Shown piece after piece: positions 1 through 32,385 of a stretch of DNA of 32,385 bases. This stretch comes from Thermomicrobiales bacterium. Lineage in GTDB: Bacteria > Chloroflexota > Chloroflexia > Thermomicrobiales > CFX8. The stretch covers positions 1-32,385 of the forward strand of contig JAMLIA010000032.1 of NCBI GenBank assembly GCA_023954495.1, read 5' to 3'. The notes beneath the pieces were generated by a model. The model was not told the origin of the DNA. It made no database searches and saw nothing but the letters and a program-made list of their open reading frames with translations. The translations under genes were made by a program, and so were the position numbers. Each line of letters begins with the position of its first letter. Position 1 is the first letter of the stretch.

Positions 1-481
1 GCCAACGCAGTACCGCTGCGCGTCGGAATCGCTGCTGCGGCGGTTCCGCAAGGAGGGTGCGCTGCCGACGCTCCACCCACTGATCGACCTGTGCAACGCG
101 ACCTCGCTGGCGTTCGCCATCCCGGTGGCAGTCTTCGATATCTCAGCCATTGACGACCACATTGAGGTGCGTCACGCGACCGGCGACGAGCGCTATCAGT
201 CCTTCTCTGGCGAGATCGAGCAGCCTGATCCGGGCGAAGTCATCTTCGCCGACGCGAGCGACAACGTGCACGCCCGCCGCTGGACCCATCGGCAAAGCGG
301 CTCGTCAGCCGTGAGCGCAACGACAGCGCACGTCCTGATCGTCACGGAAGCGATGCACGACACCGCCGCAGCCGACATCGAGGCGTTGCTGGCATCGCTC
401 TCCAGCAACATCGGCGCGGCGTGGCAGACAGAGTCCCGCACGGCGATACCGACAGCCAGCAAGCCGCGCGTTGCGTTCTGA
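1..481 (+). CDS. B3/B4 (tRNA-binding-like) domain protein, 3' part
   Basis: The frame is open from base 2 to the TGA at 479-481, so the start lies outside the window. The visible 159 residues begin PTQYRCASESLLRRFRKEGA and continue LPTLHPLIDLCNATSLAFAIPV. This matches the core of the B3/B4 domain also found in the phenylalanyl-tRNA synthetase beta subunit and in free-standing proteins. Stand-alone members are thought to be editing-like or amino-acid-binding proteins, but the substrate cannot be told from sequence. No synthetase catalytic domain is visible. The gene converges on the GNAT gene that ends at 490, leaving only 8 bases between the stops. The family call is fairly secure; the function is not. 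Confidence 0.75.
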   Translation, partial: PTQYRCASESLLRRFRKEGALPTLHPLIDLCNATSLAFAIPVAVFDISAIDDHIEVRHATGDERYQSFSGEIEQPDPGEVIFADASDNVHARRWTHRQSGSSAVSATTAHVLIVTEAMHDTAAADIEALLASLSSNIGAAWQTESRTAIPTASKPRVAF

Positions 482-489
482 CCGTGTGG

Positions 490-1110
490 CTACAGGAACT
501 CACCCACCGGGAGATTGAGATCGATCGTCCCGTGGAGCAGATTGTCAGCTGCTCCCCTGGCCGTATCAGACAACAGGCGCATCAACACCACAACATCGAG
601 TGCCGCGCTGCTCAGTGCGCCGGGCGCACGGCTGCCGATCAGTACGACATCGGGCGCGATCGGCCAGCTCCCGGCTGCTGCGTACAGCGGGGCAAGCGCG
701 GGTGCGCAGGTGAAGACGCCGATGTCGACGCCGGATTGCTCGATGTGGCGCGTTGCAGTAGCGATGACGCGCGTGGCAAGCCCCTGACGCTGATGGGCTG
801 GATCGGTCGCAACGCTGGATAGCCCCGCAATGGTGAACGACTGGCCGCCGTGCTGGATCGTTTTGCTGATGACGCCCGCGTAGCTCACGACGCGACCATC
901 GATGCAGATGAAGAATGACCGCGCATGCAGGCCGGGTGCATGCAACGGCCTTGCGGCATCGTCTGACGTGGAATCCGTCGACCCGTATGCCGCGTCGACA
1001 AGGCTGGTGATAGCGCGGCGCAGGGGTGCGGAGGCATCATCGTACAGCAGTGTCTGCACGTCATGGAGATTCAACGAGGCAGTCGCAGACACAACCGATG
1101 ATCCATTCAC
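490..1110 (-). CDS. GNAT family N-acetyltransferase
   Basis: A 206-residue protein. The acetyl-CoA binding motif A appears as SSVATDPAHQRQGLATRVIA at about residues 97-116 (a V-x-P-x-x-Q/R-x-x-G-x-A loop and helix). It follows a beta strand carrying VVSYAGVISKTI. These are hallmarks of the Gcn5-related fold, which moves an acetyl group from acetyl-CoA to an amine. The substrate is unknown. The ATG at 1110 is the most upstream start that fits, but its Shine-Dalgarno is weak (GCGAGTG). It is divergent from the amidohydrolase gene at 1291, and the 180-base gap between them holds a strong hairpin at 1201-1228. Confidence 0.8.
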   Translation of the reverse strand: MNGSSVVSATASLNLHDVQTLLYDDASAPLRRAITSLVDAAYGSTDSTSDDAARPLHAPGLHARSFFICIDGRVVSYAGVISKTIQHGGQSFTIAGLSSVATDPAHQRQGLATRVIATATRHIEQSGVDIGVFTCAPALAPLYAAAGSWPIAPDVVLIGSRAPGALSSAALDVVVLMRLLSDTARGAADNLLHGTIDLNLPVGEFL

Positions 1111-1200
1111 TCGCTGATGGTCTCAAGAACCGCCGGATCGCGTGCTACAGCACCGGATTGAGCAATATACCCTACAGTATGGGCAAGGGCTTTCGTCCGA

Positions 1201-1228
1201 CGGTCCATGCACGATGCTGCATGGACCG
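1201..1228. promoter_or_regulatory. 11-bp perfect hairpin in a divergent intergenic region
   Basis: CGGTCCATGCA at 1201-1211 is the exact reverse complement of 1218-1228, with the 6-base loop CGATGC between. It lies 62 bases before the start of the amidohydrolase gene and 90 bases upstream of the divergent GNAT gene. It has no T-run on either side, so an operator or a 5'-leader structure fits better than an intrinsic terminator. Its role is inferred only. Confidence 0.5.
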
Positions 1229-1290
1229 GCCATCCTGGTCGACAGGGCGCGATATGGTGTCATGGGTCAGAAGAGGGAATGGAGTGAGGC

Positions 1291-2879
1291 ATGAGCGACC
1301 GCTATCCAGCCAAGCAGTACGCGATGGACTGGATTGAGCAGAACCGTCAGCGGCTATCGGACTTTGATATCGAGATCTGGAACTACGCTGAGCCGGCCTG
1401 GCGCGAGTACAAGTCGGCCAGAGCCTATGTCGAGCTGCTCAAGGCCGACGGCTGGGATGTTGAGGAGGGTTCCGGCGAGATGCCGACCGCCTTCGTCGCC
1501 CGCTGGGGTGATGGCGGGCCGGTGCTCGGCGCCTACGCCGAGTACGACGCCGTGCCGGGCAACTCGCAGGAGCCAAGCCCGGAGCGCGCGCCACGCGCGG
1601 GACTGCACCCGTACACCTCCGGCCACACCGACCCGCACTCGATGCTCGGCGTCGCCGGGCTGACCGGCGCACTAGCGGCCAAGGCCGCGATGGAGAAGTA
1701 CAACATCAAGGGGCAGCTCGTCTTCTTCGGCGAGCCGGCCGAGAAGCTGTGCGGCTCCAAGCCGATCCACGCCGCCAAGGGCTATTACGACAACTTCGAC
1801 GCCTTCATCTGCTACCACCCGTGGCCGCAGAACACGGTCGAGTGGCAGTCGCACTTCGGCGCGTACTACGCCTGCGTCTTCACCTTCGAGTGCGTCGACC
1901 CGGAGGGTTTGGCATCTGGTCGGGCGGTGCCGCCCGGCAACCTGGCCTGGCCGGCCGCGTGCCCGGCGCGGTCGATGCGCTGATGCTGATGTACACCAAC
2001 ACGAAGTTCACCCGCGACGCGATGTTCGCCCACGCCGGCAACTGGACGCTGAACGAGGTGATCCTCCACGCCGGCGACGCGACCGCCGATAACCTCGCGC
2101 CGCGCTTCGCCCAGATCCAGTACGCCTGGCGGACGCCCGACCTGACCATGCAGGAGCACATCTGGAACGTGCTGGCCGACAACGCCCGCCACGCCGCCGC
2201 CGTCAGTGGCTGCGAGGTGTCGGTGCGCTGGGTGTCGAAGACCCGCGTCGCCCTGCCCAATCAGGCGATGGCCGACCTCACCTGGCGCAACCTGGCCCAG
2301 ATCGGTCCGCCGGAATACGACGAATCAGCCAAGGCTTTCGGGCGCGAGATCCAGAAGAACCTCGGCCTGCAGGCGATGGACAACCCGTTCCCCGATGACG
2401 TCACGCGCCTGCTGCCACCGCAGGACTACGAGGAGCAGGTCCGCGCGCAGCTCCCCTCATGGCAGCCGTTTATCGGCGCGGATGACTATGTCGAGTACAT
2501 GTGGCACGCACCAGCGGTGCGGCTGCTGACCGCGCGGCCCCGGCTGCGTCCGCCCTCTGCTGGCTACCAGTACCCGGCCTGGACCTATCTGGCGATGGGT
2601 GGTCGGCCGGAGATCATGGATCCGGGCATGTTCGTCGGCGGCCAGACGATCGCCGCGACGCTGCTCGACCTGGCGACGAAGGAGGACGAGCTGGCCAAGG
2701 CCAAGGCCGAGTTCGTCGAGCGTACCGGGGGCGGCGTCGGCGGCAGCAACTGGGTCGGCCCGCTGCTACCGAAGGACATCGTCCCGCCGCACGACCTGAA
2801 GTGGCCCGAATACATCACCACCGAGCGCGGCGACGAATGGGTCGTCCCGACGCCGTTGACGTGGGGTGAGAAGCTGTAA
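1291..2879 (+). pseudogene. M20-type amidohydrolase, interrupted by a frameshift
   Basis: The first part (1291 to about 1905) encodes an M20/AbgB-like N-terminus with GAYAEYDAVPG, SGHTDPHSMLGVAG and FFGEPAEKLCGSKP. These are the metal-site and dimerisation-associated segments of amidohydrolases such as p-aminobenzoyl-glutamate hydrolase. The rest of the protein (GAVDALMLMYTNTKFTRDAM through ERTGGGVGGSNWVGPLLP) continues in the frame one base earlier, up to the TAA at 2877-2879. The switch lies between about 1905 and 1965 and fits one lost base. The first frame reaches a stop at 1981-1983. Intact length would be about 529 residues, normal for this family. The start at ATG 1291 has GGAGTGAGG just upstream. 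The product would hydrolyse an amide bond of an amino-acid conjugate; the substrate is unknown. Either a real pseudogene or an assembly indel. Confidence 0.8.
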
Positions 2880-2898
2880 GAATCCGATCCATGAGGAC

Positions 2899-2928
2899 AG
2901 CGGCACGATCGGGAACGGTCGTGCCGCT
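2899..2928. terminator. Bidirectional hairpin between convergent genes
   Basis: AGCGGCACGA at 2899-2908 pairs exactly with 2919-2928, and one or two more pairs can form inside. It sits 20 bases after the amidohydrolase stop and 23 bases past the end of the RT gene on the other strand. That is where both transcripts should end. On the plus strand ATTCATC follows, which is only weakly T-rich. Confidence 0.6.
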
Positions 2929-2950
2929 ATTCATCGCTACGGCTTGCCCC

Positions 2951-4057
2951 TCATGGCACCAGCCACGGGTGCCGCTCAACAAGCTTGGCGGCTTTGTCGG
3001 GCTCGACGGAGCGAATGAAGGCGAGGTAGCCGCGCGCGTATTCGCGGACGTCCTGGCCAAGGTACTGGCTGGCGCTGTCGAAGCCGTCGCGCTCGGTGTT
3101 ATGCAGGATCGCGCGGAAGCGGCGCAGGCTCTCGCGGGGGATGCGCACGCCGTCGTTGACGACGAGGCCGGTAACGATCTGGCGGTGGTGGGCGCGCATG
3201 ACGCGCGTCTTGCCGTCGTTGAGGGCGAAGCCTTCCTCGCGCACGATGACCTGCACGCTCGTCACCAGACGCCCGACATCCGCATCGTTCGAAGCGTGCG
3301 AGAAGGTCATGTCGTCGGCGTAGCGTGAGTAGACAAACCCGTGCTTCGCCGCCAGGCCGGAAAGTCGCGCATCGAGCCGCCGACTGATGAGGTTCGAGAT
3401 AGCCGGCGAGGTCGGCGCACCCTGCGGCAGGCAAGCGTACTGCAGGTCGTCGCGCGAGCGCGGCGCGGTCGTGGTGAGCAGAGCCAGCATTGTTGAGATG
3501 CCAGAGCTGTAGCCGAGCGCCGCGAACATCCCGCGCACCCGCCGCCAGCCGATCGTCGGGAAGAAGTCGGTCAGGTCGAGCTTGACGACGACGGCGCAGT
3601 TGGTATGCAGCATGGCGTGATCGACGACCGACGCACCGCTGTAGAACGCTGTCGCCGCCGGATGGATCGGGACCTTCGTCAGGATATTGCGCAGAATGGC
3701 GCGCTGCGCTATGCGCATGTCCATCTTCGGCGCGCTGATCGTGCGCGTCCCACCACTGCGCTTGGCCACCGTGAAGTGGATGTAGTGATCCTGCTTGCGC
3801 GTGCGCCCGTATTGCGGATAGCACAGCCAGACGAGGCGGCCCTCCGGGATGCCGAGCAGCTCAGCGACATCGGTAACGTTGCTGAGTGGTGGCAAGCCGA
3901 GGCTGGCGACGCGCTCGGGATCGCCATCGTTGAAGCGCATGGAGGACTGGACACCCAGGCCGAGGAAGATGTGACCCGGCCGCCGACGCGAGCGCGACGT
4001 GCCGTCCGAATCCGGAACCGCGCCAATCGAGCTCAGAATGCGTCGCAGCAGGTTCAT
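2951..4057 (-). CDS. Retron-type RNA-directed DNA polymerase (reverse transcriptase)
   Basis: A 368-residue RT with the full palm. IPEGRLVWLCYP and KRSGGTRTISAPK (about 70-111) form the fingers. VVKLDLTDFFPTI holds the first catalytic Asp (D161), LPQGAPTSPAISN is at 210-222 and SRYADDMTFS carries the YADD catalytic pair (246-249). QIVTGLVVN contains the VTG motif (295-297) that marks retron RTs. At the place where retron RTs carry NAxxH there is HAMLH (147-151), so Ala and His are kept and Asn is replaced. No maturase, HNH, primase or protease domain is attached, and the protein stops soon after the thumb. About 55 residues precede the conserved LPPLSNVTDVAELLGI segment. The Shine-Dalgarno before ATG 4057 is poor, so ATG 3938 (residue 40) is an alternative start. 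Just upstream lies the structured RNA candidate at 4084-4249. In retrons the RT copies part of that RNA into branched msDNA. No effector gene follows on the same strand. Confidence 0.88.
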   Translation of the reverse strand: MNLLRRILSSIGAVPDSDGTSRSRRRPGHIFLGLGVQSSMRFNDGDPERVASLGLPPLSNVTDVAELLGIPEGRLVWLCYPQYGRTRKQDHYIHFTVAKRSGGTRTISAPKMDMRIAQRAILRNILTKVPIHPAATAFYSGASVVDHAMLHTNCAVVVKLDLTDFFPTIGWRRVRGMFAALGYSSGISTMLALLTTTAPRSRDDLQYACLPQGAPTSPAISNLISRRLDARLSGLAAKHGFVYSRYADDMTFSHASNDADVGRLVTSVQVIVREEGFALNDGKTRVMRAHHRQIVTGLVVNDGVRIPRESLRRFRAILHNTERDGFDSASQYLGQDVREYARGYLAFIRSVEPDKAAKLVERHPWLVP

Positions 4058-4083
4058 CGGCAGCCTGTCTGTTCGTGCGGATT

Positions 4084-4249
4084 ACCACCAATAGCGGACG
4101 GGGCCTACCATGACGCTCCTGGTCTGGCGTACCGAAGGTGCCAGACCGCATGGCACACCCTATGTGCCGTGTGTGGAATGTTGGTGTTTCGACGGCCGCG
4201 GTGTAACACCGCAGACATATAGCTAGGCCACCAGATCCGCCATTGTGGT
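4084..4249 (-). ncRNA. Candidate retron msr-msd RNA
   Basis: Read on the RT-coding strand. Arm a1 (ACCACAATGGCGGAT, 4249-4235) pairs with arm a2 (GTCCGCTATTGGTGGT, 4099-4084) through 15 pairs (13 Watson-Crick, 2 G-U) with one bulged G. Inside, GGCCTA (4229-4224) pairs perfectly with TAGGCC (4107-4102). The enclosed part holds three hairpins: 4212-4198 (7-bp arms GCGGTGT/ACACCGC), 4168-4152 (6 bp) and 4147-4121 (8 bp, GGTCTGGC/GCCAGACC). A TAGC at 4225-4222, right after the inner helix, is a possible site for the branching G. The region ends 26 bases before the RT ATG. The layout (a1, msr, msd, a2, RT) is that of retrons. The msd part has short hairpins rather than one long one, which is less typical. 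The structure was found by eye and no energy was computed. Confidence 0.62.
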
Positions 4250-4256
4250 GAGCGAG

Positions 4257-4285
4257 AGTCTACGGGTAGCGCCGCTCATCGTCAA
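4257..4285 (-). promoter_or_regulatory. Sigma70-like promoter of the retron RNA/RT transcript
   Basis: On the minus strand, TTGACG (4285-4280) is followed by exactly 17 bases and then TAGACT (4262-4257). This is a 5/6 match to the -35 consensus and 4/6 to the -10. The predicted start, 6-8 bases downstream, falls at about 4250, one base before the left arm of the a1/a2 stem. That agreement was not used to choose the boxes. Confidence 0.55.
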
Positions 4286-4537
4286 TATCAATGTTGGAAC
4301 AAGCATATAGTGTCTGGTTGGCGGCCACTCGTTTCTGTCATGTGTCGCCCAGACAGCGCTCGCGCAGCTGTGGTGCTGGGTGGAATGGCGTGGTGGATGC
4401 CGCGCCGGAGTGTCCGGTGGCCAAACGGGCGTATTGCATACACCCGTTTGGCCTCACGGTCTGATCAGACGGCAACCCCCGACATCGCCCTGACCACACA
4501 GACCAACGCCGCCCTGACTTGCCCTGTCCACGCATCC
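4286..4537. other. Palindrome-rich intergenic region upstream of the retron promoter
   Basis: No convincing gene. It contains: a 7-bp inverted repeat TGTCTGG (4311-4317 with 4349-4355); a 5-bp hairpin CCGGA-GTG-TCCGG (4405-4417); a 35-base hairpin at 4419-4453, listed separately; and the perfect 12-bp palindrome GTCTGATCAGAC (4459-4470). The open frames here have no ribosome site and resemble no family. The region separates the minus-strand retron from the plus-strand regulator operon. Confidence 0.5.
4419..4453 (-). repeat. 35-base hairpin, fully paired only as minus-strand RNA
   Basis: GGCCAAACGGG (4419-4429) pairs exactly with 4443-4453, and GTAT (4431-4434) pairs with ATAC (4438-4441) around a 3-base loop. 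The only imperfection is position 4430 opposite 4442: C-A if the plus strand is RNA, but G-U if the minus strand is RNA. A 16-pair stem therefore forms only in minus-strand RNA. No T-run follows, so it is not a standard terminator. It lies about 130 bases upstream of the retron promoter. Confidence 0.6.
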
Positions 4538-4580
4538 TTGACAGCCTGTCCCGCCACCTGTAACATATTTTTGACAGGTG
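4538..4580 (+). promoter_or_regulatory. Promoter and probable operator of the ArsR-type operon
   Basis: TTGACA at 4538-4543, a 17-base spacer, then TAACAT at 4561-4566 make a good sigma70-type promoter. Two inverted repeats overlap it: GACAG-C-CTGTC (4540-4550) on the -35 box, and CACCTGT (4555-4561) with ACAGGTG (4574-4580) spanning the -10 box and the likely start. Placement over the core promoter suggests repression by the winged-helix protein encoded just downstream; that is an inference. Confidence 0.55.
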
Positions 4581-4601
4581 AAAGGGAAGTGTGTCACCGA
4601 C

Positions 4602-4940
4602 ATGACGAGCCTGACTGGAGATGAGCTGCTGCTGGCGCTCTCGGCGCTGGCGAATCCTCACCGGCTGCGGATCATCGCGGCACTGAAGGGCCAGCGCAAT
4701 TACGTCAGCCAGCTGGCGCGGGAGATCGGCATGAGCCGCCCGCTACTGCACATGCACCTGCAGCGCCTGGAGCAGGCGGGGCTCGTCGTCGGCCATCTTG
4801 AGCTGTCGGAGGACGGCAAAGCGATGAAGTTCTTCGAGCTGACACCGTTTGCGATCACCCTGTCACCGGAAGAGATTGCCGAGGCCGTGCGCACACTGGG
4901 CAACGGCACGACAAACGGAGGTACGGAGGAGCATCCGTGA
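4602..4940 (+). CDS. ArsR-type winged-helix transcriptional regulator
   Basis: Starting at ATG 4602, the protein has 112 residues. LSALANPHRLRIIAAL is the typical ArsR first helix pair. YVSQLAREIGMSRPLLHMHL is the recognition helix-turn-helix and LVVGHLELSEDGKAMKFFEL the wing. It lacks the ELCVCDL metal-binding cysteines of ArsR/SmtB sensors, so the signal is probably not a thiol-bound metal. An upstream in-frame GTG at 4578 would add 8 residues, but it lies in the inverted repeat at 4574-4580; AAAGGGA at 4581-4587 serves the ATG better. The stop overlaps the next gene's GTG by 4 bases, so the two are translationally coupled. Autoregulation through 4538-4580 is likely. Confidence 0.82.
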   Translation: MTSLTGDELLLALSALANPHRLRIIAALKGQRNYVSQLAREIGMSRPLLHMHLQRLEQAGLVVGHLELSEDGKAMKFFELTPFAITLSPEEIAEAVRTLGNGTTNGGTEEHP

Positions 4941-5287
4941 ACCACACGATCCTGACTCGGCTCGACCCAATGCTGCTGGCAGCGTCCCATAATGGTGTCC
5001 CGAACGACGTCTGGAGCGGCTGGGGCAGCGTCATCATGGCCGTTGGCGGCATGGTGCTCATCGGCCTGCTGCTGGCGCTGATCATCTGGCAGGTATTCCG
5101 CACGGCGCAGTCGAAGATCGTCGTCGCCGAGACCGTCGCTCGCGACGAGGAGTACCGCAAGCTCGCCGAGCAGACCGCCACCGCGCAGGACAAGCTGGCC
5201 AGCCAGCAGCAGCGCATCGCCGATGACATGACCGATCTGCGCGAGCGCATTACGGCGATCGAGCGGATGCTGAGCGAGGTTGGCTGA
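4937..5287 (+). CDS. Small membrane protein with C-terminal coiled coil
   Basis: 116 residues from a GTG that overlaps the ArsR-type stop (GTGA). One strong membrane segment lies at about residues 29-53 (GWGSVIMAVGGMVLIGLLLA onward). A heptad-rich helix covers about 65-116, with repeated Leu/Ile/Met and charged residues (KLAEQTATAQDKLASQQQRI). No enzyme motif is present. Paired with a winged-helix regulator in one operon, it could be a membrane partner or scaffold whose amount the regulator sets. I recognise no named family. Confidence 0.7.
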   Translation: MNHTILTRLDPMLLAASHNGVPNDVWSGWGSVIMAVGGMVLIGLLLALIIWQVFRTAQSKIVVAETVARDEEYRKLAEQTATAQDKLASQQQRIADDMTDLRERITAIERMLSEVG

Positions 5288-5306
5288 GGCCGTCCGGTTG
5301 GACAGG

Positions 5307-5334
5307 TTGACGGTCGTATTCGCTTCTATATACT
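5307..5334 (+). promoter_or_regulatory. Promoter of the PadR regulator gene
   Basis: TTGACG (5307-5312), a 16-base spacer and TATACT (5329-5334). The AT-rich stretch CTATATACT stands out against the GC-rich surroundings. TATAC recurs at 5345-5349, and GGTACG/CGTACC-like bits downstream might bind PadR, but no clean palindrome was found. Confidence 0.45.
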
Positions 5335-5367
5335 CGGAACCGGATATACGTACCGGAAAGGCCACCG

Positions 5368-6003
5368 ATGGCTCAGAAGCGACCTGCCAACCCCCTCGCC
5401 CTCGCCGTGCTCGGCTGTCTCTACGAGCGGCCGATGCACCCATACGAGATGGCGAGTGTCCTGCGCACTCGCGGCAAGGACTCCAGCATCAAGATCAACT
5501 ACGGGTCGCTCTACACCGTCGTCAACTCACTGGAGCGGCGCAAACTGATCGAGCCACACGAGACGCAGCGCGAGGGTCGCCGACCGGAGCGCACCGTCTA
5601 TCGGCTGACCAATCAGGGCCGGGTCTCGCTGGTCGACTGGTTGAGCGAGATGATCAGCCAGCCGGTCAAGGAGTTCACTCAGTTCGAGGCGGCGCTGTCG
5701 TTCCTGGCGGTCCTGCCGCCAGAGGAGGCCGCCGAGCTACTGCAGGAACGAGTCGGGCTGCTGGATCTTGAAATCCACCAGTTACGTGCCGTGCTCGGCA
5801 TGACAATCGAGCGCGAGATCCCACGGCTGTTCACAGTCGAGGCGGAGTATTGGCTGATGCTACGGGAGGCGGAGCTGGCCTGGGTTCGTGAGCTGGCGGA
5901 TGAAATCGCCGAGGGTCGGCTGGACAGCATGAACATGTGGCGGGAGATTCAGCGCGAGATCGACGAACGACACGAGGCGGAAGGAGCGGGGGAGATGTCA
6001 TGA
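5368..6003 (+). CDS. PadR family transcriptional regulator
   Basis: 211 residues. The PadR winged helix is at about 8-85: LALAVLGCLYERPMHPYEMA, the strand-turn SIKINYGSLYTVVNSLERRK and RRPERTVYRLTNQGR. The long helical C-terminus (about 100-200) is the Vir-like dimerisation region. PadR proteins repress nearby genes until a small ligand binds, often genes for efflux or stress. The MMPL exporter that follows on the same strand is the natural candidate target, although about 460 bases of repeat-rich DNA separate them. GGAAAGG precedes the ATG at a suitable distance. Confidence 0.88.
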   Translation: MAQKRPANPLALAVLGCLYERPMHPYEMASVLRTRGKDSSIKINYGSLYTVVNSLERRKLIEPHETQREGRRPERTVYRLTNQGRVSLVDWLSEMISQPVKEFTQFEAALSFLAVLPPEEAAELLQERVGLLDLEIHQLRAVLGMTIEREIPRLFTVEAEYWLMLREAELAWVRELADEIAEGRLDSMNMWREIQREIDERHEAEGAGEMS

Positions 6004-6467
6004 CCCCTGAGTAGGAACGCCACAGCCCCCGGCGTGGTGCGGCAACACCATCGCCGAGGGCCGTTGATCCGCGATGCCTCTCCGACGAGCGAAGTTCGGC
6101 ACACACGGCGCACTCCAATTGTAGCCGGATCGAGTTCGTCCGAAGCGCAACCTCATAAGGAGCTCGATCATGACCGCGACGCACCCAGCGCCGGTCGGTA
6201 CCAACCATGCCATCGACAGTCGCTCAACGCCCGGGTTATGGCGCTCCTGCTGCATCGGCAGCGCCAGCGTAGCAAGCAGTACGGCACGGCAGCCACACAC
6301 GAATCCTGTCCTTTCGAGCGCGAGAGAGAAGTCTCCCCTGGGTCGGACTGTGTCGAACGGATCGGGGATCTCGCACTGCAGGGTGCCATTGCCCGGGTGC
6401 CCGGACATTTCACGCTGATCACAGCACGTACTGATTCTCCCCTATTTCGATGAAAGGCATCTTACCC
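6004..6467 (+). other. Intergenic region with a gene remnant and a degenerate repeat
   Basis: A good Shine-Dalgarno (AAGGAG, 6157-6162) precedes an ATG at 6170 that opens an 82-residue frame. From about residue 40 that frame runs into the repeat at 6287-6420, so the ORF looks like a fusion of a lost gene's start with repeat DNA. The frame's protein resembles nothing I recognise. No intact gene can be supported here. Confidence 0.4.
6287..6420. repeat. Degenerate palindromic copy of the dispersed repeat
   Basis: The left arm contains CGGCAGCCACAC, TCCTGTCCTTTCGAGCGCGAG and GAGAAGTCTCCCC. The centre has CTGTGTCGAAC, also found at the inner end of the copy at 11155-11251. The right arm runs back through GGGGATCTCGCACTGCAGGG to GGACATTTCA. 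Order and spacing match the better preserved copies near 10.5-11.4 kb and 29.7 kb, with more substitutions. Confidence 0.55.
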
Positions 6468-8606
6468 ATGACCTCGCAGACATCCCCACCGAATGCCGAG
6501 TCCAGCATGAGCACGAAGCTGGCGGGCATTCCCTCCGGACGACGCAGCAAGTGGCTGATCGTCCTGCTCTGGGTCGTCATCCTGGCGGTGGCATCGCCGC
6601 TGGCCGGCAAGCTCACCTCGGTTGAGGATAACGACACCGCCACCTGGCTACCGCAGAACGCCGAATCGCTGGCCGTGGCGACCGCCGAGGAGGAGATCAC
6701 GGCCGGCGACCAGATGCCCGCCGTCATCGTCTACCACCGCGACGGCGGGCTGCTGGCTAGCGACCACGAGGCGATCGAAGCGGATCGCCAGGCGCTGTCC
6801 GATCTCTTCCCGAGTACGCCACCAAGCCCAGCCATCCCTTCCGAGGACAGGCAGGCAGTGATCTTCACTGTCCCGCTGGCAGTCGCTGAGGACGAGGATC
6901 TCGCCAACGGCGTCGACGCAATCCGAGCGCAAGTGCATGACGCGCCGGACGGGCTACAGGTGAAGGTCACCGGTCCGGCCGGATTCACGATGGACCTGGC
7001 CAACGTCTTCTCCGGCGTCGACACGACGCTGCTGCTGGCGACCGCCGGCGTCGTCGCGGCGTTGTTGCTGCTGACCTATCGCAGCCCGTTCCTCTGGCTG
7101 ATCCCGCTGCTGTCGGTCGCGTTCGCTCACCAGCTCGCCGGCGCGACGGTCTACGGGCTGGCGAAGTCGGTCGGACTGACGCTGAATGGACAGAGTGGCG
7201 GAATCCTGCCGGTGCTGGTTTTTGGCGCCGGCACCGATTACGCGCTGCTGCTGATCGCGCGCTACCGCGAGGAGCTGCGCCGCCACGAGGACAAGCACGA
7301 GGCGATGGCGTTCGCCCTGCGCCAGGCCGGGCCGGCCATCGTCGCTTCCGGCGCGACCGTTGTCGTCGGGCTGCTCTGCCTGCTGGCTGCCGACCTGAAC
7401 CCGACGCGCAGCCTGGGGCCGGTCGGCGCGGCCGGTATCGTCGCCGCACTGCTGGCGATGCTGACGCTGCTACCTGCCCTGCTGGTGATCTTCGGTCGGC
7501 GACTCTTCTGGCCGTTCATCCCGCATTTCGGTTCGGCAAGCCACGAGGCGTCTGGTATCTGGTCGCGGGTCGGCGGCTGGGTGGCACGGCGACCGCGGCC
7601 GGTCTGGATCACAACCGTCGTGCTATTGGCGATCCTGGCTAGCGGCCTGCTCGGCCTCGACACCAACCTGCCGCAGGAGAACCAGTTCCGCAACGAGCCG
7701 GAAGCGATCAGTGGTCAGAAGCTCATCGCTGAAAGCTTCCCAGCCGGTTCGGGCGCTCCGGCAACAATCATCACCAGCGCCGCAGCAGCCGATGCCGTCT
7801 CTGCGGCAGCGAGCGATGTGTCCGGCGTCGCACTGGTCGAGCCGCGCGGAGGCGATGCTGACCGCGCGGTGCTGGCGGCGACGCTCACCGCCGAGCCGGG
7901 CAGCCAGGCGGCGTTCGACACGATCGACCGACTGCGCGACGCGGTCCACGCCGTCCCAGAGGGGGACGCCATCGTCGGTGGGAACGACGCCATCAGCCTG
8001 GACATCGCTCGGGCCAGTGCACGCGATAGCGCTGTCATCATGCCGCTGATCCTGCTGATCGTCGTCGTCATTCTGGCCGCGCTGCTGCGCTCGATCGTCG
8101 CGCCGCTGATGCTGCTCGGCACGGTCGTGCTGTCGTTCGCCGCCGCGCTCGGGACAAGCGTCGTCGTCTTCGACCGCGTATTCGGCTTTGCCGGCATGGA
8201 CCCATCGACACCGCTGCTTGCGTTCGTCTTCCTGATCGCGCTGGGCATCGACTACAACATCTTCCTGATGGGGCGCGTCCATGAGGAGGCGAGTCAGATC
8301 GGCACACGCGCCGGCATGCTGCGCGGCCTGGCCGTTACTGGCGGCGTCATCACCTCGGCTGGTCTGGTGCTGGCCGCGACGTTCGCGGTGCTCGGCGTGC
8401 TGCCGCTCGTGTCGATGACCGAACTCGGCTTCATCGTCGCCTTCGGTGTGCTGCTCGACACGCTGATCGTGCGCTCGATCCTCGTCCCGGCGCTGACGTT
8501 CGACATCGGCCCGACGATCTGGTGGCCCAGCCGCCTGGCGCAGCCGGAGTCGGTCGTCAGCCGTCTCGCGCCGAGCTTGCAGCCTGCCGAAGCCATCGAT
8601 CAATAG
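6468..8606 (+). CDS. MMPL family transporter (RND superfamily)
   Basis: 712 residues from ATG 6468, which has AAAGG 10 bases upstream; an in-frame ATG at 6450 has no ribosome site. The layout is that of MMPL proteins: one helix (about 22-45), a large outside domain, five helices, then the same pattern again. The conserved inner-helix motifs are GAGTDYALLLIARYREEL (about 253) and GIDYNIFLMGRVHEEA (about 592); their Asp-Tyr pairs sit in the proton relay. These transporters use the proton gradient to export lipids or hydrophobic compounds. The PadR gene upstream is a plausible regulator. The substrate is unknown. Confidence 0.9.
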   Translation: MTSQTSPPNAESSMSTKLAGIPSGRRSKWLIVLLWVVILAVASPLAGKLTSVEDNDTATWLPQNAESLAVATAEEEITAGDQMPAVIVYHRDGGLLASDHEAIEADRQALSDLFPSTPPSPAIPSEDRQAVIFTVPLAVAEDEDLANGVDAIRAQVHDAPDGLQVKVTGPAGFTMDLANVFSGVDTTLLLATAGVVAALLLLTYRSPFLWLIPLLSVAFAHQLAGATVYGLAKSVGLTLNGQSGGILPVLVFGAGTDYALLLIARYREELRRHEDKHEAMAFALRQAGPAIVASGATVVVGLLCLLAADLNPTRSLGPVGAAGIVAALLAMLTLLPALLVIFGRRLFWPFIPHFGSASHEASGIWSRVGGWVARRPRPVWITTVVLLAILASGLLGLDTNLPQENQFRNEPEAISGQKLIAESFPAGSGAPATIITSAAAADAVSAAASDVSGVALVEPRGGDADRAVLAATLTAEPGSQAAFDTIDRLRDAVHAVPEGDAIVGGNDAISLDIARASARDSAVIMPLILLIVVVILAALLRSIVAPLMLLGTVVLSFAAALGTSVVVFDRVFGFAGMDPSTPLLAFVFLIALGIDYNIFLMGRVHEEASQIGTRAGMLRGLAVTGGVITSAGLVLAATFAVLGVLPLVSMTELGFIVAFGVLLDTLIVRSILVPALTFDIGPTIWWPSRLAQPESVVSRLAPSLQPAEAIDQ

Positions 8607-8614
8607 GCAGCGAG

Positions 8615-8652
8615 ACGCTGGGAAGGTGGTAGTGGTGCCGCCTTCCCAGCGT
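8615..8652 (+). terminator. Hairpin terminator after the first MMPL gene
   Basis: ACGCTGGGAAGG (8615-8626) is exactly complementary to 8641-8652, with a 14-base loop. It begins 8 bases after the stop. It lacks a T-run, so it may act as a processing barrier or a factor-assisted terminator. A second small hairpin, CTGTCC-CCTC-GGACAG, lies at 8688-8703. Confidence 0.6.
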
Positions 8653-8841
8653 GCTGGTTCGCAGCCACAGCGTCCGGCGGGTGTCCACTGTCCCCTCGGA
8701 CAGGTCAAAACACGACCCTGCTGTCGATGTGCAACAGGGCGTGAACACCTAGGATAGAACCATCACCGGCACTGACGCCGGGACGACGGGTTCGCAATGC
8801 AGCGGACCGACTCTCTCGCAATGAGGCGAAAGGAGCCCCGC

Positions 8842-9033
8842 ATGATCGACATGCCTACCCAGCCGCGGCGGCCTTCCTTCCGCGACCACAGCACCTTCTG
8901 GACAACGGCTGCGCTTCTCGCCACCGTCGCCATCATGGTCGCGGGCATCGGGCTGATGGCATTCGGCCCAACCGCAGCAGCGCTGATTCTCCTCACCGAG
9001 ATCACCGTCGCATTGGCGGCGGGCATGCGCTAA
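8842..9033 (+). CDS. Very small membrane protein (63 aa)
   Basis: The ATG at 8842 has AGGAG 6 bases upstream; in-frame ATGs at 8797 and 8821 have no such site. The protein has a short charged N-terminus followed by two hydrophobic stretches, about residues 20-38 (TAALLATVAIMVAGIGLMAF) and 41-60. Probably a two-helix membrane protein. No family recognised. A second protein of similar size and build follows at 9123. Confidence 0.55.
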   Translation: MIDMPTQPRRPSFRDHSTFWTTAALLATVAIMVAGIGLMAFGPTAAALILLTEITVALAAGMR

Positions 9034-9122
9034 CACTCGCGGCCCTATCCCTCAACGAACGATCTTCCGGCCAGGGACAGCGTTGTTCCTGGCCGAGACT
9101 GAGCCTGAAAGCAGCACCAACG

Positions 9123-9311
9123 ATGGAGATCCCTGTCGAGCGTCGCAGCGCACCACGCGAGCGACGCGTATCATACGCCGTGCTTGAGTTCGGGGCAACG
9201 CTCTGCGGAACTGTGTTGATTGCCGGCGCAGCCTACACCGGCCTCGGGCTGATGGCAGCCGCGCTCGTCCTCGGTTTCATGCTGGCGCTGGCCCTGATAT
9301 TCGCCGTCTGA
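9123..9311 (+). CDS. Very small membrane protein (62 aa)
   Basis: Begins with a basic segment (VERRSAPRERRVSYAVLEF) and then has two hydrophobic stretches at about 24-42 and 44-61 (GLGLMAAALVLGFMLALALI). The Arg-rich end would stay in the cytoplasm. The ribosome site is weak (GAAAG). Its length and layout match the protein at 8842-9033, but the sequences are not alike. Function unknown. Confidence 0.45.
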   Translation: MEIPVERRSAPRERRVSYAVLEFGATLCGTVLIAGAAYTGLGLMAAALVLGFMLALALIFAV

Positions 9312-9334
9312 TACCCGCATGGGTACGGCGGCAG

Positions 9335-9376
9335 GCGATGGCGGTGTGACTGGCTACGGCTGGTACACCGCCATCG
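9335..9376. terminator. 13-bp hairpin shared with the end of the C39-like gene
   Basis: GCGATGGCGGTGT (9335-9347) pairs exactly with 9364-9376. The right arm lies inside the last codons of the minus-strand protease gene, whose stop codon is at 9354-9356 in the loop. It therefore closes both converging transcripts. A smaller hairpin, TACCC-GCAT-GGGTA, is at 9312-9325, directly after the plus-strand gene. Confidence 0.5.
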
Positions 9377-10043
9377 CTGTGTAGTTCTGACCGATCCAGG
9401 TGCGCGACCAGGCGCGCTCGAACGTCTCGCGGTCGGCTATCCGGTAGGCACCTTCGGTCCCGGGAAGCGCGGAGTCGTGGTAGACCACCTGCCCGCTGCC
9501 GGTCACGCCGAGGAAGACGACGTAGTGGTCGCCGTCGTAGTCGATCTGCTCGTGGCCGGGCAGTGACCGCTGATGGACCAGCGCGATGACCGGACGTCCG
9601 GCGCGCGTCTCGTTCAGCATCTCGTCGATCGACCAGGTGCGGAAGCCGCCATCTGCGTACGGTCCATCGACGGCGAAGCCGCGCTGCTGCAACGCTGCAA
9701 TCAACGACGACCAGTCCAGCCCGCTATCCGGGTACCAGTCGCCGGTGATCGTATTGACCGACTCACGCAGGTCGAACAGCGGCTCGACGTGGCCATAGGC
9801 CGCCATCGCCATCGCGATCGACGCGATCCCACAATTGCTGGACTGGTAGATCGAACCGTCCTTCTGGGTGTAGTAGGCGGTCAGGACGCGTTCACCACCA
9901 CTGGGCGTCACGATCGCCGTCGGGGTCGACGCGCCGTGGCGCAGCGCCGTGTCGGTGAAATATGGCGCGGCGATAGCCGGTGTGGCGGGCAGCGCAACCA
10001 TCGCAACGAAGGTGGTCGCGACGAGACGGCGACGCAGGTTCAT
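9354..10043 (-). CDS. Secreted C39-like (papain-fold) peptidase
   Basis: 229 residues. A signal peptide covers about residues 1-26 (basic MNLRRRL, a hydrophobic core, then TPAIAA before PYFTDT). The catalytic-type Cys is C71 in QSSNCGIASIAMAMAAYG, the His is H173 in YDGDHYVVFLGV and the Asp candidate is D190 in VVYHDSALPG. This is the order seen in C39-like domains of bacteriocin processing peptidases and related secreted hydrolases. No transporter domain is fused to it, so it is unlikely to be a bacteriocin exporter and may cleave peptides outside the cell. The start is supported by AGAGGA before ATG 10043. Confidence 0.8.
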   Translation of the reverse strand: MNLRRRLVATTFVAMVALPATPAIAAPYFTDTALRHGASTPTAIVTPSGGERVLTAYYTQKDGSIYQSSNCGIASIAMAMAAYGHVEPLFDLRESVNTITGDWYPDSGLDWSSLIAALQQRGFAVDGPYADGGFRTWSIDEMLNETRAGRPVIALVHQRSLPGHEQIDYDGDHYVVFLGVTGSGQVVYHDSALPGTEGAYRIADRETFERAWSRTWIGQNYTAMAVYQP

Positions 10044-10099
10044 CTCGAGTCCTCTGGCAGGCGATCAAACACTCCGGCAACCATACCAGCGAACGATCG

Positions 10100-10456
10100 C
10101 TAGCTGCGAGCGAGGCGCTCCTCCAGCAGCGCTTTCAGGACGACAGCATCGTTGTGCTCGGTGTCCTTCGCACCGTAGACGAGCGTCACCGTACCAGCGC
10201 GAGCGGCGTCGAGCAGCGGCTGCCAGGCGTCGGCATTGTCCTCCAGCTCGGCACGATAGCGCTGCTGAAACTCCGGCCACTTCTCCGGGTCGTGGCCGAA
10301 CCACTTGCGCAGCTCGGTGCTGGGCGCAACGTTACGCAGCCAGGCCACAATCTCCAGCGCCTCCTTGCGCACCCCACGCGGCCACAGCCGATCAACCAGG
10401 AAACGTGCGCCATCATCAGCAGACGGTAGATCGTAGGCGCGTTTGAGCTGGATCAT
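10100..10456 (-). CDS. DUF488 family protein
   Basis: 118 residues with the DUF488 marks: an early VDRLWPRGVRKEAL, then WFGHDPEKWPEFQQRY and near the end VTLVYGAKDTEHNDAVVLK. Its length equals the usual family length (about 115-120, YeaO-like). The family is small, cytoplasmic and of unknown biochemical role. GGGAG stands 6-7 bases before ATG 10456. It lies 56 bases upstream of the protease gene on the same strand, so the two may be co-transcribed. Confidence 0.85.
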   Translation of the reverse strand: MIQLKRAYDLPSADDGARFLVDRLWPRGVRKEALEIVAWLRNVAPSTELRKWFGHDPEKWPEFQQRYRAELEDNADAWQPLLDAARAGTVTLVYGAKDTEHNDAVVLKALLEERLARS

Positions 10457-10548
10457 GGGGCGGCTCCCGTCGCGGAAATGAGCGAATGCGGACGGTGTCT
10501 ATACTACGACCTGCAAAGCAAAGTTGCGGCAGCGGGGTGGGCTCAATT

Positions 10549-10633
10549 GATCGGCAGCCACCCCCGAAGCCTGTCATTTGCCGTCCTGGGGGCACCCGGC
10601 AGTGAGAAATCTCCCACCCATTCGCACCAGTCA
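10549..10633 (+). repeat. Dispersed repeat copy A (left of GIY-YIG gene)
   Basis: Starts GATCGGCAGCCACCCCCGAA, continues CCTGTCATTT, then the longer internal module GCCGTCCTGGGGGCACCC and GGCAGTGAGAAATCTCCCAC, and ends CCATTCGCACCAGTC. The opposite-facing partner is copy B at 11018-11086, beyond the GIY-YIG gene. Confidence 0.75.
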
Positions 10634-10686
10634 AACCCTGCCGGGTGCCTGGCCGATTCTGGCTGTAGCGTCTGGATACGCACCGC

Positions 10687-11001
10687 ATGTCACCGCGACG
10701 GCAGCACTCGTATTGGGTCTACATCCTGTCAAACGTCCTCGGTCGGTCAGGGACGCTCTACGTCGGCGTAACGAATAACCTCCAGCGTCGTGTCCGGGAG
10801 CACACGCAATTGCGACCCGACACGTTCACAGGTCGCTATGGAGTCACCCACCTCGTTCACTGCGAGGAGTTTCGGTATATCAGTGACGCGATCGGCCGCG
10901 AGAAGCAGATAAAGGGCTGGGGGTGATCGCGCAAGCTCGATCTGATCGAAGCGGAGAACCCTGGCTGGGTGGACTTGAGCGCGGGGTGGTTTGAGGAGTG
11001 A
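10687..11001 (+). pseudogene. GIY-YIG nuclease (UPF0213-like), interrupted by a stop codon
   Basis: The N-terminal 79 residues show the GIY-YIG core: YWVYILSN, then GTLYVGVTNNLQRRVREHT (catalytic-type Tyr and Arg) and REKQIKGW. A TGA at 10924-10926 ends this frame, yet the same frame continues with SRKLDLIEAENPGWVDLSAG up to a TGA at 10999-11001. This is the normal C-terminus of small single-domain GIY-YIG proteins (about 100 residues). Where relatives have basic residues after KGW, this gene has Gly-stop, so a CGA-to-TGA change is the simplest explanation. No clear ribosome site precedes ATG 10687. Facing repeat copies A and B bracket the gene, suggesting a mobile unit. The role of such proteins is poorly known; the fold cuts DNA. 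Confidence 0.8.
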
Positions 11002-11017
11002 TCATGTTCCGCGTGTG

Positions 11018-11086
11018 TCTGCTGCGAATGGGTGGGAGATTTCTCACTGCGGTTCGAAATGACAGGATACGGGGGTGGCTGTCGGC
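11018..11086 (-). repeat. Dispersed repeat copy B (right of GIY-YIG gene)
   Basis: Read on the minus strand: GCCGACAGCCACCCCCGTAT, CCTGTCATTT, the short internal module CGAACC, GCAGTGAGAAATCTCCCACC, then CATTCGCAGCAGAC. The outer and inner ends match copy A (ATTCGCA-CAG), so A and B form the termini of a 538-bp unit. Confidence 0.75.
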
Positions 11087-11154
11087 TCGGGATGCTCGCC
11101 ATTGATGGAAGTGATGAGTCGCTGGAACGGCAGCATCGCTCTTCCCCTTTTCAT

Positions 11155-11251
11155 TCTGAATGCGTTGTAAATGTTAAGTTGTCCGATCGGCAGCCAACAT
11201 TTTGTCCTGTCATTTCGAACCGCAGTGAGAAATCTCCCACCCGCTCGCACT
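11155..11251 (+). repeat. Dispersed repeat copy C with extended outer end
   Basis: The outer end is TCTGAATGCGTTGTAAATG, then TTAAGTTGTCCGATCGGCAG. The core follows (TCCTGTCATTTCGAACCGCA, then GTGAGAAATCTCCCACCC) and the inner end GCTCGCACTGTGTCGAAC. The outer 38 bases recur near 29.85 kb in reverse orientation, so the full terminus is longer than copies A, B and D show. Confidence 0.75.
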
Positions 11252-11267
11252 GTGTCGAACGTGGAGC

Positions 11268-11309
11268 GGATTCTTCACTCGCGGTTCCCTCTGGGCCACG
11301 CATGACAGC
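11268..11309 (-). repeat. Degenerate repeat fragment E
   Basis: GATTCTTCACTCGCGGTTCC followed after a short gap by CATGACAGCG resembles the GAGATTTCTCACTGCGGTTC...AAATGACAGG core in minus orientation. Many substitutions make this a weak copy, lying between copies C and D. Confidence 0.35.
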
Positions 11310-11340
11310 GAAAGAGGCTGGGGCGCTGCCACGGGCAGCT

Positions 11341-11424
11341 GTATCGGGCGGGTGGGAGATTTCTCACTGCCGGGTGCCCCCAGGGCGGCAAATGACAGGA
11401 CAAAAGGGTGGCTGCCGTGCCTGA
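11341..11424 (-). repeat. Dispersed repeat copy D
   Basis: Read on the minus strand: TCAGGCACGGCAGCCACCCT, TTTGTCCTGTCATTTG, the longer module CCGCCCTGGGGGCACCC, GGCAGTGAGAAATCTCCCAC and CCGCCCGATAC. It shares the long internal module with copy A, and the TTTTGTCC segment with copy C. It faces C across about 90 bases. The whole gap from 11002 to 11599 holds only repeats and no gene. Confidence 0.75.
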
Positions 11425-11599
11425 ACAAGGCAGTGATGCCAGCTCCGTCTCTATATGACCCGCTTGGGGGATGGCCGCGCCCACCACTTCATGTTGATCT
11501 ATCCGTACTCACCACTCGTTCGACCGTAACCGCCCCGCCACACCGGCGCTTGTCATCCACGTACGTACAGTGTGCGCAATGCGCGAAGGGAGTGTGTTG

Positions 11600-12901
11600 G
11601 TGAAACCGTTTCTGACGCTGGCAGCCGTTGTGGCGCTGGTGCTGACCCTTGCTGCACCAGCCGCGGCATATCACGAAAGCGACGAGACGCACCCGTTCGG
11701 CAGCGATGCCTTCGAACGGACGTGGGCCCGCACCGACAAGCCGGTGGCCGACCTGAACGTCAGCCGAACCTGGATGTGGGGTCCGAGCCCGTACACCGAG
11801 ATCATGCAGGAAGAATACGCCGAATCTCCTGCCGGATATCGCTGGGTCCAGTACTTCGACAAGAGCCGGATGGAGATCAACAATCCCGCTGGTGATGAGA
11901 GCTCGCTCTGGTACGTGACCAACGGCCTGCTGGTCAGTGAGATGGTCGATGGCTACTACCAGACCGGCGACAGCCAGTTCGACTCCTCGCCTGAACCGGC
12001 CGCAATCGGCATCGCCGGTGATCCCGACTCCGGCGCACCGACCTATGCCGACATCCACAACCTCGGCCTGCGCGATGTAGCACCCGTCGCAGCCGGAGCG
12101 CCGCTCATCACCCGTCTGGATAAGGGCGACTTTCTCAACATGATCGGCGACGATCCCTCGCTGACCGCGCAGGGCGTGACAGCCGGTCCGCTGGCTGCGC
12201 CGACCCAGCATCGGGTTGCATCGGTTTTCTGGCAGTTCATGAACTCCGAGGGGTTGATCTACGACACGACCGCAGGTGCGACGATCACCGCCGATCTGTT
12301 CGTCAATCCGTACTACGCCACCGGCTACCCGATCACCGAAGCCTACTGGTCGAACGTGTCGGTCGGCGGAACCGAGCAGGACGTCCTCTGGCAGTGCTTC
12401 GAGCGCCGCTGCCTGACCTACACGCCGGGCAATGACGCCGGTTGGCAGGTTGAGGCCGGCAACGTCGGTCAGCACTACTATCAGTGGCGCTACACGACCC
12501 AGCCCGCCACGCTCTTCTTCGTCGCTCTCGATGACAACGGCCAGTCGGGCGCGCCAATCGGCTGCGGCGACAGCCTGATTCCGGTTGCCACGACGATCGA
12601 GAAGAGCGCCACGACGGTCGACGCCATCACGAACGCACTGCAGAAGCTGTTCGCGATGGATGACCAGGAATACGGCGAGAGCGGCCTGTACAACGCGCTC
12701 TACGCGTCCGATCTGGAAGTGGACAGCGTCGCGATCAATGGCGGTGCTGCGACCGTCGCGTTGACTGGCCAGCTACAGCTTGGCGGCGAGTGTGACGACC
12801 CGCGCGTTGAGGCGCAGCTTGAGGCGGTCGTCCTGCAGTTCCCGGGCGTCACCTCAGTTACCTTCACCCTGAACGGTGATCCGCTCCTGCCTGTCGAATA
12901 G
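11600..12901 (+). CDS. Secreted protein with C-terminal GerMN domain
   Basis: 433 residues from GTG 11600, which has GAAGGGAG 7 bases upstream; an in-frame ATG at 11579 overlaps that site. A signal peptide (KPFLTLAAVVALVLTLAAPA, cut near AAA-YHES) sends it out of the cell. The N-terminal two thirds include FERTWARTDKPVADLNVSRT and VQYFDKSRMEINNP, a segment I associate with secreted proteins of Chloroflexota. The last 130 or so residues (TLFFVALDDNGQSGAPIGCG through VAINGGAATVALTGQLQ and QFPGVTSVTFTLNG) form a GerMN domain, named from spore germination proteins and common in cell-surface lipoproteins. Probable role: cell-envelope or extracellular ligand binding. No enzyme motif seen. Confidence 0.75.
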   Translation: MKPFLTLAAVVALVLTLAAPAAAYHESDETHPFGSDAFERTWARTDKPVADLNVSRTWMWGPSPYTEIMQEEYAESPAGYRWVQYFDKSRMEINNPAGDESSLWYVTNGLLVSEMVDGYYQTGDSQFDSSPEPAAIGIAGDPDSGAPTYADIHNLGLRDVAPVAAGAPLITRLDKGDFLNMIGDDPSLTAQGVTAGPLAAPTQHRVASVFWQFMNSEGLIYDTTAGATITADLFVNPYYATGYPITEAYWSNVSVGGTEQDVLWQCFERRCLTYTPGNDAGWQVEAGNVGQHYYQWRYTTQPATLFFVALDDNGQSGAPIGCGDSLIPVATTIEKSATTVDAITNALQKLFAMDDQEYGESGLYNALYASDLEVDSVAINGGAATVALTGQLQLGGECDDPRVEAQLEAVVLQFPGVTSVTFTLNGDPLLPVE

Positions 12902-12910
12902 CGACACACC

Positions 12911-12938
12911 GGCGGGGTGGGCAAATGCCTGCCCCGCC
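12911..12938 (+). terminator. Hairpin after the GerMN gene
   Basis: GGCGGGG (12911-12917) pairs with CCCCGCC (12932-12938), with further partial pairing inside (GGCA with TGCC). It starts 9 bases after the stop and is followed by ATATCCCCCTTTCG, a weak T-run. Confidence 0.55.
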
Positions 12939-13035
12939 ATATCCCCCTTTCGCATTCCGGCACAAACGTGTATGGTCGCCAAATGCCGCGAGCTTTGCGC
13001 GATAACAACACTCGGATGCGATCAAGGAGGGGGAG

Positions 13036-14259
13036 ATGGCAACAACACCGGCTACCCACAACATCGAGGATCTGTTCTCCGAACATGGTAAGCACGCACG
13101 TGCAGGAATGGTTGGGTTCAACCCTCGTTCCGTCGCCAATGTCATCGCCTTCAGCGGTGGCTACCCCGATCCTTCATCGCTCCCGATTCAGGATCTGATC
13201 GAATCCACCCGCGTCGCGCTGGAGCGCGACGGCGACTGGGCGCTGGCCTATGCGTTCGGCTCTGGCGTGCCGGAGCTGGTCAGCGAGCTGACCAAGAAGC
13301 TGGCCCGCGATCAGGGCATCACGGCCGGGCCGGAGAATATTCTGGTCACCCACGGTTCATCGCAGGCGCTGGCGCTGATCTTTGATCTGTTCGTCAATCC
13401 GGGCGACGTCGTCATCGCCGAAGCTCCGTGGTTCATGGGCGCAATCTGGCGAGCGCGCGCGACGGGTGCCGACATCCGCGAGGTGCCGCTCGACGACGAG
13501 GGCATCGACATCAAGGTGCTGGAGCAGACGCTGGATCAGGTCGCCGCTGAGGGCAAGCGCGCCAAGCTGCTCTACTGCGTCCCGACGTTCCAGAATCCGT
13601 CCGGCCTCACCTACTCGCTGGAGCGGCGCAAGGCAATTGTGGCATTGGCCCAGAAGCACGGCCTGCCGATCATCGAGGACGACGCCTACTTCGATCTGCG
13701 CTACGAGGGCGAAGCGATCCCGACAATGTATTCGCTCGATGACCAGGGGCTGGTCATGTACTGCGGTACGTTCTCGAAGACGATCGCCGCCGGCATCCGC
13801 CTCGGCTGGTGCGTCGCCGCGCCGACCGTGACGGCGCGCCTGACCGGCCTGAAGAGCGATTCCGGCAGCAACGCCTTCACCAGTCACATCGCAGCGCAGT
13901 TCTGCTCGACCGGCACGCTGCAGGAGCACATCACCGAGCTGCGTCCGATCTATCGGCACCGCCGCGATGTGATGCTGGCAGCGCTCGAAGAGCACATGCC
14001 GCACGGCACATCCTGGACGCACCCCGAAGGCGGATTCTTCATCTGGATGACACTGCCGGAGGGCGCAACGTGCGCACCGCTGGCTGAAGCGGCGAACGCA
14101 CGCGGCGTCGGCATCAGCCAGGGCATGATGTTCTTTGCCAACGGAGGCGGCGAGCGCAACGTACGGCTCTCGTACTCGTTCAACAACGATGAAGAGATCC
14201 AGAACGGCATCGCCGTTCTGGGCGAGCTGGTGAGCGAGCAGCTGGCCAGCCAGAGTTGA
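13036..14259 (+). CDS. PLP-dependent aminotransferase, fold type I (2-aminoadipate/MocR-like group)
   Basis: 407 residues. The PLP lysine is K248 in MYCGTFSKTIAAGIRLGW, with the phosphate-binding Arg at about 255. CVPTFQNPSG (181-190) carries the Asn-Pro loop and PIIEDDAYFDLRY (211-223) the Asp that contacts the pyridine nitrogen. YAFGSGVPELVSELTKKLAR and ILVTHGSSQALALIFDLF are characteristic of the LysN/AvtA-like aminotransferases also fused to GntR domains in MocR regulators. There is no DNA-binding domain here, so it is the enzyme form. It would exchange an amino group between an amino acid and a 2-oxo acid. AAGGAGGGGGAG directly precedes the ATG. The arylamine N-acetyltransferase follows on the same strand. 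Confidence 0.9.
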   Translation: MATTPATHNIEDLFSEHGKHARAGMVGFNPRSVANVIAFSGGYPDPSSLPIQDLIESTRVALERDGDWALAYAFGSGVPELVSELTKKLARDQGITAGPENILVTHGSSQALALIFDLFVNPGDVVIAEAPWFMGAIWRARATGADIREVPLDDEGIDIKVLEQTLDQVAAEGKRAKLLYCVPTFQNPSGLTYSLERRKAIVALAQKHGLPIIEDDAYFDLRYEGEAIPTMYSLDDQGLVMYCGTFSKTIAAGIRLGWCVAAPTVTARLTGLKSDSGSNAFTSHIAAQFCSTGTLQEHITELRPIYRHRRDVMLAALEEHMPHGTSWTHPEGGFFIWMTLPEGATCAPLAEAANARGVGISQGMMFFANGGGERNVRLSYSFNNDEEIQNGIAVLGELVSEQLASQS

Positions 14260-14300
14260 CGAATCCGGGGCAACGGGAGTGTAGGCATATCCATGGACCG

Positions 14301-15053
14301 ATGTTTGACACCAACGCCTATCTGAACCGGATCGGGCTTGATCTTCCGGGCGCGCCGAGCATTGAGCTGCTCGGCGCGCTCCACGAGGCGCACCAGTTGG
14401 CCGTGCCGTTCGAGAACCTCGACATTCACCGCGGCGTGCCGATCAGTCTCGATCCCGATGACCTGTACACCAAAATCGTCGAGCAGCGGCGCGGCGGCTT
14501 CTGCTACGAGTTGAACGGCCTGTTCGCGATGCTGCTCGACAGCCTCGGATTTGCCGTGACGCTGCTATCGGCGCGCGTCACCCGGGCCGCTGGAGGATTC
14601 GGACCCGAGTTCGATCATCTCGCCCTGCGCGTCGATCTTGATGAGCCGTGGCTGGCCGATGTCGGCTTCGGCGATTCGTTCCGCCAACCGCTCCGGCTGA
14701 CACCCGACGCCGAACAGACCGACGGTCTCGGGCGCTACCGCATCACGACCGATGGGGCTGACCACGTGCTGCAACGCTATCGCGACGACGTCTGGGCGGC
14801 ACAGTACGCGTTCAGCCTGACTCCGCATCAGCTCGCCGAGTTCGAGCCGATGAATATCGTCCAGCAGACCTCACCGGAGAGCCACTTCACCAAGCGCCGC
14901 ATGGCGACGCTGCCGACCGCAACCGGTCGGATCACGCTCGCCGATCTGAGATTCATCAGCAGCAGTTCGGGCGAACGCGAGGAGCGAACGCTCGCCGACG
15001 AGGAGGAGGCGCAGGCTATCCTCCGCGAGAAATTCGGCATGCTCCTGCCATGA
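14301..15053 (+). CDS. Arylamine N-acetyltransferase
   Basis: 250 residues from ATG 14301. The catalytic triad is visible and correctly spaced: C68 in RRGGFCYELNGLF, H106 in FDHLALRVD and D120 in WLADVGFGDSF. Further family marks are VPFENLDIHRG and the C-terminal HFTKRRMATL. The enzyme uses a Cys ping-pong mechanism to move an acetyl group from acetyl-CoA to arylamines or hydrazines. The start is uncertain: no good ribosome site stands before ATG 14301, and an in-frame TTG at 14256 overlaps the aminotransferase stop. The tight gap suggests co-transcription with the aminotransferase and the membrane protein that follows. Confidence 0.92.
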   Translation: MFDTNAYLNRIGLDLPGAPSIELLGALHEAHQLAVPFENLDIHRGVPISLDPDDLYTKIVEQRRGGFCYELNGLFAMLLDSLGFAVTLLSARVTRAAGGFGPEFDHLALRVDLDEPWLADVGFGDSFRQPLRLTPDAEQTDGLGRYRITTDGADHVLQRYRDDVWAAQYAFSLTPHQLAEFEPMNIVQQTSPESHFTKRRMATLPTATGRITLADLRFISSSSGEREERTLADEEEAQAILREKFGMLLP

Positions 15054-15072
15054 GACGCCGAAGGAACGCGCG

Positions 15073-15798
15073 ATGAGTGTCGGCTCGAATCAGCCAGTGA
15101 GGGTGCCGATCCCACGACGCGCGGTTGTGATGATCCTGTCGGTCATCGCCGGGCTGCTGCTCGTGGCACACATGCTCGTCTCGCTGAATCGCTTCGTACT
15201 CGACCTGCACTTCTTCGCCGCCGACAACCTCTTTGTGCTGTTCGACATGTGGAGCGAGGTGTCGATCCCGAGCTGGTATTCGGTGGTGCTGCTGCTGATT
15301 GCGTCGGCCATCCTGGCGGTCATCGCTGTCGCGAAGTACGCCGTTCGCGATTCGTTTCGGCTGCACTGGGCGGTGCTGGCGGTCATCTTTCTGGCGCTCT
15401 CGCTCGACGAAGCAGCCGACATCCACGGGCAGGCGTCCTACACGCTCAACGAAAAGCTGAACACGAGCGGCTTCCTGGCCTACGCCTGGATCATCCCGGC
15501 GGCGTTGCTGGTGCTCGTCGTCGGGCTGGCCTATCTGCGCTTCCTGCTGCACCTGCCGCCAGACGTCCGCATCCGGGTCGCCATCGCCGGCGCTGTCTTC
15601 CTGTCCGGCGCGCTGGTCATGGAGGCGATCGAGGGACGCTACGACTCCAGCCACGGCGTCGAGACGATGACCTACCGCGTCATGGTCGGGATCGAGGAGA
15701 CGCTCGAAATGGCCGGTACGATCCTGTTTATCTCAACGCTTCTGGCATATCTGGCATCGCTGGCCGAGACCGTTGAGCTGCGGATTCGGCCCGATTGA
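15073..15798 (+). CDS. Six-helix membrane protein of unknown function
   Basis: 241 residues with about six hydrophobic stretches: near 17-37, 44-58, 68-88, 97-112, 137-158 and 172-190, then a last one at 215-232. The loop FLALSLDEAADIHGQASY and the stretch ALVMEAIEGRYDSSHG carry acidic and His residues that could bind a metal, as seen in some uncharacterised membrane families. It begins 19 bases after the acetyltransferase stop, with AAGGAACG upstream. Its last 71 bases overlap the convergent glycosyltransferase gene. Function not recognised. Confidence 0.75.
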   Translation: MSVGSNQPVRVPIPRRAVVMILSVIAGLLLVAHMLVSLNRFVLDLHFFAADNLFVLFDMWSEVSIPSWYSVVLLLIASAILAVIAVAKYAVRDSFRLHWAVLAVIFLALSLDEAADIHGQASYTLNEKLNTSGFLAYAWIIPAALLVLVVGLAYLRFLLHLPPDVRIRVAIAGAVFLSGALVMEAIEGRYDSSHGVETMTYRVMVGIEETLEMAGTILFISTLLAYLASLAETVELRIRPD

Positions 15799-17284
15799 CC
15801 CGCCGGACAGCCAGCAAGAGAACAAGCAACCCAGCCAGCCCCATCACGAGCGTCAGGATCGTCAGACGCACATCCGCATAGCGCACGGCGGCGATGTCGA
15901 GCGTCACCCGGAAGTGCAGCACATCCCGCACAGCGACGACAATCGGCGAATCGGCGACCTGCCAGAGCGCGGCGTGCAGCTGATCCGCTGAGGCGGCGTA
16001 CTCCACGACGTAGCGATCGAACGGCACGAGCAGCGGCAAGAGCGACACGAACAGCCCGAGCGCCGCCACAGCACCCAGCGCGACCCGCCAGACCTGGCGA
16101 TCCCACGCACGCTCAATCAATTCGGCCGCCGGCAGCAACAGCAGCGGCAGCAGCGGTACGAGGAAGCGCGGCCCCCAGACGCCACCGCCCCACCAGACGT
16201 AGTACTGGCCATACAGCAGCAGCGTCCCGGCCAGCATGCCGAGAATTGTCAATGACAGCGCCGGGTGCTTGCGTCCGAACCAGACCACGCCGACCAACGC
16301 CAGCAGCAGCGGCGGGTTGTACCAGAACAGCCCGCGACCGGGCGACAACAGCAAGCCTTCGAGGCCAGTGAGCAGCGGCGTCGTGTAGGCACTGGCCTCA
16401 GCCCCGTAGCCGCTATCAAACGGGCTGCCGAATCTGACGGCGTTGTAGGCACCGACGCCGACCAGCCAGAGCGCGATCGGACCGCCCCAGGCAAGGCACA
16501 TCCGCACCGTCGCCCTGCCGACCGAGCGCTCCCAACGCAGAGCGAACCAGAGCAGCCAGAGGCCGGGCGCGACCAGAGCGACGCCGATGGCCAGCTTCGT
16601 CGCCAACGCCAATCCGGCTGCGAAACCGGAGAGGAGCAGCCAGCGGATCGCCCGGTCGGTACCGGCGACACGCTGCGCCCGCTGCAGCCCGTAGACGACA
16701 GCTGTCAGGCAGAGCGCCGTCAGCGGCTCGCTAAGGAACGTGCCAGCGTAGTGCATCAGCAGCGTCCCGACCGCCAGCAGCCCGGCGAGCGCCAGCGCCG
16801 TGCGCTGCCGGTAGCCAAGCTCGATCGCCAGCAGGAAGAGCAACGCGACCGTCGCCCCTCCGAGCAATGCATTGATCAGACTGGTGCCATAGATGACCGT
16901 GCCAGTAAGTTGGTTGCCGAACTGATCGACAACGATCTTCAGCGCCAGCAGGTGCGGCAGCGGGTAGGTGGCAAAGACGAACGCCGGGATCGCGACGAGC
17001 GACTGGCCAATGCCGTACTTGGCATAGCCGCGTCCATCTTCGCCGGGCATCGCCGATGCAGTAAAGCCGGCTGCATCCAGCGTCGGATCAGCAGCCACGG
17101 CGTCGAACGTCGGCGAGGTGACCGCGAACGAGCGCCGCTCGACCATGCTCTCAGTGACCTGGAACATCAGCGTGTCGTCGCCAAACAGGAAGACGCCGCG
17201 CGCCACGGCTGCGTACAGCAGCGTCACGCCGACCAGGATCAACAGAGCGACGGTTCGCGCCCCGTCCGACCGTGTATTCCGCAA
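15728..17284 (-). CDS. GT-C-like membrane glycosyltransferase (PMT/ArnT type)
   Basis: About 518 residues with a dozen hydrophobic helices. The first outside loop begins FLFGDDTLMFQVTESMVE; an acidic pair after the first helix is where GT-C enzymes hold the metal/catalytic Asp. GYAKYGIGQSLVAIPAF and LSEPLTALCLTAVVYGL are typical of the family, which transfers sugar from a lipid-phosphate carrier to lipid or protein outside the membrane. The start is a choice between TTG 17284 (GGAAGG about 11 bases upstream), GTG 17305 and a TTG at 17335 inside a hairpin; I prefer 17284. It overlaps the plus-strand membrane protein by 71 bases at the 3' ends. The acceptor is unknown. Confidence 0.75.
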   Translation of the reverse strand: MRNTRSDGARTVALLILVGVTLLYAAVARGVFLFGDDTLMFQVTESMVERRSFAVTSPTFDAVAADPTLDAAGFTASAMPGEDGRGYAKYGIGQSLVAIPAFVFATYPLPHLLALKIVVDQFGNQLTGTVIYGTSLINALLGGATVALLFLLAIELGYRQRTALALAGLLAVGTLLMHYAGTFLSEPLTALCLTAVVYGLQRAQRVAGTDRAIRWLLLSGFAAGLALATKLAIGVALVAPGLWLLWFALRWERSVGRATVRMCLAWGGPIALWLVGVGAYNAVRFGSPFDSGYGAEASAYTTPLLTGLEGLLLSPGRGLFWYNPPLLLALVGVVWFGRKHPALSLTILGMLAGTLLLYGQYYVWWGGGVWGPRFLVPLLPLLLLPAAELIERAWDRQVWRVALGAVAALGLFVSLLPLLVPFDRYVVEYAASADQLHAALWQVADSPIVVAVRDVLHFRVTLDIAAVRYADVRLTILTLVMGLAGLLVLLLAVRRVNRAESAAQRSRPAMPDMPEALR

Positions 17285-17320
17285 TCCACGCCTACCTTCC
17301 CACACTACGCAAGCATAATG

Positions 17321-17352
17321 CGAACGCCCGGCCAATGATGGCCGGGCGTTCG
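17321..17352 (-). terminator. 14-bp perfect hairpin after the second MMPL gene
   Basis: CGAACGCCCGGCCA (17321-17334) pairs exactly with 17339-17352 around a 4-base loop. It begins 28 bases past the MMPL stop on the minus strand and lies just ahead of the glycosyltransferase gene. CATTATGC follows, with no long T-run. It should separate the two transcripts. Confidence 0.65.
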
Positions 17353-17380
17353 GGAAGAGAGGGAGGAGGAGTTGTAATCG

Positions 17381-19639
17381 CTAGTCGTCGCCGGATGTCG
17401 CCTGCGCGTAGGCCGGCTCCACCTGGCGCTGTACGCCTTCAACCCGCAGATCCGGCAGCCAGTGCAGCCACTGCGGCATGTACCAGTTGCGGCCACCAAG
17501 CAAGCGCATCGTGGCCGGCACGAGGATCGATCGCACGACCGTCGCATCGAGCAGGATGGCGACGGCGAGGCCGAAGCCCATCTGCTGCATCATGACCAGG
17601 TTGCCCGATGAGAATCCGGCAAAGACCGCGACCATGATCAGCGCCGCACCAGTGATGATCTTCGCCGTCGCCTGCAGACCGACCGCAACCGACTCGCGGT
17701 TCTTCAACGTCAGATCGTAGTGCTCGCGGATCCGGCTCAGCAGGAAGACGTGGTAGTCCATCGACAGGCCGAACAGGACGCAGAACAGGAAGATCGGGAT
17801 CCACGATTCGATCGTGGGCACCTGCTGGAAGCCGAGTAAGCCAGCCCCAACGCCCTTCTGGAAGACCAGCACGAGGATGCCGTAGGCCGCGCCGACCGAG
17901 AGCAGGTTCATGACGATCGCCGTGATCGGCACGACCACCGAGCGGAATGCCAGCATCAACAACACAAAGCTGAGACTCAACACGAAGCCGAACACGATCG
18001 GCGTATAGCGTTCGATCAGGCTGTTGAAGTCAGCATTGAAGGCCGAGTCGCCGGTCACGTAGACGTTGGCACTCGTGCCACGGAAGTTGTCCGGCACGAT
18101 CTCGTTGCGCAACCGATCGACCGTCGCGTACGCCTCTTCCGAGTTGGCATCGACCGCCATCGGCGCTGACACGAGCGTCAGATCGCCGGCGTCGTTCACC
18201 TGCACCGTCGCCGGGCCGAACTCATGCGAATCAGCCAGCGCGGCAACGAGCGAATCGACACTCGCCTGCACCTGCGGATCAGTCGCCGGTCCATCGACGA
18301 CGATCTCAACTGGCGTCAGCACGCCGACGTAGAAATCGCGCTGCAGCTCCAGATAGGCGTCCTTGACGTCGCTGGCGGGCAGCGTCTCGACACCCGCAGC
18401 GCCGGTCTCGATGTCGGTGTACGGCAGCGCCGCGCCGAGCAGGATCGTCAGGGCCAGCGCGATGGCAAGCACCGGGTGATTCATCACGACGCGCGTGATG
18501 GTGCCCCAGAAGCCACGGTGAATCGTCTCCGTGTCGTACGACTTCTGACGCTCGACGGCGGCAGCGTCATACGAGCGGCGTCGCGGCCAGTCCAGCTTGT
18601 CGCCGAGCAGCGACAGGAATGCCGGGATCAGCGTCAGCGTCGCCGCGACCGACACCAGCACGACGATCACCGCGCCCGTGCCGAGCGAGCGGAAGATCGT
18701 CGTCGGGATCAGGAACATGCCCATCAGCGCCAGCACGACCGTCATGCCGGAGAAGACGACCGCCTTCGAGGCGGTGCCACCGGCGATGGCGATTGCTTCG
18801 TGCTTCTCAACGCCGTGTCGGCGTTCCTCACGGTAACGCTCGATGATGAACAGCGAGTAGTCGATCCCGACCGCCAGACCGATCATCGTGATCATGTTGG
18901 TGACGAAAAACGACAGCTCAAACGCGCGCCCGACGACCGCCGTGATGCCGAGCGAGACGGCAATCGCCACCAGCGCCAGGATGATCGGCACACCAGCAGC
19001 CACCAGCGCGCCAAAGACCACGATCAGGATGAGCAGCGCGATCGGCATGCCGAGCACTTCGGCCTGTTGCAGGTCCTTCTCGGCAATCGAGTTGAACGCC
19101 TCGTTGATCGACAGATCGCCGACCGTCTTGACGTCGATGCCCGGAGCGCCCTGCCCGTCAACGATGGCCAGGAAATCGTCGGTGTGCTCTTCGGCCTGGT
19201 CGAGCTCGCCGATCATTGTCACCGGGATGACAGTCGCGTGCCGGTCTTCAGACACCATGCTCGCCGCACCCGGATTATCCGAGGCCAGCGCCTCGTAGTA
19301 GTTCACGACGGAGCCGACCATGTCCGAGCGGGAGCGGAGGTCGGCAGTTGTCTGCTCAACGACCGCGCGGAACGCCGGGTCGTCGACGGTCACGTCGTCT
19401 GCGCGGATGACAATCGTCTCGCTGACTGGCGCTGGACCGCGCAGGCGCTCCTCAAGGAGCTTGTCGCCCTGAACCGACTCCGGTGAGTTGAGGAAATTCA
19501 TCTCTGTCGTCAGAACATCACCGAGCCCGGAAGCGGCGACGATGGCAAGGATGAGCAGCAATACCCAGGCAGAGACGACGCGCCACGGATGACGCGCGCT
19601 GGCCTGCGATATGCCTCGTGTAGAGAAGAGATTCGCCAT
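17381..19639 (-). CDS. MMPL family transporter (RND superfamily), second copy
   Basis: 752 residues. It has helix 1 at about 21-40, an outside domain (45-195), five helices including LAVGIDYSLFIIERYREE (about 256-273), a second outside domain (about 405-545) and a second helical bundle with LFGLSMDYHVFLLSRIREH. Both halves have the conserved Asp-Tyr, so the proton relay looks intact. It differs from the MMPL at 6468 in nearly all loop sequences, so it is not a recent duplicate. Lipid or hydrophobic-compound export is the family role. GGAATGGAG precedes ATG 19639. Upstream on the same strand lie a hairpin and a 33-residue ORF that may control it. Confidence 0.9.
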   Translation of the reverse strand: MANLFSTRGISQASARHPWRVVSAWVLLLILAIVAASGLGDVLTTEMNFLNSPESVQGDKLLEERLRGPAPVSETIVIRADDVTVDDPAFRAVVEQTTADLRSRSDMVGSVVNYYEALASDNPGAASMVSEDRHATVIPVTMIGELDQAEEHTDDFLAIVDGQGAPGIDVKTVGDLSINEAFNSIAEKDLQQAEVLGMPIALLILIVVFGALVAAGVPIILALVAIAVSLGITAVVGRAFELSFFVTNMITMIGLAVGIDYSLFIIERYREERRHGVEKHEAIAIAGGTASKAVVFSGMTVVLALMGMFLIPTTIFRSLGTGAVIVVLVSVAATLTLIPAFLSLLGDKLDWPRRRSYDAAAVERQKSYDTETIHRGFWGTITRVVMNHPVLAIALALTILLGAALPYTDIETGAAGVETLPASDVKDAYLELQRDFYVGVLTPVEIVVDGPATDPQVQASVDSLVAALADSHEFGPATVQVNDAGDLTLVSAPMAVDANSEEAYATVDRLRNEIVPDNFRGTSANVYVTGDSAFNADFNSLIERYTPIVFGFVLSLSFVLLMLAFRSVVVPITAIVMNLLSVGAAYGILVLVFQKGVGAGLLGFQQVPTIESWIPIFLFCVLFGLSMDYHVFLLSRIREHYDLTLKNRESVAVGLQATAKIITGAALIMVAVFAGFSSGNLVMMQQMGFGLAVAILLDATVVRSILVPATMRLLGGRNWYMPQWLHWLPDLRVEGVQRQVEPAYAQATSGDD

Positions 19640-19666
19640 TGGCGGCTACTCCATTCCAGGAGTTGT

Positions 19667-19688
19667 GCCGGCTCGCCTCCGAGCCGGC
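19667..19688 (-). promoter_or_regulatory. 9-bp hairpin between small ORF and MMPL gene (possible attenuator)
   Basis: GCCGGCTCG (19667-19675) is exactly complementary to 19680-19688 with a 4-base loop. On the minus strand it lies 24 bases after the small ORF's stop and 27 bases before the MMPL start. The loop is GAGG in the transcript. No T-run follows, so control of translation is as likely as termination. Confidence 0.5.
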
Positions 19689-19712
19689 TATTGCACTATG
19701 CGGCCCAGCATC

Positions 19713-19814
19713 CTACTTACCGTTGAAGATGGTCCACCAACGACGGTGGCCGCGGGAGCGAGCGAGCTCCTGCTGGGTGTACTGAGCCATGTACTTCATC
19801 GTGACGGCGTCCAT
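19713..19814 (-). CDS. 33-residue small ORF with tandem Trp codons
   Basis: ATG at 19814 with a near-ideal Shine-Dalgarno, AAGGAGGT, 5 bases upstream (19827-19820); TAG at 19715-19713. The peptide begins MDAVTMKYMAQYTQQELARS and ends HRRWWTIFNGK, with two adjacent TGG codons. It is hydrophilic with no membrane segment. The strong ribosome site in a region with no other gene makes translation likely. It may be a leader peptide for the MMPL gene 73 bases further on, or a stand-alone small protein. No family recognised. Confidence 0.55.
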   Translation of the reverse strand: MDAVTMKYMAQYTQQELARSRGHRRWWTIFNGK

Positions 19815-19827
19815 CGTGGACCTCCTT

Positions 19828-20063
19828 CGTCGCGCCTGGGCGCGAATCGCCAGCTGCCTCATTGCATCGGCCGGCAACGTCGCCGGCTCACTGACTCAAA
19901 AAAGACTAGTCGCCGATGCCGTTTGCAACCTCCGACGATGGGTCGGAATCGTCCCTGTCCGACCGGTCAGGCCGGATCAGGGCAGTCTGGACACCACCTG
20001 CCTTGCTTCATTCATTACGATTAGGGGCGGTGGGAATTACGGATTGCGACGTCGGAGTGAGTA
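19828..20063. other. Divergent intergenic region, no gene seen
   Basis: Lies between the minus-strand small ORF and the plus-strand DUF983 gene. It contains CGCGCC-TG-GGCGCG (19831-19844), a GCCGGC-AACGTC-GCCGGC inverted repeat near 19870-19890 and an A6 run next to the palindrome GACTAGTC near 19900. Promoters for both neighbours should be here, but I could not assign boxes with confidence. Confidence 0.4.
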
Positions 20064-20438
20064 GTGAACGAGCTGGTCATGTTGTGGCGCGGATTGACCA
20101 TGCGCTGCCCTGTCTGCGGGAGTGGTCATCTGTTTCGGCGCTGGACAAGCATGGTGGAGCGTTGCCCACGCTGTGGCTGGAGTTTCGAGCACGAAGAGGG
20201 CTACTGGGTCGGCGCGATGGCATTCAACATCGTGATTACCGAGCTGATCTTCACCGCGATGTTCGTCACCGTCACGATTCGGACCTGGCCGACACTGCCG
20301 GTCACGGAACTGATCATCGCCGGTCTCGCCCTGAACCTGGTCATGCCGATCTTCCTGTACCCGATTTCGAAGACGATCTGGGCCGCCGTCGACCTCGCCT
20401 TCTTCAACCGCCTGCCACCCGGACGGTTGCAGCGCTGA
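20064..20438 (+). CDS. DUF983 membrane protein with zinc ribbon
   Basis: 124 residues from GTG 20064 (GGAGTGA upstream). A four-Cys ribbon, CPVCGSGHLF...CPRCGWSF at about 15-40, is followed by HEEGYWVGAMAFNIVITELI and two membrane helices (about 50-70 and 82-110). This is the DUF983 layout: N-terminal zinc ribbon, then two helices, about 120-140 residues. Its biochemical role is not known. It is followed by the P-loop gene 76 bases on, on the same strand. Confidence 0.85.
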   Translation: MNELVMLWRGLTMRCPVCGSGHLFRRWTSMVERCPRCGWSFEHEEGYWVGAMAFNIVITELIFTAMFVTVTIRTWPTLPVTELIIAGLALNLVMPIFLYPISKTIWAAVDLAFFNRLPPGRLQR

Positions 20439-20514
20439 GCCTGGGTCGACGCGACTGGCGCTGCAGCCTGTTGGCGCGCGAGATGACAACCAGCGAACAT
20501 GAGGCCACACGACG

Positions 20515-21096
20515 ATGACCAACCACATCGGCCGCCGCATCATCGTCATCGGCAGCTCCGGCTGTGGGAAGACAACGCTCGGAAGTGCAGTTGCCGAGCG
20601 ACTGGGCATTCCGTTCGTCGAGCTGGACGCGCTCCACTGGGATCCGAACTGGACACCGGCACCCGACGCTGTCTTCCAACGGCGCGTTCGCGCTGCGATC
20701 GAGCAGGATGCCTGGGTGCTGGCCGGCAACTACACCTCGAAACAGCAGCACATCAGCTGGCCACACGCTGACACGATTATCTGGCTCGACCTGAGCCTGA
20801 CAACCGCATTACGGCGTTCGGGGCTACGCAGCTGGCGGCGCTGGCGGACACAGGAGGAGATCTGGAACGGCAATCGGGAGATCATGCGCGATCACCTGGC
20901 GTTCTGGGATCCTGACCGCTCCCTGCTCACCTATACGGTCCTGACCCATCGGCGACGGCGGCGACAGTTCGAAGCCGCGCTGTGCGACCCGCGCTGGTCG
21001 GAGATCACGTTTGTACGGTTGCGTTCTCCCGCTGCGGTGGATCGCTGGCTTGCCGACCTTCCAGCACGGCCAGACGACGGCTACGCCGCGCAGTAG
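20515..21096 (+). CDS. P-loop NTPase, adenylate-kinase-like (topology modulation/FlaR group)
   Basis: 193 residues. Walker A is GSSGCGKTT (13-21), then LGIPFVELDALHWDPNW, the segment seen in the small adenylate-kinase-like proteins often labelled topology modulation protein. GNYTSK (about 71-76) and DTIIWLDL follow, then a basic lid-like stretch RSWRRWRTQEEIWNGN. It should bind ATP and phosphorylate a small molecule or nucleotide; the substrate is unknown. The stop overlaps the end of the convergent DinB-like gene by 16 bases. Confidence 0.85.
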   Translation: MTNHIGRRIIVIGSSGCGKTTLGSAVAERLGIPFVELDALHWDPNWTPAPDAVFQRRVRAAIEQDAWVLAGNYTSKQQHISWPHADTIIWLDLSLTTALRRSGLRSWRRWRTQEEIWNGNREIMRDHLAFWDPDRSLLTYTVLTHRRRRRQFEAALCDPRWSEITFVRLRSPAAVDRWLADLPARPDDGYAAQ

Positions 21097-21641
21097 CCAT
21101 CCGAATCGCAGTGGGCAGTCTGCGAACCCACGAGGTAGCCCAGGTGGGCATCCTCGTGGAGCGCCAGCGCCAGCAGCACGTCGCGCAACTGCACGCACCC
21201 GAGATGCGGGTCATTGATCCGCCGCTCCAGATCAGCCTCATCGGCTGTGCCGAGCACTTCCAGCAGCTCGCGGTCGATGTCGTCGAGCGCGGCCAGCGCG
21301 TCGATCTGCGAGAGATGCTGCGGTCGTGGCAGCCGGTCGATTGCCGGCAGGTTGAGAATGTCGCGGGCAACCCGCAAGTACAGACCACTCGACGTATCGC
21401 ACAGCCGGGCGACAACGCGACCGGCCGAGGAATCGCCTGCGCCGTCGCCGTCAAACGCACTTTCCGGCAGCGCCAGGATGCGCTCACGAATCGCGCGACG
21501 AATGTCGGTCAGCGTGATCTCGTAGTCGATCATCGTGTAGCGCGACGCCTCATCGGCGAGCGAAGCCTGCCGGTGGCCGAAGACTCGCGATCGAATCCGG
21601 CGCAAGGTGCGACTATCGATCACCGTTACCCAGATCGTCAT
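21081..21641 (-). CDS. DinB-like four-helix protein (tentative)
   Basis: 186 residues from ATG 21641, which has GGAGGGGGAG directly upstream; the open frame extends further but without a ribosome site. The protein is mostly helical. The segment QLRDVLLALALHEDAHLGYL near the C-terminus resembles the His-rich helix of DinB/YfiT metal-binding proteins (H-x-x-x-H). The first 50 residues (MTIWVTVIDSRTLRRIRSRV) do not match that fold clearly. The family call rests on one motif and could be wrong. Confidence 0.5.
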   Translation of the reverse strand: MTIWVTVIDSRTLRRIRSRVFGHRQASLADEASRYTMIDYEITLTDIRRAIRERILALPESAFDGDGAGDSSAGRVVARLCDTSSGLYLRVARDILNLPAIDRLPRPQHLSQIDALAALDDIDRELLEVLGTADEADLERRINDPHLGCVQLRDVLLALALHEDAHLGYLVGSQTAHCDSDGYCAA

Positions 21642-21750
21642 GCTCCCCCTCCGATGAAGCGCGTTGGTCGCGGATAGATGGGGCTGGGCGTCATTGCCCG
21701 CTGCAGGATGACCGCATCGTCCCTGCCCACCCCGGGACTGTGGTTCTCGG

Positions 21751-22122
21751 CTAGCCCTCGCGGCCCTCACCGAGCGGCGTGAACAGTGCGACCCGGTTGC
21801 CGGACGGATCGCGGAAGACACCCATGTAGCCGACACCGGGGATTTCCGCCTTTGTCGACTCGACCGTCGCCCCAAGCGTCTCGGCCTGGTTCAGCATTCC
21901 GGGGATGTCGTCGGTCCCCACATAGAGAAGAACTCCGTCGTTGCCGGTTCCGTCACTGTCGCTAACCGGGAATCCGCCGCCGACCCCGTCCCCAGGGTCA
22001 AACGACACGTAGTTCATCTCATCGTGATGCGCGATTTTCCATCCGAATAGCTCGCCGTAGAAGCCGCTGCCTGTGTCGGCATCCTTGACTGGAATCTCAA
22101 TGTGAACGATTGGATGCGCCAC
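21751..22122 (-). CDS. VOC family (glyoxalase/bleomycin-resistance fold) protein
   Basis: 123 residues from GTG 22122 with GGAGAT 7 bases upstream; the frame is open to 22215, but that part lies close to the promoter. It begins VAHPIVHIEIPVKDADTGSG with the metal-ligand His of the first beta-alpha-beta-beta module, then FYGELFGWKI. The C-terminus has GVGYMGVFRDPSGNRVALF, the usual end of this family. Members bind a metal and act on small molecules or sequester drugs. The substrate is unknown. Confidence 0.88.
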   Translation of the reverse strand: MAHPIVHIEIPVKDADTGSGFYGELFGWKIAHHDEMNYVSFDPGDGVGGGFPVSDSDGTGNDGVLLYVGTDDIPGMLNQAETLGATVESTKAEIPGVGYMGVFRDPSGNRVALFTPLGEGREG

Positions 22123-22150
22123 GAAGGGATCTCCTTTGGTTTGGCTCCCT

Positions 22151-22203
22151 GAGTGTCGGGAGATGCGGACGAATCTGCAGTACGTACACCGGTGCCGACA
22201 CTC
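22151..22203. repeat. 9-bp inverted repeat in the VOC leader
   Basis: GAGTGTCGG (22151-22159) and its exact complement at 22195-22203 enclose 35 bases between the VOC promoter and start codon. The right arm abuts the -10 box, so most of it would be upstream of the transcript start. A DNA site is more likely than an RNA stem. Confidence 0.4.
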
Positions 22204-22232
22204 ATAGTAGAACATCTGTACTACGGTGTCAA
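22204..22232 (-). promoter_or_regulatory. Promoter of the VOC gene with an embedded operator-like palindrome
   Basis: On the minus strand, TTGACA (22232-22227), exactly 17 bases, TACTAT (22209-22204). The -35 box is perfect and the -10 is 5/6. The spacer contains an 18-bp palindrome at 22207-22224 (GTAGAACA-TC-TGTACTAC, 7 of 8 pairs matched), similar in form to TACA-N2-TGTA boxes of BlaI/CopY-type repressors. No such repressor gene is in the window. Confidence 0.65.
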
Positions 22233-22293
22233 GCAGTCATATGCGACCACTTGAGCAGCAAAATGGAGTGTTTCAGGAGACCACTTCCAGTGC

Positions 22294-22323
22294 AGTTCAG
22301 GTGCGTACGTACGCACCTGAACT
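22294..22323. repeat. 30-bp perfect palindrome
   Basis: AGTTCAGGTGCGTAC at 22294-22308 is followed directly by its exact reverse complement at 22309-22323. It lies 30 bases past the end of the ABC permease gene and 62 bases upstream of the VOC promoter. It has no T-run, so it could be an operator, a cruciform or a terminator. GTACGTAC at its centre also occurs at 22180-22187 in the VOC leader. Confidence 0.65.
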
Positions 22324-22352
22324 TGGCCCACATTGTGATGCTGTGAAGACGG

Positions 22353-23150
22353 CTAGCTAATCGCGTCGCGACGGGCGAACAGCACCACGGCAGCGCCAAT
22401 GCAGACGACGCTGACGGCAAGCAGAATGGCGAGCCCGCCAAGCTGCAATGTGCCGTCGGCCAGAGCTGCTTGTGGCTTGTAGACGGAGAAGATCGAGTGG
22501 CGCAACCAGCTCACCGTGCTGCTCATGCTGGCGATGATCCAGGCGAGGTAGCAACCGATCGTCACGACAGCCGCCAGGGCAGCAGCGCGGCCCCGGTCAC
22601 TCATGAATGACGAAAACAGCACCGAATAGGCCAGCATCGTGACCAACAGAACAAGCATTGTTACAAATGCTGCCAGGTAGTGGGAGACTGCAAACGACTC
22701 ATCGACGAGGATCGCGCCGATCCAGATGGCCGCGATCGAGATAGCGACGATGACCGCAGCGACCACGATCAGCGCAGCGACCTTCCCCAGCAGCAACCGC
22801 GAGCGACGCTCCGGCACCGACAGCCAGAGATCGACCGTGCCGTCCGCGATCTCCTGAGCCACGACCGAGCTTCCGGCAGTGATCGCGAAGACGCCGACGA
22901 TGATCGGCCAGATGACGTTCAGCGCCTCAGCGCCCAGAAAGCCGGCCAGTGTCGAGATGTCGTCGATACCAAACGCCTTCTTCAGCGCCTCGGGGTAGAT
23001 CTCGATCAGCTGGTTAAGCTGTTGAGAATTGTTGCGGACAGTTGGGAATACCGAGACGATGACGAGGATGTACACCGCAGCGCCGACGCCGTAGCCGAGC
23101 GCTGACCAGCGCGACTCCTGTAACCAGCGGCGGAACATGACGGTATTCAT
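22353..23150 (-). CDS. ABC-2 type transporter permease
   Basis: 265 residues with six hydrophobic stretches, the first at about 20-36 and the last at about 240-258. The arrangement of a long loop after helix 1 (VRNNSQQLNQLIEIYPEALK) and then VVAQEIADGTVDLWLSVPER is typical of ABC-2 exporter permeases. The ATG at 23150 overlaps the ATPase stop by 4 bases, so the two are coupled and form one exporter. The substrate is unknown; lipids, drugs or surface polymers are usual. Confidence 0.88.
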   Translation of the reverse strand: MNTVMFRRWLQESRWSALGYGVGAAVYILVIVSVFPTVRNNSQQLNQLIEIYPEALKKAFGIDDISTLAGFLGAEALNVIWPIIVGVFAITAGSSVVAQEIADGTVDLWLSVPERRSRLLLGKVAALIVVAAVIVAISIAAIWIGAILVDESFAVSHYLAAFVTMLVLLVTMLAYSVLFSSFMSDRGRAAALAAVVTIGCYLAWIIASMSSTVSWLRHSIFSVYKPQAALADGTLQLGGLAILLAVSVVCIGAAVVLFARRDAIS

Positions 23151-24088
23151 CCGCGCGCCTCGCCCTCGTCATTCCCGGCCAGAGCCGCCGCAGTTTGGTC
23201 GCTGTCGTAGTAGCGCAGGAAGACACTCTCCAGGTCGGGCGGACCGTAGACCAGATCCTCGATCGGCAGCGCGCTGAGCGCGCCCAGCAGCTCGCGCGGA
23301 TTGCCGCTCACCGCCAGATCGACGTGCAGACCGTCGGCATGCGTCGTCAGAACGCGCACGCCGGGCAGGTTGTCGAACACTGCCGCATCGACCGGCTGCT
23401 GTAGCAGCACCTCCATGTGGCGCTCTCGTGTCTCACGCAAACGGTCGACATCCTGGATCGTCACAATCCGTCCCTCGCGGATGATCGCGATGCGATGGGC
23501 AACGCGTTCGACCTCATTCAGCATGTGGCTGGAGAGGAACAGTGTCTTCCCGCGCCGCTGCTCATCACGCAGCGCCTCGATCAACGCAACCTGCATGAGA
23601 GGGTCCAGGCCGCTGCTCGGCTCATCAAGGATCAGGACCGGCGCATCGTGCATCAGCGCCTGGATGATCGCCAGCTTCTGGCGGTTGCCTTTCGACAGAT
23701 GCCGGATACGCGCGTTGACATCCAGCTCGAACCGCTCGACAAGCTCCGCTCGTCGCGGTACGTGCCCACCACGGAAGCTGGCGAAGAAGTCCAGGAACTC
23801 CGAGCCGGTCATGCGCTCATAGAGGTGAATCTCGCCGGGCAGGAAACCGATCTTCGCCTTGACCTCAGGCGCTTGTGACCAGCAATCCAGACCGAAGACG
23901 CGTGCCCGACCCGCCCCCGGACGCAGCATGCCCATCAGAAGACGGATCGTCGTCGTCTTGCCTGCGCCGTTGGGACCGAGGAAGCCGAAGATCTCGCCGG
24001 GTTGAACGCTGAAGTCGAGGTCGATAACACCGCGTCGCTTGCCGTAGGAGCGAGTGAGGTGGGTTACTACGATCGGCGCTTCCTCCAC
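23147..24088 (-). CDS. ABC transporter ATP-binding protein
   Basis: 313 residues. Walker A is GPNGAGKTT (38-46), signature LSKGNRQKL (131-139), Walker B VLILDEPSSGLDP (151-163) and the switch His in SSHMLNEVE (H188). IGFLPGEIHLYERMTG covers the Q-loop region, where the usual Gln is not obvious. The extra 90 or so residues after the core (VTIQDVDRLRETRERHMEVL onward) are the C-terminal domain common to DrrA/CcmA-like exporters. It energises the permease encoded next. It lies 31 bases after the P-type ATPase gene, so all three may share a transcript. Confidence 0.93.
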   Translation of the reverse strand: MEEAPIVVTHLTRSYGKRRGVIDLDFSVQPGEIFGFLGPNGAGKTTTIRLLMGMLRPGAGRARVFGLDCWSQAPEVKAKIGFLPGEIHLYERMTGSEFLDFFASFRGGHVPRRAELVERFELDVNARIRHLSKGNRQKLAIIQALMHDAPVLILDEPSSGLDPLMQVALIEALRDEQRRGKTLFLSSHMLNEVERVAHRIAIIREGRIVTIQDVDRLRETRERHMEVLLQQPVDAAVFDNLPGVRVLTTHADGLHVDLAVSGNPRELLGALSALPIEDLVYGPPDLESVFLRYYDSDQTAAALAGNDEGEARG

Positions 24089-24119
24089 TCAACTCCTCCT
24101 TGTCCAGAGAACCTCTGCC

Positions 24120-26633
24120 TCAGTCAGAAGCCGCCTCAACCGCCGGGTCGTGCTTGCGGAATCGTCTGAACCAGACGCGCATTGCACCCCACCGCAAGCG
24201 GATTGCTGCGACGAGCCGCTGCAGCAATTGCAGCCGCCAGAATAGTCGCAACATCGACGCCCAGCCAACGACAACGAATCCGATGATGAGGTAGCTGGAA
24301 AGCGACAAGCCAGTGATCTCGTAGAAGTCGCGTGCCGGGGCGATGTTCATTCCCGCCACGAACAACACCAGCAATGCAGCGGCCATCAATGTCGGTCGCC
24401 AGTCGCCGGTCAGCTCGTCGCCTCCGACCCAGGCATCGGTCGGCGGCGAGAGGAACGGCAGCAGCATCAGACCGCAGACGATCGAGACAATCGTGATCGC
24501 CGTGCGCGCCTCTTCCAGCGTGCCGCCAATCGAGAGCACAGCGGCATAGATCGCCAGCCCGGCGACGGCAATACTGGCGGCCGCCGGCACGACGAAGTAG
24601 CCGGCCGAAGGGATCAGGCGGCGCGGCGTCGCACCGGGCCGCGCCCACAGCGCCAGGAAGAGCACCGGCACACCGACTGTCACCATCGCAACCAGGCCGC
24701 TTTGCTTCGGTGTCGTCGGAAACTCCAGCCCCAGCCGCGTACTGCCGAAGATCATCAGCGATGTGTAGAGCGCTCGCACCAGGAACAGCCGAATGATGTC
24801 CTGCATACCCTTAAGGATTCGCTGGCCCTCGCGGAATGCCTCCGGCAGCGCGGCGAACGAATCCTCCAGCAACACGACATCGGCGACGCTACGCGCGACC
24901 TGACTGCCGCTCCGGACGGAGATGGCCAGGTTCGCCTGCTTCAGCGCCAGCACATCGTTGACGCCGTCGCCGATCATCGCGACGTAGTGGCCGCGCTTCC
25001 GCAGCTCGCGGACAATCCGCTGCTTCTGCTCCGGCGCGATCCGCCCGAATACGGTCGCGCGCTCGACCAGCTCGCCGAGGTCGGCGTCGGACACTGTATC
25101 CAGCTCCATGCCGGAGACGAGCGCGAGATCGCCCGGCATACCTGCCTGCTTCGCCAGGGCCGCCACCGTGTCGGGGTTGTCGCCGGAGATGATCTTCAGC
25201 GCGATGCCCTCTTCGGCAAAGCGCGCGATCGTGTCAGCCGCCTCCGGTCGCAGCTCGTCGCTGATACAGATCAGTCCGGCCGCTGTCAGACACTCCGGCA
25301 GCACCTGCCGATCGCTGCCTCGGGCCAGCTCGCTATCATCACCGGCGCGCGCGAAGAGAAGCACCCGATAGCCCTGATCGGCCCACTCATCTACCCGCGC
25401 CGCGATGTCGGCACCATTGTCGAGCGCCGGCAACAGCATCTCCGGCGCGCCCAGCACCCAGGCACCGTCATCGAACGCGACCGCGCTCCACTTCGTCTTC
25501 GAGGAGAACGGCACCTCGACCTGCACCGCACGTCCGGCGCTCGGGCAGGCGGTCTGGATCGCGGTACTTGTGCGGTTGCCGGACGAGGCACTGGCGGCGA
25601 AGTCACCCAGCGCAGTCCGTAGTTCGGCGTCGTCCATGCCGATCGGCACCAGCTCACGAACCTGCAGCTCGTTCGTCGTCAGCGTGCCGGTCTTATCGAG
25701 GCAGAGCACTCCCACCTGGCTCGTCGATTCGACCGCGTTCATGCGCTGAATCAGCGCGCCCTTGCCGGACATCCGCACAGCGGCCATCGCGTAGGTGACC
25801 GTCACCATGAAGATCAACCCCTGCGGAACGAGCGCGACGATGACCGCCGCCGCGCGGACGGATTCGGTCATCGGCACATCGGTGTAGATATGGCGGAACG
25901 TGTCGGCGACCTGCACGCCGAGCAGCAGCATCAGCACCAACATCACCCGCACGGCCAGCGTCACTTCGTGCTGCAACGGCGTCTTGACCGTGCGGTAGGC
26001 GCGCGCCTGCTCGGTGATCGCGTGGGCCATGCTGTTCGCGCCGACCTTCTCGGCGCGGTAAACGCCGCTGCCGGTCATGCAGAAGCTGCCGGAGTAGACC
26101 GGGTCGCCGATCTTCTTCGGCACGAGGTCGGATTCGCCAGTCAGCAACGACTCGTCGACGTGCATGGCGGTCGAGCGCAGGACGGAGCCATCGACCAGCA
26201 CCTGATCGCCCTGGCCGAGTACCAGCAGGTCGTCGACAACGATGTCGCCGGGCTCGATCTCCTGCTGCTCGCCATTGCGCAGCACCGTCGCGACCGGCCT
26301 CGTCAGCAGCGCGATCTGGTCCAGCTTTTGCTTCGCCCGCGCCTCCTGAATGGTGCCAATCACCACGTTGGCAACGACGAGAATCGCTGTCATGAAGGCG
26401 TCGCCATACAGGCCGAGCGCCAGCAGGAAGCCGACGATGACGTAGAGCAGGACGTTGACGAAGGTGATCGCATTCTCGAAGAGGATGCGTCGATAGGAAC
26501 GGCTGGACTGCGACTCGACGGTGTTGACCTCGCCGCGGGTGCGGCGCGCCTCAACCTCGGCATCGGTCAGCCCAACGAGGTGTTGTCTGGTATCGAGATC
26601 AGCCGAGGCGGCCGGGACTGACTGTAAAGCCAA
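24120..26633 (-). CDS. P-type cation-transporting ATPase (CtpE-like)
   Basis: 837 residues from TTG 26633 with GGAGGGTG 5 bases upstream. The phosphorylated Asp is D313 in VLCLDKTGTLT, the dephosphorylation loop LTGESD is at 164-169, the nucleotide-binding Lys is in SGKGALIQR near 291, and MIGDGVNDVLALKQA (553-567) is the hinge. There are four helices before the catalytic domain and about six after. Helix 4 reads VIVALVPQGLIFMVTVTYAM; the PQGL form, the absence of N-terminal metal-binding domains and the overall length point to the CtpE-like branch, linked to calcium uptake in mycobacteria. Ion specificity here is inferred. The C-terminus ends in a basic cytoplasmic tail. Confidence 0.9.
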   Translation of the reverse strand: MALQSVPAASADLDTRQHLVGLTDAEVEARRTRGEVNTVESQSSRSYRRILFENAITFVNVLLYVIVGFLLALGLYGDAFMTAILVVANVVIGTIQEARAKQKLDQIALLTRPVATVLRNGEQQEIEPGDIVVDDLLVLGQGDQVLVDGSVLRSTAMHVDESLLTGESDLVPKKIGDPVYSGSFCMTGSGVYRAEKVGANSMAHAITEQARAYRTVKTPLQHEVTLAVRVMLVLMLLLGVQVADTFRHIYTDVPMTESVRAAAVIVALVPQGLIFMVTVTYAMAAVRMSGKGALIQRMNAVESTSQVGVLCLDKTGTLTTNELQVRELVPIGMDDAELRTALGDFAASASSGNRTSTAIQTACPSAGRAVQVEVPFSSKTKWSAVAFDDGAWVLGAPEMLLPALDNGADIAARVDEWADQGYRVLLFARAGDDSELARGSDRQVLPECLTAAGLICISDELRPEAADTIARFAEEGIALKIISGDNPDTVAALAKQAGMPGDLALVSGMELDTVSDADLGELVERATVFGRIAPEQKQRIVRELRKRGHYVAMIGDGVNDVLALKQANLAISVRSGSQVARSVADVVLLEDSFAALPEAFREGQRILKGMQDIIRLFLVRALYTSLMIFGSTRLGLEFPTTPKQSGLVAMVTVGVPVLFLALWARPGATPRRLIPSAGYFVVPAAASIAVAGLAIYAAVLSIGGTLEEARTAITIVSIVCGLMLLPFLSPPTDAWVGGDELTGDWRPTLMAAALLVLFVAGMNIAPARDFYEITGLSLSSYLIIGFVVVGWASMLRLFWRLQLLQRLVAAIRLRWGAMRVWFRRFRKHDPAVEAASD

Positions 26634-26727
26634 GATTCACCCTCCGGCGCAAGCCGTTTACGCCTCAAGTGTAGCGTGCTGGTGCTGCTACAACAGGCAA
26701 ACTGCTTAACGTTTCGTGGGAATCCGC

Positions 26728-29022
26728 TCAGTGGTCGAGGATTGCGACCAGCGCTGGGAGTGATTCTTCCTCGGCAGCCTCTGCACCATTGAGGTACGCC
26801 GACCCGGCAGCAGCATCACTGAGCGTGCGGCGGGCTGTCGCCAGCACATCGTCGTGCAGTACCCGCAAGTGGGCAGGTCGTGGGCAGTCAAAACGCGCTC
26901 GTAGTGCGTCGGCAGCGCCAGCCATGCGGACACACGTCGCGGGCTGCGCGACACTGAGCGCGCGCGCCAAACCATCCAGCGCGTCAACGAAGGAGCGCGG
27001 GTCGGCGAGGTCGGCAGACAGCGCCAGGCTCTTGCGCTGCAATGATTTGGCCTGCGCGATGTCGTCCTGCGCCAGCACCACATCGCCCAACCGCGTCGTC
27101 GCCAGCGCCACGCCCCAACTGTGGCCGATCGCCTGAAAGCCGCGCAGCCCTTCCGTGACGTGCGTAACCGCTCCGTCCAGCTCGCCGCTCGCAAGCAGCA
27201 CCTCGCCGATGCTCGTCTGGATGAATGCAATCCCGTAGGGATCATTGATGTCGGTAGCCAGCACCAGCGCGTCCTGATAACAGCGCAGCGCGGCGTCGTG
27301 GTCGCCACGCTCGGCGAGGACGATACCGATGTTGTGGAGCGCTGCGACGATACCCGGACGATCGTTATGCTCGCGGCGGATCGTCAGGCACGCCCGGTAG
27401 AGTGCTTCAGCCCTGGCGGCGTCACCCTGCACGCGAGCGAGATTGGCCGTCACGTGCATCAGCATCGCCAGACGCAGGGGCGGAACGGCCCCTGGATCGG
27501 CCGCACCTGCCAGCACCAGAATCTGTTCAAGCCAGCGCCGTCCCTCGCTGAGCCGGCCACGCCCGGCCCAGTAGCGCCAGAGCACCGCCGCAAAGCGCGT
27601 GGCAATATCGGCGGCGCGCTGATCTAGCGCGCGGCGCACCGCAACCTGCAAGTTAGCGTTCTCGCGGCTGAGCTTCGCCAGCCAGATTGATTCGTCCGGA
27701 CCGACCAGATGCGGCTGGGCCGCTTCGACAAACTCCAGGCACCACGCCAAATGCCGATCGCGAACGGCAACCTCGTCGCCGCTGGTGGCCAACTGCTCGA
27801 CGGCATATTCACGAACCGTCTCCAGCAGCACGTAGCGCGCGGGATCGGCATCGGTGAGTCTGGCCAGCAGGCCCGCATCAACCAGCGCGGCAAGGCTCGA
27901 TAGCACATCCGGTGCGGCAACAACCGCCTCAGCGGCTGCGATGATGAAGCCGCCCTCCATGACCGCAAGGCTGCGGAGTGTGCGCTGCACTTCAGGATCA
28001 ATCAGGTCATAGCTCCAGTCGATCGTCGCCCGGAGCGTCTGCTGGCGTTCTGGCAGGTCACGCGGTCCGCCGGTCAGCAGCGGCAGCGCCGGATCCAGCC
28101 GTCGCAGCAGGTCGCTCGGCGGCAGCAGCCGGATCCAGGCAGCAGCCAGCTCAATCGCCAGCGGCAGCCCATCGACCCGCCGACAGATCGCCGCGACATC
28201 CGGCAGGTTTGCCGCAGTCAGCGCGAACGCCGGATCGTGCGCACGGGCGCGGTCCGCAAACAGCAGCACGCCGGCCGACAGCACCTGTCCCGGCTGCACC
28301 GCTCGATCGACAGGCAGCGGCAGAACCGGGTAGCGCCGTTCGGCGCTGATACCCAGCGGTCGGCGACTGGTCGCCAGCATCGTCAGTCGCGGCAACGTCG
28401 CCAGCAACTCGCCGATGTATGGAGCGATGCCATCGAGATGCTCGCAGTTGTCCAGCACCAGCAGCACATCTCGCGCGGGCTGTGGGACCTGTGCCGCCCC
28501 GCCCGCACCCAGCAGCCGAACGCCCAACGCCAGCGACATGGCTTCGATGGCGTTCGCCGCATCACGAATCGCAGCGAGCGCGACAAAGGCGACATCATCG
28601 AACACATCTGCGACTTGCCGGGCGGCTTCGATAGCCAGGCGCGTCTTGCCGACGCCGCCTGCGCCCGTCAGGGTCAGCAATCGAACATTCGACTCTCGCA
28701 GCAGCCGACCAATCTCGTCGATCTCCAGCGCACGCCCGATGAAGCTGGTTGTGGGGGTCGGCAGCGTGGCCGTGACATCGGTGCCACCAGGTGGCTGCGC
28801 ACGGGCGGCCTGTTGCAGTGCCACGCGCTCATCATCGGTAAGCTGCAATGCCGCGACGAGACGCCGCACTGTATCGCGCCGCGGCAACCGGCGCGCGCCG
28901 CGCTCAAGCAGGCCGATCGCGTCCACGCTCAAACCGCTGCGCTCGGCCAGCTCCTCCTGGGTCAACCCGGCCGCACTGCGGTGTGCACGCAGAAGCTCGC
29001 CAAACGGTCTGCTCGTATCCAT
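26728..29022 (-). CDS. STAND regulator: XRE helix-turn-helix, NB-ARC ATPase, TPR
   Basis: 764 residues from ATG 29022 (AAGGGG upstream; the open frame extends 25 codons further without a ribosome site). Residues 7-62 are an XRE helix-turn-helix (LTQEELAERSGLSVDAIGLL). The ATPase follows, with Walker A TGAGGVGKTR (119-128), Walker B RDVLLVLDNCEHL (184-196), and TSRRPL and GLPLAIELAAAWIRLL as NB-ARC marks. From about 480 helical repeats of the TPR type (VAALHNIGIVLAERGDHDAA) form the sensor arm. Such proteins switch with ATP on binding a ligand and then control transcription. Chloroflexota carry many. The gene is divergent from the SnoaL-like gene, a likely target. Confidence 0.9.
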   Translation of the reverse strand: MDTSRPFGELLRAHRSAAGLTQEELAERSGLSVDAIGLLERGARRLPRRDTVRRLVAALQLTDDERVALQQAARAQPPGGTDVTATLPTPTTSFIGRALEIDEIGRLLRESNVRLLTLTGAGGVGKTRLAIEAARQVADVFDDVAFVALAAIRDAANAIEAMSLALGVRLLGAGGAAQVPQPARDVLLVLDNCEHLDGIAPYIGELLATLPRLTMLATSRRPLGISAERRYPVLPLPVDRAVQPGQVLSAGVLLFADRARAHDPAFALTAANLPDVAAICRRVDGLPLAIELAAAWIRLLPPSDLLRRLDPALPLLTGGPRDLPERQQTLRATIDWSYDLIDPEVQRTLRSLAVMEGGFIIAAAEAVVAAPDVLSSLAALVDAGLLARLTDADPARYVLLETVREYAVEQLATSGDEVAVRDRHLAWCLEFVEAAQPHLVGPDESIWLAKLSRENANLQVAVRRALDQRAADIATRFAAVLWRYWAGRGRLSEGRRWLEQILVLAGAADPGAVPPLRLAMLMHVTANLARVQGDAARAEALYRACLTIRREHNDRPGIVAALHNIGIVLAERGDHDAALRCYQDALVLATDINDPYGIAFIQTSIGEVLLASGELDGAVTHVTEGLRGFQAIGHSWGVALATTRLGDVVLAQDDIAQAKSLQRKSLALSADLADPRSFVDALDGLARALSVAQPATCVRMAGAADALRARFDCPRPAHLRVLHDDVLATARRTLSDAAAGSAYLNGAEAAEEESLPALVAILDH

Positions 29023-29074
29023 CGATCCCCTTCCGATCTGCCGCGTTGTCAGTGTCGTTGTCAGGGCGCTGTCA

Positions 29075-29119
29075 CTGGCTCGCGACGAGCGAATCAAACA
29101 CTATCGTCTCACGAGCCAG
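29075..29119. promoter_or_regulatory. 8-bp inverted repeat between divergent genes
   Basis: CTGGCTCG (29075-29082) is complementary to CGAGCCAG (29112-29119), with GCTCG-CGA-CGAGC (29078-29090) overlapping the left arm. It lies in the 124-base gap between the STAND regulator and the SnoaL-like gene, where a regulator would bind. CACTAT at 29099-29104 could be a plus-strand -10 box, but no good -35 partner was found. Confidence 0.4.
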
Positions 29120-29146
29120 GCAATAGTCACCGAAAGGATCGCCACA

Positions 29147-29566
29147 ATGACCGCCGAGCAGATGATGGACACGTTCCGGGTTGTGATCGAGGAAGGCTTC
29201 AGCAAGGGCAATGTCGCGGCGCTCAACGATTGCTTCGGTCCGACCTGGGCTGAGCACCAGTTCGATCTTCCATCAACCCTGGAAGCGTTCAAGAACACGA
29301 TCCTCTGGCTGCGCGCGACGATGGCCGACCTAACGCTCACCATCGAGGACATGACCGTCGATGGCGACATGCTCTGGGCACGGATGACAGCACGCGGCAC
29401 GAACGTCGGCGAATTCATGGGTCGCGCGCCGACCAACAAGTCGTTCGCAATGACTGTCTTCGACGCCTGCCGCTTCGAGGACGGCAAGATCGTCGAGCAC
29501 TGGGGTGTGCCCGACCGCTTTCATATGCTGATCCAGCTCGGCCTGCTCCCCGGCCCATCGGCCTGA
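29147..29566 (+). CDS. SnoaL-like (ester cyclase/polyketide cyclase fold) protein
   Basis: 139 residues from ATG 29147 with GAAAGGA 8 bases upstream. It has the alpha+beta cone fold pattern: helix MDTFRVVIEEGFSKGNVAAL, LNDCFGPTWAEHQFD, then TIEDMTVDGDMLWARMTARG and near the end VFDACRFEDGKIVEHWGVPD. The last segment, with Trp-Gly-x-Pro-Asp, is typical of SnoaL-type ester cyclases. The reaction cannot be predicted. It is divergently placed next to the STAND regulator. Confidence 0.85.
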   Translation: MTAEQMMDTFRVVIEEGFSKGNVAALNDCFGPTWAEHQFDLPSTLEAFKNTILWLRATMADLTLTIEDMTVDGDMLWARMTARGTNVGEFMGRAPTNKSFAMTVFDACRFEDGKIVEHWGVPDRFHMLIQLGLLPGPSA

Positions 29567-29587
29567 TCCAGCGGATCGCTCCACCGA

Positions 29588-29702
29588 GCGTCGCCCTCAG
29601 CCCGGCGGCTGCGCCCGCCAACCATCTCTGCCTCCACGTCGCTGCCAAACTGCCAAGGGGCTCAATCTATCTGGACCGCAGCCGTCGGGCTGAGGGTGAC
29701 GC
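29588..29702. repeat. Long inverted repeat, second family
   Basis: A 26-base arm at 29588-29613, beginning GCGTCGCCCTCAGCCC, matches the reverse complement of 29677-29702 at 24 of 26 positions, with 63 bases between. It starts 22 bases after the SnoaL stop and ends one base before the next palindrome. It differs in sequence from the GIY-YIG-associated family. Confidence 0.65.
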
Positions 29703-29703
29703 C

Positions 29704-29888
29704 AATGTCAAGTTGTGCGATCGGCAGCCAGCCACTTCTTCTGCCATTTCGAGCTCTCACGCGAGAAATCTCCCCCGCGTTGAACTGAGTCAAACGGGTG
29801 GGAGATCTTTCGGTTGCGACCTCAAGATGACAGGGCAAGGGGTTTGCTGCCGATCAGGCAACTTGACATTGACAACGCATTCAGACTG
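29704..29888. repeat. Gene-less palindromic copy of the dispersed repeat
   Basis: The arms AATGTCAAGTTG-TGC-GATCGGCAG (29704-29727) and its counterpart at 29847-29870 match except for three central bases. Inside lie CCATTTCGAGCTC and GCGAGAAATCTCCC on the left, and GGGTGGGAGATC and AAGATGACAGGGCA on the right. Outside the right arm, 29871-29886 carries the reverse complement of TCTGAATGCGTTGT, the outer end of copy C. It has no room for a gene (about 167 bp between arm ends). The stretch up to the SDR at 30017 holds nothing else I can support. Confidence 0.7.
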
Positions 29889-30016
29889 ACAGAGGGCGGG
29901 AGTGCCTGTCGATCGGGCAATGCGCAGGAGACATGACACCTGAAACCAACCACTGCACTCCGAGCCACCTGCTATCGTGCTTCCATGCAGCGAACATGAT
30001 GAAGGGGAGGCAGGCG

Positions 30017-30775
30017 ATGGCACGGTTAGATGGCAAGGTCGCGATCATCACCGGTGGGGCGTCGGGAATCGGCGCGGCGAGCGCGCGGTTGTTCGCCGCC
30101 GAGGGCGCGAGCGTCGGCATCATCGACCTGCAAGCAGATGAGATCGACCAGACCGTGGGTGAGGTTCAGGCCGCCGGAGGCACGGCGTTCGGTCAGGCCG
30201 CTGATGTCTCGCGCTCGGACGAGGTGCAGCAGGCAATCGACGCCATCGCCGACCGCTTTGGTCGCGTTGATGTCCTGTTCGCCAATGCCGGTGTCTCTGG
30301 TCACGGCACCGTCGTCGACATCCCCGAGGACGAATTCCGGCGCACAATCGAGGTCAACCTGTTCGGTGGGTTTCACTGCGCCCGCCACGCCATCCCGCAC
30401 ATGACCAGCGGCGGCTCGATCATCTTCACCGCGTCGGAGCTGGCCCTCGTCGGCTCGCGCCGCAACGCCGCCTACACCGCCTCGAAAGCCGGCCTGATCG
30501 GCATGGCTCGTTCGATGGCGCTCGACCATGCGCCAGACGGTATCCGCGTCAACGTCCTCTGCCCCGGCCCAATCGACACGCCGATGCTGCAGCGCTCGAT
30601 CGTCGGGCACGCGGACAGCGCTGCCTACGCACAAATGATCGTCGACGAGACACCACTGCATCGCATCGGGCGACCGGACGAAATCGCCCGCGTCGCCCTC
30701 TTCCTGGCGTCCGACGACTCGTCCTACATGACCGGCAGCACCGTCGTCGCCGACGGTGGCGCGACCGCGCAGTAG
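30017..30775 (+). CDS. Short-chain dehydrogenase/reductase (SDR)
   Basis: 252 residues from ATG 30017 with GGGGAGG 6 bases upstream. Cofactor loop TGGASGIG (12-19), NAG (90-92) and the catalytic set S140, Y153, K157 (YTASKAG) are all present. VNVLCPGPIDTPM and the C-terminal SSYMTGSTVVADGGATA are typical of classical SDRs. Asp38 after the second strand (IIDLQAD) favours NAD over NADP. It would oxidise an alcohol or reduce a ketone; the substrate is unknown. The hydrolase gene follows 26 bases later. Confidence 0.93.
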   Translation: MARLDGKVAIITGGASGIGAASARLFAAEGASVGIIDLQADEIDQTVGEVQAAGGTAFGQAADVSRSDEVQQAIDAIADRFGRVDVLFANAGVSGHGTVVDIPEDEFRRTIEVNLFGGFHCARHAIPHMTSGGSIIFTASELALVGSRRNAAYTASKAGLIGMARSMALDHAPDGIRVNVLCPGPIDTPMLQRSIVGHADSAAYAQMIVDETPLHRIGRPDEIARVALFLASDDSSYMTGSTVVADGGATAQ

Positions 30776-30801
30776 CCACGTCCATCAACCGGAGGCGCGT
30801 C

Positions 30802-31639
30802 ATGAACCCAACGATTCGCAGCATTGGACGCATCAACATCGGTGACGCTGAGCTGGCCTGCGAGGTCAGCGGCAGCGGCCCGGTGGTCGTACTGATTCAC
30901 GCCGGCATCGCCGACATGCACATGTGGGATCTGCAGGTGTCAGCGCTCGCGACACGCTTCCGGGTCGTGCGCTACGACCCTGCGCGGCTTCGGCGGGTCA
31001 TCAGGCGGCACCGGTGACTTCGCGCATCACGAGGACCTGGCCGACCTGATTGCTGCGCTCAATCTCGGGCCTGTCCGGCTGGTCGGCTGCTCGTTCGGCG
31101 GTCGGGTGGCGATCGATGCGGCGCTCGCCTACCCGGCACTGATCGAGCGGCTGGCGCTGATCAACCCGGCGCTGGGTGGCTATCCGTGGCCGGAAGATCT
31201 GGATGCGTCCGAGGAGGCGATTGAGGCGGCGCTGGAGGCCGGCGACATTGACGCCGCCGCCGAAGTCGATCTGCGGGTCTGGGTTGATGGCCCCAGCCGC
31301 CAACCCGACGAGGTGGATGCGGATGTCCGCGAACGCGCTCGAGTCATGGCCCGGCAGGTCTACGACGCTGGCGAACCCGCCGGCGCGATGGTCGCACTCA
31401 CCCCGCCCGCAATCGAGCGCCTTGGCGAGATTCGCGTGCCGACGCTCGTCATCTCCGGCGCGCTCGATCAGCCGATGATGCGCGACATCGCCACACTCAT
31501 CGGCGAATGCGTTGCTGGCAGCCGGGTTGTCTCATTGCCCGATGTCGCCCATCTGGCGAACATGGAAGCGCCGGACGCCGTCAACAACCTGCTGCTCGAA
31601 TTCTTCACCGAACAGGACGCTGCGCATGAGCACCGTTGA
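30802..31639 (+). pseudogene. Alpha/beta hydrolase, interrupted by a one-base insertion
   Basis: The first 60 or so codons (VSGSGPVVVLIHAGIADMHM, the oxyanion region, to FRVVRYD) are in one frame, which stops at 31015-31017. From the C-run at 30978-30980 the next frame reads LRGFGGSSGGTGDF and on through VRLVGCSFGGRVAIDAA (nucleophile Ser), VISGALDQP (Asp) and LPDVAHLANMEAP (His). Removing one C from CCC restores a full protein of about 278 residues with the complete triad. Either a recent inactivating insertion or a sequencing slip in the C-run. The 3' end overlaps the next gene by 14 bases. Confidence 0.85.
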
Positions 31640-32087
31640 GCTGCGCGAGATCACAACGGACAACTGGGAAGCGTGCATCCAGTTGAAGATCAGCGCCGAT
31701 CAGGACGGCTATGTCGAGCCGAACGTCGTCTCGCTCGCCGAATCGCGCGTGCATCCCTGGATGCTGCCGCTGGCGATCTACGCCGATGACGACATGGTCG
31801 GCTTCGTTATGTACTCGGACGAGCGCGACCCGCGGCTGCCGCGCTACTGGATTCACCGACTGATGATCGATGAGCGCCATCAGTCTCGCGGATACGGACG
31901 CGCCGCAATGCAGGCGGTCATCGATCGGCTGCGGCAGAAGCCCGATTGTGACGAGATCTGGGTGGGCTATGTAAGCCACAACCAGATGGCTCAGCGCTTC
32001 TATGCCTCGCTCGGCTTCGTCGAGCAGGGGCCAGCGCCGTGGGGTGATGATGAGCTCGTCGCTCGATTGGCGATCGATGCCGGATAG
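31626..32087 (+). CDS. GNAT family N-acetyltransferase
   Basis: 153 residues from ATG 31626, overlapping the hydrolase end. Motif A is HRLMIDERHQSRGYGRAAMQ at about 79-98 (the R-G-x-G-x-A acetyl-CoA loop), followed by VGYVSHNQMAQRFYASLGFV, the C-terminal motif B. The N-terminus (TTDNWEACIQLKISADQDGY) resembles the spermidine/spermine and diamine acetyltransferase branch, whose members start with E-I-T-x-x-N-W-x-x-C-x-x-L. Polyamine acetylation is therefore possible but not shown. Confidence 0.88.
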   Translation: MSTVELREITTDNWEACIQLKISADQDGYVEPNVVSLAESRVHPWMLPLAIYADDDMVGFVMYSDERDPRLPRYWIHRLMIDERHQSRGYGRAAMQAVIDRLRQKPDCDEIWVGYVSHNQMAQRFYASLGFVEQGPAPWGDDELVARLAIDAG

Positions 32088-32155
32088 CGCGAAATCGTCA
32101 TGAGTGCGGCTAAGATAGCGACAGATCGATTGACTGACATGGGGAGGGACCAGCA

Positions 32156-32385
32156 ATGAAGATTGCCCGCTACCAGAAGGACGGCGCAGTTGCCGTCGGG
32201 ATCGTTGAAGGTGACGACGTCTACGCCGCCAGTGGTGACGTGTTCGGCACGCTGACGAAGGGCGAGCGAGTCGGTAGCGTCGGCGACGTCGCGCTCGACA
32301 TCCCGATCGTGCCCGGCAAGATCGTCGCGATCGGCTTGAACTACGCCGCCCACGTGACCGAGAACGATCCGACCCGCGAGGTACC
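32156..32385 (+). CDS. Fumarylacetoacetate hydrolase family protein, 5' part
   Basis: Opens at ATG 32156 with GGGGAGGG 7 bases upstream and runs off the window. The 76 visible residues begin MKIARYQKDGAVAVGIVEGD and reach IPIVPGKIVAIGLNYAAHVT. The latter is the junction between the N-terminal beta domain (DUF2437-like) and the FAH catalytic domain, where the conserved K-I-x-x-x-x-x-N-Y-x-x-H motif begins. Such enzymes cleave or decarboxylate 2-oxo diacids using a metal. The metal-ligand Glu residues lie beyond the window. Confidence 0.88.
   Translation, partial: MKIARYQKDGAVAVGIVEGDDVYAASGDVFGTLTKGERVGSVGDVALDIPIVPGKIVAIGLNYAAHVTENDPTREV

Follow-up and report, generated by a model that had tools for sequence, protein, structure and literature searches.

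The window, that is, the whole stretch of 32,385 nucleotides that was analysed, corresponds to contig C32 in a Thermomicrobiales (Chloroflexota) assembly of 3.36 Mb, and it carries a GIY-YIG open reading frame between two facing repeats, A and B (Table 1). As described in the earlier note, the two repeats share their ends, and repeats of the same kind lie without the gene at three other places of the window. The outer arms are complementary at 89% over 28 nt and the inner parts at 92% over 38 nt. The hairpin core of repeat A contains a long sub-type insert, GCCGTCCTGGGGGCACCCGGC. An in-frame TGA at 10924-10926, inside the PF01541 match, truncates the window frame at codon 80. Because the frame continues beyond this codon to 11001 and the lost part carries N91, the window copy of the gene is a pseudogene.

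Table 1. Positions of the nuclease gene, its framing repeats and the gene-less repeats in the window
Feature	Positions	Strand	Details
Degenerate single copy	6283-6335	+	outer arm and hairpin
Repeat A	10549-10636	+	outer arm, hairpin core 10573-10613 and inner arm
GIY-YIG ORF	10687-10926	+	79 aa; Pfam PF01541, E 8e-13
Ancestral full frame	10687-11001	+	104 codons plus stop, by comparison with the intact C8 copy
Repeat B, facing A	11013-11084	-	hairpin core 11036-11063, GTCATTTCGAACCGCAGTGAGAAATCTC
Outer end of right arm	11085-11107	-	inverted match to left end of C8 unit
Gene-less facing pair adjoining the unit	11170-11421		cores 11209-11236 (+) and 11356-11396 (-); inner gap 119 nt
Canonical gene-less facing pair	29704-29870		cores 29743-29772 (+) and 29802-29831 (-); inner gap 29 nt

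A second unit is present on contig C8 at about 58652-59151, and its gene, 97% identical in DNA to that of the window, is intact, with CGA replacing the TGA of the window copy and a product of 104 aa. The two units are alike from within the left hairpin through 11107, where the right-hand homology stops at CATTGATG, the C8 unit's own left end in inverted form; the 538-bp unit ending at 11086 that had been proposed earlier is therefore too short. The left hairpin and outer arm of the window unit are of another sub-type than those of the C8 unit, and the left end matches the repeat at 11350-11417 (90%). The left end of the window unit is thus chimeric, and the unit has been reshaped by recombination between repeats. 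A third GIY-YIG copy, on contig C20, is diverged (about 70% aa identity), and facing repeats frame all three such genes of this genome.

The PF01541 scores of 48.9-52 bits lie well above the curated cut-off of 22.6 and place the proteins in the GIY-YIG superfamily. Y12, R35, H39, E72, and N91 are invariant in the family alignment, and the C8 copy, which has the full catalytic set, is a candidate active gene that could act on the window copy. A C-terminal Asn is typical of most GIY-YIG groups, the Slx1 group being marked as lacking it (PMC1564403). Substitution rates (dN 0.017 and dS 0.072 between the C8 and C32 copies; dN 0.166 and dS 1.49 between the C8 and C20 copies) give dN/dS values of 0.11-0.24 among the copies of this genome, which indicates that the protein is under purifying selection. 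The closest solved structures are those of the UPF0213 GIY-YIG proteins PDB 1zg2 (E 2e-12) and 1ywl (E 8e-8), yet these are just distantly related.

We examined covariation in 23 distinct copies of the repeat from this genome. They fit an outer stem of the form AT-NNN/N'N'N'-AT (variants ATTTC/GAAAT, ATCTC/GAGAT, ATCTT/AAGAT, and ATTCC/GGAAT), an inner stem of 2-3 bp (AC/GT, GC/GC, GGT/ACC, GCG/CGC, and GGC/GCC), and a CGCA loop. In the hairpin covariation test, 98.7% of the cells were paired compared with 83% in shuffles, double changes numbered 32 compared with 11.5 in shuffles (0/500), and slid controls dropped to 6-53% paired. Folded singly, the short DNA hairpins of this genome showed no gain in energy over shuffles, so the case for a hairpin rests on covariation, which shows the predicted hairpin to be under selection. 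The GA..GA between the outer and inner stems is near-invariant; because the tandem G.A mismatches arise only on the GTCAT strand, this is probably the functional strand. The GTC itself is conserved, and the base before it is T in 60/60 copies of the genome (TGTC).

A search of the genome with the repeat, as the earlier note had suggested, found at least 142 copies by the specific pattern (64 on the plus and 78 on the minus strand), compared with none for a reversed-pattern control. All facing partners within 75 nt of each other were separated by 29-31 nt, 14/18 by exactly 29, and the outer arm was conserved to about 50 nt outside the GTC. At its start, CCACCCGTTCGACTCAGTCAAACGC, the spacer is similar to the inner arms of the units that carry the gene, and in these units the gene occupies the place of the 29-nt spacer. 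Given the fixed gap and the likeness of the spacer to the inner arms, the gene-less pairs look like one multiplied internal-deletion derivative and not the outcome of many independent losses.

Scanning with the family alignment, we obtained 80 loci, which belong to Bacteroidota, Acidobacteriota, Planctomycetes, Alphaproteobacteria, Chloroflexota, Parcubacteria, and others. The flanks of the 65 loci with full flanks were searched by a structural rule (G/C-TCA-C/T, a stem of five or more pairs beginning at the A, then C). Facing hairpins were found on both sides at 37/65 loci and on one side at 19/65, whereas control DNA 1.2 kb away gave 0/57 and 4/57, respectively, and shuffled flanks gave 0 and 3. 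Together, the reversed, shuffled, and distant controls rule out a chance origin of the pattern, and the counts go against the condition named in the earlier note as refuting, namely that the repeats are mostly missing beside GIY-YIG genes of the family. Among the strong Chloroflexota matches, 10/17 were framed on both sides and 3 on one side; five weak or distant GIY-YIG matches in the class, perhaps of UPF0213 type, had flanking repeats in 0/5 cases. The stems are diverse (21 different first 5-mers), with the GTC and an AT or AC start kept. The left and right hairpins of one locus are closer to each other than hairpins of different loci (edit distance 0.15 versus 0.32), and hairpin distance tracks protein distance (Mantel r 0.46, p 0.0005), a correlation of which shared ancestry can explain part.

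Framing repeats occur in Azospirillum lipoferum, Shinella, Rhizobium, Sinorhizobium, and Neisseria, and the loci of Alphaproteobacteria and Neisseria read CGTC; repeats of this kind were absent from 50 kb of S. meliloti pSymB. Within the class, the gene was detected in 30/100 genomes, and across these 100 genomes the gene-bearing ones were richer in repeats (Mann-Whitney p 2e-6; p 0.054 when permuted within families). Three genomes were rich in repeats with no gene detected (G025 with 200, G063 with 193, and G015 with 78); here the gene either was lost, lies in an assembly gap, or is otherwise supplied. Broken copies were found in the window, G003, G021, and TYG73, and some genomes have several copies.

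Filled and empty sites were both found in several lineages, as the comparison of close strains proposed in the earlier note had called for. In Azospirillum lipoferum the unit lies between sufB and sufC, and it is missing in four relatives. At a Sphingobium site that lies between fnrL and a gene for a response regulator, the unit is present in several strains, whereas strain TYG64 has here only the palindrome GTCACCCCGGGTCAAGCCCGGGGTGAC, exactly the sequence that deletion at the 8-nt direct repeat ACCCCGGG of the two ends would leave. The palindrome of TYG74 is nearly identical, and TYG72 and TYG65 have neither unit nor palindrome. TYG46 and TYG73 differ by one extra gene-less pair between diverged flanks. 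In a genus of Thermomicrobiales, the unit of G021 stands against a 55-bp spacer at the same site in its genus-mate G025. Between pcaQ and pcaD of Rhizobium, the site is empty in R. johnstonii and holds one gene-less pair in N324, two in N621, and a fused palindrome in NLR16a. The perfect GTCA...TGAC palindromes of Rhizobium NLR16a (L223) and Sphingobium TYG64 (L078), which occupy sites that in relatives hold facing pairs or a complete unit, are fused remnants of end-to-end deletion. A length difference in Sinorhizobium medicae turned out to reflect not an insertion but the tandem duplication of some 190 bp: in strain WSM1115 (L219) the duplicated stretch holds the repeat, and some other strains match about 190 bp shorter.

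With respect to the features expected of a transposon, inverted ends are present and empty sites exist, but the intergenic flanks have diverged too far for exact joints or a duplication to be read, so that neither a target duplication nor a base-exact insertion end was readable in the filled and empty pairs from Azospirillum, Sphingobium, the Thermomicrobiales genus, and Rhizobium. The earlier reading of the locus as a mobile unit, an autonomous element accompanied by derivatives, thus gains from the recurrence of the unit (3/3 in the genome and 37/65 among relatives), from the deletion-like gene-less pairs, and from the occurrence of both site states, but not from base-exact boundaries; because no target duplication is readable, mobility driven by the nuclease is something that we infer.

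The repeats resemble a published class. In 2013, Di Nocera, De Gregorio, and Rocco reported CGTC REPs from five phyla, for the most part arranged as opposed dimers. They identified the Neisseria CGTC-1 repeat with dRS3 and concluded that these REPs "apparently lack a dedicated transposase" (PMC3733652). The present repeats share with that class a short stem-loop, one end of which bears an unpaired tag, a high copy number, the prevalence of opposed dimers, and a spotty distribution, and the framing repeats of Azospirillum lipoferum, Sinorhizobium, and Neisseria fall in taxa of the survey (PMC3733652). The survey (PMC3733652), however, has no dedicated enzyme and no Chloroflexi, whereas here a GIY-YIG gene lies within the dimer. 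Further, the tag in this genome is TGTC and not the strict CGTC, so that the repeats are best described as a variant of the class. With RAYT/REPIN systems the units share facing hairpin pairs with a short spacer, many gene-less copies, and one or a few repeat-flanked nuclease genes (PMC3116915, PMC8266576). The pair as the multiplied unit is also common to both, as seen here in the 29-nt gap and in the presence and absence of gene-less pairs in Rhizobium, but here the enzyme is a GIY-YIG protein and not an HUH tyrosine transposase, the tag is GTC and not GTAG, and the gene lies within the pair. I-TevI-type GIY-YIG homing endonucleases have the catalytic domain and its conserved residues in common with the family (PMC1564403), which differs from them in being about 100 aa long, in lacking an extra DNA-binding domain, and in being tied to multi-copy hairpin repeats.

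A homologue from N. gonorrhoeae, presumably Ssn, has dRS3-type repeats, GTCATTCCCGCG...GGGAATC, on both sides and shares 45.7% aa identity with the query, of which the match covers 90%. Ssn of Neisseria is reportedly a GIY-YIG nuclease of single-stranded DNA that is specific for its repeat. It is likewise a small GIY-YIG protein that stands alone and whose cognate repeat is present in many copies, and the present system differs in the gene-in-pair unit and in the 29-nt gene-less derivatives. Owing to this specificity of Ssn for its repeat, the link between nuclease and repeat may be partly published; among the papers searched, none links GIY-YIG enzymes to REPs. The earlier note, which knew of no such system in the literature, is therefore right only in part, because the repeats represent a variant of the 2013 CGTC REPs (PMC3733652) and Ssn has reportedly been found to be a repeat-specific nuclease.

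Overall, we lean toward the view that the GIY-YIG gene and its facing repeats form a transposon-like unit whose nuclease cuts a hairpin of single-stranded DNA and from which gene-less pairs spread in trans, a probable mobile unit and GIY-YIG counterpart of RAYT/REPIN systems. The framing of the gene, the selected hairpin, the purifying selection on the protein, the near-identical second unit, the deletion derivatives, and the filled and empty sites are the observations on which this view draws, and hairpin cutting, together with spread caused by cutting, is the part that we infer. The unit ends would be CGTC-REP-type hairpins (5'-GTC, a stem AT-NNN...N'N'N'-AT, then C); the nuclease would recognise the hairpin in single-stranded DNA, such as the lagging-strand template, and cut at its GTC/ATC foot. 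The gene-less pairs with the 29-nt spacer would be internally deleted, non-autonomous forms that spread in trans as REPINs do by RAYT transposases. GIY-YIG enzymes hydrolyse DNA, and none is known to join DNA ends, so insertion would rely on host replication or repair. Against the model speak the repeat-rich genomes with no detected gene, the within-family p of 0.054, and a hairpin/protein correlation of only 0.09 among protein pairs below 55% identity; the chimeric left end of the window unit also fits recombination better than clean transposition.

This last point keeps alive a homing-like process, which we nevertheless consider unlikely, in which the nuclease cuts existing gene-less pairs and the gene is copied in by repair, the repeats being homology arms or landing sites and not transposon ends. 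Consistent with such a process, the gene sits exactly where gene-less pairs hold the 29-nt spacer, the left hairpin of the window unit, unlike in sub-type to that of C8, places a crossover or conversion end within the hairpin, and homing endonucleases are numerous among GIY-YIG enzymes (PMC1564403). However, gene-less repeats also multiply without the gene, to at least 142 copies, for which its homing offers no explanation, and a filled allele, which also holds the recognised repeat, would be cut as well, unlike in true homing.

Alternatively, the nuclease could serve the host by cutting incoming or exposed single-stranded DNA at the repeat, thereby tuning uptake and recombination, with gene and repeats co-inherited and not mobile. 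This would agree with the repeat-flanked homologue of N. gonorrhoeae, with the ComEC-type gene found in this genome, and with Ssn, which reportedly modulates natural transformation via its repeat. It is nonetheless improbable in our judgment, because the patchy occurrence in the class, the frequent broken copies, the several copies per genome, and the insertion between the operon genes sufB and sufC look like an element under turnover. That another enzyme, a RAYT or Y1 transposase, moves the repeats and that the GIY-YIG gene is a passenger caught between two copies is very improbable: REPs of the GTAG type go together with RAYTs (PMC3733652, PMC8266576), but a Y1_Tnp search of this genome gave nothing above the cut-off, the one sub-threshold Y1 fragment, with 22.3 bits against a cut-off of 23 and located where contig C36 ends, has no such repeat in the surrounding 1.7 kb, none of the tyrosine transposases found in many CGTC species was flanked by CGTC repeats (PMC3733652), and recurrence at the same place in many phyla would not be expected of a passenger.

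Returning to the transposon-like unit, we regard the GIY-YIG enzyme as the leading candidate for the partner that a very common bacterial repeat family is missing. The wider proposal is that across bacteria the CGTC-REP superfamily is mobilised by this dedicated enzyme, a hydrolytic nuclease that recognises hairpins of single-stranded DNA, as an independent counterpart of RAYT/REPIN; it is put forward tentatively and may well not hold. The presence of a nuclease gene inside facing copies in many phyla, together with hairpins whose variation follows that of the protein, makes the question of the CGTC-REP enzyme directly testable. If the proposal is true, a second enzyme class would be added to the REPIN-like selfish repeats, and a hydrolytic nuclease, not a transposase, would drive the spread of a very widespread repeat class.

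Some observations at individual loci are recorded separately. Beside the canonical gene-less pair of the window, positions 29588-29702 hold a separate inverted repeat with 26-nt arms, 92% complementary and 63 nt apart. At G045:C1:3180963-3183743, an intact GIY-YIG copy is followed by a cluster of broken pieces of that gene, all in a span of 2.8 kb; it looks as though several units inserted or recombined at one spot. Finally, plasmid p1 of Planktothrix agardhii (L068) carries at 3004-3288 a GIY-YIG gene of the family with several flanking hairpin repeats, which has a type IIL restriction-modification gene on one side and, on the other, drmA from a DISARM defence operon.
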